From Aerococcus viridans (GTDB lineage Bacteria; Bacillota; Bacilli; Lactobacillales; Aerococcaceae), in NCBI RefSeq assembly GCF_001543285.1, contig NZ_CP014164.1, positions 682,001-746,000 of the forward strand: a stretch of DNA of 64,000 nucleotides, in the 5' to 3' direction. The notes below the pieces were generated by a model. It did no database searches. It saw nothing but the letters and a program-made list of their open reading frames with translations, and was not told the DNA's origin. Shown one piece after another: positions 1 through 64,000 of the stretch (its first letter is position 1; each line of letters opens with the position of its first letter). The position numbers and the translations under genes are program-made.

Positions 1-35
1 GGGTGCAGCTTTTAATGATTATTTTAGTCTAGCAG

Positions 36-488
36 TCATTCGTTGACGTGACCGATACTTTTTTCCATGTCGACATGCATGATGCCTGCGTCCATATATT
101 TCGGTGTCTCCATGTTTTTATAGCCAAGCGCTTCGTAGAAACCTGTTACATGCTCTTGGGCACCTAAAATAATTTGTGAGAAATGTTCCTCTAATGCCTT
201 CGCTTCAACAACGGCCATCAACTCACGTCCTAGTCCTTGGCCCCGATATTTTTGAGCAATTGCTACACGTTGTAATTTGGCTGCATTCGGTGTTAAGGCG
301 AGTAACCGCGCTGTATAAACGGGTTCATTATCGCTATTGTAGCCAACCATATGTAAGCAATCTGCTTCGTATTTATCGATTTCTTCGTCAATATCGATGC
401 CTTGTTCGTCTACGAAGACTTCTTTTCTAACTTTTAAAGCGTCCCTGTAGGGTTCTGAATTGATATCATTGGTCCAAACGGTCTTCAT
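36..488 (-). CDS. GNAT family N-acetyltransferase
   Basis: A 150-residue protein of the GNAT fold, which moves an acetyl group from acetyl-CoA to an amine on a small molecule or protein. The acetyl-CoA pyrophosphate loop is seen as RGQGLGRELM around residues 82-91, after the beta-4 strand LQRVAIAQKY. The N-terminal RKEVFVDEQGI is typical of the ElaA/YjcF-like subgroup. The ATG is preceded by AAGGAGAAATGGC on the minus strand, which supports this start. It is transcribed away from prfC, alone in the part that is visible. The substrate cannot be told from the sequence. Confidence 0.85.
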   Translation of the reverse strand: MKTVWTNDINSEPYRDALKVRKEVFVDEQGIDIDEEIDKYEADCLHMVGYNSDNEPVYTARLLALTPNAAKLQRVAIAQKYRGQGLGRELMAVVEAKALEEHFSQIILGAQEHVTGFYEALGYKNMETPKYMDAGIMHVDMEKSIGHVNE

Positions 489-580
489 GCCATTTCTCCT
501 TCAATAAAAAATGAATTTAGTACTAAAAATGATAGATTCATTATAACATAAGCGGTGATAATTATTTTGTGTTTTGCAAT

Positions 581-609
581 TTTAAATTACTTGATGTCTG
601 TGGTATTAT
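581..609 (+). promoter_or_regulatory. Possible prfC promoter
   Basis: A TATTAT -10 box (604-609) lies 17 bases after a weak TTTAAA -35 (581-586) in the gap between the divergent acetyltransferase gene and prfC. The -10 spacing is good but the -35 matches only four of six consensus bases. Confidence 0.35.
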
Positions 610-643
610 AGAAAGGCATATTTTAGGAGGTGTGATTAGCTTA

Positions 644-694
644 GTGCGCTATATAAATCACATGCCTAACAAATCAGAAAGACATAATCAATAA
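644..694 (+). CDS. Possible 16-codon leader peptide before prfC
   Basis: A nearly perfect Shine-Dalgarno sequence, AGGAGGTGTGAT (625-636), lies about 80 bases ahead of prfC and does not serve the prfC start. The first useful start codon after it is GTG at 644, opening a short frame MRYINHMPNKSERHNQ that ends in two consecutive TAA stops. Spacing from AGGAGG to GTG is longer than ideal (13 bases), so translation is uncertain. If real, it could be a leader peptide coupled to prfC. A remnant of a lost gene start is the other simple reading. Confidence 0.3.
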   Translation: MRYINHMPNKSERHNQ

Positions 695-718
695 TAAAAA
701 TGAAAAAGGATGAAGAGG

Positions 719-2293
719 ATGAACTTAACGCAAGAAGTAGCAAAACGCCGTACCTTCGCCATCATTTCCCACCCGGATGCTGGTAAAACGACGATTACAG
801 AACAATTATTATTATACTCAGGTGCTATCCGTCAAGCGGGTACTGTTAAAGGGAAAAAATCAGGTAAATTCGCCAAGTCTGACTGGATGAAAATCGAGCA
901 ACAACGTGGGATTTCTGTTACCTCATCGGTGATGCAGGTAGACTACGATGGTTACCAAATCAACCTAGTGGATACCCCAGGACATGAAGACTTCTCTGAA
1001 GATACTTACCGTACTTTGATGGCTGTAGATGCTGCCGTGATGGTAATTGACTCAGGTAAAGGGATCGAGCCTCAAACTAAGAAATTATTCCAAGTTTGTC
1101 GTATGCGTGGCATTCCAATTTTCACCTTCATGAATAAATTAGACCGTGATGGTCGTGAACCGATGGACTTAGTTGCTGAACTTGAAGAAGTATTAGACAT
1201 CGATGCCTATGCAATGAACTGGCCAATGGGTATGGGGAAACAATTCCTTGGTTTATATGATTTCTACAACAACCGTGTTGAATTAACCCATCCTGAAGAA
1301 AATGGCGACAACGACTTCCTTCCATTGAACGAAGACGGTGAAGTTGAAGGCGACTTTAAATTTAAAGAATCATCTATTTATACCGAAGCCTTGGAAAACG
1401 CAGAATTAATGCGTGAAGCTGGTAACGGTTTTGATGTAGAAGCTATTGCTGCCGGTGAATTAACGCCTGTATTCTTTGGATCTGCCTTAACAGGATTTGG
1501 TGTACAAACCTTCCTAGATGCCTTCGTTGATTTCGCGCCAGCACCTTCTGCAGTAGATACAGTTGAACAAGGGGAAAAAATTGAACCAACAGATGCTGAG
1601 TTAACTGGTTTTATCTTTAAAATCCAAGCCAACATGGATCCTCGTCACCGTGACCGGATTGCCTTTGTTCGTATCGTGTCAGGTGCCTTTGAAGAGGGGA
1701 TGGACGTTAAAGTAACCCGTACTGACAAGAAAATAAAATTAAATAATACTACACGTTTTATGGCTGATTCGAGGGAAAATGTTGAAAAAGCTGTAGCAGG
1801 CGATATCATTGGTTTGTATGATACAGGTAACTTCCAAATTGGTGATACCATTTATACAGGCAAAAAGGCCGTATCATTCCCACCACTACCACAATTTACA
1901 CCTGAATTATTCATGAAAGTATCACCTAAAAATGTCATGAAACAAAAATCATTCCATAAAGGGATGCAACAATTAGTCCAAGAGGGTGCCATCCAACTTT
2001 ATAGAACATGGCATTCAGAAGAGTATATTATCGGTGCCGTTGGGCAACTACAATTCGAAGTTTTCCAATACCGTTTATTAAATGAATACAACTCAGAAGT
2101 TGACATGTCACCAATGGGCAATAAAATCGCCCGTTGGATTTCTGAAGAAGAGTTGGATCCGAAGATGTCTTCAAGCCGTAACTTGCTATGTAAGGATATC
2201 CATGGTAATCCTGTTTTCCTATTTGAAAACAACTTTGCCGTGAACTGGTTCCAAGGTAAGTATCCGGATGTGCATTTAGAAACTTTACTGTAA
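719..2293 (+). CDS. prfC: Peptide chain release factor 3 (RF3)
   Basis: RF3 is a translational GTPase that ejects RF1 and RF2 from the ribosome after peptide release. The G domain is clear: G1 [11 protein letters not shown] near residues 16-26, G3 [15 protein letters not shown], and G4 NKLDRD. The signature [15 protein letters not shown] marks RF3 rather than EF-G. The full length of about 524 residues matches the family (around 525-530). An upstream in-frame ATG at 710 is possible, but the AAAAGGA at 704-710 overlaps it and sits 8 bases before ATG 719, so I take 719. The gene stands alone between a leader region and a strong terminator. Confidence 0.95.
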
Positions 2294-2331
2294 TAAACAG
2301 CTTTCAATAACAAGAAAAGAGCAATATAAAA

Positions 2332-2378
2332 CCACTAAACGATGACAATTTATGTTGTGATCATTTAGTGGCTTTTTT
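2332..2378 (+). terminator. Rho-independent terminator of prfC
   Basis: A 17-base-pair stem with two mismatches: the left arm starts CCACTAAAC at 2332 and the right arm ends TTTAGTGG at 2371. Seven T follow. It lies 38 bases after the prfC stop. Confidence 0.85.
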
Positions 2379-2465
2379 TGTTTAGTTTGTAACGTATGTA
2401 AGCTCATGACGTAAATTTATTTATAGATATCGACTGTTATTGTTGTTGAGTATAGAAGACTAAGA

Positions 2466-3348
2466 TTATCTTAGACGCATAATTGTTTCAAACCAAGATT
2501 CGATTTGCTGTTTGTCAGGTGCATCCTTTAAGTAAACGAAATTAAAGGGATGTTGAATATTAAAGTTTACTAATGGAATTTCAATAAGATAACCAGTTGC
2601 TAATTCTTCTTTCACAGCTTCACGGTACATAAAGGTGATACCCATATTTTGATGGCATAATGTTTTGATGACATTCATATTTGTGATTTGAGTTCTACCA
2701 ATAAAGTCGTCAATATGAAGATTCTGGTTATATAAAGCTTGTTCTAAAATATCAAGTGTACCACTCCCTGGCTCCCGTAAAATAAGTTGCTGATCAAGTA
2801 GATCTTCTAAAAGAATGGCTTTTTTAGCTAGGATATTTTCTGGCGAACAGACAGCGACAAACTCTTCATTTGAAATCGACTTATGTGCAAATTCTTGCCG
2901 GTTGAAATGGCCTTCTAATAAGGTAAAGTCGATTTTACCCTCCCAAAGCATCTCTTGTAGAATATGGGTGTTTTCAACAAACATCGAAATATTTGCAAAA
3001 GGTTTTCTAGAAATATCTTATGTAGAATGGGCGGCATAGTCTATTCACCAATGGTTGGGGTTGCACCAAAGTGTAGAGGATAAACCTTTTCTTTTACACA
3101 GTGGGGAACGGCAATATGCGTTCAGCATTTGCTTTTAATAACTTGATATATTGTTGAAGAGCTTTACCTTCTTCCGTAAGCGAGAAGTTTTTGTCTTTTT
3201 TCAGTTATTAAATTGATTTGATAATGGTTCTCTAAATATTGTATATGCTGAGAAACAGCAGGTTGAGTCATTTTTCAGGATTTCAGCCGTTTTAGTAAAA
3301 CTCCTCTGCGCACAAAGATTTAAAAAAGTTTGCAAATGATTATCTATC
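2466..3348 (-). pseudogene. Decayed LysR-family regulator (CysB/YeiE-like) beside yeiH
   Basis: Pieced together in three frames, this is a full LysR-type regulator. The helix-turn-helix reads HLQTFLNLCAQRSFTKTAE then MTQPAVSQHIQYLENHY, and the effector domain includes HFGATPTIGE and LREPGSGTLDILEQAL. Lesions seen on the minus strand: an extra base in the T run at 3271-3275, a second frame change near 3187-3201, an in-frame TAG after GATPTIGE near 3041, and a frame change near 3000. Only the last 172 codons (2466-2984) remain open. It lies head to head with yeiH, the usual place of the regulator that controls this transporter, so it was probably its activator. Confidence 0.85.
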
Positions 3349-3450
3349 TTCCTTATAATAATTATTTATGTAAATATAAAATATGATCATTATATTTTAT
3401 GGAAACCTTATGCTATATTCAAGATGTGAATAATGATTTGGAGGAGAATT

Positions 3451-4467
3451 ATGATAGAAAAAGGCAAAAATCTAATGCCAGGTTTATTACTTAGCGCCTT
3501 AGTTGCAGTGATAGCTGTAGCGCTGAGTAGCTTAATACCAGGTGGTATCATTGGTGCGACTGTGATGGCTCTGCTAGTTGGGATGGCATTAAATCCTTTC
3601 TTCATGAAACATCAACAGCTATATTCAGGGGTTACTTTTTCAGCAAAGAAAATCTTACGATTAGGAATTATTTTGATGGGCGTGAATCTGAACTTTGCTG
3701 AAGTGTGGGATGTTGGAAAATATGCACTATTTTTAATGATATTTACAATGTTGACTGCCTTTGGTGTTAGTAACTTGATTGGTAAGTTTTTTGGGATAAA
3801 TTGGAAGCTAACAAACTTATTAGCAGTGAGTACAGCGATTTGCGGAGGATCAGCGGTTGCAGCGGTTGGACCTGTTATAAAAGCGAAACATGAAGATATT
3901 ACTTATGCAATTTCTGCGACCTTTATCTTTGATATTATTACAGTAATTATTTTTCCATGGATAGGGATTGCGCTGGGGATGTCTGATACAGGGTATGGTC
4001 ATTGGATTGGTACTGCGGTGAATGATACCTCTTCTGTAGTAGCTGCTGGTTATGCTTTCTCACAACTTGGTGGAAACGTAGCGGTTATTGTAAAACTAAC
4101 ACGTACACTATTTATCATCCCATATGTGCTTATTTTCTCTGTTATTAATGAACGGCTAGAAAATAAGGCACAGGGAACAGAATCCCATACACCTGTCGAT
4201 TTACGAAAAATATTCCCGTATTTCATCATTTTATTTCTAGTCGTTGTGGCTTTGCGAAGCATTGGTATTATACCGAATGCGATTGCGCCGTCTATTTCTA
4301 GTGCATCAAAATTCAGTATGATCATGGCCTTATCTGCAATTGGATTAACGACTAACTTTAAAGATATTAAAAAAATTGGTCCTAAGCCGATGATTCTAGG
4401 TTTTATAGTTGATTCACTTGTTGTCGTTGTTGCCATTGTTGTTCTATTCCTAACAAACCATTTCTAA
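3451..4467 (+). CDS. YeiH/YadS-type putative sulfate exporter family membrane protein
   Basis: A 338-residue hydrophobic protein with about ten membrane segments, of the conserved YeiH family (UPF0324), often annotated as a putative sulfate exporter. Family-like stretches include GLLLSALVAVIAVALSSLIP at the N-terminus, AVSTAICGGSAVAAVGPVIK in the middle, and AIGLTTNFKDIKKIGPKP near the end. The start at 3451 has GGAGGAG 7-11 bases upstream, and an ATG at 3433 lies upstream of that site. The transported substrate is not proven for the family. The divergent LysR regulator has been lost (2466-3348), so the gene may now be expressed without its normal control. Confidence 0.85.
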   Translation: MIEKGKNLMPGLLLSALVAVIAVALSSLIPGGIIGATVMALLVGMALNPFFMKHQQLYSGVTFSAKKILRLGIILMGVNLNFAEVWDVGKYALFLMIFTMLTAFGVSNLIGKFFGINWKLTNLLAVSTAICGGSAVAAVGPVIKAKHEDITYAISATFIFDIITVIIFPWIGIALGMSDTGYGHWIGTAVNDTSSVVAAGYAFSQLGGNVAVIVKLTRTLFIIPYVLIFSVINERLENKAQGTESHTPVDLRKIFPYFIILFLVVVALRSIGIIPNAIAPSISSASKFSMIMALSAIGLTTNFKDIKKIGPKPMILGFIVDSLVVVVAIVVLFLTNHF

Positions 4468-4492
4468 CGATAAAAGAATAAGTATTATTTAT

Positions 4493-4514
4493 AAAAAAAG
4501 GAATTGTAGCAATG
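4493..4514. terminator. Left half of a terminator split by an IS (yeiH/clpE)
   Basis: The left arm AAAAAAAGGAATTGTAGC (4493-4510) pairs with GCCACAATTCCTTTTTTT at 6203-6220, giving a stem of about 18 pairs with one mismatch once the IS at 4515-6197 is removed. Its A and T runs on both sides make it bidirectional, serving the convergent genes yeiH and clpE. The IS lies in the loop. Confidence 0.85.
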
Positions 4515-4592
4515 TGAACTGCCCCCTGTCAAGCAGACAGGTAAATAAATAAAATATTTAAGCCATGCATCAATTTTAATATGCATGGTTTT

Positions 4593-5432
4593 TTATGCTG
4601 GAATACGTAATCCCATGCTAAGTTGAACTCGCTCCATATTATAAAATTCAATATAAGATTGAAGTGCATCATTTAACTCTTCAAACGTATCGTATGCTTC
4701 TAATTGTGGCATTTCTGATTTCAGAATACCCCAGAAGCTTTCCATCGGACCGTTATCTATACATTTACCCACTCTGGACATGCTATGTATTACATCGTTT
4801 CTGGAAATATATTCTCTAAAAAATGAGAAGTATATTGAAATCCACGATCACTGTGGATCAATGTTTTATCCGGGATAAGTTGATTTTCAATTTGTGAAAA
4901 CGTATCTCGAACTAAGGCATTGTTATTGTTGTGTGAGAGTTTGAATGCTATTATTTTTTGGACACCATAATCTAAAATAGCGCTTAGATATGCTTTTGAA
5001 TTATTACCGTAAGGTAATTCTGTTACATCTGTAAGTAGCACTTCCATTGGCTTGTATTCTTCTTGGAATGCTCTATTTAAGATGTTTTCTGCCACATGAT
5101 TAGGTGTATGCGGTTTGTAATTATATCTTTTTTGACGAATAACAGCTTTTAATTTCAATAATTTCATTAATCGATGAACACACTTATGGTTTACTTTAGC
5201 ACCTAAGTAATGATTTAGATAAATGGTTATCCGACGATAACCATAAATACCATTAAATTTATTATAAGTATGGATAATCATTTCAATAAGCTTTTCTAAA
5301 CGCTGACCTTTGGGGGATGGTTTGCGATTCAACCATTTATAGTAACCGGCTCTACTGACTTTTAAAGCTTTGCATAAATGCACTATTTTGAATCCTTCTT
5401 GATGTAATTTTTTAATGGTTTGATATTCGACT
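4593..5432 (-). pseudogene. IS3-family orfB (DDE transposase), frameshifted
   Basis: Read in the -1 frame from the end of orfA, orfB begins EVEYQTIKKLHQEGFKIVHL and runs through SRAGYYKWL to the rve-type integrase core: LLTDVTELPY (first D), HSDRGFQYTSHF (second D) and NGPMESFWGILKSEM (E). A base is missing from the run of A at 4818-4823 (T on the coding strand). This splits the frame between the second D and the E, with a stop soon after. The remaining pieces are 4790-5383 and 4593-4781. The normal entry is a -1 slip at A_AAA_AAT, 5407-5413 on the plus strand. Confidence 0.85.
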
Positions 5433-5730
5433 TCATACCTTGTTTGCGTAACATCAACTCTCTTTCCACTTCTCTCCGCTTTTTTATTGCTGCATTTTCT
5501 GTTTCTAAGTACTCATTTTTAGCCTTCAGTGCGGCAATTTCTGCCTGTAACTTCTCTTCATTTGTTTGTAAACTACCAGGTTTCCGCCGTCCACGATTAT
5601 CGCTAAGTCCATCAGGACCGTATTTTTTATACTTTTTAACCCACGAATACACATTGTTGTAGGATACATGATGTTTCTGAGCTGTTTCTTTATAAGACAA
5701 TTCATTGGCCAAGCAATCTTTGACAATCAT
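5383..5730 (-). pseudogene. IS3-family orfA, C-terminal part
   Basis: 115 codons containing a second helix-turn-helix (LSYKETAQKHHVSYNNVYSW) and a leucine-zipper-like coiled coil (residues 55-95) as in IS150-type OrfA. It begins at an ATG that overlaps the stop of the upstream part (TAATG). Adding one A to the run just before it would fuse the two parts as TTEEKIMIVKDC, so a single-base loss is the likely cause of the split. Overlap coupling could in principle still allow its translation. Confidence 0.75.
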
Positions 5731-6137
5731 TATTTTTCTTCTGTGGTCGTTTTTCTGCTTTTCATTTTATACACCTCGGGTAATGGAGAATAATTACGGT
5801 TTTCTTCACCCTTAGTATACTTGATTATCCAATTTCCAACAGTTGCATCTGAAGGAATATTATACTTACGTGCAATCCCAGCTATTGATCGATCAGAAGT
5901 AAAGTACTCCTCAACAATAGCTTGCTTAAACTCTTGACTATAATGATTGTTGGTTTTACTTGACTGAATACCAGAAATGCCGTGCTCTTTATATCGTAGA
6001 ATCTTGCGGCGAAATTTATTTTCTACAAGCTTTAAACCATAGGTTTCTTGCAACTCACTGATACTTACGCCTTCCTGTAAATATAATTTAATAAAATATT
6101 CTAATTCAGATACTGTATGTTTACTATTTGAACGCAA
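5730..6137 (-). pseudogene. IS3-family orfA, N-terminal part
   Basis: 135 codons with two helix-turn-helix-like segments (GVSISELQETYGLKL and RSIAGIARKYNIPSDATVGN), the usual N-terminal half of OrfA in this IS group. The ATG lies just inside the right inverted repeat of the element. The frame ends early at TAA in the A-rich stretch near 5730, where the C-terminal part begins in another frame. Confidence 0.75.
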
Positions 6138-6197
6138 AAAAACTCCCCCTAAAGTAGATTTATTTTTTTAAGTGTCTACTTTAGAGGGAGCATATCA

Positions 6198-6220
6198 ATG
6201 AAGCCACAATTCCTTTTTTT
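6198..6220. terminator. Right half of the IS-split terminator
   Basis: GCCACAATTCC followed by seven T (6203-6220) is the partner arm of 4493-4510. ATG at 6198-6200 is the second copy of the target duplication. It lies 36 bases past the clpE stop on the minus strand, so clpE transcripts now lose the hairpin and enter the IS. Confidence 0.8.
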
Positions 6221-6255
6221 GTTTATTTAGTTGTACTATCGTCTGATTCTAAGTT

Positions 6256-8445
6256 TCATGAATTTTCATTTTCATTTTCACTGACACTTACTACAATTTC
6301 GTCGTCAGTATTTGTTGTGAAATTAATTTCGTGAATGTCACTATTTTTTAGATAGGTATCAGCAACTTGGTCTTCGATTTGATTTTGGATGACACGTCTT
6401 AATGGGCGAGCACCAAGTTTTGGATCATAGCCAAGTTCAACTAACCGTTCTTTGACCTTGTCATCAACATTTACGTGGATATCTTGGTTGGCTAGTAAGT
6501 TGTTCATATTGTCTAATAGTAGGTCAACAATCACAATCAATTCTGCTTTAGTTAGTGGTTGGAATTCAATGATGGCATCGAAACGGTTCAAGAATTCAGG
6601 TTTAAAGTAGTCACCAATCTTGTTCATGACACTTTGTTGTTTACCTTGTTTGCTTGCGCCAAACCCAACACTTGCTTCCACGCCGTCTGAACCGGCGTTT
6701 GATGTCATGATGATTAAGGTATCTTTAAAGGATACAGTGCGACCTTGGGCGTCCGTTAAACGACCGTCTTCCATGATTTGTAGGAAGATATTTAAGACGT
6801 CTGGATGGGCTTTTTCAATTTCATCTAATAGGATGATTGAGTATGGTTGACGACGTACTTGCTCTGTTAATTGGCCAGCTTCATCGTAGCCTACGTATCC
6901 TGGAGGTGAACCAATTAATTTAGACACGGCATGTTTTTCCATGTATTCAGACATATCAAAGCGGACTAAGGCTTCGCGACGACCAAATAATTGAATGGCC
7001 AATTGACGTGCTAATTCGGTTTTACCGACACCAGTCGGGCCGACGAACAGGAAAGAACCGATTGGACGGTCTTGACGGCTTAAACCAACCCGGTTACGAC
7101 GGATAGCTTTGGCAATGTGTTCTACAGCATCGTCTTGACCAATGACGTGTTGCTTCAAGTTTTCGTCTAGGTTGATTAGTTGGTTTTGCTCAGATTCTTG
7201 CAAGTCTGAAACAGGAATACCGGTTTTTGTTTCGATAATCGCTTGGATGTCGCTAGCAGTAACCGTTGGGGTCTTTTCAGTCACATTTTGGTTGCTATCA
7301 TACATGCCTTGGTATTTATTTAATTGGTCACGGTAGTAGGCTGCTTTTTCATAATCTTCAGCTTCTGTGGCCATTTCTTTCAGTCTGGTTAATTCGTCAA
7401 TTTGATTCTTCAACGATTCACGGTCTAAGAATGGAATGGTTAAATTCTTTTTAGAACCTGATTCATCTAATAGGTCAATCGCTTTATCTGGTAATTGACG
7501 GTCCGTGATATAACGGTCTGATAAGCGCACAGTTGCTTCAATGGCTTCATCACTATATTTCACGTTATGGAATCCTTCGTATTTTTCTTGAATACCTTTG
7601 ATAATTTCCAGGGTTTCTTCTACAGAAGGTTCAGCTACCATGACTTGTTGTAGACGACGAGCTAGGGCGCCATCTTTTTCGATTTTTCTAAATTCACTTA
7701 AGGTTGTTGCACCCACTAATTGGAGTTCACCGCGGGCTAAAGCCGGTTTTAAGATATTACCAGCGTCTAGTGAACCACCTTCAGTTGAACCAGCGCCGAC
7801 AATTTCATGGATTTCATCTATAAATAGAATGATGTTTTTATTTTCGCGGACTTCATTCATTAATTGTTGCATTTTTTCTTCGAATTGGCCGCGGATACCA
7901 GTACCTTGAACAAGTGAAGCGACATCTAATTGGATGACTTCTTTGTTGCGTAATTTTTCTGGTACAGCGTGCTCAACAATTTTTTGGGCTAGGCCTTCGA
8001 CAACGGCTGTTTTACCGACACCCGGTTCACCAATTAGAACAGGATTGTTTTTTGTACGACGGTTCAGGATTTCAATCACTCGGATAATTTCATCGTCTCG
8101 ACCGATAATTGGGTCGATCAAACCAGCCTTGGCTTGGTCAGTCAAGTTGGTTCCGTAATTGCCTAAGATAGAATCGTCATTGTTGCCACCTTTGCCAGGT
8201 TGAGCTTGGGCTTTATTTTGCGAATTTCCAGAAAAGCCTTGTTGTTGCATTTGACGTAATAGGTCATCAAAGCTGTAGCCGCCAAAGGGGTTATTACTAT
8301 TATTGTTATTTAATTTATTTGTTTGTTTACCTTGAGATAGCTGTGAGTAGCATGTTTGGCAGAGGTTTACCGCTTCACGTCGTCCATTCACATTTGCGTA
8401 TACATGAATGACAGCGTCGCGTTCGCCACAGTTTTGACATAACAT
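6256..8445 (-). CDS. clpE: ATP-dependent Clp protease ATP-binding subunit ClpE
   Basis: An HSP100 unfoldase that feeds aggregated or damaged proteins to ClpP after heat stress. The N-terminal zinc finger [10 protein letters not shown]...CQTC (residues 3 to about 32) is the mark of ClpE. The first AAA+ domain has Walker [10 protein letters not shown], and a UVR motif in the middle reads [15 protein letters not shown]. The second AAA+ domain has [13 protein letters not shown] and the arginine-rich C-terminal ClpB-D2 part. I place the start at 8445 ([10 protein letters not shown]), where AAAGGAAG lies 8 bases upstream, instead of 14 codons earlier. It is about 729 residues. Its promoter lies beyond an IS1380 copy (see 10212-10240). 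Confidence 0.93.
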
Positions 8446-8530
8446 ATAAGCACTTCCTTTATTTAATGCTAGAGCGATTGCCTGCAATTTTTATATTCGC
8501 AGCATATAAATATAACTGCTAATATCTATA

Positions 8531-10206
8531 CCTGAATAATTCATAGCTCTAAATTTAAGCTATTTTTTTGAACAAAGTGCCTATATTTAAATTAGGCAGA
8601 TACATTCTTCCAAAATAATGTGTTTTCGAACAGGATATATACGGAAGAAGGCTGTAATAAAAATTATTTGTCTATTTAAGGGCAGACTGACCCCTTGGAA
8701 AAATAGGTTAAAAATTTTTACGATAACTAGCCTAAATCCATTGCCTAGATCGCCGTAGGCGTTCAAAAACCTTATAAAATTCAGTTTGATACACATGATA
8801 ACTCGACAGTTTGAGATAGACTTGTCTACCTGTTTTAACGAGTTTTCCGGCAACTTTAAGCAATGTCAATCGTATAGAATGAATCGTCATCCCCCGATTG
8901 ACTTGTTCAAATCCAATGGTCTTTAAAAAATTGACGAGGTTGTAAGCCAGGACACTGATCATCATTCTGACATGATTTTCCAGGAAACGCGGACTATCTG
9001 TTTTGTCAAAATAAAAGCCTGATTTCGCTTCTTTGATGAAATTTTCCATTGTTCCACGCTTGCCGTAAAGAGAGAATATGACTTCAGGCGAGACATTATC
9101 GGATAGATTCGTCACAATGAATGCGTGGTGAAAAAGAAGCTCTCCTGCTTCACGGATTGATCGAATACAAACGCGACGGGGTTTTGACCAGGATTGTGCT
9201 TGATAAGGGAGTGAAAAATACTGTATTTCTCGGTCTTCCCATTTTTTATTATCCCCATAAAGAACAGAGTGTTCAGCTAACTGACTTAACCTCCGATTGC
9301 TCTTTAATCGGATAACGTACTGGCTTTCAGTTGCTTCACAAGATTCATACACCTCTGGTGTGGCGAAGCCGCTGTCACCCCGAACCAATATCTCGGTATG
9401 AGGTAACGTGCTCTTGTAGTGGTGTAACAGCGGGTCGATAAAGGCTTTTACCCCTTTAGACGTGTACTGATTGCCTGAACGCAGTTCAGCTTTTAGGAAA
9501 TCTCCGGTCAATCCGTCAAATGCAACTAATGGGTGATAGCCGTAGGTTTGATAATGGGCATTATAATCTGTTTGTTCTTGGCGTCCAAAGGTATCCGAAT
9601 GTGTGGAATCGACATCAATGATTAACTCGGTGTCATTGCGAATCAAACGCGCTTTATCAATCAGCGACTGATTTAATGCTTGGAGTTGATCCATGTTCTC
9701 CTCGGTGAAACGATCTAAAAACCGAGAGATTGACGATTGTGAGGCCAACTCTTTTTTACCGAGTACAGCTTGAAAGACTGGATCCTGTCTTAATAGATTA
9801 GCTGATGAGTCTGCCGAGTACCCAGCAATTAACTGCATAATGAGTTGTTCTAATATCGCTAAGTTATCATGTGTGAAGTAAACACGTTTGTCTTTAATAT
9901 GGAGCCACTGTTTAGCTACGTGTGAAAAGTCGAAGGTATTCATCACCTCTTTAACTAAGACCAAACCCGAATCACTCGATAAGCGACCACCTGTATGTGA
10001 AATAGTCAAATTTGAATTGAATTTTACCTGGTTTTTGTGTAAGCTAGTCATGAGAAGAACTCCTTTCTTTTGGTTGGTTTCGACACCTTTACCATATCAG
10101 AATGGGGTTCTTTTTGCATCACTTAACAGGTGAAAATGAAAAAGTAAATGAAGACTGCCGTTAGGCAGTTTCAGACGGTTTGAAGTCAAAGTATGAATTA
10201 TTCAGG
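8531..10206 (-). mobile_element. IS1380-family insertion sequence, apparently intact
   Basis: Perfect 15-base inverted repeats CCTGAATAATTCATA lie at 8531-8545 and 10192-10206. Six-base direct repeats TCTATA (8525-8530 and 10207-10212) flank them as target duplication. The 1,676-base element carries one open transposase gene on the minus strand. Apart from the transposase and the two inner end regions, no other gene is seen (8546-8731 and 10052-10191). It sits between clpE and the clpE promoter, in the same direction as clpE. Confidence 0.92.
8732..10051 (-). CDS. IS1380-family transposase
   Basis: 439 residues with the IS4/IS1380-type DDE layout: IIDVDSTHSDTFG (first D), LVRGDSGFATPEVY (second D), and a late KRGTMENFIKEAKSGF (E). 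The N-terminal part HTGGRLSSDSGLVLVKEV is typical of the family. Length and reading frame look complete, so the copy may be active. It may now be read from the clpE promoter, whose -10 box borders the right end of the element. Confidence 0.92.
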   Translation of the reverse strand: MTSLHKNQVKFNSNLTISHTGGRLSSDSGLVLVKEVMNTFDFSHVAKQWLHIKDKRVYFTHDNLAILEQLIMQLIAGYSADSSANLLRQDPVFQAVLGKKELASQSSISRFLDRFTEENMDQLQALNQSLIDKARLIRNDTELIIDVDSTHSDTFGRQEQTDYNAHYQTYGYHPLVAFDGLTGDFLKAELRSGNQYTSKGVKAFIDPLLHHYKSTLPHTEILVRGDSGFATPEVYESCEATESQYVIRLKSNRRLSQLAEHSVLYGDNKKWEDREIQYFSLPYQAQSWSKPRRVCIRSIREAGELLFHHAFIVTNLSDNVSPEVIFSLYGKRGTMENFIKEAKSGFYFDKTDSPRFLENHVRMMISVLAYNLVNFLKTIGFEQVNRGMTIHSIRLTLLKVAGKLVKTGRQVYLKLSSYHVYQTEFYKVFERLRRSRQWI

Positions 10207-10211
10207 TCTAT

Positions 10212-10240
10212 ATTATACTCTGACCAATTTTGACTTTCAA
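10212..10240 (-). promoter_or_regulatory. clpE promoter, separated from clpE by the IS1380 copy
   Basis: On the minus strand TTGAAA (10235-10240) and TATAAT (10212-10217) are spaced by exactly 17 bases. The -10 box touches the target duplication of the IS1380 copy, so transcripts start at or inside the IS end. No other strong promoter is seen between this point and clpE. Confidence 0.75.
10219..10235 (-). promoter_or_regulatory. CtsR operator in the clpE promoter
   Basis: AGTCAAA-ATT-GGTCAGA, a direct heptad repeat with a 3-base gap, fits the CtsR consensus RGTCAAA-NAN-RGTCAAA with one mismatch in the second heptad and one in the gap. It fills the spacer between -35 and -10, a position where CtsR binding would block polymerase. 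This supports heat-shock control of whatever is read from it. Confidence 0.7.
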
Positions 10241-10365
10241 CCAAAAAGCTTAAACAAAAATTATTCCTGTAGTATTCAAGGGAAAAACCTTGTGGAAACG
10301 CTATTTTTTTGGTAAATTATTAATGAAAGAGTTTTCTAGTTATGGTATAGTCTAATTTGTGACAT

Positions 10366-10393
10366 TTTACTTTTCAAATAGATAAGCTATAAT
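10366..10393 (+). promoter_or_regulatory. Likely ptsHI promoter
   Basis: TATAAT at 10388-10393 with TTTACT at 10366-10371 (16-base spacer), 57 bases ahead of the ptsH start. A cre-like string TGGAAACGCTATTT lies at 10294-10307 but departs from the consensus at three positions. Confidence 0.5.
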
Positions 10394-10449
10394 AACTCTT
10401 GCCTATTTATAAAGGTATGAATAAAACATTTAAAAGGAGATTTTTGATT

Positions 10450-10716
10450 ATGCAAAAACAAGAATTTAACATTACAGCTGAAACTGGTATCCACGCACGT
10501 CCTGCAACTTTATTGGTGCAATCTGCAAGCAAGTTCAACTCAGATATTAACTTAGAATACAAAGGTAAATCTGTAAACTTGAAATCTATCATGGGCGTAA
10601 TGTCTTTAGGTGTAGGTCAAGGTTCTGACGTTGTAATCACTGCTGAAGGTGATGACGAAGAAGAAGCAATCCAAACAATTGCTGAAACTATGAAAAACGA
10701 AGGGTTATCAGAATAA
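10450..10716 (+). CDS. ptsH: Phosphocarrier protein HPr
   Basis: HPr passes phosphate from enzyme I to the sugar-specific IIA proteins of the phosphotransferase system, and after Ser phosphorylation acts with CcpA in carbon control. The catalytic His15 lies in GIHARPA and regulatory Ser46 in [11 protein letters not shown], both at the standard numbers when the start is 10450. AAAAGGAGA lies about 10 bases ahead of that ATG. 88 residues, the normal length. The stop is one base ahead of the ptsI ATG, as expected for a coupled ptsHI operon. Confidence 0.97.
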
Positions 10717-10717
10717 T

Positions 10718-12451
10718 ATGACTAAACTAACAGGAATCGCGGCTAGTGATGGCGTTGCCATCGCTAAAGCGTTCTTAGTTGAAGAACCTGATTTAAGTTT
10801 TGAAATTTCAAAATCTAACGATTCACAACAAGAAAAAGAACGCTTAGCAAAAGCTATAGCTGACTCAAAAGTAGAAATCGAAAAAATTAAAGCGGTTGCA
10901 TCTAAAGCCTTGTCAGAAGAGGAAGCGCAAGTCTTTGACGCGCATTTAATGGTCCTTGAAGATCCGGAATTGCAACAAGCTTACACGCAAAAAATTGAAG
11001 ATGAAACATTGAACGCGCAATCTGCAGTTCGTCAAACAGCTGATTTCTACATCGAAATCTTCAAAGGTATGGAAGACAATCCTTATATGCAAGAACGTGC
11101 AGCTGACATCAAAGATGTTACTGACCGTTTAGTAGCGCATTTATTAGGTGTTAAAATTCCTGACCTTTCAACTATCGATGAAGAAGTAGTTGTGGTGGCT
11201 TATGACTTAACGCCAAGTGATACAGCACAATTAAATCGCCAATTTGTTAAAGGTTTTGCGACTGATATCGGTGGACGTACGTCACATTCAGCAATCATGT
11301 CTCGTTCATTAGAAATTGCTGCTGTTGTAGGGACTGGTAATGTTTCTAAAGAGATCAATGACGGTGACATTGTCATTGTTGATGGTTTAAATGGTGATGT
11401 TATTGTAAATCCTGATGACGCAACCATCGCAGAATACGAAAAAATTGCTGCCGACTTCTTAGCTCGTAAAGCTGAGTGGGAAAAACTTAAAGACGCTGAG
11501 ACTTTAACTAAAGACGGCAAGAAATTCGAAATCGCTGCCAACATCGGTACGCCAAAAGACTTAGAAGGTGTACACTCAAACGGTGCTGAAGCAATTGGTT
11601 TATACCGTACTGAGTTCTTATACATGGATTCAGACGAAATGCCAACTGAAGATGAGCAATTCGAATCTTACAAAGTTGTTTTAGAAGGAATGAATGGTCA
11701 TCCAGTCGTTGTTCGTACAATGGACATCGGTGGGGACAAACACTTACCTTACTTACAATTACCAGAAGAAATGAACCCATTCTTAGGTTATCGTGCAATC
11801 CGTATCGGATTAAACCAACCTGAATTATTACGTGTACAATTACGTGCCTTATTACGTGCGTCTGTATACGGTTCATTACGCATCATGTTCCCAATGATTT
11901 CTAATTTACCTGAATTCCGCGCTGCGAAAGCGATTTACGAGGAAGAAAAAGCTAAATTAGAAGCAGAAGGTGTTGAAGTTGCGGATGACATCCAAGTGGG
12001 TATCATGATTGAAATCCCAGCAGCTGCTGTGATTGCTGATCAATTCGCTAAAGAAGTGGACTTCTTCTCTATCGGTACTAACGACTTAATCCAATATACA
12101 ATGGCGGCTGACCGTATGAACGAACACGTTTCATACCTATACCAACCATTTAATCCATCTGTATTACGATTAATTAAAAACGTTATCGATGCGAGTCATA
12201 AAGAAGGTAAATGGACTGGTATGTGTGGTGAAGTGGCCGGTGAACCAATGGCTGCCCCATTATTAGTAGGTATGGGCTTAGATGAATTCTCTATGTCTGC
12301 ATCTTCTGTACTGAAAATCAGATCATTAATTTCTAAATTAGATTCAAACGAAATGGCTGAATTAGCCAACAAAGTGGTTACAGAAGCAACTTCTTCAGAC
12401 GAAGCTGAAGCTTTAATTAAAGCAGCAGTTCCTGAATTAGCTGACCTATAA
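10718..12451 (+). CDS. ptsI: Phosphoenolpyruvate-protein phosphotransferase (enzyme I)
   Basis: Enzyme I takes phosphate from phosphoenolpyruvate and gives it to HPr, starting sugar uptake by the PTS in the cytoplasm. The active His is His190 in [13 protein letters not shown]. The PEP-binding barrel shows [29 protein letters not shown] and [15 protein letters not shown], and the catalytic Cys sits in GMCGEVAGE. 577 residues is the normal length. It follows ptsH directly and ends at a good terminator. Confidence 0.97.
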
Positions 12452-12471
12452 TCATTTCAAATAAACAGACT

Positions 12472-12516
12472 GAAAACCTCACTGAGATCATGGATCTTGA
12501 TGGGGTTTTCTCTTTG
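12472..12516 (+). terminator. Terminator of ptsHI
   Basis: GAAAACC...GAGATC pairs with GATCTTGATGGGGTTTTC around a short ATG loop. The tail TCTCTTTGTC is only partly T-rich. It lies 20 bases after the ptsI stop. Confidence 0.7.
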
Positions 12517-12662
12517 TCTAAATGAAAATGTCACACAAAGATATTCCTTATCGTATTCTTTACAATTAAGTTGCCGTCAGGTGATTTTTTAATCACAATT
12601 TTTCTGTTATGATAGGATATATGACAGAATTAAAACAAAAAGGGCATCTAAGGAGTGTTTAG

Positions 12663-13919
12663 ATGAATATCGCGGTCTTTACCGATACCTACTTTCCACA
12701 AGTAAGTGGGGTCGCTACCTCAATTCAAACATTAAAAGAAACGTTTGAGGATAATGGACATCAAGTATATATTTTTACGACATCTGATCCAAAGGCAGAA
12801 ATGGAAGACCATGTCTTTCGCTATGAATCAGTTCCTTTTCTATTCTTCAAGGATAGACGAGTGGCGATTCCTTCTTTTGCGTCTATTTATCGTAAATGCA
12901 AAGAGTTAGCAATCGATATTGTCCATACCCAAACGGAGTTCTCTATGGGGTTGATGGGGGTAAGCGTAGCACGCTATATGAGGATTCCGCTAGTGCACAC
13001 TTATCACACTTGGTATGAAAAATACCTTCATTATATTTTAAATGGCAAATTAATTTCTCGAAAAACGGTCGTTCATTTGTCTAAACTTTTCTGTGATCAA
13101 GCTGATTTAGTCATTTCACCTAGCGAGCAGATGAAAGATGTTTTAAGAGACTATCAAATTCAAAAACCTATTCATGTCTTGGCAACCGGGGTAAAGTTAC
13201 CTAAGGAAATTGACCAAGATGTCTTAATCAACTTTAGACAAAGCTGGGGTATTGCACAAGATGAGTATTTACTATTATCGATTAACCGTATTGCTGAAGA
13301 AAAAAACTTAATCGCGATTATCGAGCAATTTCCTCAGGTGCTGACGGATATTCCAAATGCTAAGTTGTTACTTGCAGGGGACGGGCCACAGTTAGAAGAG
13401 TTAAAAGCTTTAACAGCTAAACTCAATTTGATGGATAAAATCATTTTCCCAGGCTTTGTATCTCATGACCAAGTCAATGTCTTGTACCAAGCGGCGGATG
13501 TTTATGTGAACTTATCGACTTCGGAGACGCAGGGCTTAACATTTATTGAAGCCATCACCAACCATCTACCGGTGATCGCCATGAAGACGCCTTACCTAGC
13601 GGCCCTTGAAGATATTGCACCGTTCGGTCATTTACTAACGGAAGTGACAGATTTTCCCAAATCTGTGAAGGCTATTGAAACGGCGCAATCTTCATTAACA
13701 GAAGGTTTAGCACCATTGATTTACCATGTGTCGGCGGATGCTTTCTATGAGGACTTGTACCATATTTACCAGTACATGATTGAATTGCAGTCAGAGAAAC
13801 CTAGAAATCTAATTGGACGAAGTGTTTATCTATCTTCTTCTTTTGCAGAACTGCATAGGCCCTTGAAGTGGACTAGTAAGTACTTTCCGTCCTTCTATAT
13901 TCGCAGAAAAGACGAATAG
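12663..13919 (+). CDS. GT4-family glycosyltransferase, probably diacylglycerol glucosyltransferase
   Basis: A 418-residue GT-B enzyme. The N-terminal FTDTYFPQVSGVATSIQTL and VHTQTEFSMGLMG, and the C-terminal EX7E motif ETQGLTFIE, match family GT4 enzymes that add glucose to 1,2-diacylglycerol (the anchor lipid of lipoteichoic acid in Lactobacillales). It has no membrane segment, as expected for a peripheral enzyme. The start has AAGGAGTG upstream. The second, usually adjacent, glycolipid transferase is not here. Substrate assignment is by family resemblance only. Confidence 0.8.
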   Translation: MNIAVFTDTYFPQVSGVATSIQTLKETFEDNGHQVYIFTTSDPKAEMEDHVFRYESVPFLFFKDRRVAIPSFASIYRKCKELAIDIVHTQTEFSMGLMGVSVARYMRIPLVHTYHTWYEKYLHYILNGKLISRKTVVHLSKLFCDQADLVISPSEQMKDVLRDYQIQKPIHVLATGVKLPKEIDQDVLINFRQSWGIAQDEYLLLSINRIAEEKNLIAIIEQFPQVLTDIPNAKLLLAGDGPQLEELKALTAKLNLMDKIIFPGFVSHDQVNVLYQAADVYVNLSTSETQGLTFIEAITNHLPVIAMKTPYLAALEDIAPFGHLLTEVTDFPKSVKAIETAQSSLTEGLAPLIYHVSADAFYEDLYHIYQYMIELQSEKPRNLIGRSVYLSSSFAELHRPLKWTSKYFPSFYIRRKDE

Positions 13920-14055
13920 TCAGTATGAATATGGGGCGTCATTTTTCAATGAGAAGGCTTTGCTGAAATTAATTCATTTCTCATGCACTTAAAGGTTTTT
14001 TATTCACCCAAAGAGTGTTAAAATGACAAAGATAAGAAGGCGAAAGGAGATTATT

Positions 14056-14283
14056 ATGCAATCATCTCGATTAGAAGCAATTATTACCCGATTAAAAGCG
14101 ATGCTTTCTGATGACTCAGAAATCGAAATACGTCGTTTTGAAAAAGAGGGCGTTGAAAAGTGTATTGTACGCTTTAACAAAGAGTCTGAAAGTTTTGAAT
14201 TAGAGGACTTAACAATCAACGAAACTTTCCAATTTGATGACATTGATTTAGTCGCAATGGAAATCTACGAGTTAATTCAATAA
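14056..14283 (+). CDS. YkuJ family protein (DUF1797)
   Basis: A 75-residue acidic cytoplasmic protein resembling Bacillus YkuJ: LEAIITRLKAMLSD at the start and FQFDDIDLVAMEIYELIQ at the end. The family has a known fold but no assigned function. ATG 14056 has AAAGGAGA 6 bases upstream. An in-frame ATG at 14023 lacks a site and would add only basic residues. It stands alone, followed by two hairpins. Confidence 0.8.
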   Translation: MQSSRLEAIITRLKAMLSDDSEIEIRRFEKEGVEKCIVRFNKESESFELEDLTINETFQFDDIDLVAMEIYELIQ

Positions 14284-14302
14284 TTAACCAATTCAGTTGA
14301 AA

Positions 14303-14320
14303 TAGTAGGGTGACCTACTA
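14303..14320 (+). other. Perfect hairpin before murE
   Basis: TAGTAGG-GTGA-CCTACTA, a 7-base-pair perfect stem 20 bases after ykuJ. There is no T run. It may stabilise the ykuJ message end or be part of a short leader of murE. Confidence 0.4.
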
Positions 14321-14357
14321 GAACTACCAATATGGCAGACATTCTGTGTCGTATAGA

Positions 14358-14383
14358 GGGTCGTGGCATCACGATCCTTTTTT
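14358..14383 (+). terminator. Terminator between ykuJ and murE
   Basis: GGGTCGTG (14358-14365) pairs with CACGATCC (14370-14377) over a 4-base loop, followed by six T. It lies only 28 bases before the murE ATG. murE must therefore either have its own start between here and the gene or depend on readthrough. It could act as an attenuator. Confidence 0.7.
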
Positions 14384-14410
14384 ATTTATATGGAGTAGAG
14401 GGAGTTTAAC

Positions 14411-15955
14411 ATGTCAGATTCAATGAAATTATCGCGTGCTATCGCCTTTTTTAAGGACAATGGCAGCGCAACAACCATTACACAAGAAAATGTCGCAGAC
14501 GAGGTCATCATTAATCGCATCACATTTGACTCGCGTGCGGTGACAGCCAACACCTTATTTGTGTGTAAGGGGCTCAATTTTAAAGCTTCTTACTTAAAAG
14601 ATGCTGTTGACCGTGGGGCAGTGGCCTACCTGTCAGAACAAGATTACGCAGCCGACATCCCAGGTATTATCGTTGAAGATATCCGCCTAGCGATGGCTCA
14701 GCTTGCCAATTTTTTCTACCAATCGCCGTGGCAAGACGTGGCCATTTCAGGGATTACAGGTACCAAAGGCAAAACCACCACAGCTGGTTTCGTTAACCAA
14801 ATTTTGACCCTAGACAGTCAGGAAAAAGGACAACCACTACCTGGTTTCGTGTCATCTACCTTTAACTATGATGGCCTTGAAAAAACACCATCAACCCTTA
14901 CCACGCCTGAAGCCATGGATTTATATGAAATGCTGGCGACTATGCGGGACAATGGGGTAAAGCGGGCAACTATGGAAGTATCCAGCCAAGCCTTAAAATA
15001 CCACCGCGCTGATGACGTGAAGATGGAAGTGGTGGCCTTTTTGAATATTTCACCAGACCATATTTCGCCAGTTGAACATCCGACATTTGCTGATTACTTC
15101 CAGTCAAAATTACGGATTTTTGACCACGGTAAAGTGGCTGTCATCAATGAAGATACGGATCACTATGAAGAGATTTTAAAAGCAGCAGAAGATGCTGAAA
15201 ACATTCAACGGATTGTGACAGTTTCGCGTAAGAACCCTGCGGCTGATTATTTTGCCGATGAATTAGCCTTTAGTGAAACCAAACAGACATTTGTGGTGAA
15301 AAATCAAGGTGAAGAGATTCCGATGGCTTTAAATGTCTTAGGGCACTTTAATATCAACAATGCCCTAGTGGCAGCGGCGATTGCGCGTGAAAATGATGTT
15401 GAGTGGGCAACAATTCAAAAGGCTTTAGGCGATGCCAAAACAGATGGCCGGATGGAAATTTACCGGAGTACGGACAATCAATTGACCTTCGTGGTTGATT
15501 TCGCCCATAACAAAATATCCTTTGAAGAATTATTCTCATCTGTTAAAGAAATGGCGCCTGACAATGATATCCGTATTGTTTTTGGATCAGCCGGTGGGAA
15601 AGCCGAAAACAGACGAGCGGACATGGGCCGTGTGGCTGGTTTAAATACCAATGAAATTTATTTAACCAGTGATGATCCTAACTTTGAAGATTCTTATAAA
15701 ATTATGGCTGAAATTGAAGAAGCCATTAACGAGGTCAATCCAGATGCTAAAGTAAGAAGCAATTTAGACCGGACCGGGTCAATCTATATGGCCTATAAGG
15801 ATGCGATTGCATCCGGAAAACCAACGACCATTGTGGTAGCTGGTAAGGGTTCAGAAGATACAATTAAAATCAATGGACGTAACGAGTTTTACGTACCCGA
15901 TTTTGAATATGTTCAACAATTGATTGCTTTTTATGAATTTAAGGGTAGAATTTAA
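14411..15955 (+). CDS. murE: UDP-N-acetylmuramyl-tripeptide synthetase, lysine-adding type
   Basis: Adds the third amino acid to UDP-MurNAc-L-Ala-D-Glu in peptidoglycan precursor synthesis. The ATP loop is GITGTKGKTTTAGF (about residues 113-126), the substrate loop TPEAMDLYEMLATM, and the carbamylated-Lys region DYFQSKLRIF. The third-residue pocket reads SDDPNFED. The DNPR of diaminopimelate-adding enzymes is absent, so L-lysine is the expected substrate. 514 residues. It lies outside the dcw cluster, next to hom and thrB, as is common in Lactobacillales. Ribosome site: GAGGGAG. Confidence 0.9.
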   Translation: MSDSMKLSRAIAFFKDNGSATTITQENVADEVIINRITFDSRAVTANTLFVCKGLNFKASYLKDAVDRGAVAYLSEQDYAADIPGIIVEDIRLAMAQLANFFYQSPWQDVAISGITGTKGKTTTAGFVNQILTLDSQEKGQPLPGFVSSTFNYDGLEKTPSTLTTPEAMDLYEMLATMRDNGVKRATMEVSSQALKYHRADDVKMEVVAFLNISPDHISPVEHPTFADYFQSKLRIFDHGKVAVINEDTDHYEEILKAAEDAENIQRIVTVSRKNPAADYFADELAFSETKQTFVVKNQGEEIPMALNVLGHFNINNALVAAAIARENDVEWATIQKALGDAKTDGRMEIYRSTDNQLTFVVDFAHNKISFEELFSSVKEMAPDNDIRIVFGSAGGKAENRRADMGRVAGLNTNEIYLTSDDPNFEDSYKIMAEIEEAINEVNPDAKVRSNLDRTGSIYMAYKDAIASGKPTTIVVAGKGSEDTIKINGRNEFYVPDFEYVQQLIAFYEFKGRI

Positions 15956-16026
15956 GAGGGGAAATGATTATGAGAATATCATGAAATATACATGATAAAA
16001 TACAATCAACTAAAGAGGTGGCAAAT

Positions 16027-17331
16027 TTGAAACAAATTAATATTGGATTACTTGGTCTAGGTACAGTCGGTGGCGGGGTAGCCAAAATTATGCATGATCA
16101 CGCACAAAAAATGTCAGATACGGAAGGTATTCAATACCAAGTAACGAAGATTTTTGTCCGCGATATTGAAAAATCAAAAGCGAAACATCCTGGATTACCA
16201 GAAAGCATTCAATTGACAACTGATTTCAATGATGTCATCAACGACCCTTCAATTGATATTGTGGTTGAGGCTATGGGGGGGACAACATTCGCAGCTGACT
16301 GTATTGAATCTGCATTACGCGCTGGTAAACACATCGTAACTGCTAACAAGGACTTGGTGGCGATTAAACGGGGGTTAGATTTAATCCAATATGCCCACGA
16401 CCATCAATTAGACTTCTTGTATGAAGCAGCTGTTGCTGGTGGTATTCCAATTTTAAACAGTTTACGTACGCCATTAGCGTCAGATAAGTTATTCTCTGTA
16501 TCAGGTATTGTCAACGGGACAACGAATTACATTTTGACAAAAATGGTGGAACAAGGACGAGGCTTCGATGAAGTCTTAGCGGAAGCGCAAGCTTTAGGTT
16601 TGGCGGAGGCAGACCCATCAGGTGACGTAGATGGTCTAGATGCAGCCCGTAAGATTGTTATCTTAACGAAAATGGCCTTTGGGGTGACTGTCGACTTGAA
16701 CGAAATTCCAGTCAAAGGCATTCGGCATGTCACAGCTCGTGATATCCAAGTTGCTAGCTCATTAGGTTACGTGATCAAGTTAATTGGTCGGGCAAACTTG
16801 GTAGACGGTACCGTCTACGCTGAAGTAGCGCCAACCTTAGTACCAAAAACTCACCCATTATCAACTGTCCGTAACGAAATGAATGCGGTCTTTACTGAGG
16901 GGGCAGCGACTGGTGAGATGATGTTCTACGGTCCTGGTGCCGGTGAATTACCGACTGGTGCCATGGTGGTTTCAGATATTATGGCTATTGGTCAACATAT
17001 CCACACAGAAACGACTGGCCAACCATTTGCCAATTACAGTCAAGATGCCACTTGGAAAAAGGCAGAAGACATCAAATCTGTTGGCTTCTTCCACTTTGAA
17101 ACTGAAGACAAACAAGGGCAGTTTATCAAGCTTGTCCAAATCTTTGACGATGCGAAAGTCAGCTTAGACAAGGTCTTCCAAGAACCGTCATCTGACGATA
17201 AAACAGCGAAAATTGTGGTTGTCACCCATGAGATGTCACAAGCCCAATTACAACAAATCAACCAAGCTACACAAGATAATCCTGAATTAAACTTGATTTC
17301 TTACTATTCAGTGTTGCCTGAAGCGAAGTAG
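16027..17331 (+). CDS. hom: Homoserine dehydrogenase
   Basis: Reduces aspartate semialdehyde to homoserine on the way to threonine and methionine. The NAD(P) site is GLLGLGTVGGGVAKIM at the N-terminus. The catalytic region has NGTTNYILTKM and AEADPSGDVDGLDAA. The C-terminal 80 residues form an ACT-type regulatory domain, expected to sense threonine. I choose the TTG at 16027, since AGAGGTGG lies 6 bases ahead of it, over the GTG at 16018, which is part of that site. It makes an operon with thrB. Confidence 0.92.
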   Translation: MKQINIGLLGLGTVGGGVAKIMHDHAQKMSDTEGIQYQVTKIFVRDIEKSKAKHPGLPESIQLTTDFNDVINDPSIDIVVEAMGGTTFAADCIESALRAGKHIVTANKDLVAIKRGLDLIQYAHDHQLDFLYEAAVAGGIPILNSLRTPLASDKLFSVSGIVNGTTNYILTKMVEQGRGFDEVLAEAQALGLAEADPSGDVDGLDAARKIVILTKMAFGVTVDLNEIPVKGIRHVTARDIQVASSLGYVIKLIGRANLVDGTVYAEVAPTLVPKTHPLSTVRNEMNAVFTEGAATGEMMFYGPGAGELPTGAMVVSDIMAIGQHIHTETTGQPFANYSQDATWKKAEDIKSVGFFHFETEDKQGQFIKLVQIFDDAKVSLDKVFQEPSSDDKTAKIVVVTHEMSQAQLQQINQATQDNPELNLISYYSVLPEAK

Positions 17332-17340
17332 GTGACCATT

Positions 17341-18228
17341 ATGGTAGAAAAGGTACGAGTGAAAGTTCCGGCAACTTCAGCCAATATGGGGCCCGGATTT
17401 GATTCAATCGGTGTTGCCGTTACCCTATATTTAACGGTGGATATTCTTAACCCTAGTGAACAATGGCAAATAGACCATGACCTAGGCGAAGGGATTCCAA
17501 CTGACGCATCCAACATGGTGATTGAAACAATTTTACGGTTCGCACCGGATGCCAAACCACATCATTTAAATATGACCAGCGATATCCCAACAGCTCGTGG
17601 TTTAGGGTCGTCATCTTCAGCTATTGTGGCGGGTATTGCCATTGCAGAAATTTTAGCGGATGCAACTTGGTCAATGGATGAAAAGATTAACATGGCTAAC
17701 GAAATCGAAGGCCACCCGGATAATATTGCCCCAGCTTTAGCAGGTGGTTTGGTGGTGTCAGTCGCTATGGATTTAACCCATGTATTATGGACCAAATCTC
17801 TATTGGATGATGTGCATTTTATTGCGACTATCCCTAATAGAGAGTTGTTAACTAAAGAAGCGAGAGCCGTTTTACCGAAAGAATTGGTGTTTGCAGACGC
17901 AGTTCGGGCGAATGGTATCGGTAATGTCTTCGTGAGCAAGTTGTTAGAAGGGGACATTGAAGCAGTAGGTACCTTGATGGAGATGGATCAATTACATGAA
18001 CCGTTTCGGGCACAGTTAGTCCCAGAATTAGGGCAAATCCGCCAAGCATTGTCAACAGTTGACGGGGTATACGGGACTTACCTATCAGGTGCCGGCCCAA
18101 CTATTATGACCCTTGTCCAAGCTTCTGCCTCAGATCAGATTGTTGAGGCCATCAGCCAATTAAATCTTGACGCACAGATAAAGACACTTGACTTTGCCTC
18201 AGATGGGGTTATAGTAGAGGATATGTGA
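17341..18228 (+). CDS. thrB: Homoserine kinase
   Basis: A GHMP-family kinase that phosphorylates homoserine for threonine synthesis. The ATP motif PTARGLGSSSSAIVAGIA (about residues 84-101) and the N-terminal VPATSANMGPGFDSIG are both clear, as is GTYLSGAGPTIM near the end. Taking ATG 17341 gives 295 residues, with TAGGTGA upstream overlapping the hom stop. An in-frame GTG at 17332 is less well placed. Threonine synthase (thrC) is not in this window. Confidence 0.92.
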   Translation: MVEKVRVKVPATSANMGPGFDSIGVAVTLYLTVDILNPSEQWQIDHDLGEGIPTDASNMVIETILRFAPDAKPHHLNMTSDIPTARGLGSSSSAIVAGIAIAEILADATWSMDEKINMANEIEGHPDNIAPALAGGLVVSVAMDLTHVLWTKSLLDDVHFIATIPNRELLTKEARAVLPKELVFADAVRANGIGNVFVSKLLEGDIEAVGTLMEMDQLHEPFRAQLVPELGQIRQALSTVDGVYGTYLSGAGPTIMTLVQASASDQIVEAISQLNLDAQIKTLDFASDGVIVEDM

Positions 18229-18244
18229 TTTTAGACGATTGATA

Positions 18245-18286
18245 ATGTTACGAGCATGTCAGACTGATATGCCCGTAGCATTTTTT
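18245..18286 (+). terminator. Terminator of hom-thrB
   Basis: A 13-base-pair stem with two G-T pairs joins 18245-18257 (ATGTTACGAGCAT) and 18269-18281, followed by six T. It starts 17 bases after the thrB stop. Confidence 0.85.
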
Positions 18287-18445
18287 GTTGCTTTGCTTTT
18301 TAGAAAAAGGCTACTATTCGCCTACTTGGCTTGCAGCATTTTACCAAAAGTTTATGCTTATAAAACAAGCGGTGAATCGGCTCCTGCATAAGTGAATCAA
18401 GGGGCTGCTTATGGTATACTATTCATGAAATTAAGGGAGGCCGGC

Positions 18446-18976
18446 ATGAAAAAAGACTATTTTAAACCAACCTGGATGATAGAACGTATCTATCAATTGA
18501 CACCTGACCAATTAGCCAAACATAATATCAAAGGCGTAATCACCGACCTAGATAACACCTTGATTGCATGGAATAACCCGGATGGGACACCCGAATTGCG
18601 TGCTTGGTTAAAAACCATGAAAGATGCGGGGATACCTGTTGTCATCTTATCCAATAACCATCAGGGTCGCGTCAAACGTGTAGCTGACCAGCTAGGGGTG
18701 CTCTTTACCTCAGACGCAAAAAAACCTTCTCGTAGAGGGTTTAAACGGGCTATTGACATGCTTGGTGTCAGTCAGGATGAAGTAGTCATTGTTGGTGACC
18801 AACTTTTAACCGATGTTTTTGGCGGTAACCGCCTAGGCATTCGCAGCATCTTGGTCATGCCATTAGTTGAAACAGACTTGGTATGGACCCTATTAAATCG
18901 TAAAATTGAAAAATTCTTATTCAAGAGAATTGAAAAGAAACATCCCGACTTGAAGTGGAGGAATAATATTGTCTAA
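18446..18976 (+). CDS. yqeG: YqeG family HAD IIIA-type phosphatase
   Basis: A 176-residue HAD-superfamily enzyme. The nucleophile motif is DLDNTLIAWN (about residues 33-42), motif II VVILSNN, and motif III-IV region VGDQLLTDVFGGNRLG. This family (YqeG, related to the yeast mitochondrial phosphatidylglycerophosphate phosphatase Gep4) sits at the head of the yqeH-nadD group in most Firmicutes. The exact bacterial substrate is not settled. ATG 18446 has GGGAGG 5 bases ahead. The end overlaps yqeH by 8 bases. Confidence 0.88.
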   Translation: MKKDYFKPTWMIERIYQLTPDQLAKHNIKGVITDLDNTLIAWNNPDGTPELRAWLKTMKDAGIPVVILSNNHQGRVKRVADQLGVLFTSDAKKPSRRGFKRAIDMLGVSQDEVVIVGDQLLTDVFGGNRLGIRSILVMPLVETDLVWTLLNRKIEKFLFKRIEKKHPDLKWRNNIV

Positions 18977-20096
18977 CGAAGAAACACTATATTGCGTTGG
19001 TTGCGGTGCTGAAATTCAGACTGACCAACCAGACAAACGCGGATACACTCCGCAATCTGCATACCAGAAAGGTATTGAATCAGGTTTATTATACTGCCAA
19101 CGTTGTTTTAAATTGCGTCATTATAATACCCTTGAGAAGGTATCGACATCTGCAGATGAATTTTTAGCCATCTTAAATACCCTTAGCGAAAAAGATGCCC
19201 TTATCGTTAATGTGATTGACATCTTTGACGTAGCAGGCTCTTTAATAAACGGTTTAAACCGTTTTGCAGGGACTAACCCCATCCTAATGGTTGCCAACAA
19301 GATGGACGCTATTCCAAAGGCAGTGAAACACAATCGGATTGAAAATTGGTTGCGTAAATACTTGAAAGATAATGGGGTTAAGGTGGATGACTTAATCCTT
19401 ACTTCAGCTAAAAAGCGGGCGAATATTGACGACTTATTAGCGAAAATCGATGAAATGCGAGATGGTCGTGATGTTTATGTGATTGGTATGGCTAATGTTG
19501 GGAAATCTTCATTGATCAACCGGATTCTTCAAGCCACGGGTGTGGAAGCGGATGTCATTACAACTAGCCAGTTCCCAGGAACGACCTTAGATTTAATCGA
19601 TATTCCTTTTGACGATGCTGAGGGTAATGAAGCTAGCTTAATTGATACACCTGGAATTATTAACCCAGGCCAGATGACCGCTATTTTAGAAGGAAAAGAA
19701 TTGGTGGACGCCTTACCGAATAAAGAAATCAAGCCTGTGACTTTCCAACTGAATCCAGAACAAACATTGTTCTTTGGTGGCTTAGCGCGTCTGGATTTTA
19801 TTGCTGGTGAACGGACCTCATTTACCCTGTATATGTCGGGTCAAATCAAACCACATCGCCGTAAATTAGCAGGTTCAGACGAATTTTACCAAGCGCATCT
19901 TGGTGGAATTTTACAACCGCCTTACCCAGAAAATGTGGCCAATTTCCCAGGACTGGTCCGCAAAGAATTCTCAATCAAAACACCAACAGATATCGTATTT
20001 CCAGGTTTAGGCTGGGTGTCAGTAAGTGACCCAGTTCAAATCGTTGCTTACGTACCAAAGGGTATTGATATTATCACCAGGGAAAAATTAATCTAG
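18969..20096 (+). CDS. yqeH: Ribosome biogenesis GTPase YqeH
   Basis: A circularly permuted GTPase needed for assembly of the 30S subunit. The N-terminal zinc finger is CVGCG...YCQRCFKLRHYN. The G motifs come in permuted order: G4 NKMD (about residue 115), then G1 GMANVGKSSLIN (about 173-184), then G3 DTPG. A C-terminal domain follows for RNA contacts. The start is TTG at 18969 with GTGGAGG 8 bases ahead, overlapping yqeG, which suggests coupled translation. 375 residues, normal length. Confidence 0.95.
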   Translation: MSNEETLYCVGCGAEIQTDQPDKRGYTPQSAYQKGIESGLLYCQRCFKLRHYNTLEKVSTSADEFLAILNTLSEKDALIVNVIDIFDVAGSLINGLNRFAGTNPILMVANKMDAIPKAVKHNRIENWLRKYLKDNGVKVDDLILTSAKKRANIDDLLAKIDEMRDGRDVYVIGMANVGKSSLINRILQATGVEADVITTSQFPGTTLDLIDIPFDDAEGNEASLIDTPGIINPGQMTAILEGKELVDALPNKEIKPVTFQLNPEQTLFFGGLARLDFIAGERTSFTLYMSGQIKPHRRKLAGSDEFYQAHLGGILQPPYPENVANFPGLVRKEFSIKTPTDIVFPGLGWVSVSDPVQIVAYVPKGIDIITREKLI

Positions 20097-20209
20097 ATTT
20101 TAGGCGCGGTAGAAGTCGCATTGCCTATCAGCTAGAGGAAAATCGGGTTTGAGCCTGCTGAAATGAAAGGTCGGCTCTCACACCCTAATATGAAAGGAGA
20201 CTATTCATT

Positions 20210-20518
20210 TTGAATAACAAACAAAAGAAATTTTTACGTAAAGAAGCCCATCATTTGAACCCCGTAGCCAATATTGGCAAAAACGGTTTATCAGAAGAAT
20301 TTATGGTGCAAATTGATGAAGTCCTAGAAAAACGTGAGTTGATCAAGGTACATTTATTACAAAATACAGATGAAGAAACTAGTGAAGCGGCAGCAGAAAT
20401 CGCTGAGGCAGTAGATGCATTTGTTGTCCAAACAATTGGACGTGTGATTACTTTATACCGTCCTTCTTCTGAATCTAAGTATCAAGAAATCTCAGCGCAA
20501 GTAAAAGCTTTAGGCTAA
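20210..20518 (+). CDS. yhbY: YhbY family ribosome-associated RNA-binding protein
   Basis: 102 residues of the CRM/YhbY domain, found on pre-50S particles. The pattern LRKEAHHLNPVANIGKNGLS followed by KVHLLQNT is diagnostic. The start is TTG, with GAAAGGAGA 9 bases upstream and no ATG in a usable place. It follows yqeH after a 113-base gap that holds no recognisable gene. Confidence 0.92.
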   Translation: MNNKQKKFLRKEAHHLNPVANIGKNGLSEEFMVQIDEVLEKRELIKVHLLQNTDEETSEAAAEIAEAVDAFVVQTIGRVITLYRPSSESKYQEISAQVKALG

Positions 20519-20534
20519 TTACAGGAGGCAAATT

Positions 20535-21197
20535 GTGGCAAAGGTATCATTTTTAGATCAAGAACATGTTCGTTTGATAAATGAACCAGAGACAGAATTA
20601 GCGTTTGAAGACAATCCCAATAAACGGATTGGCATTCTTGGGGGGACCTTTAACCCCATCCATAACGGTCATTTATTGATGGCTGAACAAGTCTATGACA
20701 AGCTGAAATTAGATGAAGTGTGGTTTATGCCAAACAAGAAGCCACCCCATTCGGAAACCAAAGAAACCTTAGACGACGCCTACCGGGTAGATATGATTGA
20801 ATTGGCAATCCAAGACAATCCACATTTTAGTCTAGAAGCAATTGAACTCGACCGGGTAGGGAAATCTTATACGGTGGATACAATGGAGATTTTAACAACC
20901 TTGTATCCAACTTATGAGTTTTACTTCATTATCGGTGCTGATATGATCGAAAACTTACCTAAATGGCACCGAATTGATGAATTGATTAAGATGGTGCATT
21001 TTGTAGGTGTCGGCCGTGAGGGATATCAAAGTGATACGGTCTATCCATTGATTTTTGTAGACGCTGAAGGAATGACTGTGTCCTCAACAAGAATCAGAAA
21101 AGCAGTAGCAGATAAGGCTTCTATCCGGTATCTGACACCAACAGCTGTAGCTGCCTATATCCAGGAAAAGGGGTTATATCAAGCACATGAAAGATAG
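20535..21197 (+). CDS. nadD: Nicotinate-nucleotide adenylyltransferase
   Basis: Joins nicotinate mononucleotide and ATP in NAD synthesis. The nucleotidyltransferase core GILGGTFNPIHNGHLLMAEQ has the HxGH motif and starts near residue 32. The ATP-closing motif SSTRIRKAVAD is at the C-terminus. The start is GTG at 20535 with AGGAGG 9 bases ahead. This gives an N-terminal extension of about 30 residues before the core, which some Lactobacillales NadD proteins also show. It overlaps yqeK by 11 bases. Confidence 0.95.
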   Translation: MAKVSFLDQEHVRLINEPETELAFEDNPNKRIGILGGTFNPIHNGHLLMAEQVYDKLKLDEVWFMPNKKPPHSETKETLDDAYRVDMIELAIQDNPHFSLEAIELDRVGKSYTVDTMEILTTLYPTYEFYFIIGADMIENLPKWHRIDELIKMVHFVGVGREGYQSDTVYPLIFVDAEGMTVSSTRIRKAVADKASIRYLTPTAVAAYIQEKGLYQAHER

Positions 21198-21813
21198 AAA
21201 ATTAAATCCGGATTTAATCAATATTCAACGGGATGAACTTGAAAAATTACTGCATGCTCGTTTAACCAACAAGCGATATAAGCACGTTTTGCGGGTAGAA
21301 GAAACAGCAATTCAACTAGCTGAACTTTACCCTGAAGCGGACGTAGATAAGGTCAGTATAGCAGCCTTGCTCCATGATTATGCCAAAGATGACAGCGAAA
21401 CCCACTTGGCTGAATTTAAAGATTATCCAGGTTACAACCCAGAGTGGTTAAATTACGGTTCTGCCATCTGGCATGGTCCACTAGCCGCTATGATCGCAGA
21501 TACCCAGTTTGGGGTCAAAGATGATGATATCTTAAAGGCTGTTTGGGACCACACTATTGGGGGTTATGACATGACCCTAAATCAAAAAATCTTGTTTATT
21601 GCTGACTATATTGAACCAGGTCGTGATTTTAAAGGCGTTGAAAAAGCACGTGAACTAGCTAAAACTGACTTAGATGCCGCAGTAGACTTCAAAATCAAGC
21701 AATCTATTGTGCATTTGGTTGAATCAGGTCGTCAAGTATACCCAGAAACCATTGCAATCTATAATGATTGGGTCCAAAGATATAGCAATAAAAAAACGAA
21801 TAAGAATATGTAA
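21187..21813 (+). CDS. yqeK: YqeK family HD phosphohydrolase (Ap4A hydrolase)
   Basis: An HD-domain enzyme of 208 residues. KHVLRVEETAIQLA and AALLHDYAKD carry the metal-binding His and HD pair, and FIADYIEPGRDF is the later family motif. Family members cleave diadenosine tetraphosphate to two ADP. It begins inside the end of nadD, so translation is probably coupled, and it is followed by rsfS. Confidence 0.92.
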   Translation: MKDRKLNPDLINIQRDELEKLLHARLTNKRYKHVLRVEETAIQLAELYPEADVDKVSIAALLHDYAKDDSETHLAEFKDYPGYNPEWLNYGSAIWHGPLAAMIADTQFGVKDDDILKAVWDHTIGGYDMTLNQKILFIADYIEPGRDFKGVEKARELAKTDLDAAVDFKIKQSIVHLVESGRQVYPETIAIYNDWVQRYSNKKTNKNM

Positions 21814-21842
21814 TCAGACTAAGTAATAATAAAGGAGTATTT

Positions 21843-22202
21843 ATGACTAAAAAGAGTGAAGTATTATTAGAAGCAATCGTTAGAGGCGCAGATGACCGCT
21901 TAGCGACAGATATCGTTGCCTTAGACGTTGCCAACACAACACCAATGGCTGACTATTTTGTCATCATGTCTGGACGTAACGACCGTCAAGTTAAAGCCAT
22001 TGTTGACGCTGTTGAGGAAGCAATTGAAGAAGCAGAATTCTCAGTGAAGGGTATCGAAGGAAAAGACGGTAACCGTTGGATCTTAATCGATGCTTTCGAT
22101 GTGATTGTACACGTATTTACAAGTGAAGAACGTGGTTTCTATAACCTAGAAAAAATGTGGGCTGAGGCACCATTAGTCAACGTAGAAGAATGGATTAGCT
22201 AG
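21843..22202 (+). CDS. rsfS: Ribosomal silencing factor RsfS
   Basis: 119 residues of the Iojap/RsfS family, which binds L14 of the 50S subunit and blocks subunit joining in poor nutrition. DIVALDVANTTPMADYFVIM and GNRWILIDAFDVIVHVF are family signatures. AAAGGAG lies 7 bases ahead of the ATG. It keeps the usual nadD-yqeK-rsfS order. Confidence 0.95.
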   Translation: MTKKSEVLLEAIVRGADDRLATDIVALDVANTTPMADYFVIMSGRNDRQVKAIVDAVEEAIEEAEFSVKGIEGKDGNRWILIDAFDVIVHVFTSEERGFYNLEKMWAEAPLVNVEEWIS

Positions 22203-22211
22203 GGCGCGACC

Positions 22212-22979
22212 ATGACAGAAAATCAACAACAATATGACGTATTCGCCGACGTCTACGAAATCTTGTTTGATGACAGTCTATATCTATCTTGGTTTACCTA
22301 TGCCACAGAAACCATGCAGGCCTTTGACAAATTCTTAGAGGGTCAAGATTATTGGGTGGACCTTGGCGCAGGAGGTGGTCAATTCGCTATTTTGATGGCC
22401 CAAGCAGGGTATCCAATCAAGGGCTTAGACCTATCTGAAAAAATGGTTTCAGCAGCTAAGGCCAACGCCAAGGAAGCCAAGTTAGATCTTGAATTCTGGC
22501 AAGACGATATGACCACATTTGAATTAAAGGACCAGGCAGCAGTCATTTCTTGCTTCTGCGATACCATTAATTATCTAGCGGACGCGAATGCGGTGAAAGC
22601 TACTTTTGCCCATATCTACCAACAATTACAAGATGGTGGGATTTTCATGTTTGATGTTCATTCTATTCATCAAATCAATGACATCTATCCAGAAACATCA
22701 TTCGTCGTTGAGTGGGATGACGCTGTATTTACCTGGACATCAGACCAGTTCCGTGGCGAAAATACCATCGATCATACCATTAACGTATTCGTTCAAAATA
22801 CAGAAGATAACAGCTACCAACGGTTTGAAGAAATGCATTATGAACAGACCTTGTCTATTGAAGCATATCAGGAAATATTGACCCAAGTAGGCTTCAAAAA
22901 CATCCGTGTCACAGCAGACTTTAGCCAAGACGCACCGGATGAAACTTCTAAACGTATCTTCTTTTCAGCGCAGAAATAA
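22212..22979 (+). CDS. Class I SAM-dependent methyltransferase (YqeM-like)
   Basis: 255 residues with the Rossmann SAM motif WVDLGAGGGQFAILMAQ (about residues 46-62), then DLSEKMVSAAKANA (acidic residue for the ribose) and the DTINYL region. It occupies the YqeM place after rsfS. The substrate is unknown. The start is 9 bases after the rsfS stop, with only a weak ribosome site (AGGGCG), so it is probably coupled to rsfS. Confidence 0.88.
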   Translation: MTENQQQYDVFADVYEILFDDSLYLSWFTYATETMQAFDKFLEGQDYWVDLGAGGGQFAILMAQAGYPIKGLDLSEKMVSAAKANAKEAKLDLEFWQDDMTTFELKDQAAVISCFCDTINYLADANAVKATFAHIYQQLQDGGIFMFDVHSIHQINDIYPETSFVVEWDDAVFTWTSDQFRGENTIDHTINVFVQNTEDNSYQRFEEMHYEQTLSIEAYQEILTQVGFKNIRVTADFSQDAPDETSKRIFFSAQK

Positions 22980-23012
22980 GTCATGTAAACACTTTGGAAA
23001 AGGGGTGACTCT

Positions 23013-24284
23013 ATGCAAGCTGTCGGAATTATTGCCGAATGGCATCCGTTCCATAACGGACACGCCTATCAGATCAAAAAAGCCAAAGACCAGACCAAGG
23101 CCGACCTTGTGATTGGTGTTATGTCAGGTAACTACGTTCAACGTGGGGCACCAAGCCTAGTATCCAAGTGGGCTCGAGCAGCCGTCGCTTTGGAAAACGG
23201 CTGTGATTTAGTAGTTGAATTACCATTTTGGTTTGCTATCCAACCTGCAGACTACTTTGCTGAAGGCGGGGTAAAGGCTTTAGCGGCCCTTGGTGCTACG
23301 GCTATTTCTTTTGGGGTTGAAGACGACCACTTTGCTGATTATGAACAATTGGCCAAGTGGATGGTTGCCCACCCTAATCAAGTGGCTGCAGCTGACCAAT
23401 ATGTAGCAGATGTAGACAACCGTTCTTTCGCTGAAAAACGGATTGCAGCTATTCAATATTTGCAGGCGACCCATCCAGAAATTGCGGATTTAAAGGTCAA
23501 CTTTAAAGAAAACGCCAATACCTTACTGGCTTTTGCATATGCCAAGGTTAATGCCCAGTTACAGACGCCTTTAAAGATGGTGCCAGTCAAACGGATTGGG
23601 GACAACCACCGTTTAAGCGCCTTAAATGCAGGCCAATTAGACCAAGACACTAGCCTTTATACCTCTGGGTCAGCCATACGTCACTACCTCTTTTCCAAAG
23701 ATTTAAAGGGTCTTAAAGATTCAAACGAATTGGAGAAGATGGTGCCGAGGGATATGGCTGAGGCTTTATGTGAAGCGGTTGAAGCGGACCAGCTGGTGTC
23801 GTGGGCGGACTTATTCCCCTATCTGCGCTATCGTTTGTTGACGGCTTCTAACGAGGAGTTAGGGGGGATGTATCAAATGGTGGGCGGTATGGAAAACCGG
23901 ATGGTTGAGGCGATCAAGCAGGTGGACAATTTCTCTGATTTTGTGGACCGGGTGAAGAATCGGAATTGGTCGGCAAATCGGGTGCAAAGGACGGCTTTGA
24001 TGGTGGCTTTGAATATTCAAAAAGATGAGATGCAGGTAGTGCTTTCACCTAGTCATCGACAGCCTTTGATGTTGCTTGGGGCGACTGAGAAGGGACGGTC
24101 TTACTTGAAGATGGTTAAATCGGATTTGAGTAGGGACGACAGTCTATGGCAATTGGTGAGTCGTGTGGACCAGACGAGTGAAGAAAACTGGCCAATGTGG
24201 TTGAAGGTTGACCGGATGTATGAAATACTAAAACCACAAGTTGATACACAAAATTTCAATCATCCGCCAATATTTACGAAATAA
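23013..24284 (+). CDS. tmcAL: tRNA(Met) cytidine acetate ligase (YlbM/TmcAL)
   Basis: 423 residues. TmcAL uses ATP and acetate to make N4-acetylcytidine at the wobble base of elongator tRNA-Met. The nucleotidyltransferase motif GIIAEWHPFHNGH lies at the very N-terminus, and YTSGSAIRHYL is the second conserved motif. AAAAGGGGTGA is ahead of the ATG. It ends the yqeG-led group and is followed by a gap of about 140 bases before the next promoter, in which I see no other feature. Confidence 0.9.
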   Translation: MQAVGIIAEWHPFHNGHAYQIKKAKDQTKADLVIGVMSGNYVQRGAPSLVSKWARAAVALENGCDLVVELPFWFAIQPADYFAEGGVKALAALGATAISFGVEDDHFADYEQLAKWMVAHPNQVAAADQYVADVDNRSFAEKRIAAIQYLQATHPEIADLKVNFKENANTLLAFAYAKVNAQLQTPLKMVPVKRIGDNHRLSALNAGQLDQDTSLYTSGSAIRHYLFSKDLKGLKDSNELEKMVPRDMAEALCEAVEADQLVSWADLFPYLRYRLLTASNEELGGMYQMVGGMENRMVEAIKQVDNFSDFVDRVKNRNWSANRVQRTALMVALNIQKDEMQVVLSPSHRQPLMLLGATEKGRSYLKMVKSDLSRDDSLWQLVSRVDQTSEENWPMWLKVDRMYEILKPQVDTQNFNHPPIFTK

Positions 24285-24425
24285 AAAAAGGAAAGGGAGC
24301 AGAGGGAAAATAGTTTACTTTTTGATGGAGACCTAGTAGTATGGGAAAGTGCGTTTCATCCTGTAAATATGACAGTCAAAAAGTGATAATGAGTTTAATT
24401 TAATGACCTTGTCAAGGAAAAAACA

Positions 24426-24454
24426 TTGACAAATAAGTTTAGACTTAGTATAAT
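24426..24454 (+). promoter_or_regulatory. Promoter of yceD-rpmF
   Basis: TTGACA (24426-24431), a 17-base spacer and TATAAT (24449-24454): a perfect vegetative promoter 30 bases before the yceD start. Confidence 0.9.
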
Positions 24455-24483
24455 TTTTCTTGTTGCTTATTAGGTGGTCAATA

Positions 24484-25041
24484 ATGAAATGGTCTATTCA
24501 AGAGTTGCGTCAAATCGCATCCCAACCAATGATGATCCAAGAATCAGTCGATATGAAAGAGCAAATGAAGGCAGTAATACCTGAGTTGATCGACATGTCA
24601 TCTGTTTCAGTTGATGGTATGGTTCTCTATGAAGAACATACAGTATTGACACAATTACGATTAGCACTAAAAATGACGATGCCATCTACACGGTCTTTAG
24701 AGCCGGTAGTGCTGGATCTACAATTACCAGTTTCCGAACGTTTTATTGAAGACGGTTGGGAGACAGATATTGTCGATGAAGAACACATTGTTCAACTATC
24801 TATGGATAGCTACACGTTAGATTTGCGAGAGTCTATTCGGGACAACATTCTTCTAAATCTACCAATTCAGATTTTAACTGAAGAGGAAGAGGCTGACGAT
24901 GCGTTTCCTGAAGGGAATGACTGGCGAGTTGTAAGTCAAACAGCGTTTGAAGCTGAACGCGATGAAGAGGAAGTTATTAATCCTGAATTCGCCAAACTTC
25001 AAGATATGTTTAAAGATTCAGAATCGTCGGATGAAGCATAA
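24484..25041 (+). CDS. yceD: YceD family protein (DUF177)
   Basis: 185 residues of the DUF177 family, nearly always encoded ahead of rpmF and linked to 23S rRNA handling in plants and bacteria. The C-terminus NPEFAKLQDMF is characteristic. ATG 24484 has AGGTGG 5-10 bases upstream. A TTG at 24460 in the same frame lies before that site and is less likely. Confidence 0.88.
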   Translation: MKWSIQELRQIASQPMMIQESVDMKEQMKAVIPELIDMSSVSVDGMVLYEEHTVLTQLRLALKMTMPSTRSLEPVVLDLQLPVSERFIEDGWETDIVDEEHIVQLSMDSYTLDLRESIRDNILLNLPIQILTEEEEADDAFPEGNDWRVVSQTAFEAERDEEEVINPEFAKLQDMFKDSESSDEA

Positions 25042-25067
25042 TTGATATTTAATTAGGAGGTGTAATG

Positions 25068-25253
25068 ATGGCAGTACCAAAACGTAAAACGTCTAAACAA
25101 AGAAAAAACAAGCGCCGTACACATTACAAGTTAGAAGTACCTGGAATGAACGCATGCCCTAACTGTGGTGAATTACGTAAATCTCACCATGTATGTGCAA
25201 ACTGCGGTTTCTACGATGGTAAAGATGTAATGACTGACGCAGCAGCTGAATAA
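25068..25253 (+). CDS. rpmF: 50S ribosomal protein L32
   Basis: 61 residues, [20 protein letters not shown], with the zinc-type cysteine pairs CPNCG and CANCG. Two ATG codons stand in tandem at 25065 and 25068. The second gives the standard MAVPK start and lies 7 bases after AGGAGG. A short hairpin CCACATA/TATGTGG (25285-25303) follows the gene but has no T run. Confidence 0.97.
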
Positions 25254-25366
25254 TTTTATTTAGCGCAAGATTCATTGAGAATTACCACATAGTTGATATG
25301 TGGGAAACTTAAATGTTTACTTTGATTATATATAATTAAAAGGAGGCTGGGACAAAACTAGCCAAA

Positions 25367-25407
25367 AAAGAGGAGATTGACCACGAAAAATGGTCAATCT
25401 CCTCTTT
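25367..25407. repeat. Left subterminal hairpin of the IS1182 copy
   Basis: A perfect 17-base-pair stem (25367-25383 with 25391-25407) around the loop CGAAAAA. The A and T runs at both sides make it look like a bidirectional terminator. It could stop outside transcription from entering the transposase gene. Confidence 0.85.
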
Positions 25408-25480
25408 AAATGATACAAAAATAAAATACCTTCATTTATAATAGTAATAACGACAAAACTAAAAAGAAAGAAGGTATTTT

Positions 25481-27004
25481 ATGTATACTCAATATAACAT
25501 GAATCAAGCTTTTCTACCATTAGAGTTATCCGATTATCTTGCACCAAATCATATTGTTTTCCAAGTAAATAATTTTGTTGAACAGCTAGATGAACATATC
25601 CTCGATCAATTTTATAAACACGAAGGCCGACCGGCCTATCATCCATTAATCCTCTTAAAGGCATTACTATTCGCATATATAGAAAAGACGTTTTCAGGAA
25701 GAACTATTGAAAAAATGATGCAAGAGAACATTCCAATGAAATGGTTAGTTGCCGATACCGAAATTTCTTATCGTACGATTAATAGATTTCGTTCTAGTGA
25801 ATTATGTGCATCAATTCTTGAGAACCTATTCGTTGAATTTAAACTCTTTTTAGTTCAACAAGAACTAATCTCAGATAATGTAGTATTTATAGACGGTACA
25901 AAAATTGAAGCAAATGCAAATAAATATTCTTTTGTTTGGAAAAGAGCAACAGATAAATTTTACGCATCATTAAAAGCTAAAGAAATGGCATATTATAGAA
26001 ACGAAATATTACCTACTGTAGAAAAAGAGATTATCAAAGATGAAATTGATTCAATGTCTTTAAATGATGTTGAAATACTAAAAGACTTCCTTGAGGAAGC
26101 TGTAGCTGAGGTAAATGAAGAAATTGAAAGTACGCCAAAAAAAGGTGCAGATCCAAGAAAGCAGAAACGAAGAAAATTGAAAAAACACTTACGAAAAGTG
26201 AAAGATGATTTTTTACAGCGTGAGATAAAGTATGAAAATTATTATAGAACATTTGAAGGTAGAAATAGTTTTTCAAAAACAGATACAGATGCAACGTTCA
26301 TGCGAATGAAAGAAGATCCGATGCTAAATGGTCAACTTAAACCAGGTTATAATCTTCAAATAGCAACTGAAAATCAATTTGTTATAGCCTATAATATTTT
26401 TCCAAATCCTACGGATACACGTACACTATTACCATTTATTGAAAGTATGCCTACTTTACCTAAAATCGTCGTAGCTGATGCTGGATATGGAAGCCAAGAA
26501 AACTTAGAAACGTTGGACAATCTAGGGATTGATCATCTCATCAAATACAATATGTTTGATAAGGAACAGACGAAGAAATTTCAGAAATCAAGTAAGAATT
26601 TAAATAATTGGGACCATGATGCGGAAAATCAAATCTTTATTCACCCTGATGGTACACAGTATCATTTTCATCATGTTTATCATCCAAAAACAACAACTGG
26701 ATATCGCTTAGAAAAAGAAATGTATTATCCAGTCAATAGAGAAACCGCAACACAAAAGTCATTTTCTTTTAATAGAAAGTATCAGTATTTAAAAGAAAAT
26801 GAATCAGCTAAGCTATTATCTGAAGATGGCTCAGCTCTTTTCGCATGTAGAAAAATTGATGTTGAGCCGGTCTTCGGACAGATTAAACAAAACTTAGGAT
26901 TCCGAAGGACTCATTTAAGAGGAAAAGATAAAGTAAAAACAGATATTGGTCTAGTATTAATGGCTAATAACATTATAAAAGTTCAAAAGAGACTGATAAA
27001 TTAA
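25481..27004 (+). CDS. IS1182-family transposase
   Basis: 507 residues. The N-terminal part FLPLELSDYLAPNHIVFQVN and YHPLILLKALLFAY is typical of IS1182/IS5-type (DUF772) transposases. The DDE core shows VFIDGTKIEANANKYSF (first D), VVADAGYGSQENLE (second D) and VEPVFGQIKQNLGFRR (E). The gene looks complete. Its stop codon lies in the left arm of the right-hand hairpin. Confidence 0.93.
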   Translation: MYTQYNMNQAFLPLELSDYLAPNHIVFQVNNFVEQLDEHILDQFYKHEGRPAYHPLILLKALLFAYIEKTFSGRTIEKMMQENIPMKWLVADTEISYRTINRFRSSELCASILENLFVEFKLFLVQQELISDNVVFIDGTKIEANANKYSFVWKRATDKFYASLKAKEMAYYRNEILPTVEKEIIKDEIDSMSLNDVEILKDFLEEAVAEVNEEIESTPKKGADPRKQKRRKLKKHLRKVKDDFLQREIKYENYYRTFEGRNSFSKTDTDATFMRMKEDPMLNGQLKPGYNLQIATENQFVIAYNIFPNPTDTRTLLPFIESMPTLPKIVVADAGYGSQENLETLDNLGIDHLIKYNMFDKEQTKKFQKSSKNLNNWDHDAENQIFIHPDGTQYHFHHVYHPKTTTGYRLEKEMYYPVNRETATQKSFSFNRKYQYLKENESAKLLSEDGSALFACRKIDVEPVFGQIKQNLGFRRTHLRGKDKVKTDIGLVLMANNIIKVQKRLIN

Positions 27005-27048
27005 AAGAGAGGAAAAAGATTTCGAAGTGAAATCTTTTTCCTCTCTTT
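27004..27048. terminator. Right subterminal hairpin and terminator of the IS1182 copy
   Basis: A perfect 19-base-pair stem (27004-27022 with 27030-27048) with the loop CGAAGTG begins at the transposase stop. The right arm is pyrimidine-rich. It probably ends the transposase message and blocks inward reading from the other side. Confidence 0.85.
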
Positions 27049-27220
27049 ATTTAGTTAACTGAGCCTTTTTTGTCCCAGCCTCTTTTTTGTTTGGGTCTCC
27101 GACTTTTGGTGTGGATGAGAAATCATTCAAACCTATTTTGTATAAAAACACAAAAAGACATATGAATATTTCCTATGCTAAAATTTAAGCGTCTAAACCA
27201 AAATTAGAAAGGAAATTCAT

Positions 27221-28546
27221 ATGTCTCACAACGATAATATCAGACTTTTACTAAACATTAAAGATACTAACATCACATTTAACGAAGAAAATTGGATTCA
27301 AGAGCGTAATATTAAAGGAATAAATGTAAAAGTTTTTACTGGCACGTTAACCTACAAGCCCAAGGCTTGCCCTAAATGTGGTTGTATAAATGACCATTCT
27401 ATCGTTAAAGATGGGTTTATGACGTCTAGGATCACGTGGTTACGCCAATCCAATACACCAACCTATCTAGAGCTTAAGAAGCAACGCTTCTGGTGTCATG
27501 AATGCGATGAGCGCTTCATTGCTCATACCAGTGAGGTTGCACATAATTGTCATATCGCTAAACAAGTGAAACAATCTGTTTTAGTTGAGGCTGCAGATAC
27601 GATTTCAAACAAGGATCTCGCTCGTAGGCACTGTATCTCAGATAATACTAGTAGACGAATTATTAATCGCTTTATGGATGACTATTTTCGTCGCAATCGC
27701 ACAAAACTAGCGAAACACATGTGCTTCGATGAGATCAAATCTACAAAACAAGCTGACAATCAAATGAGTTTTATTTTTAGTAATGAGGATACTCATGAAG
27801 TTCTTGGTATACTGCCCACTCGACAACTATACAAATTAAGAGAATACTTCCGCCAATTTAGTTTAAAAGAGCGCTCTGCTGTTGAAACCATTGTTGTTGA
27901 TATGAATGCGCCTTATATGACTTTGGTTAGAGAAATGTTTCCAAACACCAAAGTAATTATTGATCGTTTTCATATCATTCAATTGATTTCACGTTCTTTA
28001 AACAAAACGAGAGTTCAAGTAATGAATACTTTCAATACAAATAGAAATCATGGTGAAGATAAAAAAGAGTATCGCAAGCTGAAAAGTTTTTGGAAGCTTA
28101 TCCTAAAGGATTTCAACGAAGTTGATTTTATAAATTATAGAAAACAACGTTTATTTAAAGGGAAAATGGTTTGTGATATGGATATTCTTGATCATCTACT
28201 TTCTTTAGATGAGGATTTAACGGAAAATTACTGGGTATATCAAGCTTTACTAGAGGCTTCTAAAGAAAATAATATCGAAATGTTTCATGAGACTATTACT
28301 GCAGAACGTCACCAAAATATCAGTAAATATATGCAAACCTCACTGAACACATTATTGAAGAATATAGCGTTTATCGCAAACACCTTCCATTACAAGACTA
28401 GATCAAACGCTAGTCTAGAAGGAAAAAATAATCGTATCAAAGTTATAAAATGTGTATCCTATGGATATCGTAATTTTTTCAATTTCAGAAATAGGGTAAT
28501 GATTAGTTTCATTTTAAAACCGGGCAAGCCCGCTTCCCTTAATTAA
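27221..28546 (+). CDS. ISL3-family transposase
   Basis: 441 residues. The N-terminal zinc-ribbon type CPKCGC and WCHECDERF, the helix-turn-helix SNKDLARRHCISDNTSRRII, and the DDE core CFDEIKST (D), VVDMNAPYM (D), followed late by NASLEGKNNRIKVIKC (E), are all of the ISL3 pattern. The gene is open throughout. AGAAAGGAA lies ahead of the ATG. Confidence 0.94.
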   Translation: MSHNDNIRLLLNIKDTNITFNEENWIQERNIKGINVKVFTGTLTYKPKACPKCGCINDHSIVKDGFMTSRITWLRQSNTPTYLELKKQRFWCHECDERFIAHTSEVAHNCHIAKQVKQSVLVEAADTISNKDLARRHCISDNTSRRIINRFMDDYFRRNRTKLAKHMCFDEIKSTKQADNQMSFIFSNEDTHEVLGILPTRQLYKLREYFRQFSLKERSAVETIVVDMNAPYMTLVREMFPNTKVIIDRFHIIQLISRSLNKTRVQVMNTFNTNRNHGEDKKEYRKLKSFWKLILKDFNEVDFINYRKQRLFKGKMVCDMDILDHLLSLDEDLTENYWVYQALLEASKENNIEMFHETITAERHQNISKYMQTSLNTLLKNIAFIANTFHYKTRSNASLEGKNNRIKVIKCVSYGYRNFFNFRNRVMISFILKPGKPASLN

Positions 28547-28573
28547 ATAAACATGATACATCCCGCTCGCTAT

Positions 28574-28713
28574 GTTCAAAGAAAAAAACTGCAAGTGTAC
28601 GTCCTTAGCCGTGAAAAAGCATGATATCGAGACCTTGGCTCGATATCAAGGCAGAGAGACCTTGGCTCTCGCCGGTGCCACGGCTCTTAAGGAACGTACA
28701 CAGCAGTTCAAAG
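28574..28713. other. Cloverleaf-like folded block inside the ISL3 copy
   Basis: An outer stem of 23 pairs with small bulges joins 28589-28613 to 28679-28706 (CTGC/GCAG, GTGTACGT/ACGTACAC, CCTTA/TAAGG, GCCGTG/CACGGC). Inside it are two hairpins: GATATCGAG/CTCGATATC (28623-28647) and GGC-GAGAG/CTCTCGCC (28650-28673). Both carry the same 7-base loop ACCTTGG. The inner part closed by GCCGTG/CACGGC is 77 bases, of tRNA-like size. Direct repeats GTTCAAAG (28574-28581 and 28706-28713) flank the whole. No reading frame of note. I do not recognise the family. It may be a structured RNA, a small inserted palindromic element, or a DNA target or recombination site. Confidence 0.7.
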
Positions 28714-28765
28714 GACAAAAAAGATAGTTCTTCTTTTATCAAATCTCATTTAAAATAAAATAAAA

Positions 28766-28804
28766 AAGAAACTCAAATCCATATAAAATGAATTTAAGTT
28801 TCTT
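28766..28804. repeat. Hairpin near the right end of the ISL3 copy
   Basis: AAGAAACT (28766-28773) pairs with AGTTTCTT (28797-28804), and the pairing continues imperfectly inward. The T run is on the minus strand, so it would end transcripts coming toward the transposase from the DUF3397 side. Confidence 0.55.
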
Positions 28805-28957
28805 GCTTAAATTAAGCTATCCACATTAAATGTCGAAGAGCCTTTTGTTTTCCTTTTCAAAGAAAAAATCATTCTAGACATTTTTAGCCATCTTAGCTAG
28901 TATTAATGGATGACAAACTTATGGTTGATACAGAAAACAAAGGAAAGGTTGACGATC

Positions 28958-29332
28958 ATGGCTTTCAAATGGAGCGAAATACTGTTTTATCTACTACCCA
29001 TCGTGAGCTTATTGCTTGTGGGTACAGTTGGAAAACCTTACCTCTACTTTAATAAGCGGATTAAATTTGCACCGATTGATGTGGTTTTTCCCATTCTTTT
29101 GGTTTGCCTCCACTTTATTTCCAAGGATTTATTATTATTTTCAATTATTCCCCACTTAGTGGTTGTGATTTCCTTGTTAGCGATTGGTGTTTTAGTTTGG
29201 CGTTTTGTGAGAAATCAAGAAGTTATTGTTGGAAAATTCTACCGCATGCTGGTAAATATTGCCTTCTCCTTTACGTTCATTCTTTATATGCTGGTAACCA
29301 TCTGCCGAATTATTCAAGTAGTGACAATGTAA
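28958..29332 (+). CDS. DUF3397 family membrane protein
   Basis: 124 residues with four predicted membrane segments (about 7-24, 40-56, 62-81 and 100-119). The family is found ahead of mraZ in Lactobacillales and has no known role. ATG 28958 has AAAGGT 8 bases ahead. An in-frame start at 28910 would add 16 polar residues without a site. The ISL3 copy ends about 115 bases upstream, so its native promoter may have been moved away. Confidence 0.8.
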   Translation: MAFKWSEILFYLLPIVSLLLVGTVGKPYLYFNKRIKFAPIDVVFPILLVCLHFISKDLLLFSIIPHLVVVISLLAIGVLVWRFVRNQEVIVGKFYRMLVNIAFSFTFILYMLVTICRIIQVVTM

Positions 29333-29389
29333 ACATTAGCTAGTCATCAATCTCTATTGGGTAGAAACTTAAAATTCTTTAAAATATTC

Positions 29390-29439
29390 AAAAAGAAGCT
29401 TAGACCTTGTTAAAAAACAGGTTCAAAGCTTCTTTTTTT
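29390..29439 (+). terminator. Terminator between the DUF3397 gene and mraZ
   Basis: AAAAAGAAGCTT (29390-29402) pairs with AAGCTTCTTTTTTT (29426-29439). Partial pairing continues toward the loop, and a T run ends the structure. Confidence 0.85.
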
Positions 29440-29497
29440 GTGGAAAAAACCCGAAATTACGCCTTTTCCACAAATAATGTAAAAAAAAGCAAAATTT

Positions 29498-29531
29498 TGG
29501 GGATATATGGTGAAAAGTGGGGAGATATGGT
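29498..29531 (+). promoter_or_regulatory. Putative MraZ operator: two 20-base direct repeats
   Basis: TGGGGATATATGGT (29498-29511) and TGGGGAGATATGGT (29518-29531) repeat with a period of 20 bases, starting 82 bases ahead of mraZ. In Escherichia coli MraZ binds TGGG-type direct repeats ahead of its own operon, and in mollicutes a GTGG-type repeat. These repeats fit that kind of autoregulatory site. Confidence 0.65.
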
Positions 29532-29579
29532 AGACTTAAACCAATAAAGGTTAAGGTTAGGCACAGAAGGTGATAAAAG

Positions 29580-30011
29580 ATGTTGATGGGTGAATTCCAA
29601 CATAATATCGACGCCAAAGGGCGGATCATCATTCCAGCGAAATTACGTGAGGACTTAGGTGCTAAGTTCGTGATTACACGTGGCTTAGATGGGTGTGTTT
29701 TTGGCTATCCTTTAGACAATTGGGAGAAAATTCAAGAGAAATTGAAACAATTACCGCTAGCTAAGAAAGAAGCACGTGCTTTTACACGTTTTTTCTATTC
29801 TGCAGCGGCTGAAGTCGAAATTGATAAGCAAGGTCGTATTAACGTCCCATCAACCTTGGTAGATTATGCCAATCTTGAAAAAGAGTGTCTAGTCTTAGGG
29901 GTTTCTGACCGTATTGAAATTTGGTCGAAAGCAAGATGGGAAAGTGTTTCTTCTGAAATTGAAGAAAGCTTCGAAGAAATTGCGGAAGACATGTTAGATT
30001 TTGGCCTTTAA
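29580..30011 (+). CDS. mraZ: Transcriptional regulator MraZ
   Basis: 143 residues made of two SpoVT/AbrB-like repeats: [19 protein letters not shown] (about 6-24) and [19 protein letters not shown] (about 78-96), each with the DxKGR/DKQGR turn. MraZ is an octameric DNA-binding protein that represses its own division operon. The start MLMGEF matches the family. It is the first gene of the dcw cluster proper. Confidence 0.96.
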
Positions 30012-30091
30012 TTAAGCATATAAATCAGAAAATTAAATGTAATAAATTTTTAAAGAGATAAAGAATTATAGAAGAAGAGGATGGCAGAAGA

Positions 30092-31042
30092 ATGGCAAAT
30101 GAATTCCATCATATCTCAGTGTTGTTAAACGAATCAGTAGACGGATTGGCAATCAAACCCAACGGTATTTATGTTGATTGTACTTTGGGTGGTGCTGGAC
30201 ATAGTTCTAAAATCGCAGCAGCCCTATCTGACGAAGGTCGTTTAATCGCCTTTGATCAGGATTTAGTGGCCATTGGCAATGCCGAGAAAGTATTGGCAGC
30301 GGAAATTGAAAGTGGGAAAGTGACCCTTGTTCACAATAATTTCAGACATATCCAGTCAGAACTTGAAAAAATGGGTATTACCGGTGTAGACGGTATCTTG
30401 TATGACCTTGGCGTGAGCTCGCCACAATTAGATGAGATTGAACGCGGATTTTCATACCATCAAGATGCACCATTAGACATGCGTATGGACCAAACTCAAG
30501 CATTAACAGCAGAAACTATTATTAATGACTGGGAATACAATGATCTTGTACGTATTTTTTACCGCTACGGAGAAGAAAAATTCTCTAAGCAAATTGCCCG
30601 TAAAATCGAGCAAAGAAGAGCGGATCACCGGATTACGCGTACGGAAGAATTAGTGGACATCGTTAAAGAAGCTATTCCTGCACCGGCCCGCCGTAAGGGT
30701 GGACATCCGGCTAAACGGATTTTCCAAGCAGTGCGTATTGCAGTCAACGATGAATTAGGCGCAATTGAAGACTCACTAGAGCAAGCATTGAATTTATTGA
30801 ATGTTGGCGGACGTGTATCGGCGATTTCTTTTCAATCATTAGAAGACCGCATTGTGAAGCAAATGTTCAAGGACGCTTCAACAGGCGAGGAATTACCGGC
30901 TAATTTACCAGTGATTAATGCGGATATTGAAGCGCCATTTAAATTGGTCAATAGAAAACCAATTTACGCCAGTGAAGAAGAGTTGGCCTATAACTCACGC
31001 GCACAAAGTGCTAAGTTACGTATAATCGAACGCATTAAATAG
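30092..31042 (+). CDS. rsmH: 16S rRNA (cytosine1402-N4)-methyltransferase
   Basis: 316 residues (MraW/RsmH). It methylates N4 of C1402 in the 16S rRNA decoding site with [31 protein letters not shown] (SAM loop), [16 protein letters not shown] and [15 protein letters not shown] are all family motifs. It follows mraZ with AAGAGGATGGCAGAAGA ahead of the ATG. Confidence 0.96.
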
Positions 31043-31104
31043 ACATTTAATCAACTTTAGACCAATAGAAAAAGTAAGCACACTAATAGAAGGGAGCCGT
31101 ATTT

Positions 31105-31545
31105 ATGGCAATATTTCTACTTCAAGACCAAGTAAATATTAAAATGAGTGCTATGCCGGCCGAAAGAGCCATTCCAAATATTCCGGCTTACCCAGAAGAA
31201 AGTCAACAAGCGCAACCAAAGCAGAATGTGACTGCTCTTCCGGCGAATATACCGGCCAATAAAAGTAAATCAAGAGTAAAATTCTCACTGATGCAAAAAA
31301 TGTTGATGACAATAGCTTTTCTAGTTATGATTGCAGGACTATTAGGAGTGACCATTATGCGTGCTAACGTGAATGCAGCGTCACAACAGTTACAAGAAGT
31401 GCAACAAAATGCAGAAGATTTAGGTATTCAAAAAGAGAATTTAACCCAAGAAGTCCACGAATTATCAAACTACTCACGAGTAGTAGAAATCGCTGAAGAG
31501 CAAGGGTTGAATATGAATGAAGAAAATATAAGGAATGTGGAATAA
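31105..31545 (+). CDS. ftsL: Cell division protein FtsL
   Basis: 146 residues: a cytoplasmic N-terminal part of about 65 residues rich in Pro and Ala, one membrane segment (MLMTIAFLVMIAGLLGVTIM), then an outer coiled coil with leucine-zipper spacing. It forms a complex with DivIB and DivIC at the septum. Identified mainly by this topology and its place between rsmH and pbp2x. Its stop codon directly precedes the pbp2x ATG. Confidence 0.88.
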   Translation: MAIFLLQDQVNIKMSAMPAERAIPNIPAYPEESQQAQPKQNVTALPANIPANKSKSRVKFSLMQKMLMTIAFLVMIAGLLGVTIMRANVNAASQQLQEVQQNAEDLGIQKENLTQEVHELSNYSRVVEIAEEQGLNMNEENIRNVE

Positions 31546-33684
31546 ATGAAAGACAGTAGAAAACTTAAAAAGAATCGCAAAAAAACAATTAGAGCGATGA
31601 TGGGCTTGGCAGGTTTTTTACTACTCATATTTGGCATTCGTTTAACGCAAATAATGGTTTTTGGGACTGTGAACGGTCAAGATTTATCGGCGCAAGCCCA
31701 AAACCTATATGATAGAAGTAGCATATTGCCAGCACAACGTGGAACCATCTATGATGTAGGTGGAAATCCATTAGCAATGGATGCTACTTCTTATTCATTG
31801 TACGCAGTTTTAACGGATAAATGGTCTGAACCAGAGGACCCGCAATATGTAGTGGATAAGGAAAATACTGCTCAAGCCTTGTCGCAATATATCGACCTAA
31901 CGACTGAAGAAATATTAGAACGACTGAACACCCAAGACGCTTCTCAAGTAGAATTTGGTACGGCAGGGCAAGACCTGACATACGCTGAGATGAAGGCCAT
32001 TGACGACCAAAATCTACCTGGCATTATGTTTAATGAAACGCCAACTAGAATGTATCCAAATGGCGTCTTTGCCTCTCATTTAATTGGGTATGCTGAGTAT
32101 ATGGAAGCTAGCACTGCAATTGACAGCCGTTTGACCGGACAAATGGGCTTGGAACTGTCTATGGATGAGACCCTAAAAGGTACCAATGGCCGTAAATCTT
32201 ACCAATCGAGTTCGACCAATGTTGAGTTAAGTGGGACAGGTCAGGTGGAGGAAGAACCTACCGATGGGTCTGATGTATACTTAACCTTGGATACCCGACT
32301 ACAAACTTATTTAGAAACCTTGATGACAGAGGTTTATGAAAAATATGAACCAACGTCAATGACAGCTATGCTAGTTGAACCAGAAACTGGCGAAATTGTT
32401 GCAGCATCACAAAGACCAACCTTCAACCTAGAAACAAAAGAAGGGATCGACGATATGTGGCAAAACTTACTAGTTGAAAAAGCTTATGAACCAGGATCTA
32501 CGATTAAAGTATTAACGGTAGCAGCAGCCATTGAAGAAGGGGTATTTGACCCAAATTCATTCTACGATTCAAGTCCCGTAACTATGGGCGATTCAACGAT
32601 TGCCGATTATAACGGGGTTGGTTGGGGTGTGATTACCGAACTGGAGGGGTTATCACAATCATCAAATACCCTGATGATCCATTTAGTAAAAGAGATGGGT
32701 TATGACGTTTGGGAATCTTATATCCGTGAGTTCGGTCTACTGCAAGAAACGGGTTCAGGATTTGCCAACGAAGCAAGCGGTTCAATGAACTATGAGTATG
32801 AAGCAGATAAAGTAACGACTGGATTTGGCCAAGGGATTTATGTGACCCCTTATCAAATGATGCAAGCCTTCACAGCAATTGCTAACGACGGGAATATGAT
32901 GAAATTACAATTGGTTAACCGTTATGAAGAAGACGGGACGATGCAAGTTGTTGAGCCAGAAGTAGTTTCATCACCAATTTCAAAAGAAACTGCTAATAAG
33001 ACACTTGAATACTTGCAATCTGTTGTTTATGCAGACACAGGTACCGGGGCCGCTTATGACTTAGATGGTTATACAGTATCCGCTAAAACAGGTACAGCAG
33101 AGGTCTTCAATCTTGAAACCAATACATATGAAGCAGGTTTAACCAAATACTTGTACTCTGTAGTTGGTTTTGTCCCAAGTGAAGATCCGCAATATGTCCT
33201 ATATATCACAGCGGAGCAACCGAAAAGCTTGGAAACGACTGCTAGCGATATGATGACAGAAATTTATACACCGCTATTAACAAGAGCGCTTGAATATAAT
33301 GCCTTAGGTGATAGTGAGTCAGTTGTGACGGCAACCGTCCCTGATGTGTCAGGATTAACCATTAGTGAGGCGCAACAGACCCTATCAGATGCTAGCTTCG
33401 TCAATGTAGAAGTGATTGGTGATGGGGCAAGCATCCTCAGTCAAACACCTGCGGCAAATGAGGAAGTGTCTGTTACCCAACCAATCTTCTTGATGTCTGA
33501 TGATGCAAATCCAACCATGCCAGACTTTACTGGATTGAACGCTTCAGCAAGCCAAGCCTTAGCTTCGTTACTAGGTATTGAAGTTGAACTTGACGGTGAA
33601 GGGGTTGTTGTTGGTCAGTCGATTGCGATAGGCGAACAAGTCAATAACAACAATACGATTGTGTTACAATTAGCGGAGTCTTAA
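31546..33684 (+). CDS. pbpX: Penicillin-binding protein 2X-type transpeptidase with PASTA domains
   Basis: 712 residues. It cross-links septal peptidoglycan. One N-terminal membrane anchor (about 15-36), a PBP dimerisation domain with RGTIYDVGGNPLA, then the transpeptidase: Ser318 in GSTIK, Ser372 in SSN, and Lys514 in KTGTAE. Two PASTA domains follow from about residue 600 (VPDVSGLTISEAQQTLSDA and MPDFTGLNASASQALASLL). Place and layout match Pbp2X/FtsI of streptococci. Confidence 0.95.
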   Translation: MKDSRKLKKNRKKTIRAMMGLAGFLLLIFGIRLTQIMVFGTVNGQDLSAQAQNLYDRSSILPAQRGTIYDVGGNPLAMDATSYSLYAVLTDKWSEPEDPQYVVDKENTAQALSQYIDLTTEEILERLNTQDASQVEFGTAGQDLTYAEMKAIDDQNLPGIMFNETPTRMYPNGVFASHLIGYAEYMEASTAIDSRLTGQMGLELSMDETLKGTNGRKSYQSSSTNVELSGTGQVEEEPTDGSDVYLTLDTRLQTYLETLMTEVYEKYEPTSMTAMLVEPETGEIVAASQRPTFNLETKEGIDDMWQNLLVEKAYEPGSTIKVLTVAAAIEEGVFDPNSFYDSSPVTMGDSTIADYNGVGWGVITELEGLSQSSNTLMIHLVKEMGYDVWESYIREFGLLQETGSGFANEASGSMNYEYEADKVTTGFGQGIYVTPYQMMQAFTAIANDGNMMKLQLVNRYEEDGTMQVVEPEVVSSPISKETANKTLEYLQSVVYADTGTGAAYDLDGYTVSAKTGTAEVFNLETNTYEAGLTKYLYSVVGFVPSEDPQYVLYITAEQPKSLETTASDMMTEIYTPLLTRALEYNALGDSESVVTATVPDVSGLTISEAQQTLSDASFVNVEVIGDGASILSQTPAANEEVSVTQPIFLMSDDANPTMPDFTGLNASASQALASLLGIEVELDGEGVVVGQSIAIGEQVNNNNTIVLQLAES

Positions 33685-33751
33685 ACACCTAAAAACAAGG
33701 AAAATAAATTCACAATAACCCATTTAAACAAGGGAAGAGAAAGGGAAAATT

Positions 33752-34699
33752 ATGGTATTACTTTTTATCACGACATTAGTGTTAACATTAGTCGGCATGC
33801 CGTTCTTCATTCAATTTATGCGTGAAAAACAATTCGGACAAGTTACAAGAGATGAGGGGCCAGCTTGGCATAAAGCCAAATCTGGTACCCCAGCAATGGG
33901 TGGGGTAGTCTTTCTATCCGCAGCCCTAGTAGGTTTATTGGTTTGGTCTATACTGACCGGTCAATGGCACGGTGAAGTTTGGTTGTTAGTTGGGACAATG
34001 ATTTTCTTTGGTGGCATCGGATTTGCTGATGACTTCTTAAAGATTTTCAAGAAACAAAATGAAGGCTTAACTTCACTACAAAAATTGATTTTACAAATTG
34101 TGGGTTCAGCTCTAATCGTATTATTAATGCGTGTAATTACCTTCCATGTGTCGATTCCATTTCCATTTACTACAGGTATTACAAATGTCTTATTCGTCTT
34201 CGTCTTCCTATTACTATGGATCACAGGCTTTTCAAATGCCTTCAATTTAACGGACGGACTTGACGGCCTATCATCAGGCCTTGGTGTAATCTCATTCTCA
34301 ACTTATGCGCTTATCGCATTTAGAATGGGTGAACGAGGAATAGGAGCCTTCTGTATCGCTATCGTTGCCAGTTTATTAGGCTTCTTATTCTTTAACCGCA
34401 AACCAGCCCGTATCTTCATGGGAGATGCCGGGTCATTAGCCCTAGGTGCCTTACTAGCTGTTATTTCAGTAATGTTAGGCAATCCGTGGTCATTACTATT
34501 GATTGGATTCGTATACGTAGTTGAAACAGCTTCAGTTATCATCCAAGTCACTTCCTTCAAATTGACTGGGAAAAGGGTCTTTAAAATGTCGCCAATTCAC
34601 CACCACTTTGAAATGATTGGATGGAGTGAGTGGAAGGTAGATATTATCTTTTGGGCAGTCGGTTTAGTCACAGCAATCATCGGCTTATTATTCTTTTAA
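33752..34699 (+). CDS. mraY: Phospho-N-acetylmuramoyl-pentapeptide-transferase
   Basis: 315 residues with about ten membrane helices. It makes lipid I by moving phospho-MurNAc-pentapeptide to undecaprenyl phosphate. HKAKSGTPAMGGV, GFADDFLKIFKK (the DDxxK region), NAFNLTDGLDGL and MSPIHHHFEMIGW are the conserved loops of the family. GGGAA-type ribosome site ahead of the ATG. It is between pbp2x and murD as usual. Confidence 0.97.
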   Translation: MVLLFITTLVLTLVGMPFFIQFMREKQFGQVTRDEGPAWHKAKSGTPAMGGVVFLSAALVGLLVWSILTGQWHGEVWLLVGTMIFFGGIGFADDFLKIFKKQNEGLTSLQKLILQIVGSALIVLLMRVITFHVSIPFPFTTGITNVLFVFVFLLLWITGFSNAFNLTDGLDGLSSGLGVISFSTYALIAFRMGERGIGAFCIAIVASLLGFLFFNRKPARIFMGDAGSLALGALLAVISVMLGNPWSLLLIGFVYVVETASVIIQVTSFKLTGKRVFKMSPIHHHFEMIGWSEWKVDIIFWAVGLVTAIIGLLFF

Positions 34700-34728
34700 T
34701 ATAAATTCATACTAAAGGGGAAATCATT

Positions 34729-36117
34729 ATGGAAGCATCACAATGGCGCGAATCAGTTCGCAATAAAAAAATATTAGTACTCGGACTTGCAAAGACTGGT
34801 GTTTCGGTCGTGCAACATCTACAAGCATTGGGGGCAATTGTTACTGTCAACGACTTCAAACCACTTGAAGAAAATAAAGATGCCCAAGCCCTAATCGAGG
34901 AAAATAACGCCCGTGTTGTTGCTGGCGGCCATCCCGTATCACTATTAGATGAAGACTTCGCCTTTATGGTGAAAAACCCAGGAATTCCTTTTAACAACCC
35001 AATGGTCGTTCGTGCGCAAGAAATTGGCCTACCCGTATACACCGACATCGAACTTGCAGATAAGATGACCGATGCCACAATTATTGGTATTACTGGATCT
35101 AACGGTAAAACAACAACTACAAGCCTAGTTGGCGAAATGTTAGGGAAAGCAGCTTCACTTGCAGGTGAAAGCTACGTTGGGGGGAACATTGGTATCCCGT
35201 CATTAGACATCGCTTCTAAAGCTGAAGCAGATGACCGGTTGATTTTAGAATTATCTTCCTTCCAATTAATGGGGACAGATGCATTCCAACCGCATATCGC
35301 AGCCATCACCAATATTTATGCAGCCCATTTAGATTACCATGGTTCAATGGACGGTTATATTTCTGCAAAATGGCAAATCACTGCCAACCAAACAACAGAT
35401 GACTTTTTGATTTTAAATGCCGACCAAATGGACGTATTTGGCGACCGGACGACAAAAGCAACGGTAGTGCCTTTTTCAGCGACCACTATTCAACCTGACG
35501 GTGCTTGGTTCGACCAAGATAGCCAAAACTTTATCTGGCATGATGAAATTGTCTTGAACAGAAAAGACTTCTTCCTACCAGGACACCACAACTTAGAAAA
35601 TATGCTAGTAGCCGTTGCTATTGGTAAATTACTAGGAATTTCAAATGAAGAAATCAAAAACGGCGTATCTACCTTCCACGGCGTGAAACACCGCCTACAG
35701 TTTGTTGCTGAAATCGATGGTCGTCGTTTCTACAATGATTCAAAAGCGACAAACAACGATGCCTCTATTACAGCCCTGGATTCATTTAGCCAAAAACAAG
35801 ACAATGTCATTTGGTTAGCGGGTGGTTTAGACCGCGGGAATGAAGTGACTGAATTAGCCGATCACATGGACCGGGTGAAAGGTATGGTTGTTTTCGGCCA
35901 AGCAGCAGATAAATTTGCTGGCCTGGGGCAAAATAAAGGTTTAACAGCGATTCAACAAGTAGAATGGATTGAAGAAGCTGTTAAAGCTGCCTATGACATG
36001 TCAGCACCTGGTGACACGATTCTATTGTCACCAGCTTCAGCTTCCTGGGACCAATATCCAAATTTTGAAGTCCGTGGTGATCGTTATATCAAAGCGATTG
36101 AAGACTTGGGCAAATAA
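34729..36117 (+). CDS. murD: UDP-N-acetylmuramoylalanine-D-glutamate ligase
   Basis: 462 residues. Adds D-glutamate to UDP-MurNAc-L-alanine. N-terminal Rossmann part VLGLAKTGVSVVQHLQALG, ATP loop GITGSNGKTTTTSLVGEML (about residues 121-139), LELSSFQLMGT, and the C-terminal DSKATNNDASITALDSF and LLSPASASWDQYPNFEVRG are family motifs. AAAGGGGA precedes the ATG. Confidence 0.97.
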   Translation: MEASQWRESVRNKKILVLGLAKTGVSVVQHLQALGAIVTVNDFKPLEENKDAQALIEENNARVVAGGHPVSLLDEDFAFMVKNPGIPFNNPMVVRAQEIGLPVYTDIELADKMTDATIIGITGSNGKTTTTSLVGEMLGKAASLAGESYVGGNIGIPSLDIASKAEADDRLILELSSFQLMGTDAFQPHIAAITNIYAAHLDYHGSMDGYISAKWQITANQTTDDFLILNADQMDVFGDRTTKATVVPFSATTIQPDGAWFDQDSQNFIWHDEIVLNRKDFFLPGHHNLENMLVAVAIGKLLGISNEEIKNGVSTFHGVKHRLQFVAEIDGRRFYNDSKATNNDASITALDSFSQKQDNVIWLAGGLDRGNEVTELADHMDRVKGMVVFGQAADKFAGLGQNKGLTAIQQVEWIEEAVKAAYDMSAPGDTILLSPASASWDQYPNFEVRGDRYIKAIEDLGK

Positions 36118-36145
36118 ATTAATTAGCGAGAAAAAGGAGTTTATT

Positions 36146-37243
36146 ATGCGAATTTTACTTTCCGGTGGTGGGACTGGGGGGCATATCTACCCAGCCTTGG
36201 CCCTAAGAAAACAAATTTTAGCGCAATATCCGGATGCAGAATTTCTGTATGTGGGGACTGAAGGCGGTTTGGAATCAAGAATCGTGCCTAATGAAGGCGT
36301 CGATTTCAAAACTATCCAAATTCAAGGAATCAAACGGTCATTCTCTTTAGATAATGCCAGAACAGTTTATTACATGTTTGACAGTATACGTAAGGCAAAG
36401 CAAATCGTCCGCGATTTTAATCCGGATGTAGCGATTGGCACAGGTGGTTATGTCTGTGCGCCGGTTTTATATGCAGCTGCACGTACAGGTGTGCCAAGTA
36501 TTATCCATGAACAAAATTCCGTTGCCGGGATGACCAATAAGTTTTTAGCGCCTTTTATGGCAAAAATAGCTATTTGCTTTGAGGATGTAGCGAAAGATTT
36601 TAAACGATACGCTAACAAAGTAGTTTTCACAGGTAATCCGCGCGCCCAAGAGGTAGCGTCAATTTCAGACAAGGCAGATTTAACTACTTATGGTCTAGAA
36701 AACGGCAAGCCAACAGTATTGATTTTCGGTGGTAGTCGTGGCGCTTTACGGATCAACGAAACTGTTAAAGAAGCTATTCCGGCCTTTATCGAAAAAGATT
36801 ATCAAGTATTGATCGCTTCAGGGGATACTTATTACGAAGAATTCCAAGAAGCATTTACGGACTTTAACGAGTGGGGCAATGTCCAAATTGTTTCTTACAT
36901 CAATAACATGCCAGCCTTGTTCAACACCATTGACCTAGTTGTGTGTCGTTCAGGTGCAACAACAATGACTGAATTAACCGCTTTGGGGACACCGTCTATT
37001 TTGATTCCAAGCCCTAATGTAACAGCCAACCATCAGGAAATGAATGCGCGCTCTTTAGTGAAACACGATGGGGCCCGCATGATTTTAGAAAACGACTTAA
37101 ATGTTAAGGGATTTCTAGCTGAAATTGATGGCTTAATGGCTGACAAAAATGAACGGGACCGAATTGCGACGAATGCCCTGAACCAAGGGGTGCCAGATGC
37201 GGGTGACCGTTTAATCAAGATTATTGAAACGCTTGTGAAATAG
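36146..37243 (+). CDS. murG: UDP-GlcNAc:lipid I N-acetylglucosamine transferase MurG
   Basis: 365 residues. Makes lipid II on the inner face of the membrane. The N-terminal GGTGGHIYPALAL glycine loop, HEQNSVAGMTNKFLAP and the C-terminal VVCRSGATTMTELTALG and PSPNVTANHQEMNARSL are the MurG signatures. ATG 36146 has AAAAAGGAG 6-7 bases ahead. A longer frame from 35969 would run through the end of murD and is not likely to be used. Confidence 0.97.
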   Translation: MRILLSGGGTGGHIYPALALRKQILAQYPDAEFLYVGTEGGLESRIVPNEGVDFKTIQIQGIKRSFSLDNARTVYYMFDSIRKAKQIVRDFNPDVAIGTGGYVCAPVLYAAARTGVPSIIHEQNSVAGMTNKFLAPFMAKIAICFEDVAKDFKRYANKVVFTGNPRAQEVASISDKADLTTYGLENGKPTVLIFGGSRGALRINETVKEAIPAFIEKDYQVLIASGDTYYEEFQEAFTDFNEWGNVQIVSYINNMPALFNTIDLVVCRSGATTMTELTALGTPSILIPSPNVTANHQEMNARSLVKHDGARMILENDLNVKGFLAEIDGLMADKNERDRIATNALNQGVPDAGDRLIKIIETLVK

Positions 37244-37286
37244 GAAGTCCTTTTTCCAAATAAATAGATAGAAAGGGGGCATGATG

Positions 37287-38669
37287 ATGGATTGGGAAGA
37301 AGATGAGCGCATTCGCCAAGAGAAACGGGAGAGAAGACGCCGTTTACATGATAAATTAGCTAAAAATGGTCGAACAGACGTAGACAGAAGGCAAGATAAA
37401 AGTGCGAACAAGTCAAACCAAGATGACCTGCAAAATGGCGTGAATAGCAGTCATCAATACGAAGATCAGGACCAAGCTATGCTTGAAAAGAAACAAGTAG
37501 CGTCAAATATAAATAAGCAAAAAAGTAGCAAGCAAAAACCTGTGATGAAAAAAGCAAAACAAAAACCCAAGTGGGGATTGTCTAAATTCAACATAAAAAG
37601 CAAAGCGAATTCGAAGAAACAAAAGCAACTGGTGACAAGTAATCAGGGGATGCCTCCAGTTAAGAAGGTAAAAAAAAGTGGACCGACTAATTGGAAAAGA
37701 ATGGTGCTATTATTGTTACCATTTGTAATTACATTAATTGTGGCCGGTTACTATGCTTCACCCCTTAATCATGTGGCTTCAATCACTGTTGAAGGTGTGG
37801 AGGATACAGAAAGCGTGAATTTATATCCCCTAAATGAAGGAATGTCAGTGACAGATTTGAAAAATTCTAAGGGTGAGGTGGAACAAGCTATTGTAAACCA
37901 AAATCCTTCGGTCAAGTCAGCAACTGTGAACGTATCGGATTGGAATAAAGTAGCTGTGAACGTGTCAACCTACCGCCAGTTGGGGTACATCCAGATTGCG
38001 GACTTTTTCTACCCATTACTAGAAAATAATGAAATCATCGACACACCACTGCCATCACTTGAAAAAGCGTTACCCTTATTTGAAGGGTATGATATTGCTA
38101 ATAAAGATCAAAGAGCCAAGCTAACAGAAACGGTTAAGGCCCTATCAAGCCTGTCAGATGACATCATTCAAAAAACTTCCTTTGTGACTTATACAGGTGA
38201 TGAAAGTAATACTGACCGGATTGCCTTACAAATGGTTGACGGGAACGTGGTGAGAGGGTTTATTAGCTCAATTGGTGATCGGATGAGTTATTATAATGGT
38301 ATTGCCAGTCAATTGGACGGGCAAACGGGACTGATCGACATGGAAGTAGCCATTTATTTCACTGAATTAAACGATGGGAATAACCCTTACGCTTCAGAAG
38401 AAGAGAAGAAAGCTTATGATGAATCGGTGGCTGCAGAATCAAGGGCAGCGAGTGAAAGTGAAGCTAGCGAATTAGAAGATTCATCATCAGATTCAGCTAG
38501 TGAGTCAACAGATCGTTCTAGCAATGGATCAACTAGTGCATCAGATGATGAATCAGCATCATCTGGTGAGGCTAGTCAGGTTGAAAGTACTGATGCACAA
38601 GCAGCATCTTCTAATGTCGAAATGGGTGCAACAAGTGGAAATTCAGTTGTTGAATCAGGAAGTGAATAA
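37287..38669 (+). CDS. divIB: Cell division protein DivIB/FtsQ with long Ser-rich tail
   Basis: About 460 residues. A very basic cytoplasmic part (1-135) is followed by one membrane helix (MVLLLLPFVITLIVAGYYAS). A POTRA domain (LNHVASITVEGVEDTESVNL onward) and a beta domain (about 235-370) follow, then a C-terminal tail of about 90 residues made mostly of Ser, Glu, Ala, Asp and Thr. Three ATG codons stand in tandem (37281, 37284, 37287). The last has the best distance from AAAGGGGG. It is the septal partner of FtsL and DivIC. Confidence 0.88.
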   Translation: MDWEEDERIRQEKRERRRRLHDKLAKNGRTDVDRRQDKSANKSNQDDLQNGVNSSHQYEDQDQAMLEKKQVASNINKQKSSKQKPVMKKAKQKPKWGLSKFNIKSKANSKKQKQLVTSNQGMPPVKKVKKSGPTNWKRMVLLLLPFVITLIVAGYYASPLNHVASITVEGVEDTESVNLYPLNEGMSVTDLKNSKGEVEQAIVNQNPSVKSATVNVSDWNKVAVNVSTYRQLGYIQIADFFYPLLENNEIIDTPLPSLEKALPLFEGYDIANKDQRAKLTETVKALSSLSDDIIQKTSFVTYTGDESNTDRIALQMVDGNVVRGFISSIGDRMSYYNGIASQLDGQTGLIDMEVAIYFTELNDGNNPYASEEEKKAYDESVAAESRAASESEASELEDSSSDSASESTDRSSNGSTSASDDESASSGEASQVESTDAQAASSNVEMGATSGNSVVESGSE

Positions 38670-38783
38670 AGTGGCGAAATTATGTGAAAGCAATTAAAAT
38701 CATTTGCGAGTAGGAAAACGTCATCACTATTGATAGACCGTGGCTATGTCAACAATTTCTATTAGAAACTAACGGTAATTCCG

Positions 38784-38812
38784 TTGGTAATTAGTGCTGT
38801 CTATGTTAAAAT
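38784..38812 (+). promoter_or_regulatory. Promoter of ftsA-ftsZ
   Basis: TTGGTA (38784-38789), a 17-base spacer, TAAAAT (38807-38812), 49 bases before ftsA. A small hairpin AACGG-TAATT-CCGTT (38771-38785) overlaps its -35 edge. The 191-base gap after divIB, wide for this cluster, agrees with a separate start here. Confidence 0.6.
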
Positions 38813-38860
38813 AGTAACGATACGATTAAATATTAAATTTTCTAGGAGGTTTCAATAAAC

Positions 38861-40300
38861 ATGGTTCAGCCAGAAATTTTTGCAAGTTTAGATATTGGAA
38901 CCACTTCAATAAAAGTAGTAGTTGCAGAATATGTAAACCAACAAATTAATGTTATTGGAGTAGGTCACGAGCGGTCACAAGGACTCAGTAGAGGTGTGAT
39001 TGTAGATATTGATAAGACTGTTGAGTCTATCAAGCGCGCAATTAAAAAAGCCGAACAAAAAGCAAATTATACAATTAATGACGTCATTGTAGCCGTTCCT
39101 AGTAATCAGGTGAACATCGAACCTTGTTACGGTATGATCGCAGTGTCAAATGACAACAGAGAGATTACAGATAAGGACGTCAAAAACGTTTTAGCGGCAG
39201 CAAAAGTTCGTTCAGTACCAGCTGAAAGAGAAATTATTTCAGTGATGCCGGAGGAATTCATTGTTGATGGCTTTGACAACATTAAAGACCCACGTGGTAT
39301 GATTGGTGTCAGACTAGAGTTATACGCTAGTTTGGTCACTGGTCCAAAAACACTTGTTCATAATATTCGTCGTTGTGTGGCAATGGCAGGATTGAATATT
39401 CGGGACCTAGTTGTCCAATCTTATGCAAATGCATACGCTGCGATGAGTAAGAGTGAACGTGAGTTTGGGACAATCTTAATTGACATGGGTGGCGGACAAA
39501 CAAGTGTGTCTGTATTCCACGATGATCAATTGAAATTTGCGACAGTTGACCACGAAGGTGGGGAACTTGTTACAAAAGATATCTCAACTATATTGAATAC
39601 CTCAATTGAAAACGCTGAACAAATAAAATTAGAATATGGCTATGCTTTACCTAAAGATACGAACGATTCAGAATTCTTCCCAGTTGAAACGATTGGTAAG
39701 GCGAATCCAGAACGTGTGAGTGAGCATTACTTAGCTGAAATTATTGAAGCTCGGGAACGTCAAATATTCGAAACATTGAAAAAACCTCTAGATAAAATCG
39801 AAGCCTTTGCTTTACCAGGTGGCATTATTGTGACCGGTGGGGCAGCATCATTACCTGGTGTATTAGATTTAGCTGAAGAAGTGTTTGGCCATGAAGTGCG
39901 TTATTACATCCCAGAATATGTTGGTTTGCGTAACCCAATCTTTACCACAGCTGTTGGTTTAATTCAATATGTGGCACAGTTGGATGATATCCATCATTTA
40001 GCACAAGATAACGGGCAACAAGTAAAAGTCGCTCCAAGTACTCGGACTAGTCACCCAGCACCTGCTCGTAGTGAACCAGTTGCTAGCACAAAGCAAACAG
40101 AATCAGTTGACAATTACAAGCAAGTAAATGATGATAGTGAAAACGATAAACCTAGCGTATCGCCTTCTAATACTGAACAAACTTATTATGAAGAAAGACC
40201 AGCTAGCCAATACGATGAATTAAATGACGAAACTGAAACGGGCGAAGAAGAAAGCCCAGTTGATAAAATTAAAAATTTCTTCAAAGACTTTTTTGTTTAA
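38861..40300 (+). CDS. ftsA: Cell division protein FtsA
   Basis: 479 residues of the actin fold that tether FtsZ to the membrane. ASLDIGTTSIKVVV is the phosphate-1 loop, IDMGGGQTSVSVF phosphate-2, and VTGGAASLPG the adenosine motif. The C-terminal 12 residues DKIKNFFKDFFV form the amphipathic membrane helix, separated from the core by a Ser/Glu/Asp-rich linker of about 80 residues. AGGAGG lies ahead of the ATG. Confidence 0.96.
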   Translation: MVQPEIFASLDIGTTSIKVVVAEYVNQQINVIGVGHERSQGLSRGVIVDIDKTVESIKRAIKKAEQKANYTINDVIVAVPSNQVNIEPCYGMIAVSNDNREITDKDVKNVLAAAKVRSVPAEREIISVMPEEFIVDGFDNIKDPRGMIGVRLELYASLVTGPKTLVHNIRRCVAMAGLNIRDLVVQSYANAYAAMSKSEREFGTILIDMGGGQTSVSVFHDDQLKFATVDHEGGELVTKDISTILNTSIENAEQIKLEYGYALPKDTNDSEFFPVETIGKANPERVSEHYLAEIIEARERQIFETLKKPLDKIEAFALPGGIIVTGGAASLPGVLDLAEEVFGHEVRYYIPEYVGLRNPIFTTAVGLIQYVAQLDDIHHLAQDNGQQVKVAPSTRTSHPAPARSEPVASTKQTESVDNYKQVNDDSENDKPSVSPSNTEQTYYEERPASQYDELNDETETGEEESPVDKIKNFFKDFFV

Positions 40301-40323
40301 TTTAATTACCAGGAGGATATAAA

Positions 40324-41592
40324 ATGGATATGGAATTCGAATACGAAAACATGGATATGAATAACGCATCAATCAAGGTAGTTGGTGTCGGTGGTGGTGG
40401 TAACAACGCGGTTAACCGTATGATCGAAGAGAACGTACGTGGCGTTGAATTTATCGTAGCAAACACTGATACACAAGCTTTGAAAAACTCAAGAGCTGAT
40501 ATTAAAATCCAACTTGGACCTAAATCGACTCGTGGTTTAGGTGCTGGTGCTCAACCAGAAGTTGGGGCTAAAGCTGCTGAAGAATCAGAAGACCAAATCC
40601 GCGAAGCATTACAGGGTGCTGACTTAATCTTCATCACTGCCGGAATGGGTGGTGGTACTGGTACTGGTGCAGCGCCAATCGTAGCCCGTATCGCTAAAGA
40701 GGAAATCGGCGCTTTAACTGTTGGTGTTGTAACTCGTCCGTTCACTTTTGAAGGACCAAAACGTGGTCGCTCTGCTGCTCAAGGTATCGCAGAAATGAAA
40801 CAACACGTGGATACTTTAGTAACTATCTCAAACAACCGTCTATTAGAAATCGTTGACAAGAAAACACCTATGCGTGAAGCATTTGGTGAAGCTGACAACG
40901 TATTACGTCAAGGTGTTCAAGGTATCTCTGACTTGATTACGGCACCTGGTTACGTAAACTTAGACTTCGCTGACGTTCGTACAGTAATGGCTGACCAAGG
41001 TACTGCTTTAATGGGGATCGGTGCTTCTACTGGTGAAAACCGTACAGCTGAAGCAACCAAGAAAGCTATCTCATCTCCATTATTAGAAGTGTCTATTGAT
41101 GGTGCTGAGCAAATCCTATTAAACATTAAAGGTGGCGACGACTTAACATTATTCGAAGCACAAGATGCAGCGGATATCGTGGCAGCAGCTTCTTCTTCAG
41201 AAGTAAATATCATCTTTGGTACTACAATTGCTGAAAACTTAGAAGACGAAGTTATCGTAACGGTTATCGCAACTGGTATTGATACTGAAAAACGTCGCGA
41301 TGAAAAACGCGCTAAACGTTCTGGTGGCCACTCAGCTTTCCAACAAAGTTCAGGTCGCGACTTCGCTAACCAACCAGACAACTTTAAAGAAAAACAAGTG
41401 ACTGAACGTCGCCAAGAAGAAAACCGCGACATATTCAGTGACTTCGACAGCAGCCGTTATGAAGATTCAAACCGTTCACGCAGAACTTTTGATGACGCAC
41501 CATCTGCACCTGTAGAAAATGATTACTCATCACACAACTCAGATGACGATGAGTTAGATACACCGCCATTCTTCAGAAAGCGTCGTCGTTAA
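40324..41592 (+). CDS. ftsZ: Cell division protein FtsZ
   Basis: 422 residues of the tubulin-like GTPase that forms the Z-ring. [14 protein letters not shown], the tubulin signature [10 protein letters not shown] (about residues 107-116), and [11 protein letters not shown] are clear. A charged linker (about 325-405) leads to the C-terminal peptide [14 protein letters not shown] that binds FtsA and SepF. The codon choice is strongly biased, as for a highly expressed gene. AGGAGG site. It follows ftsA by 23 bases. Confidence 0.98.
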
Positions 41593-41593
41593 T

Positions 41594-42274
41594 ATGACAA
41601 TTCGCAATAACGTGCAGTCTATTGAGGGCATTATTGCAAATGCACAACAATCATCAGCGTTATCGTCCAGTGATGTGACGCTGATTTGTGTTTCTAAGTA
41701 CCATTCAATAGATGAAGCAAACACAGTATATGATGCAGGCGTGAGACATTTTGCAGAAAATCGTCCAGAAGGCTTTCAGGAAAAATCTGCAGCTATGGCA
41801 GATGATATTGTATGGCATTTAATTGGCACCTTGCAAACTCGTAAGGTCAAAGATGTCATTAATGAAATCGACTATTTCCATGCTCTTGACCGGATAAAAC
41901 TGGCCAAGGAGATTAACAAGCGGGCGGATAAGGTCATTAAATGTTTCCTACAGGTCAATGTTTCTGGCGAGGAATCTAAGCACGGTATTGCACCGACTGA
42001 GATTGCTGCCTTTATCGAAGCAGTGGCGGAGTTCCCTAAAGTAAAGATTGTGGGCTTGATGACGATGGCGCCGATTGATGCTAGTGAGGAAGAAATTCAC
42101 GGCTATTTTGCCAACTTACGTCAATTGCGCGACCAAGTGCAAGCTATGGGTAAAGCCTATGCACCATGCCAACATTTGAGCATGGGGATGTCAGGTGATT
42201 ACCCGATTGCGGTCGCTGAGGGCGCTGATTTTGTCAGAGTAGGTTCAGCTATATTTAACACAGAAACCGAGTAA
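41594..42274 (+). CDS. ylmE: YggS/YlmE family pyridoxal phosphate-binding protein
   Basis: 226 residues of the PLP-binding TIM-barrel family (PLPHP) that keeps free pyridoxal phosphate in balance. The PLP lysine is Lys35 in CVSKYHSID. Other motifs: WHLIGTLQTRK, QVNVSGEESKHGI and LSMGMSGDYPIAV. The start codon follows the ftsZ stop by one base, so it is coupled. The position between ftsZ and sepF is the usual one. Confidence 0.93.
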   Translation: MTIRNNVQSIEGIIANAQQSSALSSSDVTLICVSKYHSIDEANTVYDAGVRHFAENRPEGFQEKSAAMADDIVWHLIGTLQTRKVKDVINEIDYFHALDRIKLAKEINKRADKVIKCFLQVNVSGEESKHGIAPTEIAAFIEAVAEFPKVKIVGLMTMAPIDASEEEIHGYFANLRQLRDQVQAMGKAYAPCQHLSMGMSGDYPIAVAEGADFVRVGSAIFNTETE

Positions 42275-42289
42275 ACGGAGGCGTCCAAT

Positions 42290-42862
42290 ATGGGTTTTAA
42301 AGACTTTTTTGCAAATTTCTTTGACAATGAAGATGATTTTGAAGAAGACTACTATGAGCAAGAGTCGGTTGATACTAGTGATTCAAAGCAGTTTGAAGCG
42401 TCAGTTGCTGAAAATCCATCTAAAGCTGCTCAGACCAGTCAAACAAACTTTACATTTGAACAACCAACTAAGGAGCAAAACAAAACGATGGCAAACGATG
42501 CAACGCGAAATAATGTAGTGAATTTAAGTGAGTCTCGTAAAAACGTGGCAACAGTAGAAATTTTTAAACCACGCATTTTTGCTGAAGCTGAGCGAATCAG
42601 TCAATCACTTTTGGGCGGTAAATCAGTGGTTTTAAACTTGGCACAAATGTCAGATGAAGATGCACGTCGATTTGTCGATTATATGACAGGTGTTGTGTAT
42701 GCCATTAATGGCGACTTACAACGTGTAGCCACTGACGTATTTATTGCCGTACCAGAAACCGTACAAATTGAAGGTTTGTATGAAGAATATACAAATACAC
42801 ATGGCAAGGCATCTCGCGACCGTGGTAATATTTGGGATCGAGAGGGGGAGAGTCGTGAATAA
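42290..42862 (+). CDS. sepF: Cell division protein SepF
   Basis: 190 residues. The N-terminal MGFKDFFANFF is the amphipathic membrane helix, followed by an acidic linker to about residue 85. The SepF core (VEIFKPRIFAEAERISQSL to QRVATDVFIAVPETVQI) forms rings that bundle FtsZ filaments. The last 8 bases overlap the ylmG start. Confidence 0.94.
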   Translation: MGFKDFFANFFDNEDDFEEDYYEQESVDTSDSKQFEASVAENPSKAAQTSQTNFTFEQPTKEQNKTMANDATRNNVVNLSESRKNVATVEIFKPRIFAEAERISQSLLGGKSVVLNLAQMSDEDARRFVDYMTGVVYAINGDLQRVATDVFIAVPETVQIEGLYEEYTNTHGKASRDRGNIWDREGESRE

Positions 42863-43106
42863 TTTAGTGAACATTCTTCAAGATTTAATCTATGTCTATA
42901 CACTAGTGTTAGTGATATATGCTTTATTATCTTGGTTCCCAGGAGCTAGAGATTCTAAATTTGGTCAAATCATTGACCGACTAGCATACCCTTATTTATC
43001 ATTCTTTGATAGTATCCTACCTAGTTTAGGAGGCATTTCATTTTCAGTGATTGTGGGTGTACTTGTCTTACAATTAGCTTCTAATGGCTTAAATATTTTA
43101 CGTTAA
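42855..43106 (+). CDS. ylmG: YggT family membrane protein YlmG
   Basis: 83 residues with two membrane helices (about 10-26 and 61-80) and the family motif LLSWFPGAR between them. Proteins of this family take part in cell shape or division and, in plastids, nucleoid distribution. The biochemical role is open. The start is GTG at 42855 with AGGGGGAG 5-12 bases ahead, overlapping sepF. A longer frame from 42744 would lie wholly inside sepF. Confidence 0.9.
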   Translation: MNNLVNILQDLIYVYTLVLVIYALLSWFPGARDSKFGQIIDRLAYPYLSFFDSILPSLGGISFSVIVGVLVLQLASNGLNILR

Positions 43107-43134
43107 CCATAACAATAATAACTTTTAAATTAAA

Positions 43135-43167
43135 CGGGTAGGTCTAGGTATCTACCCGATTTTTTTG
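43135..43167 (+). terminator. Terminator after ylmG
   Basis: CGGGTAG (43135-43141) pairs with CTACCCG (43152-43158), followed by A and seven to eight T. A TATAAT at 43168-43173 follows at once and could be the -10 box of a promoter for ylmH, with a weak -35 inside the hairpin. Confidence 0.8.
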
Positions 43168-43209
43168 TATAATAGAACTAAGTAACTGATAGAAAGGGAT
43201 GGACAACTC

Positions 43210-44001
43210 TTGGCAAACTATGAAGTTTTACAACACTTTCAACCAGACGAACATGCCTTTGTTGAAAAAGTGACGGACTGGATGAATCTGGTCTTAGACC
43301 AATATGCACCGGTAGTGACCCCGTTTTTGAATCCAAGAGAAGTGGCCATTGTATCAATGATCATTGGCCAAGACGATGAAATTCATTATGAATTTTTCGG
43401 TGGCTATCCGAATGCGGAGAATCAACGGTGTGTATTAGCGCCGACTTATTACGAAATTCAACCGGCTGATTTTGAAATTACCCCCTTTGATATTCATTAT
43501 GCCAGTAAGTTCAATACGATTGAGCACCGGCAAATTCTTGGCACAATTCTAGGACAAGGGGTTGAACGTAACCGTATCGGAGATATTATCCAGGCTGGGG
43601 AGAAATGGCAATTCTTTGTCGATGAAAAAATCGCCGATTTTCTTAGCTTTGAAATGGATAAGATAGGTGGCTCCAAAGTCAGGTTAGTGAAAATTGATCA
43701 TTTTGACCAAATTAGTCAACCAAAATCTGACTGGCAACCCATGGAAATCACACTTTCTTCATTAAGATTTGATACGATAATTTCAGATGGATTTAGAATC
43801 CCAAGAGCGAAGGCCAAGTCACTGATTGAGGGTGGCGCTGCTAAACTCAATTGGGCGCAAGTGCAAGACGCGAAAAGGCAGTTAAATCCAGGGGACATTG
43901 CTTCAGTACGAGGCTATGGCCGATTGAAATATGTGGCTACCCAAATGGAAACCAAAAAGGGTAAGATTAGAGTAGCGATTGAGATCATTAAAAACAAATA
44001 G
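43210..44001 (+). CDS. ylmH: YlmH family S4-domain RNA-binding protein
   Basis: 263 residues. The S4 domain at the C-terminus (about 180-245) shows FDTIISDGFRIPRAKAKSLI and GDIASVRGYGRLKYV. The N-terminal part, with FGGYPNAENQRCVLAP, is specific to YlmH. YlmH binds stalled 50S-peptidyl-tRNA complexes in ribosome rescue in Bacillus. The start is TTG at 43210 with AAAGGGAT ahead at a rather long distance. It leads directly to divIVA. Confidence 0.92.
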   Translation: MANYEVLQHFQPDEHAFVEKVTDWMNLVLDQYAPVVTPFLNPREVAIVSMIIGQDDEIHYEFFGGYPNAENQRCVLAPTYYEIQPADFEITPFDIHYASKFNTIEHRQILGTILGQGVERNRIGDIIQAGEKWQFFVDEKIADFLSFEMDKIGGSKVRLVKIDHFDQISQPKSDWQPMEITLSSLRFDTIISDGFRIPRAKAKSLIEGGAAKLNWAQVQDAKRQLNPGDIASVRGYGRLKYVATQMETKKGKIRVAIEIIKNK

Positions 44002-44013
44002 GAGGCTAATTTT

Positions 44014-44925
44014 ATGCGCGCATCAGAAATTAAAAATATGAAATTTAAACAGAAAATCTCAGGTTACGGTAAAGCTGAGGTAGATGACTATTTGAATAAA
44101 GTCCGTGTCTCAATGGAGAAGTTAGAGGAACAAAATAAATCATTACAAGACCAATTAAACGAAGCGAATAAAGAATTGGATGCTGCCCACCGCAAGGAAG
44201 CGACAGTTAACCGTTCAATTTTTGTGGCCCAAGAAGCAGCTGACCGTTTGCGTGAAGAAGCGTTAAATGAAGCCTCTTTAATTGTAGAACGTGCTGAAGA
44301 AGAAGCCCGTCGTTTGCTTGCTGAAGCTGCTGAGAAAGCGGCTGTTATTAATACGGAAACAGATAATCTACAAGAAGCTGCTCGTACTTACTTGCACCAA
44401 TCTTTTGGTATGATTTTACAAGCCAAAGATATGTACGAAGACCCACGTTGGGAGAACTTATTCTTTGAAAAACCAGTTGGTGATGTGCTGACGCCACAAT
44501 TAGATGAAGTGGTGAAAGATTATGATCTACCAGTACGGTCAAATAAAGGGGAAGCAATCTTTGAGGCAGCTGCTGAAAAAGCTGAAAAAGAACAACGTAA
44601 AGAAGAGTTCTTTAACAATGATATTCCAGCTATTGCGCCAGTTTTTAGTGGTTTTGAAGACAGTGAACCGGTAGTAGAGGAAGCAGAAACAAGTGCTGTA
44701 GCAGAAAATGCTAGCGAATCTGTAGAAACTGCTTCATCAGAAAATACTGGTTCAGAAAATACACCTGATGCGGCTGAAGGAACACAAGCGGTAGCAACTG
44801 ATAATACTGATCAAACTGATACAAACCAGCCAACAACTGACGCGGAAGATGTGACAGACGAACTGGTACAATCCGAGTCAACAGAAGCTGATTTGACCAA
44901 TGCAGCAGATAAATCTGAAGAATAA
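44014..44925 (+). CDS. divIVA: DivIVA domain cell division protein
   Basis: 303 residues. An N-terminal DivIVA domain (ASEIKNMKFKQKISGYGKAE then VDDYLNKV) is followed by coiled coil to about residue 115. A middle segment and an acidic Thr/Glu/Ala-rich tail of some 90 residues come last. DivIVA marks the division site and curved membrane. In Bacillus the loop has FRGYD with a membrane-inserted Phe and Arg. Here the same place reads ISGYG, a notable change. Ribosome site AGGAGG, 12 bases after ylmH. Confidence 0.92.
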   Translation: MRASEIKNMKFKQKISGYGKAEVDDYLNKVRVSMEKLEEQNKSLQDQLNEANKELDAAHRKEATVNRSIFVAQEAADRLREEALNEASLIVERAEEEARRLLAEAAEKAAVINTETDNLQEAARTYLHQSFGMILQAKDMYEDPRWENLFFEKPVGDVLTPQLDEVVKDYDLPVRSNKGEAIFEAAAEKAEKEQRKEEFFNNDIPAIAPVFSGFEDSEPVVEEAETSAVAENASESVETASSENTGSENTPDAAEGTQAVATDNTDQTDTNQPTTDAEDVTDELVQSESTEADLTNAADKSEE

Positions 44926-44949
44926 TCAGGAGTATTTGCGCGACAAAAG

Positions 44950-44978
44950 TTGTTTTTACAATATTTTTATAGTAATAT
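44950..44978 (+). promoter_or_regulatory. Possible promoter of the T-box-ileS transcript
   Basis: TTGTTT (44950-44955), a 17-base spacer and TAATAT (44973-44978), placed just ahead of the T-box leader. Confidence 0.45.
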
Positions 44979-44984
44979 TATGAC

Positions 44985-45247
44985 GTATGGAAATAGAACA
45001 CGTAGAGTGGAACACAATAAATAACGTAATTGATCGAAAGAGAATCTATGTTAGCTGCGAATTAGAGCGAGAAAAGTTATTTATTATCATCCAGGAGTAG
45101 TTTGTTGAACAGGTAATGCGTTATTGCCCAAGTAGGTAAACCGTTGACTGCGATAAAGTTATTGAGTGTATACCGCATTATTTGTGGTATACGAAATCTG
45201 GGTGGTACCACGGTAGCTTCGTCCCTTTTGCGGACGGGGCTTTTTTT
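44985..45247 (+). ncRNA. T-box riboswitch leader of ileS
   Basis: The T-box sequence TGGGTGGTACCACGG (45199-45213) is followed by a terminator stem AGCTTCGTCC/GGACGGGGCT (45215-45240) and eight T. The terminator arm overlaps the T-box in the usual way, so uncharged tRNA-Ile pairing would favour the antiterminator. Stem I lies about 45000-45080. The isoleucine specifier ATC appears at 45032-45034 and again at 45043-45045, and I cannot tell which one is in the specifier loop. No reading frame is expected here: a frame entering the leader from ileS is not used. Confidence 0.92.
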
Positions 45248-45280
45248 ATTTCTAGGAAATCGATGAGGGGGCATTACGCG

Positions 45281-48052
45281 ATGAAAATGAAAGAAACATT
45301 AAATTTAGGAAAAACAAAATTCCCAATGCGCGGTAATCTACCTGTTAAAGAGGTAGAGCGCCAAGCTGAGTGGAACGAAGAAGACGTATACGCACAACGT
45401 CAGGAAAAAAATAAAGATAAAACACCTTGGGTCCTACATGATGGTCCTCCATATGCAAACGGGAACATTCATATTGGACATGCCATGAATAAAATCTCTA
45501 AAGATATTATCATCCGTTCAAAATCTATGTCTGGCTTCCGTTCACCTTACGTACCGGGTTGGGATACGCACGGTTTACCAATCGAGCAAGCCTTAACCAA
45601 TTCAGGTGTTGACCGTAAGTCAATGACAGTTGCTGAATTCCGTAAATTATGTGAAGAGTATGCTTGGAAACAAATTAACGGCCAACGTGATGACTTCAAA
45701 CGTTTAGGTGTTGCGGGTGACTGGGAGAACCCATACTTGACATTAGCACCAGAATTTGAAGCGCAACAAATCCGTTTATTCGGTGACATGTATGAAAAAG
45801 GCTTGATCTATAAAGGGGCTAAACCAGTTTATTGGTCACCATCTTCAGAATCTACTTTGGCTGAAGCTGAAATTGAATACCAAGACGTTGAATCACCTTC
45901 AATCTACGTAGCCTTTAAAGCACGTGATACAAAAGGCAAATTACCAGAGAATACAGAATTCATTATCTGGACAACAACACCTTGGACTATTCCATCTAAC
46001 ATGGCTATCGCTGTAAATCCAAACTTTGAATACTCTGTAGTCGCTGTTGCTGACCGTAAATTTGTGGTTGCAACTGACTTAGTGAATAGCCTAGCAACAG
46101 AATTAGAATGGGTAGATTACACAGTTGAAGGCGAACCAGTTAAAGGTCATGACTTGGAGTATATGGTTGCTGAACATCCATATTACGACCGTGACTCATT
46201 GCTAATCTTAGGTGACCATGTAACAACTGAATCAGGTACTGGTTTAGTCCATACGGCGCCTGGGCACGGGGAAGATGACTACTTTGCGTCTTTGAACTAT
46301 AACTTAGATGTTCTATCACCATTAGATGACCAAGGTCACTTTACAGATGAAGCACCAGGTTTTGAAGGTATCTTCTACGAAAAAGGTAACGAGATTTCAA
46401 TCGAAAAAATGAAAGAAAATAATCGTTTACTAAAACTAGATTACTTCTCTCACTCTTACCCACATGACTGGCGTACTAAAAAACCGGTTATCTACCGTGC
46501 AACACCACAATGGTTCTGTTCAGTAGAAAAAATTCGTGAACGGACTTTAGACGTCATCGATAATGAAGTGAAATGGTGGCATCCATCTGGTCAAACACGT
46601 ATCTACAACATGATCCGTGACCGTAAAGACTGGGTAATTTCACGTCAACGTGTTTGGGGTGTTCCATTGCCAATCTTCTACGCAGAAAATGGCGAACCTG
46701 TATGTACACCAGAAACAATCGAACATGTAGCCAACCTATTTGACGAATTCGGTTCAAATATCTGGTTTGAGCGCGAAGCGAAAGACTTATTACCAGAAGG
46801 CTTTACGCACCCAGCATCGCCAAACGGTGAATTCACCAAAGAAATGGATATCATGGATGTATGGTTTGACTCTGGTTCATCTCACCATGGCGTATTACGC
46901 ACACGTGAAGACCTAACATTCCCAGCTGACATGTACTTAGAAGGTTCTGACCAATACCGTGGTTGGTTCCATTCATCACTATTAACATCAGTTGCAGTGA
47001 ACAATGAAGCACCATACCGTTCAGTTCTTTCTCAAGGATTCGTTAACGATGGTGAAGGCCGCAAGATGTCCAAATCAATTGGGAACACAGTGTCACCAAA
47101 CGACGTCATCAAGCAACGTGGGGCAGACATTTTACGTCTTTGGGTATCTTCAGTAGACACTTACTACGATGTCCGTATCTCTGACGATATCTTAGGTCAA
47201 GTTGCTGAAAACTACCGTCGTATCCGTAATACTGTACGTTTCTTGCTAGGAAACTTGTATGACTTTGATGCGAAAAAAGATGCAGTAGCCTATGAAGATC
47301 TAGCATCAATTGACCAATACATGATGAACCGTCTAAACGAAATGGTGCGCAATGTACGTCATGCTTACGATACTTTCGACTTTATGACAGTCAACCATGA
47401 AATCACCAACTTCCTAACTTTAGATATGTCTAACTTCTACTTAGACTACGCTAAAGACGTTGTTTACATTGAATTACCAGAATCAGCACAACGTCGTAAC
47501 ATGCAAACAGTTATGTATGCAGTGGCTAAAGCCGTAACGACTTTACTGACACCAGTTATTCCACATACAACTGAAGAAATCTGGACATACCTACAAGAAG
47601 AGGAAGCATACGCGCAATTAGCTGACTTCCCTGAAGTGGTAACTTATGACAATGCAGATGAGTTGAACACGAAATGGTCTGCATTCATGGACTTCAGATC
47701 AGATGTCAACAAAGCATTAGAAAAAGCCCGTGAAGAAAAAGTCATCGGTAAATCATTAGAAGCGAGATTACACATCCACGCAAATGCTGATACAAAGGCA
47801 TTATTAGACAGCGTTGGTGAAGACTTAGCTACTTACTTAATGGTTTCTCAATTAGATGTTCACCAAGTCGATAACTTAGGCGAAGACGCATATACAATCG
47901 ACATCGAACACGCATTAGGTGCAACTTGTGAACGTTGTCGTGCCGTGAAAGAAGAAGTCGGTACAATTGAAGCAGCACCTCACCTATGTGCACGTTGTGC
48001 AGACATCGTCATCAACCACTATCCTGAAGCTTTAGTTGAAGAGGAGAATTAA
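45281..48052 (+). CDS. ileS: Isoleucyl-tRNA synthetase
   Basis: 923 residues, class I synthetase charging tRNA-Ile. HIGH-type [15 protein letters not shown] near residue 60, editing domain with [13 protein letters not shown] and [15 protein letters not shown], and the KMSKS loop [10 protein letters not shown] (near 590). C-terminal zinc cysteines are CERC and CARC. ATG 45281 has GAGGGGG 10 bases ahead and gives the family start [19 protein letters not shown] after two extra residues. A second ATG at 45287 is also usable. Transcription is controlled by the T-box leader. Confidence 0.96.
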
Positions 48053-48053
48053 G

Positions 48054-48266
48054 ATGACCTATTACGGCATTGTAAAGACTTTTAATGAAAAAGAAGGCTT
48101 TGGTTTCATAGAATTACCTGATTTTCCTGAGGAAGGTGACATCTTCGTTCATTTTTCAGCATTACTTCACTTAGAACAATCATCACTAACCGTTGGACAA
48201 AAAGTTCACTTCGAAATTGCAGAAGGAAAACGCGGACCACAAGCAGTAAACATCAGCTTAAAATAA
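48054..48266 (+). CDS. Cold-shock domain protein
   Basis: 70 residues of the cold-shock fold: GIVKTFNEKEGFGFIELPD carries the RNP1-like KEGFGFI, and DIFVHFSAL is the RNP2-like motif. It binds single-stranded nucleic acid. The usual CspA-type order is kept but the sequence is more divergent than the main cold-shock proteins. ATG 48054 has GAGGAGA ahead and follows the ileS stop by one base, so it is probably read from the ileS transcript. Confidence 0.88.
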   Translation: MTYYGIVKTFNEKEGFGFIELPDFPEEGDIFVHFSALLHLEQSSLTVGQKVHFEIAEGKRGPQAVNISLK

Positions 48267-48520
48267 GGATGAGAGGAAAAGCGTTCAGCCCTCAACCAGT
48301 GGAAGATTAACGATGTTGATGACGGTAGTCATCAACAAGTTCATCTGAAGTGGGAAGAGGGGTGCTTTTCCGAACTCGACTTAATAGGATGTGAGGACCG
48401 ACGCTCAGAAAGCCACCAGTGGAAGACTATAGCAGAGACGCACGCAGTGTGTGGCGCAATATAGTCTGAAGTGGAGACCTGTCTGCCCAAGCGAACTCGA
48501 CTATAGGATGAGAAGAAAAG
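48266..48520 (+). repeat. Two tandem 120-base structured repeats and a truncated third
   Basis: AGGATG recurs at 48266, 48386 and 48505, giving units of 120 and 119 bases. The third stops after 16 bases (AGGATGAGAAGAAAAG), where a MITE-like element starts. Shared cores are CCAGTGGAAGAY, RTCTGAAGTGG and CGAACTCGACT. Unit 1 folds with GGAAAAGC/GCTTTTCC, CCCTC/GAGGG, CCA/TGG, AGAT/ATCT and TGTTGATGAC/GTCATCAACA. Unit 2 keeps CCA/TGG and has AGACTATA/TATAGTCT at the same place, so paired bases change together. No coding potential. Not recognised as a known family. Confidence 0.75.
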
Positions 48521-48637
48521 AAGCTGGGACAAAAGGCCTCTAAAAAGGCGTACACAATTCTTAATAAGAGTTGTGTACGCCTTTTACTTTGAAAAAATTC
48601 TTATAAATCTATGATTTTAATTTTTTGTCCCCGCCAC
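48520..48637. mobile_element. MITE-like element with IS1182-type ends
   Basis: Ends GAAGCTGGGACAAAA (48520-48534) and TTTTGTCCCCGCCAC (48623-48637) match the 15-base ends of the IS1182 copy at 25343-27082 at 14 and 13 positions. Inside is an 18-base-pair hairpin, AAAAGGCGTACACAA with TTGTGTACGCCTTTT (48544-48584), like the subterminal hairpins of that IS. No transposase. 118 bases. No target duplication found. Confidence 0.65.
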
Positions 48638-48654
48638 TTTTTATTTGCAGTGAA

Positions 48655-48856
48655 TTTCACTTATCTAGCCAAATAAGTGAAAAATATTGGCAATATTCAC
48701 CTATATCAATATATAGGTGAAGCATAATTGGAAATTTTTACTTATATTACCCAATAGATGAAAACCCTAAAAATCCTTCATCTCTTACCAGTAATAAATG
48801 AATAGATTGACCCAAATTTCGCTTATTAGACGCAATAGCATAAAATCAATCAATAG
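48655..48856. repeat. Five degenerate palindromic repeats, period 40-41 bases
   Basis: Units begin near 48655, 48695, 48736, 48777 and 48817. Unit 1 is a 10-base-pair perfect hairpin TTTCACTTAT/ATAAGTGAAA with an 8-base loop. Unit 2 keeps the dyad with different bases, TTCACCTATA/TATAGGTGAA. Units 3-5 are decayed (for example TTTTACTTAT...ATAGATGAAAA). Between hairpins the spacer often holds TTGG. No gene, no promoter and no perfect repeat is present, so it is not a CRISPR array. Confidence 0.7.
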
Positions 48857-48894
48857 TATCTAACTCAAGAACATAAGTTGCTCCCCAAATACAA

Positions 48895-48931
48895 GAAAAA
48901 CGCTAGCCGGAAATACATCCGACTAGCGTTT
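48895..48931. terminator. Bidirectional terminator downstream of the HdeD-like gene
   Basis: AAAAACGCTAG and CTAGCGTTTTTTT flank an inner CGGA/TCCG pair, with one mismatch in the stem. T runs exist on both strands. It serves the minus-strand gene at 48952-49476 and would also stop plus-strand readthrough from ileS. Confidence 0.85.
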
Positions 48932-48951
48932 TTTTACTGCAACAATCCTGA

Positions 48952-49476
48952 TTATACGAAAGCTGCTACGATTAGTTCGAAACCATTTGTAAGGAAGTAC
49001 ATACCTACTAGGAATGGCAAGATAGCTAATGTTGCAACTGGTGTAAATAATAAGTATAGACCGATAATTAATGAGAAGATTGCGATGATTAAAGCAATCC
49101 AATATAAAGCTGTTGAGAATGGCTTGATACCACGAGTCAATACAATTGCTGTGATTGATTCAGTGATGAACCATAGAGCGAATAGAATTGGAATAGTGAT
49201 GAAACCAATTTCTACGTTAAAAAGAATTAGAATCCCAAAGAAAATACGTAAGATAGCTAAAATAAGTGATCCTGTTAAAGCAAATCCGAAACGTTCTTTT
49301 AAACTATTGCGTGCGATTAGGGCGATGATACCACCAAAAATCATTGTCATACCAAATACATAAACGATTGATAGTAGAATTGCAATCGGATTGTTAAATG
49401 CAATAAATGCAACAATTACATAGATAATACCAAGTAATAATTCAGTCCATGAAAAGCGCTTGCTGTTATTTTCCAT
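48952..49476 (-). CDS. HdeD family membrane protein (DUF308)
   Basis: 174 residues with six predicted membrane helices in three repeated pairs, as in the HdeD/DUF308 family, named for an acid-resistance membrane protein of E. coli. The sequence ends without a polar tail. GAAAGGAAATAG precedes the ATG on the minus strand. Its role here is not known. It is next to another small stress-type membrane gene, but each has its own terminator. Confidence 0.82.
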   Translation of the reverse strand: MENNSKRFSWTELLLGIIYVIVAFIAFNNPIAILLSIVYVFGMTMIFGGIIALIARNSLKERFGFALTGSLILAILRIFFGILILFNVEIGFITIPILFALWFITESITAIVLTRGIKPFSTALYWIALIIAIFSLIIGLYLLFTPVATLAILPFLVGMYFLTNGFELIVAAFV

Positions 49477-49604
49477 TGTTCTATTTCCTTTCTTTATAAG
49501 TTATATTTAAGATAACATAATATTATTATGACCGCAATAATTATTTTTTTTTGCGAGAAATTATACTATAAGTGAAATAATTACCGCTAAATTACCAAAA
49601 TATA

Positions 49605-49650
49605 AAACACCGAAGCAGGAGCAATTTAGATTGCTCTTGCTTCGGTGTTT
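49605..49650. terminator. Terminator of the GlsB/YeaQ-like gene
   Basis: A 20-base-pair stem with one mismatch joins AAACACCGAAGCA at 49605 to TGCTTCGGTGTTT ending at 49650. On the minus strand it is followed by TTATATTTTGG. It lies 19 bases past the stop of the gene at 49669-49914. Confidence 0.85.
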
Positions 49651-49668
49651 CAATAATGCTTACGCATC

Positions 49669-49914
49669 TTATTTAGTACGTTTAAGGATAAAGTTTAATA
49701 CTAAGATTAAAACGATTGATCCGATTAGAGATGGGACAACTGCATATCCACCAATTACAGGACCAAAGTCTTGTAAGAAAGTAGATCCTACCCAAGAACC
49801 TAACATACCACAGATGATGTTACCGATAATGCCCCCAGGAACATCTTTACCTAGGATTGCACCTGCACCCCAACCAATAAGTCCACCGACGATTAAAGAC
49901 CATAACCAGCCCAT
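49669..49914 (-). CDS. GlsB/YeaQ/YmgE family stress response membrane protein
   Basis: 81 residues with three membrane helices and the glycine-rich pattern VGGLIGWGAGAILGK and GGIIGNIICGMLGSWVG that defines this transglycosylase-associated (GlsB/YeaQ) family. In enterococci GlsB is a membrane partner of the general stress protein Gls24. No gls24/asp23 gene is in this window. AATGGAGGAA is the ribosome site. Confidence 0.88.
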   Translation of the reverse strand: MGWLWSLIVGGLIGWGAGAILGKDVPGGIIGNIICGMLGSWVGSTFLQDFGPVIGGYAVVPSLIGSIVLILVLNFILKRTK

Positions 49915-50016
49915 GATAATTCCTCCATTTCATTTTGTATTGGACTTGTTGTCCATATATACATTTTAACATATGGATTAAATCAGATGAAATGATAACA
50001 CTCTAAAATAATCATT

Positions 50017-51225
50017 TTATTTTTTTTGACCGCCATTAAGTAAATGTTGTTTTAATTCATTTTCCATTTGTACCATTTCACGTTCAGCTTGCAGACGTTT
50101 AGCCCGACCTTCTTCTTGAATTTGCATGGTTTCAGTTATGGTATCGATCAGGTTTTGTTGTGAATGTTTCAAGGTTTCAATATCTACAACACCACGTTCA
50201 GACTGTCTTGCTGTTTCAAGTGATGATTGTTTCAACAATTCAGAGTTCTCTGTTAACAATTGGTTAGTGGTATCTGTAACAGCGATTTGTGCATCCAAAG
50301 CATCTTTTTGACGGTATAGGGATAATTGGATAGCAATTTGGTTTTTCCATAAAGGAATGGCTGTATAAATAGACGATTGGATTTTCTCAGCCAAGTTTTG
50401 GTTGGCATTTTGAATTAAACGAATTTGAGGTGCTTGTTGGATGGTAATTTCACGTGTTAACTCCAAGTCGTAGATTCGTTTTTCAAGTCGGTTAATAAAT
50501 TGCTCTAAGTCGGCAATTTTTTGAATGGTCATTTGGTCATGTTCACTAGTTACCTGATTCTTTAGGGCAGGTAACTCTTCTTGGCGTAGTCGTTCTGCTT
50601 TGATTTGAGCAGCAGCGATGTAGACATTTAATGCTTCGAAGAATTCCAAGTTTTGTTGGTATAAACTATCCAGTTGCAGGTTATCATTTAATAAACCATT
50701 CTTTTGACGGGTTAGGTGACCAGCGATTTCATCAATTTGGTAGCCAACTTTTTGATATTTGGCATTCATCTCATATAAAGAGGCCTTTTGTTTCTTAAAC
50801 CAACGTTGAATGCGGTTCTGCTTTTGGTTGGTCAATTGGCTTGGGTCAGTATCATTCAAGCGGGCTAATAATTCACGCAACTGTTCGCCAACAACGTCTA
50901 AGTCCTGGTTTTGTACTTGAGCGATGATTTGGTGTGAGAAATCACCGATTTGTTTTTGGGCCATGGCACCATAGGAAACGATTGATTGGCTATCGCTAGC
51001 ATCAATTTTTTCAGATAATGCCTGAGCCTGGTCCTGGCGGTCTTTAGATAATTGTTGGTAAATCGTCTGTTCCATGCCCGTTTCTTCATCGGTATTCGCC
51101 AAGTTTTCTAAAGGCGAATTAGCTAAAGTCGCATCTTGGAAGGGGTTGGCGATTAAATCATCTACTGATTTAGAAATATTATCCGATTGTTTGTTTAATG
51201 GTTGGTTTTTGTCTTCTGTCATCAT
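50017..51225 (-). CDS. telA: TelA/KlaA family toxic anion resistance protein
   Basis: 402 residues, mostly alpha-helical, of the TelA family (YceH in Bacillus), associated with tellurite and with cell-envelope or lantibiotic stress. KIQSSIYTAIPLWKNQIAIQ and ALNVYIAAAQIKAERLRQEE are conserved in the family. Two ATG codons in tandem (51225 and 51222) follow AAAGGAG, and either may serve. It lies 9 bases after xpaC, so the two form an operon. Confidence 0.9.
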   Translation of the reverse strand: MMTEDKNQPLNKQSDNISKSVDDLIANPFQDATLANSPLENLANTDEETGMEQTIYQQLSKDRQDQAQALSEKIDASDSQSIVSYGAMAQKQIGDFSHQIIAQVQNQDLDVVGEQLRELLARLNDTDPSQLTNQKQNRIQRWFKKQKASLYEMNAKYQKVGYQIDEIAGHLTRQKNGLLNDNLQLDSLYQQNLEFFEALNVYIAAAQIKAERLRQEELPALKNQVTSEHDQMTIQKIADLEQFINRLEKRIYDLELTREITIQQAPQIRLIQNANQNLAEKIQSSIYTAIPLWKNQIAIQLSLYRQKDALDAQIAVTDTTNQLLTENSELLKQSSLETARQSERGVVDIETLKHSQQNLIDTITETMQIQEEGRAKRLQAEREMVQMENELKQHLLNGGQKK

Positions 51226-51234
51226 GGTTCTCCT

Positions 51235-51870
51235 TTACTCAGGTTCATTAGTGAAGCTATCGAATAAACTTTGCGCTTGCTGGGCCAAGTCTGCGATTTC
51301 CTCACGTAAACTCGTTAACTTTTGAATTTTTCGTGGCGATTTATCCATTGCTTGATTAATGGCCATATATTGTTCAAGTGCGCCCTTTAAATTTGGGAGC
51401 ACATGATATAGGAAATCAGTCGCATGGTTTAAACGATCTGGCGCTTTTGTAATGGCTTGGAAAAAACTTTTCAAGACTTTGCTTGTATCATACCGTTTGA
51501 ATACCATATTTAAATGGGTATTGTAGTTTTCATACTCCAAGATGGTTTCGATATTATCCAAGGCTTCAGCCATTTCTGACCGGAAAAAATGAATCTCTTG
51601 GTCAGTTAAGTCAGCTTCCCCATAGATGGCTTTTCTTGATTTGGGCACCTGTCCTAGTTTATATTTTTTACGGTTGCTTAGGTGGGTAGCGATATTTGCC
51701 GTATAAATATTATTGATCACAAAGACTAGGAAAGATAGTGCCAACACCCAGAAGGTAATTTGATAATAGGGGGCACCAAATACAAACAATAGAAAAATGA
51801 TTGTCACGTTCATCGGCCAGTAAAGGGGATATTGACCAATTTTTGCGATGTATTGAAGTGGGCGATTCAT
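51235..51870 (-). CDS. XpaC family protein (5-bromo-4-chloroindolyl phosphate hydrolysis)
   Basis: 211 residues: two adjacent membrane helices near the N-terminus (about 17-33 and 38-56), then a helical cytoplasmic domain with the xpaC pattern VPKSRKAIYGEADLTDQEI and FLYHVLPNLKGALEQY. XpaC was named for hydrolysis of a chromogenic phosphate, and its true job is not known. It is regularly paired with telA, as here. It is transcribed from the 270-base gap shared with nudF. Confidence 0.86.
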   Translation of the reverse strand: MNRPLQYIAKIGQYPLYWPMNVTIIFLLFVFGAPYYQITFWVLALSFLVFVINNIYTANIATHLSNRKKYKLGQVPKSRKAIYGEADLTDQEIHFFRSEMAEALDNIETILEYENYNTHLNMVFKRYDTSKVLKSFFQAITKAPDRLNHATDFLYHVLPNLKGALEQYMAINQAMDKSPRKIQKLTSLREEIADLAQQAQSLFDSFTNEPE

Positions 51871-52143
51871 GTTTAGTCACTCCTTTGATTGATTTAATTC
51901 CATTATATCTGACAGGTTATCAATCAACATCGGCCTCTAGTCTTATTTAAAAATACTAGTCTATTCCTATAGAATAGGAGCAAGCTGAAAAAGTAAATAA
52001 ATCCCTAAAATTTCGCGTTCTAACCCATATTTTAGATAAAAATGCTAAAATGAAGTGGAGTAGCCATCAAAATTACAAGCTAAATTACAGTAAATATACA
52101 TATAACAGTAAAGTACAAATATAATGTTTAAGAAAGGTTGATC

Positions 52144-52689
52144 ATGATGACATTTGGTGAAGAAACAATTAAGAAAGAAACCTTATATAAAGGAAAAATT
52201 CTAAACTTAGAGAAACATCAAGTCCGTTTGCAAAATGGTGAACTTGCAGATCGTGAACTTATTTTCCACGGACCGGCAGTTGGTATCTTCGCCCTAAAGG
52301 ACGATAAAATTGTATTAGTTCGTCAGTATAGAAAAGGGATTGAAGCAGTTAGTTTAGAGGTACCAGCTGGATTAGTAGATCCTAATGAAGATTTATTGGT
52401 GGCCGCTAAACGAGAATTTGCGGAAGAAACTGGTATGGCTGCTGAAAATTGGCAGCAACTAGACGGGTTCTATGTGACGCCAGGTTATAATGATGAATTC
52501 ATTCAAATGTATGCCTGCCAAAATGTTACTGACTTACCAGAACCACCCGTACAAGACGACGATGAAAATATCGAACTCGTATACCTGGACTTTGACCAAG
52601 CGAAAGCAGCCATTGCCTCAGGAGAAATTTCAGATATGAAGACCATTTACGCCATTCAATATTGGCAAATGTTAACATTACAAGGATAG
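52144..52689 (+). CDS. nudF: NUDIX hydrolase, ADP-ribose pyrophosphatase type
   Basis: 181 residues. The Nudix box GLVDPNEDLLVAAKREFAEE followed by TGM fits GX5EX7REUXEEXGU. The following QLDGFYVTPGYNDEFIQMY is typical of ADP-ribose pyrophosphatases, which split ADP-ribose into AMP and ribose phosphate. ATG 52144 has AGAAAGG 7 bases ahead. A TATAAT at 52120-52125 may be its promoter. It precedes the unknown membrane protein and mtnN. Confidence 0.88.
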   Translation: MMTFGEETIKKETLYKGKILNLEKHQVRLQNGELADRELIFHGPAVGIFALKDDKIVLVRQYRKGIEAVSLEVPAGLVDPNEDLLVAAKREFAEETGMAAENWQQLDGFYVTPGYNDEFIQMYACQNVTDLPEPPVQDDDENIELVYLDFDQAKAAIASGEISDMKTIYAIQYWQMLTLQG

Positions 52690-52701
52690 TAGGTGACATA
52701 T

Positions 52702-53562
52702 ATGACGCCAGATGAGGAACCACAATTAACACGTGCACAGTACCGAGCTTTGAAAAATAAAATTGACCACGCCAACAAAACGGGTAGTGAAATTGCAGAC
52801 GAAATACAAGAAAATAAGCGACCAGGTGAATCAACGACATATAATACATCTCGTGATGCACGTCACAAAAAATCAGCAGCCTTTAACCACGATGCAACGT
52901 CGGGTAATACCCAAGTTTTTAAGCAGGAGGAAGACTTTGATGCGCCAAGGAAATTTTCTGCGGATATGCTTAACCAGGCTTTATATGAAAAGAAGCGTCA
53001 GGAGGCAAAAGCTAGTCGGGGAAAATCCAGCTCAGCTGACCAGGTATCTAGACCTGAACGACCAAATTCCAATAGATTAAATCCAAATTCTTCTGCGACA
53101 AACCAAGGGCCAAATGACCGCAATTATGCTGGTCAGGGCGATTGGACCAACCAAGACGACCATGTTGTGACGGCTGCTAGAACGTCGACGCCACTTGCGG
53201 AAGAACCCTTAGTAGCAGAGACTACTAAAGAAAATAAAAAACGGCTGTCATTTAGACAACGCCTTTTTGGTCCTTCAGAGGAAGTATTAGAGGCTGAAAG
53301 AGATGACGACATATTAGCAAATGATAATGAAGGAATTGGCCAATCACAACCAGCTTTTGTTGGTACAAGTTATGCTGAAGCAAATCCGGAAAAGGCAAAT
53401 CAGTTTGGTCAACATACAGGTCAAGTAGATGCGGATGGTAAAGAGGCTAGCAAAGGGAAGTCATTCTTCGGGCCAACTAAAATTGATCGTTTCTTAAATA
53501 TCGCGATTGTCCTGTTAACTTTAGGGATTATCATTTTAACCGTCATCGCCTTTTATGTTTAA
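52702..53562 (+). CDS. Single-pass membrane protein of unknown function between nudF and mtnN
   Basis: 286 residues. About 260 are polar, charged and low in hydrophobic residues (N-terminal LTRAQYRALKNKIDHANK, later an Asn/Gln/Pro-rich stretch), and one membrane helix is at the very C-terminus (FLNIAIVLLTLGIIILTVIA). It is a tail-anchored protein with a probably disordered cytoplasmic body. In streptococci the gene at this place (after a Nudix gene, before mtnN) is macP, a short phosphoprotein that activates a wall synthase. The topology agrees but I see no convincing sequence match. Confidence 0.6.
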   Translation: MTPDEEPQLTRAQYRALKNKIDHANKTGSEIADEIQENKRPGESTTYNTSRDARHKKSAAFNHDATSGNTQVFKQEEDFDAPRKFSADMLNQALYEKKRQEAKASRGKSSSADQVSRPERPNSNRLNPNSSATNQGPNDRNYAGQGDWTNQDDHVVTAARTSTPLAEEPLVAETTKENKKRLSFRQRLFGPSEEVLEAERDDDILANDNEGIGQSQPAFVGTSYAEANPEKANQFGQHTGQVDADGKEASKGKSFFGPTKIDRFLNIAIVLLTLGIIILTVIAFYV

Positions 53563-53602
53563 TTAAGTTAAATCAATTCAAATAGAGGAGAGTATATTAT
53601 AG

Positions 53603-54292
53603 ATGAAAGTTGCAATTATTTGCCCAATGGAAGAAGAAATTGGTTATTATAAAGAACACCTGGGCCTAAGTGCTGGTGAAATTGTTGGGTCAACAGAAGT
53701 ATGGACAACATCCTACCAAGGGCACGAGATTGTTGTAGCCCGTTGCGGGATTGGGAAAGTGAATGCTGCAATCGCGACGACTTTAGTTGCACAAACAAGC
53801 CCTGATTTAATCATCAATACTGGGTCAGCGGGGGCCCTGGCACCAGACCGTCAAATTGGGGATATTGTCATTGGTGAAGCCACGATGTACCATGACGCGG
53901 ATGCCCGTGCGTTTGGATATGAATTAGGCCAAGTTCCTACAATGCCAGCCCGTTACAAGGCACCAGAAAACTTGATCCAAGACTTTTTAAATGCTTATCA
54001 TGAGACAGATTTAACAGCTACGAGAGGATTAATTCTAACGGGTGACCAATTTATCGCCGATACAAACAAGGTTAATGACTTGTACCAAACCTTCAGAGGA
54101 GCCCAATGTGCTGAGATGGAAGGGGCTGCAGTTGCACAAGTAGCCAACCAGTTTGGTATTGATTGTATTGTCATTCGAGCGATTTCTGATACTGCTCAAC
54201 AAGACGCTAATGTGGTCTTTGATGAATTTGTGGTGACGGCAGGGCAAAATGCCGCTAAAGTGACGTTGAATTATTTAAAACATTTAAATTAA
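53603..54292 (+). CDS. mtnN: 5-methylthioadenosine/S-adenosylhomocysteine nucleosidase
   Basis: 229 residues (Pfs). It removes adenine from methylthioadenosine and S-adenosylhomocysteine, recycling methionine and opening the path to AI-2. CPMEEEIGYY has the catalytic Glu near residue 12, AEMEGAAVAQVA the ribose-binding Met-Glu, and IRAISDTAQ the catalytic Asp. Full family length. AGAGGAG is ahead of the ATG. Confidence 0.95.
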   Translation: MKVAIICPMEEEIGYYKEHLGLSAGEIVGSTEVWTTSYQGHEIVVARCGIGKVNAAIATTLVAQTSPDLIINTGSAGALAPDRQIGDIVIGEATMYHDADARAFGYELGQVPTMPARYKAPENLIQDFLNAYHETDLTATRGLILTGDQFIADTNKVNDLYQTFRGAQCAEMEGAAVAQVANQFGIDCIVIRAISDTAQQDANVVFDEFVVTAGQNAAKVTLNYLKHLN

Positions 54293-54299
54293 GTTATCA

Positions 54300-54328
54300 T
54301 TGACGAAGGTCAAGAATAATGGTATGAT
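54300..54328 (+). promoter_or_regulatory. Promoter of rpsD
   Basis: TTGACG (54300-54305), a 17-base spacer and TATGAT (54323-54328), directly ahead of the structured leader. Confidence 0.8.
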
Positions 54329-54344
54329 AGAATTCGTGTAAAAT

Positions 54345-54490
54345 AATGCAGCAAAATTGAAGCAAGCTCGTCAACATTTCAACCACTGACAACCGTCAGT
54401 AAGCCAAGTAGTCTGCGGCTGCAGAAGACGAAAGCGCTAAGGTGAAATGCACGAATGCGGTCAATTTAAAAGGTTATTTTACTCCAAAAT
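54345..54490 (+). promoter_or_regulatory. Structured 5' leader of rpsD, probable S4 autoregulatory site
   Basis: CATTTCA (54376-54382) with the following CC pairs with GGTGAAATG (54442-54450), enclosing hairpins CTGAC/GTCAG (54387-54400) and CTGC/GCAG (54414-54425). In Bacillus and relatives S4 represses its own gene by binding a leader shaped like its 16S rRNA site. The place and form here fit this. No terminator is seen in the leader, so control would be at translation. Confidence 0.65.
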
Positions 54491-54514
54491 TTTATTTTTA
54501 TGGAGGAATATATA

Positions 54515-55126
54515 ATGTCTCGTTTTACAGGATCTAACTGGAAAGTTTCTCGTCGTTTAGGTATCTCAATCTCAGGTACTGGTAAAGAAATCGCTCGTCG
54601 TCCATACGCACCAGGTGAACATGGTAACGGTCGTCGTGCTAAATTATCTGAATACGGCTTACAATTACAAGAAAAACAAAAATTACGTTTCATCTACGGC
54701 ATGAATGAAAAGCAATTTGCTAACTTATTCGTTCAAGCTGGTAAAATCAAAGAAGGTAAACACGGTGTTAACTTCATGATCTTACTAGAACAACGTTTAG
54801 ATAACGTAGTTTACCGTTTAGGTTTAGCGACTACTCGTCGTCAAGCTCGTCAATTAGTAAACCACGGTCACATTACTGTAGACGGTAAACGTGTTGATAT
54901 CCCATCATTCCGCGTTCAACCAGGTCAAGTAATCTCTGTACGTGAAAAATCTAAAGACGTTAAAGTAATTAAAGAAGCAGTTGAAGGCTTATATGGTCAC
55001 GTACCTTACGTACAATTCGACGCTGAAAAATTAGAAGGTTCTTTAATTCGTTTACCACAACGTGACGAAATGAACCAAGAAATCGACGAATCTCTAGTCG
55101 TTGAATACTACAACAAATTAATCTAA
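54515..55126 (+). CDS. rpsD: 30S ribosomal protein S4
   Basis: 203 residues. Primary 16S-binding protein and translational regulator. [20 protein letters not shown] is the start, and the S4 domain reads [20 protein letters not shown] then [14 protein letters not shown] 54515 has TGGAGGAA 7-8 bases ahead. An in-frame ATG at 54500 lies before that site. It is a single gene with its own promoter and terminator, as in Bacillus. Confidence 0.97.
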
Positions 55127-55146
55127 TTTTAGATAACTTGTTATTG

Positions 55147-55175
55147 AAAAGGTCGGACTTAGTTCCGGCCTTTTT
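55147..55175 (+). terminator. Terminator of rpsD
   Basis: AAAAGGTCGGA (55147-55157) pairs with TCCGGCCTTTT (from 55164) and is followed by a T run. Confidence 0.85.
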
Positions 55176-55380
55176 ATTTACTGTTGAGATGAATGTGGTC
55201 ATTTTACTAGAGAAATTGTATTCTGGGAAAAGGGTTCCAGCTGGAAACTGTTTAATCGATTGATTTGAAATGCAATTTTAATATAACGCATATTTTTTTT
55301 GTTTGAATTATGATAATATAGGGGTTAAATAACCTTTAAAAATTTTTATAAAATATCAACGGATAGAAGGAGGCGTGCGT

Positions 55381-57096
55381 GTGCCGTTTTTAATAGCATT
55401 GTTAATCTTAATTATATTGGTATTACTTGGTTACGGACTGATTTATTATTTAGGACGTAAACAAACTCAAGCCAATATTGCATTAGATGAGCAAAAACAA
55501 GAGATCATGTCTACTCCGGTAGCGGACAAACTATATACACTGCGCAACAAGAATGTTTCTGGAGCCACGCGTAGAGTATACGAGAGTGAACAAGCCAAGT
55601 GGCAAACCATCACTCGTTTTCGTTTACCAGAGATCGAGGCAGCATTAGTCTCTGCCCAAGATTACACGGATAAATACAACATCGTTAAAGCAAGAAGTGT
55701 TGCTGACGAAGTAGAAACCATCCTAGAAGAAACGAAGGATGAAGTGAATGGCATCAACGACCGTTTAACTGAAATATTAGCCAGTGAAAAAGCATCTGAA
55801 GACAAGCATGAAGAAACTTACGAGCGCTACGCAGCCTTACGTAAACAATTGCTGGCACACGGCTATAAATTTGGCGATGCCCTAGAAACCTTAGAGCACC
55901 ATTTAGCTTATATCGAACTTGATTTCACTAAGTATCACCAACAAATGAATGATGGTGATTTCCTAGGCGCTCAAGAAGCACTGGTACAAATCGATGCTGA
56001 CTTGAACGAATTAGAGCAAATGATGGAAAAGATTCCGAATTTGTATACCAAGTTAAACGAAGAATATGTGGAACAAGTGGCCGATATGCAACAAGGTTTT
56101 GCACATATGGAAGAGGAAAATTTCCAATTCCCAATTGATGTTGATATTCCTAAAGAAATTTCTGCCTCTGAAAAGAAAGTGGCTGAAGCTAAAAAGGCTG
56201 TGTCAGATGCAGACTTGACCCAAGCTGCTGAACTTATGGAAGCTGCTGGGATACAAATCGACCATACGTATACTTTGATGGAGAAAGAAATTGCTTCAAG
56301 AGAGTATATTGGGAAAAACCAAGGTGCTATTCAACGCCGCTTGGAACAAGTAACACAAAGCAACCGCTATGGGGCATTAGAAATTGACCGTGTAGCGCAA
56401 AATTACCTATTGTATGACAATGAAATGGGTAAAATGCAAGAATACGCTGATCAAATTGAACGGCAAAAAGACGTGTTGAAAACAACAGATGACCAATTAG
56501 CAGAACACCAAATTGCTTATTCAGATATGGAAACACGTTATCGTGAAATCTATGACCAGTTAGCTGAAATTGACAAAGGTCAATCAGCGATTGTTGTGGC
56601 TTTGGCTAACTTACGCCAAAGAGAGCGCGATGCGCGCGATGACTTATACATGTTCGAACTTGATTTTCGTAACATCAAGCGTTCTGTAGAAATTCATCAT
56701 TTACCAGGCTTGCCTGATGAGTACTTAGATTACTTCTTCGATACAAGCGACCGCATTGATCAATTGTCAGAATCATTAAACCGCGTGAAATTAGACATGG
56801 TAGAAATTGAAAATCTAACCGATCAAATTGCCAAGGCGATTGAATACTTGGATGAGGAAACTGAAAAACAGGTCCGGGCTGCCCAATTAACAGAGTCAGC
56901 GATCCAATACGCGAACCGTTACCGTCCGCAACATCCAGAGTTGAACGCGGTAATAGAACGGTCATATTATTTATTCGATAAAGAATTTTTATACGAAGAT
57001 GCCTTTGAAAATATTGCCCGAGCGGTTGACCAAATTCAACCAGGTGCAAGACAAGAAATCATTCAGCAGTATGACCAAGAAAATCAAGTAGGCTAA
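55381..57096 (+). CDS. ezrA: Septation ring formation regulator EzrA
   Basis: About 571 residues. One membrane helix at the extreme N-terminus (PFLIALLILIILVLLGYGLI) is followed by a long spectrin-like coiled coil. EzrA limits FtsZ polymerisation away from midcell and links division to wall synthesis. The start is GTG at 55381, 7 bases after AGAAGGAGG. A GTG at 55375 is too close to that site. The 205-base gap upstream holds only AT-rich sequence without a clear promoter. Confidence 0.92.
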   Translation: MPFLIALLILIILVLLGYGLIYYLGRKQTQANIALDEQKQEIMSTPVADKLYTLRNKNVSGATRRVYESEQAKWQTITRFRLPEIEAALVSAQDYTDKYNIVKARSVADEVETILEETKDEVNGINDRLTEILASEKASEDKHEETYERYAALRKQLLAHGYKFGDALETLEHHLAYIELDFTKYHQQMNDGDFLGAQEALVQIDADLNELEQMMEKIPNLYTKLNEEYVEQVADMQQGFAHMEEENFQFPIDVDIPKEISASEKKVAEAKKAVSDADLTQAAELMEAAGIQIDHTYTLMEKEIASREYIGKNQGAIQRRLEQVTQSNRYGALEIDRVAQNYLLYDNEMGKMQEYADQIERQKDVLKTTDDQLAEHQIAYSDMETRYREIYDQLAEIDKGQSAIVVALANLRQRERDARDDLYMFELDFRNIKRSVEIHHLPGLPDEYLDYFFDTSDRIDQLSESLNRVKLDMVEIENLTDQIAKAIEYLDEETEKQVRAAQLTESAIQYANRYRPQHPELNAVIERSYYLFDKEFLYEDAFENIARAVDQIQPGARQEIIQQYDQENQVG

Positions 57097-57106
57097 TTTT
57101 AGAAAG

Positions 57107-57130
57107 GACCGAGACATGTGCTCGGTCTTT
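57107..57130 (+). terminator. Terminator of ezrA
   Basis: GACCGAG (57107-57113) pairs with CTCGGTC (57121-57127), followed by TTTTGC and a second T run. Confidence 0.75.
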
Positions 57131-57333
57131 TGCTGTTTTTAGTCAGTAGTAGCTATTTATCAACTATAAGCTTTAGGTTGGAAAAGGATGAATCCAGGCT
57201 ATTTAGCGGGTATTTATTTTCCAGATAGAGGCTGTCAAATTAAGGTTGGTTACTTTGGGGCCAGCTACTTGCAATTTGTGATATATGGCTATAATATGTT
57301 AAGAGTTGAAAAGGGAAAAAGGAAGGAACGACC

Positions 57334-58488
57334 ATGTCAGAAATGATCTATTTTGATAACAGCGCAACGACGAAAATTGCGCCGGAAGCACTACAAACGA
57401 TGACACAAGTCATGCAGACATATTACGGTAACCCGTCTAGTTTGCATAAGTTGGGGACTGAAGCATCAAAACTATTAAATTCAGCGCGTAAACAAGTTGC
57501 CGACTTGCTAGGCGCACAATCAACGGAAATCTTCTTCACTTCAGGTGGTACGGAGTCGAATAACTGGGCCATCAAAGGGACCGCGATGGAAAAGCTGAAA
57601 TACCACGGTAACCACATTATCGTTTCAAGTGTGGAACACCCATCTGTCCGTAATACGATGGAAACCTTGAGTCAAAATGGCTTTGAGATTACCTATCTAC
57701 CGGCTGATAAATTGGGGAAAGTCCATGTTGAAGATGTGGCTGCGGCGATCAAAGAGACGACGATTTTAGTATCTGTAATGGCGGTCAATAATGAGATTGG
57801 TGCTATTCAACCGATTGCTGAAATTGGTGACTTGTTAGAAAAATATCCGACCATCCATTACCATGTTGATGGTGTGCAAAGTGTCGGAACTTTTGAAAAA
57901 CCATTAATCCATGACCGTGTTGACTTGATGAGTTTTTCAGCCCACAAGTTTAACGGCCCACGTGGCATCGGTATTTTATATAAGAAACAAAACCGTTTGA
58001 TTAGTCATTTGCTTGATGGCGGTGGCCAAGAGATGGGCCAACGGTCAACGACTGAAAACTTAGCGGGGATTGCAGCGACTGCAAAAGTCCTCCGGATGGC
58101 TCTAGCTGAAGCCAAGGAAGTGAAGGCCAAAGAGGTTGCTATGCAAGACAAATTGCGCGCTTTTTTTGCCGAACATACAGACCTTGTCCAAGTCTTTAGT
58201 CCTGAAGATGCAGCGCCACATGTCCTATGTTTCGCCTTAAAAGGTGTCCGCGGGGAAGTGATGGTTCATGCCTTGGAAGATGAGGATATCATCGTGTCTA
58301 CAACTAGTGCTTGCTCAAGTCGTGCCGTCAACAATAGCTCGTCTACACTTGGGGCGATGAAGGTGGATCCAGTTTGGGCTAAACAAGCCATTCGTTTAAG
58401 TTTTGGAAAAGACAATACCATGGCTGAAGTCAACCAATTTATCGATGTATATACGAAACTAATGAAGAAATTTGAACGCATTCAATAA
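57334..58488 (+). CDS. Cysteine desulfurase (NifS/IscS-like), partner of ThiI
   Basis: 384 residues, a PLP enzyme taking sulfur from cysteine. The PLP lysine is Lys205 in SFSAHKFNGPRG and the persulfide cysteine is Cys327 in STTSACSSRA. The N-terminal YFDNSATTKIAPEALQTM is typical. thiI follows 13 bases after its stop, so this is the dedicated sulfur donor for 4-thiouridine in tRNA (NifZ-type in Bacillus). AAGGAACG is the ribosome site. An ezrA terminator and a TATAAT (57290-57295) lie upstream. Confidence 0.93.
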   Translation: MSEMIYFDNSATTKIAPEALQTMTQVMQTYYGNPSSLHKLGTEASKLLNSARKQVADLLGAQSTEIFFTSGGTESNNWAIKGTAMEKLKYHGNHIIVSSVEHPSVRNTMETLSQNGFEITYLPADKLGKVHVEDVAAAIKETTILVSVMAVNNEIGAIQPIAEIGDLLEKYPTIHYHVDGVQSVGTFEKPLIHDRVDLMSFSAHKFNGPRGIGILYKKQNRLISHLLDGGGQEMGQRSTTENLAGIAATAKVLRMALAEAKEVKAKEVAMQDKLRAFFAEHTDLVQVFSPEDAAPHVLCFALKGVRGEVMVHALEDEDIIVSTTSACSSRAVNNSSSTLGAMKVDPVWAKQAIRLSFGKDNTMAEVNQFIDVYTKLMKKFERIQ

Positions 58489-58501
58489 TCCGGGAGGTAA
58501 T

Positions 58502-59719
58502 ATGAAAGAATTAATTATGATTCGCTACGGTGAATTATCGACGAAGGGGAAGAACAAGCGTAACTTCGTGACAACCCTAGGCCGAAATATCCGCGAAGCT
58601 TTAAGTGAATACCCAGACATTAAGATCAACCAACAATATGACTTTATGTTTATGGAATTAAATGGGGCGCCTCAAGATGAGGTCCTTGCTGGTTTGGAAA
58701 AGGTATTTGGTATTCAAAGTTTCTCACCAGCGATTGAATTAGAGCGCGATTTCGACTCGTTAAAAGAAGCAGCCGTTAAATTAGTGAAGGCTGAAATCGC
58801 TAAAAATGGCGTGCAATCTTTTAAAGTGGCAACATCGCGTTCAGACCACAACTATTCAATGGATACAAATGATATCAACCAAGCCTTGGGTGGCTTTTTG
58901 GCGGAAGAATTCCCTGAATTAAAAGTTCAAATGAAGAAACCAGATTTAACCATTCGTGTCAAAGTGCGCGAACAAGATTTCTTGGTATCGTCAGAATGGA
59001 TTAACGGGGCAGGCGGGTTACCAGTAGGGACATCTGCAAATGCAGTATTGATGTTATCAGGTGGGATCGATTCACCGGTAGCCGGATATTTAGCCATGAA
59101 ACGTGGGATGCGGATCACGGCTGTCCATTTTGCCTCACCACCATATACTAGTCCACAAGCCTTGAATAAAGCGAAGGACTTAACGGAAAAACTGACGAAA
59201 TTTGGTGGCTGGATTAACTTTGTGGAAGTGCCATTTACGGAAACCCAGGAAGCCATTAAAGAGCATGTGAACCCAGCTTACTTGATGACCATTACCCGCC
59301 GGATGATGATGCGTATTTCAGATGAATTGCGAAAACAATATAATGGCTTAGCGATTATAAACGGTGAATCGATTGGCCAAGTGGCATCACAAACACTAGA
59401 ATCAATGTTCGCTATTAATGAAGTGACTTCAACGCCGATTATTCGTCCAGTTGTCGCTATGGACAAATTGGAAATTATCGATATTTCGCAAAAAATTGAT
59501 ACTTTTGACTTATCTATTCAACCATTTGAAGATTGTTGTACCGTCTTTGCGCCACCATCACCAAAGACTAAGCCAAAATTGGATGATATTGCCTACTACG
59601 AGGCAAAATTAGATATTGAAGGTTTGGTACAACGGGCTGTTGAAGGTGCTATGGGCGAAAAAATTATGTCTGGATCGCGCAACAAGGAAGATTCGGACGC
59701 CTTTAGCGACTTATTATAA
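58502..59719 (+). CDS. thiI: tRNA 4-thiouridine synthetase ThiI
   Basis: 405 residues. An N-terminal ferredoxin-like and THUMP part (RYGELSTKGKNKRNFV to about 165) is followed by the PP-loop ATPase domain with LSGGIDSPVAGYLAMKRG and ASPPYTSPQALNKA, then EDCCTVFAPPSPKTKP near the end. There is no rhodanese domain, as in most Firmicutes, so sulfur comes from the adjacent desulfurase. ATG 58502 has GGGAGG 6 bases ahead. Confidence 0.95.
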   Translation: MKELIMIRYGELSTKGKNKRNFVTTLGRNIREALSEYPDIKINQQYDFMFMELNGAPQDEVLAGLEKVFGIQSFSPAIELERDFDSLKEAAVKLVKAEIAKNGVQSFKVATSRSDHNYSMDTNDINQALGGFLAEEFPELKVQMKKPDLTIRVKVREQDFLVSSEWINGAGGLPVGTSANAVLMLSGGIDSPVAGYLAMKRGMRITAVHFASPPYTSPQALNKAKDLTEKLTKFGGWINFVEVPFTETQEAIKEHVNPAYLMTITRRMMMRISDELRKQYNGLAIINGESIGQVASQTLESMFAINEVTSTPIIRPVVAMDKLEIIDISQKIDTFDLSIQPFEDCCTVFAPPSPKTKPKLDDIAYYEAKLDIEGLVQRAVEGAMGEKIMSGSRNKEDSDAFSDLL

Positions 59720-59741
59720 TGTAAGTGGTAACCCTTTTGAA

Positions 59742-59771
59742 TTGAGTTCTCTTTAAAGTTATTGTTATACT
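59742..59771 (+). promoter_or_regulatory. Promoter of tpx
   Basis: TTGAGT (59742-59747), an 18-base spacer and TATACT (59766-59771), 44 bases before the tpx start. Confidence 0.55.
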
Positions 59772-59814
59772 AGTGATAGACTTAAGCTAATCAATCAAAG
59801 GAGGAATTAACATT

Positions 59815-60309
59815 ATGCCAACTGTTACATTTAAAGGCGAAGTTGTAGAATTAGAAGGTACTCCGTTAGAAGTTAACCAAGCGGCCCCTGATTTTGAGGT
59901 GAATGAAGTAAGTGGTGGCAAAGTGAGTAAAGCGGACTTTGCTGGTAAAGTACTTTTGTTATCCGTTGTACCAGATATTGATTCATCTGTATGTTCTATC
60001 CAATCAAACCGTATCAGCGACTATGCTAAACAAGCTGGTGAGGGCGTAGAAGTTGCTACAATATCAATGAATACTGATAAATCTTTATCTAACTGGAAAG
60101 CTGAAAATGATTCAGATATGCGTATGTTAAATGATGCAGCAGCATTCGGTAAAGACTACGGTATCTTCTTACCAGAACTAGGCAAATTAGCACGTGCAAT
60201 ATTCGTTATCGATACTGAAGGTAATGTTGTTTACAAAGAAATCGTTAATGAAGTAACAAACGAACCAGATTACGAAAGTGCTATTCAAGTAGTTGACTCA
60301 CTAGCGTAA
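59815..60309 (+). CDS. tpx: Thiol peroxidase (Tpx), single-cysteine form
   Basis: 164 residues of the atypical 2-Cys peroxiredoxin family, reducing peroxides at the cost of thioredoxin. The peroxidatic residue is Cys60 in VVPDIDSSVCSIQSNRIS, with the Arg of the active site following. LARAIFVIDTEGNVVYKEIV and NEPDYESAI are family motifs. The resolving cysteine expected near residue 94 in a WCG/FCG context is missing: the place reads LSNWKAENDSD. Cys60 is the only cysteine in the protein. AAAGGAGG is the ribosome site. Confidence 0.9.
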   Translation: MPTVTFKGEVVELEGTPLEVNQAAPDFEVNEVSGGKVSKADFAGKVLLLSVVPDIDSSVCSIQSNRISDYAKQAGEGVEVATISMNTDKSLSNWKAENDSDMRMLNDAAAFGKDYGIFLPELGKLARAIFVIDTEGNVVYKEIVNEVTNEPDYESAIQVVDSLA

Positions 60310-60322
60310 AAAAATAGATAGT

Positions 60323-60362
60323 AAAAAGGAGGTGTGACGCTTTTGTCACATCTCCTTTTTTA
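60323..60362. terminator. Terminator between tpx and the small minus-strand gene
   Basis: AAAAAGGAGGTGTGAC (60323-60338) pairs with GTCACATCTCCTTTTT (60345-60360) over a 6-base loop, with one mismatch. T runs on both strands make it work for both convergent genes. Confidence 0.88.
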
Positions 60363-60379
60363 CTAGTATATTCAATTTG

Positions 60380-60550
60380 TTAAATACCGAAATAGCTATA
60401 TAAGGCAAATCCTAAGGACAAGACTACTGATGATAGAATCAAGATTAACATGATCCAAGTAAAGATTTTACCGGTTTTCTTGTCTTTTTTATTGTACATT
60501 TTATCGAAGCCACGTTTTTCTGGTGTAAGTTTCTTTGGACTTTTACGCAT
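60380..60550 (-). CDS. Small single-pass membrane protein, DUF4044-like
   Basis: 56 residues: a basic N-terminal half (MRKSPKKLTPEKRGFDKMYN) and one membrane helix (TWIMLILILSSVVLSLGFAL). Small proteins of this form are annotated as DUF4044 in Lactobacillales, with no known role. ATG 60550 has GAGGAGT 7-8 bases ahead on the minus strand, better than two earlier in-frame starts at 60592 and 60565. Confidence 0.7.
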   Translation of the reverse strand: MRKSPKKLTPEKRGFDKMYNKKDKKTGKIFTWIMLILILSSVVLSLGFALYSYFGI

Positions 60551-60778
60551 ATCAATACTCCTCATTTTTAATTCTCGACCATTATAACACAAAAGGATAT
60601 TGCTTTCTTCCGGTATCTTCTAAATGAAAATTTTCAAGTTAGTGGTATAATAAGAAGTGAATTATGAATAAGCGCTAAATTTACTATGATTATGATGAGA
60701 TACTTTTAAATTATGAGATTATTTGATACTATATGAGAAGGTTTTATCATCAAGTTGTTACCTTAAGGAGGAAAATAA

Positions 60779-62212
60779 ATGACTGAAGCACATATTGGTG
60801 TTGTCGGAATGGCCGTAATGGGCAAGAACTTAGCGTTGAATATCGAAAGCCGTGGATATACGGTGGCTGTATTTAACCGTACTACCAGCAAAGCAAAAGC
60901 TGTTGTAGATGAAAATTCAGATAAAAACTTAGTTTTTACTGAGACTGTGGAAGAGTTTGTGAATTCATTAGAAAAACCTCGCCGCATCTTATTAATGGTA
61001 CAAGCAGGTAAAGCAACAGATGCAACAATCAGTCAATTAATGCCATTATTAGATAAAGACGATGTCATTATTGATGGCGGAAACACATTCTTCCAAGATA
61101 CAATTCGTCGTTCTAACGAAATTGACGGTTCTGGTATCCACTTCATTGGTATGGGTGTTTCTGGTGGTGAAGAAGGCGCGCTTAAAGGCCCTAGCTTGAT
61201 GCCAGGTGGTCCTAAAGAAGCTTACGATATTGTTGAACCAATCTTAAAACAAATCGCAGCTAAAGCGCCTAGTGATGGCGAACCATGTGTAACTTACATC
61301 GGCCCCAACGGTGCTGGTCACTACGTTAAAATGGTTCACAACGGTATCGAATATGGTGACATGCAATTAATTGCTGAAACATACGATTTATTACGCCGTC
61401 ATTTAGACTTACCTGTAACAGAAATCGCTGATCATTTTGCAGATTGGAACACTGGTGAATTAGACAGTTTCCTAATCGAAATTACAGCTGATATTTTAAC
61501 AAAACATGATCCAGAAACAGGTAAACCAATGGTTGACGTGATCTTGGACCGTGCAGGTAACAAAGGTACTGGTAAATGGACTTCTCAATCAGCATTAGAT
61601 GTTGGTGTACCATTACAAACAATTACTGAATCAGTTTACGCACGTTACATTTCAGCATTGAAAGACCAACGTGTTCGTGCTTCTAAAGTGTTAGCTGGAC
61701 CAGAAAATACAGCATTCGAAGGCGACAAAAATGACTTCGTTGAAAAAATTCGTAAAGCTTTATACTTCTCTAAAATCATGTCTTACGCGCAAGGGTTCTA
61801 CCAATACCGTACAGCGTCAGAAGAATATGATTGGAACTTGAACTATAAAGAAATCGCAGCTATTTTCCGTGCTGGATGTATCATCCGTGCAGGCTTCCTA
61901 GAAAAAATCATGGACGCTTACGAAAACAATGCTGACTTAGAAAACATCTTATTGGATGAATACTTTATGGATATTGCTAAAGAATATCAACAAGCAACTC
62001 GTGAAGTAGCAGCAGAAGCAATTAAATCTGGTATTCCAGTACCTGGTTTCACATCTGCCTTGTCATACTACGATAGCTACCGTTCAGAAACTTTACCAGC
62101 GAACATCATTCAAGCTCAACGTGACTACTTTGGTGCGCATACTTATGAACGTGTTGATGCTGAAGGTTCTTACCACTTATTATGGGATAAAGAAGAACAA
62201 ATCGATGCTTAA
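60779..62212 (+). CDS. gnd: 6-phosphogluconate dehydrogenase, decarboxylating
   Basis: 477 residues. Oxidises 6-phosphogluconate to ribulose 5-phosphate, making NADPH (or NADH) in the pentose phosphate path. N-terminal [30 protein letters not shown], the catalytic [16 protein letters not shown] and [14 protein letters not shown], and the C-terminal [18 protein letters not shown] are family motifs. AAGGAGG ribosome site. A TATAAT at 60646-60651 could be its promoter. The response regulator follows after 44 bases. Confidence 0.97.
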
Positions 62213-62256
62213 TTTTGGGTTTGCCCATGAATTTGTGCAGGAAATAGGGTGAAATT

Positions 62257-62964
62257 ATGAGTGAAGAAAAAGCAAAACGCATCTTAATCGTTGAAGATGA
62301 AAAAAACTTAGCGCGCTTTGTTGAATTAGAACTTAAACATGAGGGTTACGAAACAGAACTTGCTAAGGATGGTCGTATTGGACTTGAAAAAGCCCAAGAA
62401 GGCAACTGGGACTTAATCTTGTTAGATTTAATGTTGCCAGAAATTAACGGGATTGAAGTGTGTCGTCGTTTACGACCAACTTCAGATGTGCCGATTATCA
62501 TCATGACGGCTAGAGATTCAGTTATTGACCGTGTATCAGGTTTTGACCACGGTGCCGATGACTATATCGTTAAGCCGTTTGCGATTGAAGAATTATTGGC
62601 ACGTATTCGTGCATTACTTCGTCGCATTGATATCGAAGAAGAACAACAACACAGAAAACAAACGAAAGTAACTTTCCGTGACCTTTCTGTTGAAAAAGAA
62701 AATCGTATCGTTCGCCGTGGCGAAGAGATTATCGATTTAACAAAACGTGAGTACGAGTTATTGGTGATGTTAATGGAGAACGTTAATGTTGTATTACCTC
62801 GTACAGAATTATTAAATAAAGTATGGGGCTATACAACTGAAGTTGAAACCAACGTTGTAGATGTTTATATTCGTTACTTACGAAATAAAATCGACGTGGA
62901 TGGTCAACCAGGTTACATTCAAACTGTCCGTGGTACGGGCTATGTAATGAGGACCCCAGAATAA
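62257..62964 (+). CDS. OmpR-family response regulator, CovR/ArlR-like
   Basis: 235 residues: receiver domain with Asp57 in [10 protein letters not shown] as phosphate site, D13-D14-type acidic pocket (IVEDEKN) and Lys in [19 protein letters not shown], then a winged-helix DNA-binding domain ending in [17 protein letters not shown]. It resembles CovR/CsrR of streptococci and ArlR of staphylococci. The stop overlaps the kinase start (TAATG), so the pair is translated together. gnd lies just upstream. Confidence 0.9.
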
Positions 62965-64000
62965 TGTTTAATAGCGTTTTAAATGATTTTAAAACAAAAC
63001 TGCAGCACCCATTTTCATTAATTTGGAAGTGGGGCTTAGTTTTATCTAGCATGTTTTGGTTGGCCTTGAGTGTGAGCCCCATCATTTCAAATATTCAAGA
63101 ACAACAAGCGCTAGAAGAAGACTATGTGGCTGAGGTTACACAAATTGACACGTATTTACAAACCTATCTAAATTCCTTAGCATCGCGCCCAGCTTCTGAA
63201 GTGCGTGAAGGATTCCAATCACGGATTGCCATTGAGAATATTTCATTAGAAGATTACTTGAATGAACATAACGTGAAAATCCAAGTTTATAATGCAAATG
63301 GTAACCTGGTTTATAATTCAGGGACAACTGTAGATAGTTACTCAACCAGTAGAACGACAGGTCGAACTAGATCCAACGAAACTGGTGACTTCCTTACTTA
63401 TCAATTACTATATGATGGATCTGAACAAATTGGGTATTATTTTGCGACCTTTGATTACCAATCAGTCGCCGATCAGCTATCTGATAAACGGACTGAATTG
63501 ATCATTACGGCGGGGGTTAATTTAGTCATCGCCGTTGTCGCTGGTTTTGGTGTAGCTTATTACTTTATTCAACCGATTCAAAAGATGAAGCGGTTCTTAA
63601 AGAATATCACTGCAGATAATATTGCTGACCGCCGTTTGAACGTATCAGAATACCGCGGTGAAATCACTGAAATTTCTAACAGTATCAACCAAATGCTTGA
63701 TCAAACGAGTGAGTATATTGACCAACAAATTCACTTTGTAGAAGATGTTTCTCATGAACTTCGAACACCAGTAGCCATCATTGAAGGGCATTTAAACATG
63801 TTAAACCGTTGGGGTAAGGATGATCCAGAGATACTTGAAGAGTCGCTATCAGCCTCTGTAAATGAGCTAGAACGGATGAAAGTCCTCGTGCAAGAGATGT
63901 TAGATTTATCTCGAGCAGGGCAGGTTGATACACAGTATTACGATAAGACGACGTTAATCAATGAAGTGATCAATCAAGTTTTCCAAAACTTCAAGGTCCT
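62964..64000 (+). CDS. Sensor histidine kinase, partner of the CovR/ArlR-like regulator (cut by window end)
   Basis: The frame is open from ATG 62964 to the last base, about 345 codons. A membrane helix (about 22-40), an extracellular sensor region of some 130 residues, a second helix ([20 protein letters not shown]), a HAMP domain, then the dimerisation domain with His264 in [18 protein letters not shown]. The ATP-binding domain lies beyond the window. Shape and order match ArlS/CovS-type kinases. The ATG overlaps the regulator stop. Confidence 0.9.

Follow-up and report, generated by a model that had tools for sequence, protein, structure and literature searches.

A folded hairpin module shared by ISL3 insertion sequences and MITEs of Lactobacillales, with a possible role in their spread

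The stretch of DNA analysed here (hereafter, the window) comprises 64,000 nucleotides of Aerococcus viridans contig NZ_CP014164.1 (positions 682,001 to 746,000) and carries an ISL3-family insertion sequence of 1750 bp, IS-A, at 27093..28842 on the + strand. As a first-pass annotation of this DNA had stated, the element is bordered by exact 8-base target duplications, TTTTGTTT, on both sides (27085..27092 and 28843..28850), a length that is a trait of the ISL3 family. IS-A is present in nine genome copies and encodes a transposase of 441 aa (27221..28546, + strand; PF01610, E 2.4e-46), and the block that concerns us lies between the transposase stop and the right end of the element. IS-A is adjoined at 25481-27083 by an element with a DUF772 and DDE transposase and ends TTTTGTCCCAGCCTC, which we take to belong to the IS1182 family. 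No module was found in this neighbour; ends of its type carry the module in an Aerococcus genome (G009) and in Granulicatella seriolae (G044).

The three-way-junction fold that had been proposed for the block was recovered at 28587..28708 (+ strand, outermost 6-pair stem included) by both RNA and single-stranded DNA folding. As RNA, 28560-28730 has a folding energy of -61.5 kcal/mol, whereas shuffles average -39.45 (z -5.9; 0 of 200 shuffles were as good), and as single-stranded DNA, 28582-28713 reaches a z of -9.1 on either strand. The outer stem stood as described except for its size, since we counted 25 pairs in place of 23: six in AACTGC/GCAGTT, eight in GTGTACGT/ACGTACAC, four in CCTT/AAGG and seven in AGCCGTG/CACGGCT. 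Along the + strand, the 5' strand of P1, GTGTACGTCCTTAGCCGTG (28595..28613), is followed by an A-rich joint (28614..28618); the 5' strand of P2, GCA, which in other lineages is GGA opposite TCC (28619..28621); arm 1, or P3, with the loop ACCTTGG at 28632-28638 (28622..28648); arm 2, or P4, with the loop ACCTTGG at 28659-28665, which is kept in the lineages read as its stem covaries (28650..28673); GGTGC, which is the 3' strand of P2 plus a linker and reads GGTCC in other lineages (28674..28678); and the 3' strand of P1, with a three-base bulge CTT at 28686-28688 (28679..28701). Direct repeats of GTTCAAAG lie outside the fold on the left (28574..28581) and overlap the stem by three bases on the right (28706..28713). 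A 13-mer, GAGACCTTGGCTC, occurs twice in the window and is little proof by itself, because two matches with at most two mismatches (0.6 expected) were reached in 9 of 100 shuffles. ARAGORN detected no tRNA in the block, in line with the earlier judgement that this is not one, and a tRNA-like reading was rejected. Nor did any Rfam family (Rfam 15) reach its gathering score over the block, also as anticipated, or anywhere else in the window; between 28000 and 29000, a lax cutoff (E up to 10) yielded weak hits that were unconvincing and at chance level. No T-run follows the stem on the + strand of the window block, which thus does not qualify as an intrinsic terminator, and CTCTTTT is often found 3' of the stem in the G. 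seriolae form of the module.

A DNA search of the window's genome (G000) located the block at 21 places, nine of them in IS-A copies (99-100% identical, the window's own included) and 12 in a second element, IS-B (85-90% identical to the window block). The IS-B transposase (474 aa; PF01610, E 3.2e-53) is only 34% identical to that of IS-A, and when the two elements were compared by blastn, the module was the only part that aligned. Duplications of 8 bases are exact in eight of the nine IS-A copies (not L021) when read by eye from GGGTCTC, with a script confirming one of the nine since its fuzzy left anchor fell three bases early in the others; by script, they are exact in 8 of the 12 IS-B copies, two having failed and two not having been parsed. 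A third ISL3 element, IS-C of genome G017, encodes a transposase of 420 aa (PF01610, E 1.2e-51) that is 39% and 48% identical to those of IS-A and IS-B, so that a DDE_Tnp_ISL3 domain is found in all three. The IS-C module has longer arms on the same plan (predicted fold z -6.3) and was first detected through a 35-base DNA match in arm 2 (E 5.7e-5); because the covariance model described below misses it at E up to 1, its membership is based on that match and the predicted fold. In IS-A, IS-B and IS-C alike, the module lies 3' of the transposase in sense orientation. The covariance model adds one long-armed copy in the window's genome (G000:C1:637905-638053). The same genome holds 18 Y1_Tnp (IS200/IS605 type) matches.

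A search for the module as an exact DNA pattern covered 395 genomes of the order and was positive in seven, each a member of the window's family (Aerococcaceae); the 50 stretches it picked out from the species collection came without exception from Aerococcus or Granulicatella. A covariance model built from 30 short forms, whose single confident match in the window is the block itself (28590..28705, + strand, 132.5 bits), was found in 18 of 76 genomes of the family, representing 6 of 21 genera, and in 15 of 148 genomes of the order, seven of which fall in two further families, f2 with six (best E 5.5e-9) and f6 with one (best E 4.7e-8). A draw from the class gave 2 of 250 genomes, both of the same order as the window, in a search that may lose weak matches. 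Thirty loci fetched from model matches matched the model again, as expected from their selection. Plasmids and phages gave no match to the window block, and two distant copies used as queries gave one weak match and none in plasmids; nine places of the long form fall in a single record, catalogued as a plasmid of Aerococcus tenax, where the match overlies no annotated feature. Several candidates were not counted as members: the viral contigs listed for the pattern GACCWWGGCN{4,10}GGTGCCA, which is too loose; eight matches in one genus (f4 g24), which appear to be a single short conserved stretch; and three further matches (g101, two; g118, one).

In distant copies the order of parts is the same: P1, A-rich joint, P2, arm 1, arm 2, GGTSCC, P1. 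From one lineage to another the stems are exchanged and still pair, whereas the ends of the arm-2 loop, the A-rich joint and the GGTSCC strand are retained. The pair of ACCTTGG loops, which had been taken as the hallmark of the block, is present in the window; as a defining feature of the module it was not supported. The arm-1 loop reads ACTAAGG in IS-B and ACTTTGG in L031, and the other lineages read have a longer, different arm 1. Since arm 1 varies by lineage, the twin loops belong to the short form only. A loop-loop contact between the arms was likewise rejected, as the pairs CCTTGG/CCTTGG, CTAAGG/CCTTGG and CTTTGG/CCTTGG are not consistently complementary; a protein bound at the arm-2 loop is possible. 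This loop mostly consists of A, then C or T, then any two bases and GG, closed by G-C, on a stem that is replaced between lineages, as in AGTTCTGAG-ACCTTGG-CTCAGAAC, AGTCTGGAG-ACCTTGG-CTCCAGAC, AGGAATTAG-ACTTTGG-CTAATTCC and AACCATCAG-ACCATGG-CTGATGGT. Several f2 copies have longer arm-2 loops, and loop length is therefore not fixed. P2 is GCA:TGC in 33 of 35 copies of G007 and 45 of 48 of G044, and GGA:TCC in 12 of 16 f2 and g3 copies and in G009, so that the switch occurs as a pair. An internal loop AATTA..TTTGA in arm 1 is shared by 33 of 35 copies in G007, 8 of 12 in G008, 11 of 16 in f2 and g3 and 1 of 4 in G015 (at most 0.6% in shuffles), and was found in none of 48 copies of G044 and none of seven from G016, G018 and G183.

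Paired-base changes around a constant loop, which had been named as a check of the fold, were found in arm 2 of the short forms, with some loop variation in distant copies. Among the 30 short forms, 93.5% of cells pair compared to 88.7% in shuffled and 30-41% in slid partners, and 11 of 40 pairs have changed on both sides, including 6 of 8 in arm 2. Their covariation score was 0.152 compared to 0.065 in shuffles, none of 500 being as high, in a test where relatedness between sequences can outscore shuffles; 12 of 500 shuffles attained the number of further pair types. In the 48 copies of G044, where left-arm identity between copies falls to about 0.5, P1 is 96.6% Watson-Crick and drops to 80.8% when partners are swapped between copies; the figure for G007 and G008 is 93.6%, against 85.2% and 87.0% when swapped. 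Together, the matched stem changes and the kept loop letters suggest that the shape itself seems to matter, probably for the spread of the element.

The module is also present outside ISL3, in MITEs with IS1182-type or ISL3-type ends; these have IS-like terminal inverted repeats, no transposase and, among the ISL3-ended ones, duplications, though not every copy has all of these, and some genomes score 40-50 module copies. In G009, the module matched 40 times (40 of 75 candidates scored), and among 31 places in 30 loci, 19 had full flanks, 15 of them with IS1182-type ends on both sides. Related ends, GGGCTGGGCAAAAAGTC, lie on both sides of 23 of 45 copies in G. seriolae, compared to 1 of 900 shuffled left flanks, and the other 22 have no IS1182 end pair at the threshold used. 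G007 gave 52 matches (partial ones counted) of a form with a long arm 1 that is also the form of G008, another Aerococcus genome, and the ends in both show at most a weak resemblance to those of ISL3 by local-alignment scoring. Among 16 distant copies (15 from f2, one from f6), nine have a left ISL3-like repeat (at least 15/24, reached by 0.6% of shuffled flanks), four of these nine have the right one too, and 12 of the 16 have no clear ISL3 end pair, the comparison being mildly circular in that the end consensus was drawn up after viewing L413, L414 and L433. Exact 8-base duplications surround the ISL3-ended MITE copies L413 and L421, and ISL3-ended MITEs with the module therefore exist beyond the window's family.

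The copies also bear on the GTTCAAAG repeats, which had been read as a duplication made by the block itself. Other short forms, read outside IS-A, are flanked instead by AGGACTG...ACTG.AAGGA, so GTTCAAAG is not a family-wide target duplication; the repeats in the window look like a decayed part of those flanks. Some copies hold further hairpins. In L117 (- strand), L072 and L126, arm 1 contains another hairpin repeat, AAACCTGCTCCAAAAGTC...GACTTTTGTC.CACTCTAA or a close variant, as a nested insertion near the TTTGA motif. Hairpins of the type GCCGTTGGAGCGTTAGCGACTTACGGATATAG were noted in L103, L120, L330 and arm 1 of L058; in some copies they break up P1, and arm 1 of the G017 module holds a similar one. 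Three copies at G007:C1:394671-395328 are about 237 bases apart in a tandem-like arrangement, and an Rfam RF01691 Bacillus-plasmid RNA (L410:931-999) lies about 100 bases from a module copy.

If the module were an inherent part of ISL3, it would be expected in related elements. The covariance model found none in five plasmid ISL3 relatives (transposase identity 38-47%), with the positive control L350 found, and none in six further elements that share 74% DNA identity with the IS-B transposase end and have a different short spacer where the module would sit. The spacer between transposase and right end is 41-134 bases in the plasmid relatives (measured for L349 from the end of the transposase match, not of the transposase) compared to 296 in IS-A, 340 in IS-B and 304 in IS-C. 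As related ISL3s lack the module (0 of 11, by a model that also misses the G017 module), we conclude that its ISL3 hosts acquired it, which agrees with the earlier proposal that the block entered the element and is not native to it.

The module is thus common to unrelated hosts and absent from related ISL3s, exact 8-base duplications surround some ISL3-ended copies, and the stems covary while loop and joint motifs are conserved. We hypothesize, at roughly even odds (about 0.5), that the block is a portable hairpin module, which forms the core of MITEs in Lactobacillales and a passenger in complete ISL3s, and whose fold aids spread. MITE cores with IS1182- or ISL3-type ends would be moved in trans by a fitting transposase, and complete ISL3s would have taken up the module as a passenger. 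The fold may act on DNA, as a cruciform or as a hairpin on a single strand, where it could bring the two ends close to each other and present a protein with the junction and the arm-2 loop. The best spreaders would then be copies whose fold is intact, and selection would act on spread, not on each inserted copy. Against this reading, the ends differ between hosts and many copies have no recognizable ends.

A possible, though clearly less probable, alternative is that the module functions as a structured RNA, which in ISL3s would form a 3' portion of the transposase message, acting on its stability or control, and in MITEs a small RNA or a cis element of neighbouring genes. Its asymmetric conserved single-stranded motifs (the A-rich joint, the arm-2 loop and the AATTA/TTTGA internal loop) and its sense orientation behind three ISL3 transposases are consistent with this idea. 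The neighbouring genes point both ways. Of 95 copies in G007, G008 and G044, five overlap an ORF of at least 90 aa, and the 82 with neighbours on both sides, counted without a genome-wide background, comprise 25 between convergent genes, 53 between co-directed genes and four between divergent genes; so few divergent cases would suit an RNA, whereas the co-directed copies show no sense preference (19 sense, 34 antisense). Transcription signals do not favour it: a scan of 27050-29000 found no + strand terminator-like site and promoter-like sites no more than in shuffles (8 compared to 7.5 expected in the region scanned, with terminator-like sites at 3 compared to 1.0, which is weak), and the block has no Rfam match. 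On the - strand (28649-28621), consensus matches of both the promoter-like and the terminator-like kind lie across arm 1.

Wobble pairs are usually far commoner in structured RNA. In P1 of G044, G007, G008 and the distant set, aligned with G-T and A-C scored alike, we counted 34 G-T and 27 A-C among 3030 pairs. Single stem changes in 27 G009 copies gave 16 G-T, 10 A-C and 20 other, with two double changes, and a looser count over 26 G009 copies with flanks gave 42 G-T, 36 A-C and three compensated. Arm 2 behaves differently, with 10 G-T and no A-C in G044, which speaks for RNA, 0 and 2 in G007, and 9 and 5 in the distant set, whose totals include L413 cut wrongly (4 pairs), several misplaced long-loop hairpins and three not found. 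All of these counts come from related copies and are not independent. The counts in arm 2 of G044 and the distant set lean to RNA. On balance, the stem changes favour a DNA-level role in spread over a host RNA, though as an indication and not as proof, because wobble pairs in the outer stem are about as rare as A-C mismatches.

It is unlikely that the module is functionless filler, that is, a set of old MITE cores alike by descent and gene conversion, with template switching keeping the stems complementary. Long palindromes are prone to hairpin-templated correction, which is expected to leave near-perfect Watson-Crick stems with few intermediates, as found here. At one orthologous site (L341 in one genome, L116 in the other), the element is inverted between the two Aerococcus genomes G007 and G008, which also fits filler. 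Change rates per site in G009 are 0.023 in stems and 0.035 in loops, and each copy is therefore at most weakly kept after insertion. On the other hand, two double against 46 single changes in G009 indicate that correction is not fast, the loop and joint motifs persist across families though the stems are replaced, and the module has moved between unrelated hosts.

Rather improbable, in our estimate, is a variant in which the module would be a folded nucleic-acid cofactor, in the form of RNA or of a single-stranded DNA hairpin, whose arm-2 loop binds the ISL3 transposase, perhaps that of IS1182 too, or else a host factor; it would thereby serve as a portable mobility enhancer for more than one transposase family.

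From 81 matches to the MITE left arm in G009, 30 loci were read, of which 22 hold the module, five end with their contig, one (L381) has a partial deletion and another (L401) passes into different sequence; the last, L396, reads GGACTGTAAGGAC, with the module cleanly absent and one ACTG left, and is either an empty site or a slippage loss. REP palindromes are linked with RAYT transposases; a RAYT mobiliser was rejected here, as no Y1 transposase fits, being absent from five of nine carrier genomes (G006, G007, G008, G017 and G040). That the module is a self-moving hairpin element with a putative recombinase of its own, inserting into other transposons, is least probable of all: its presence in unrelated hosts and the clean L396 copy would agree with this, yet L396 is one locus of the 30 and looks decayed, so that slippage between ACTG repeats suffices, the ends differ between hosts, and there is no candidate enzyme.

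Our literature searches found no description of this repeat, and the main text of PMC8040213 mentions neither Aerococcus, Granulicatella nor Lactobacillales. The nearest described things are the pneumococcal repeats BOX, RUP and SPRITE, which excerpts of PMC3049150 present as small, highly base-paired interspersed repeats of proposed parasitic nature; BOX combines boxA and boxC around inner boxB units, and RUP has IS-like ends and a proposed insertion in or near IS elements. Compared to those partial descriptions, the module is set apart by one core common to ISL3s, ISL3-ended MITEs and IS1182-ended MITEs across families, and by conserved loop letters with covarying stems. Prokaryotic MITEs, in the excerpted sections of a review (PMC10969869), have IS-derived ends, duplications, a stable stem-loop fold and an intergenic preference, whereas here a conserved structured core stands behind different kinds of ends. 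To judge from parts of PMC11208160, the module resembles the IS110 bridge RNA as a structured element inside an insertion sequence, but its host is a DDE ISL3 with no IS110 recombinase, no programmable loops have been shown, and the 11 ISL3 relatives tested lack it. It is similarly like the REP palindromes (PMC3733652) in being a dispersed hairpin, although several carriers have no Y1 transposase.

MITEs are usually viewed as ends plus filler; the core described here is folded, turns up in several families and behind the ends of unrelated insertion sequences, and has an outer stem that covaries with little wobble. Our findings also serve as a warning that strong covariation within mobile repeats need not imply RNA. 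If the fold does drive spread, the module would be a case on which structure-dependent propagation of non-autonomous elements could be tested.
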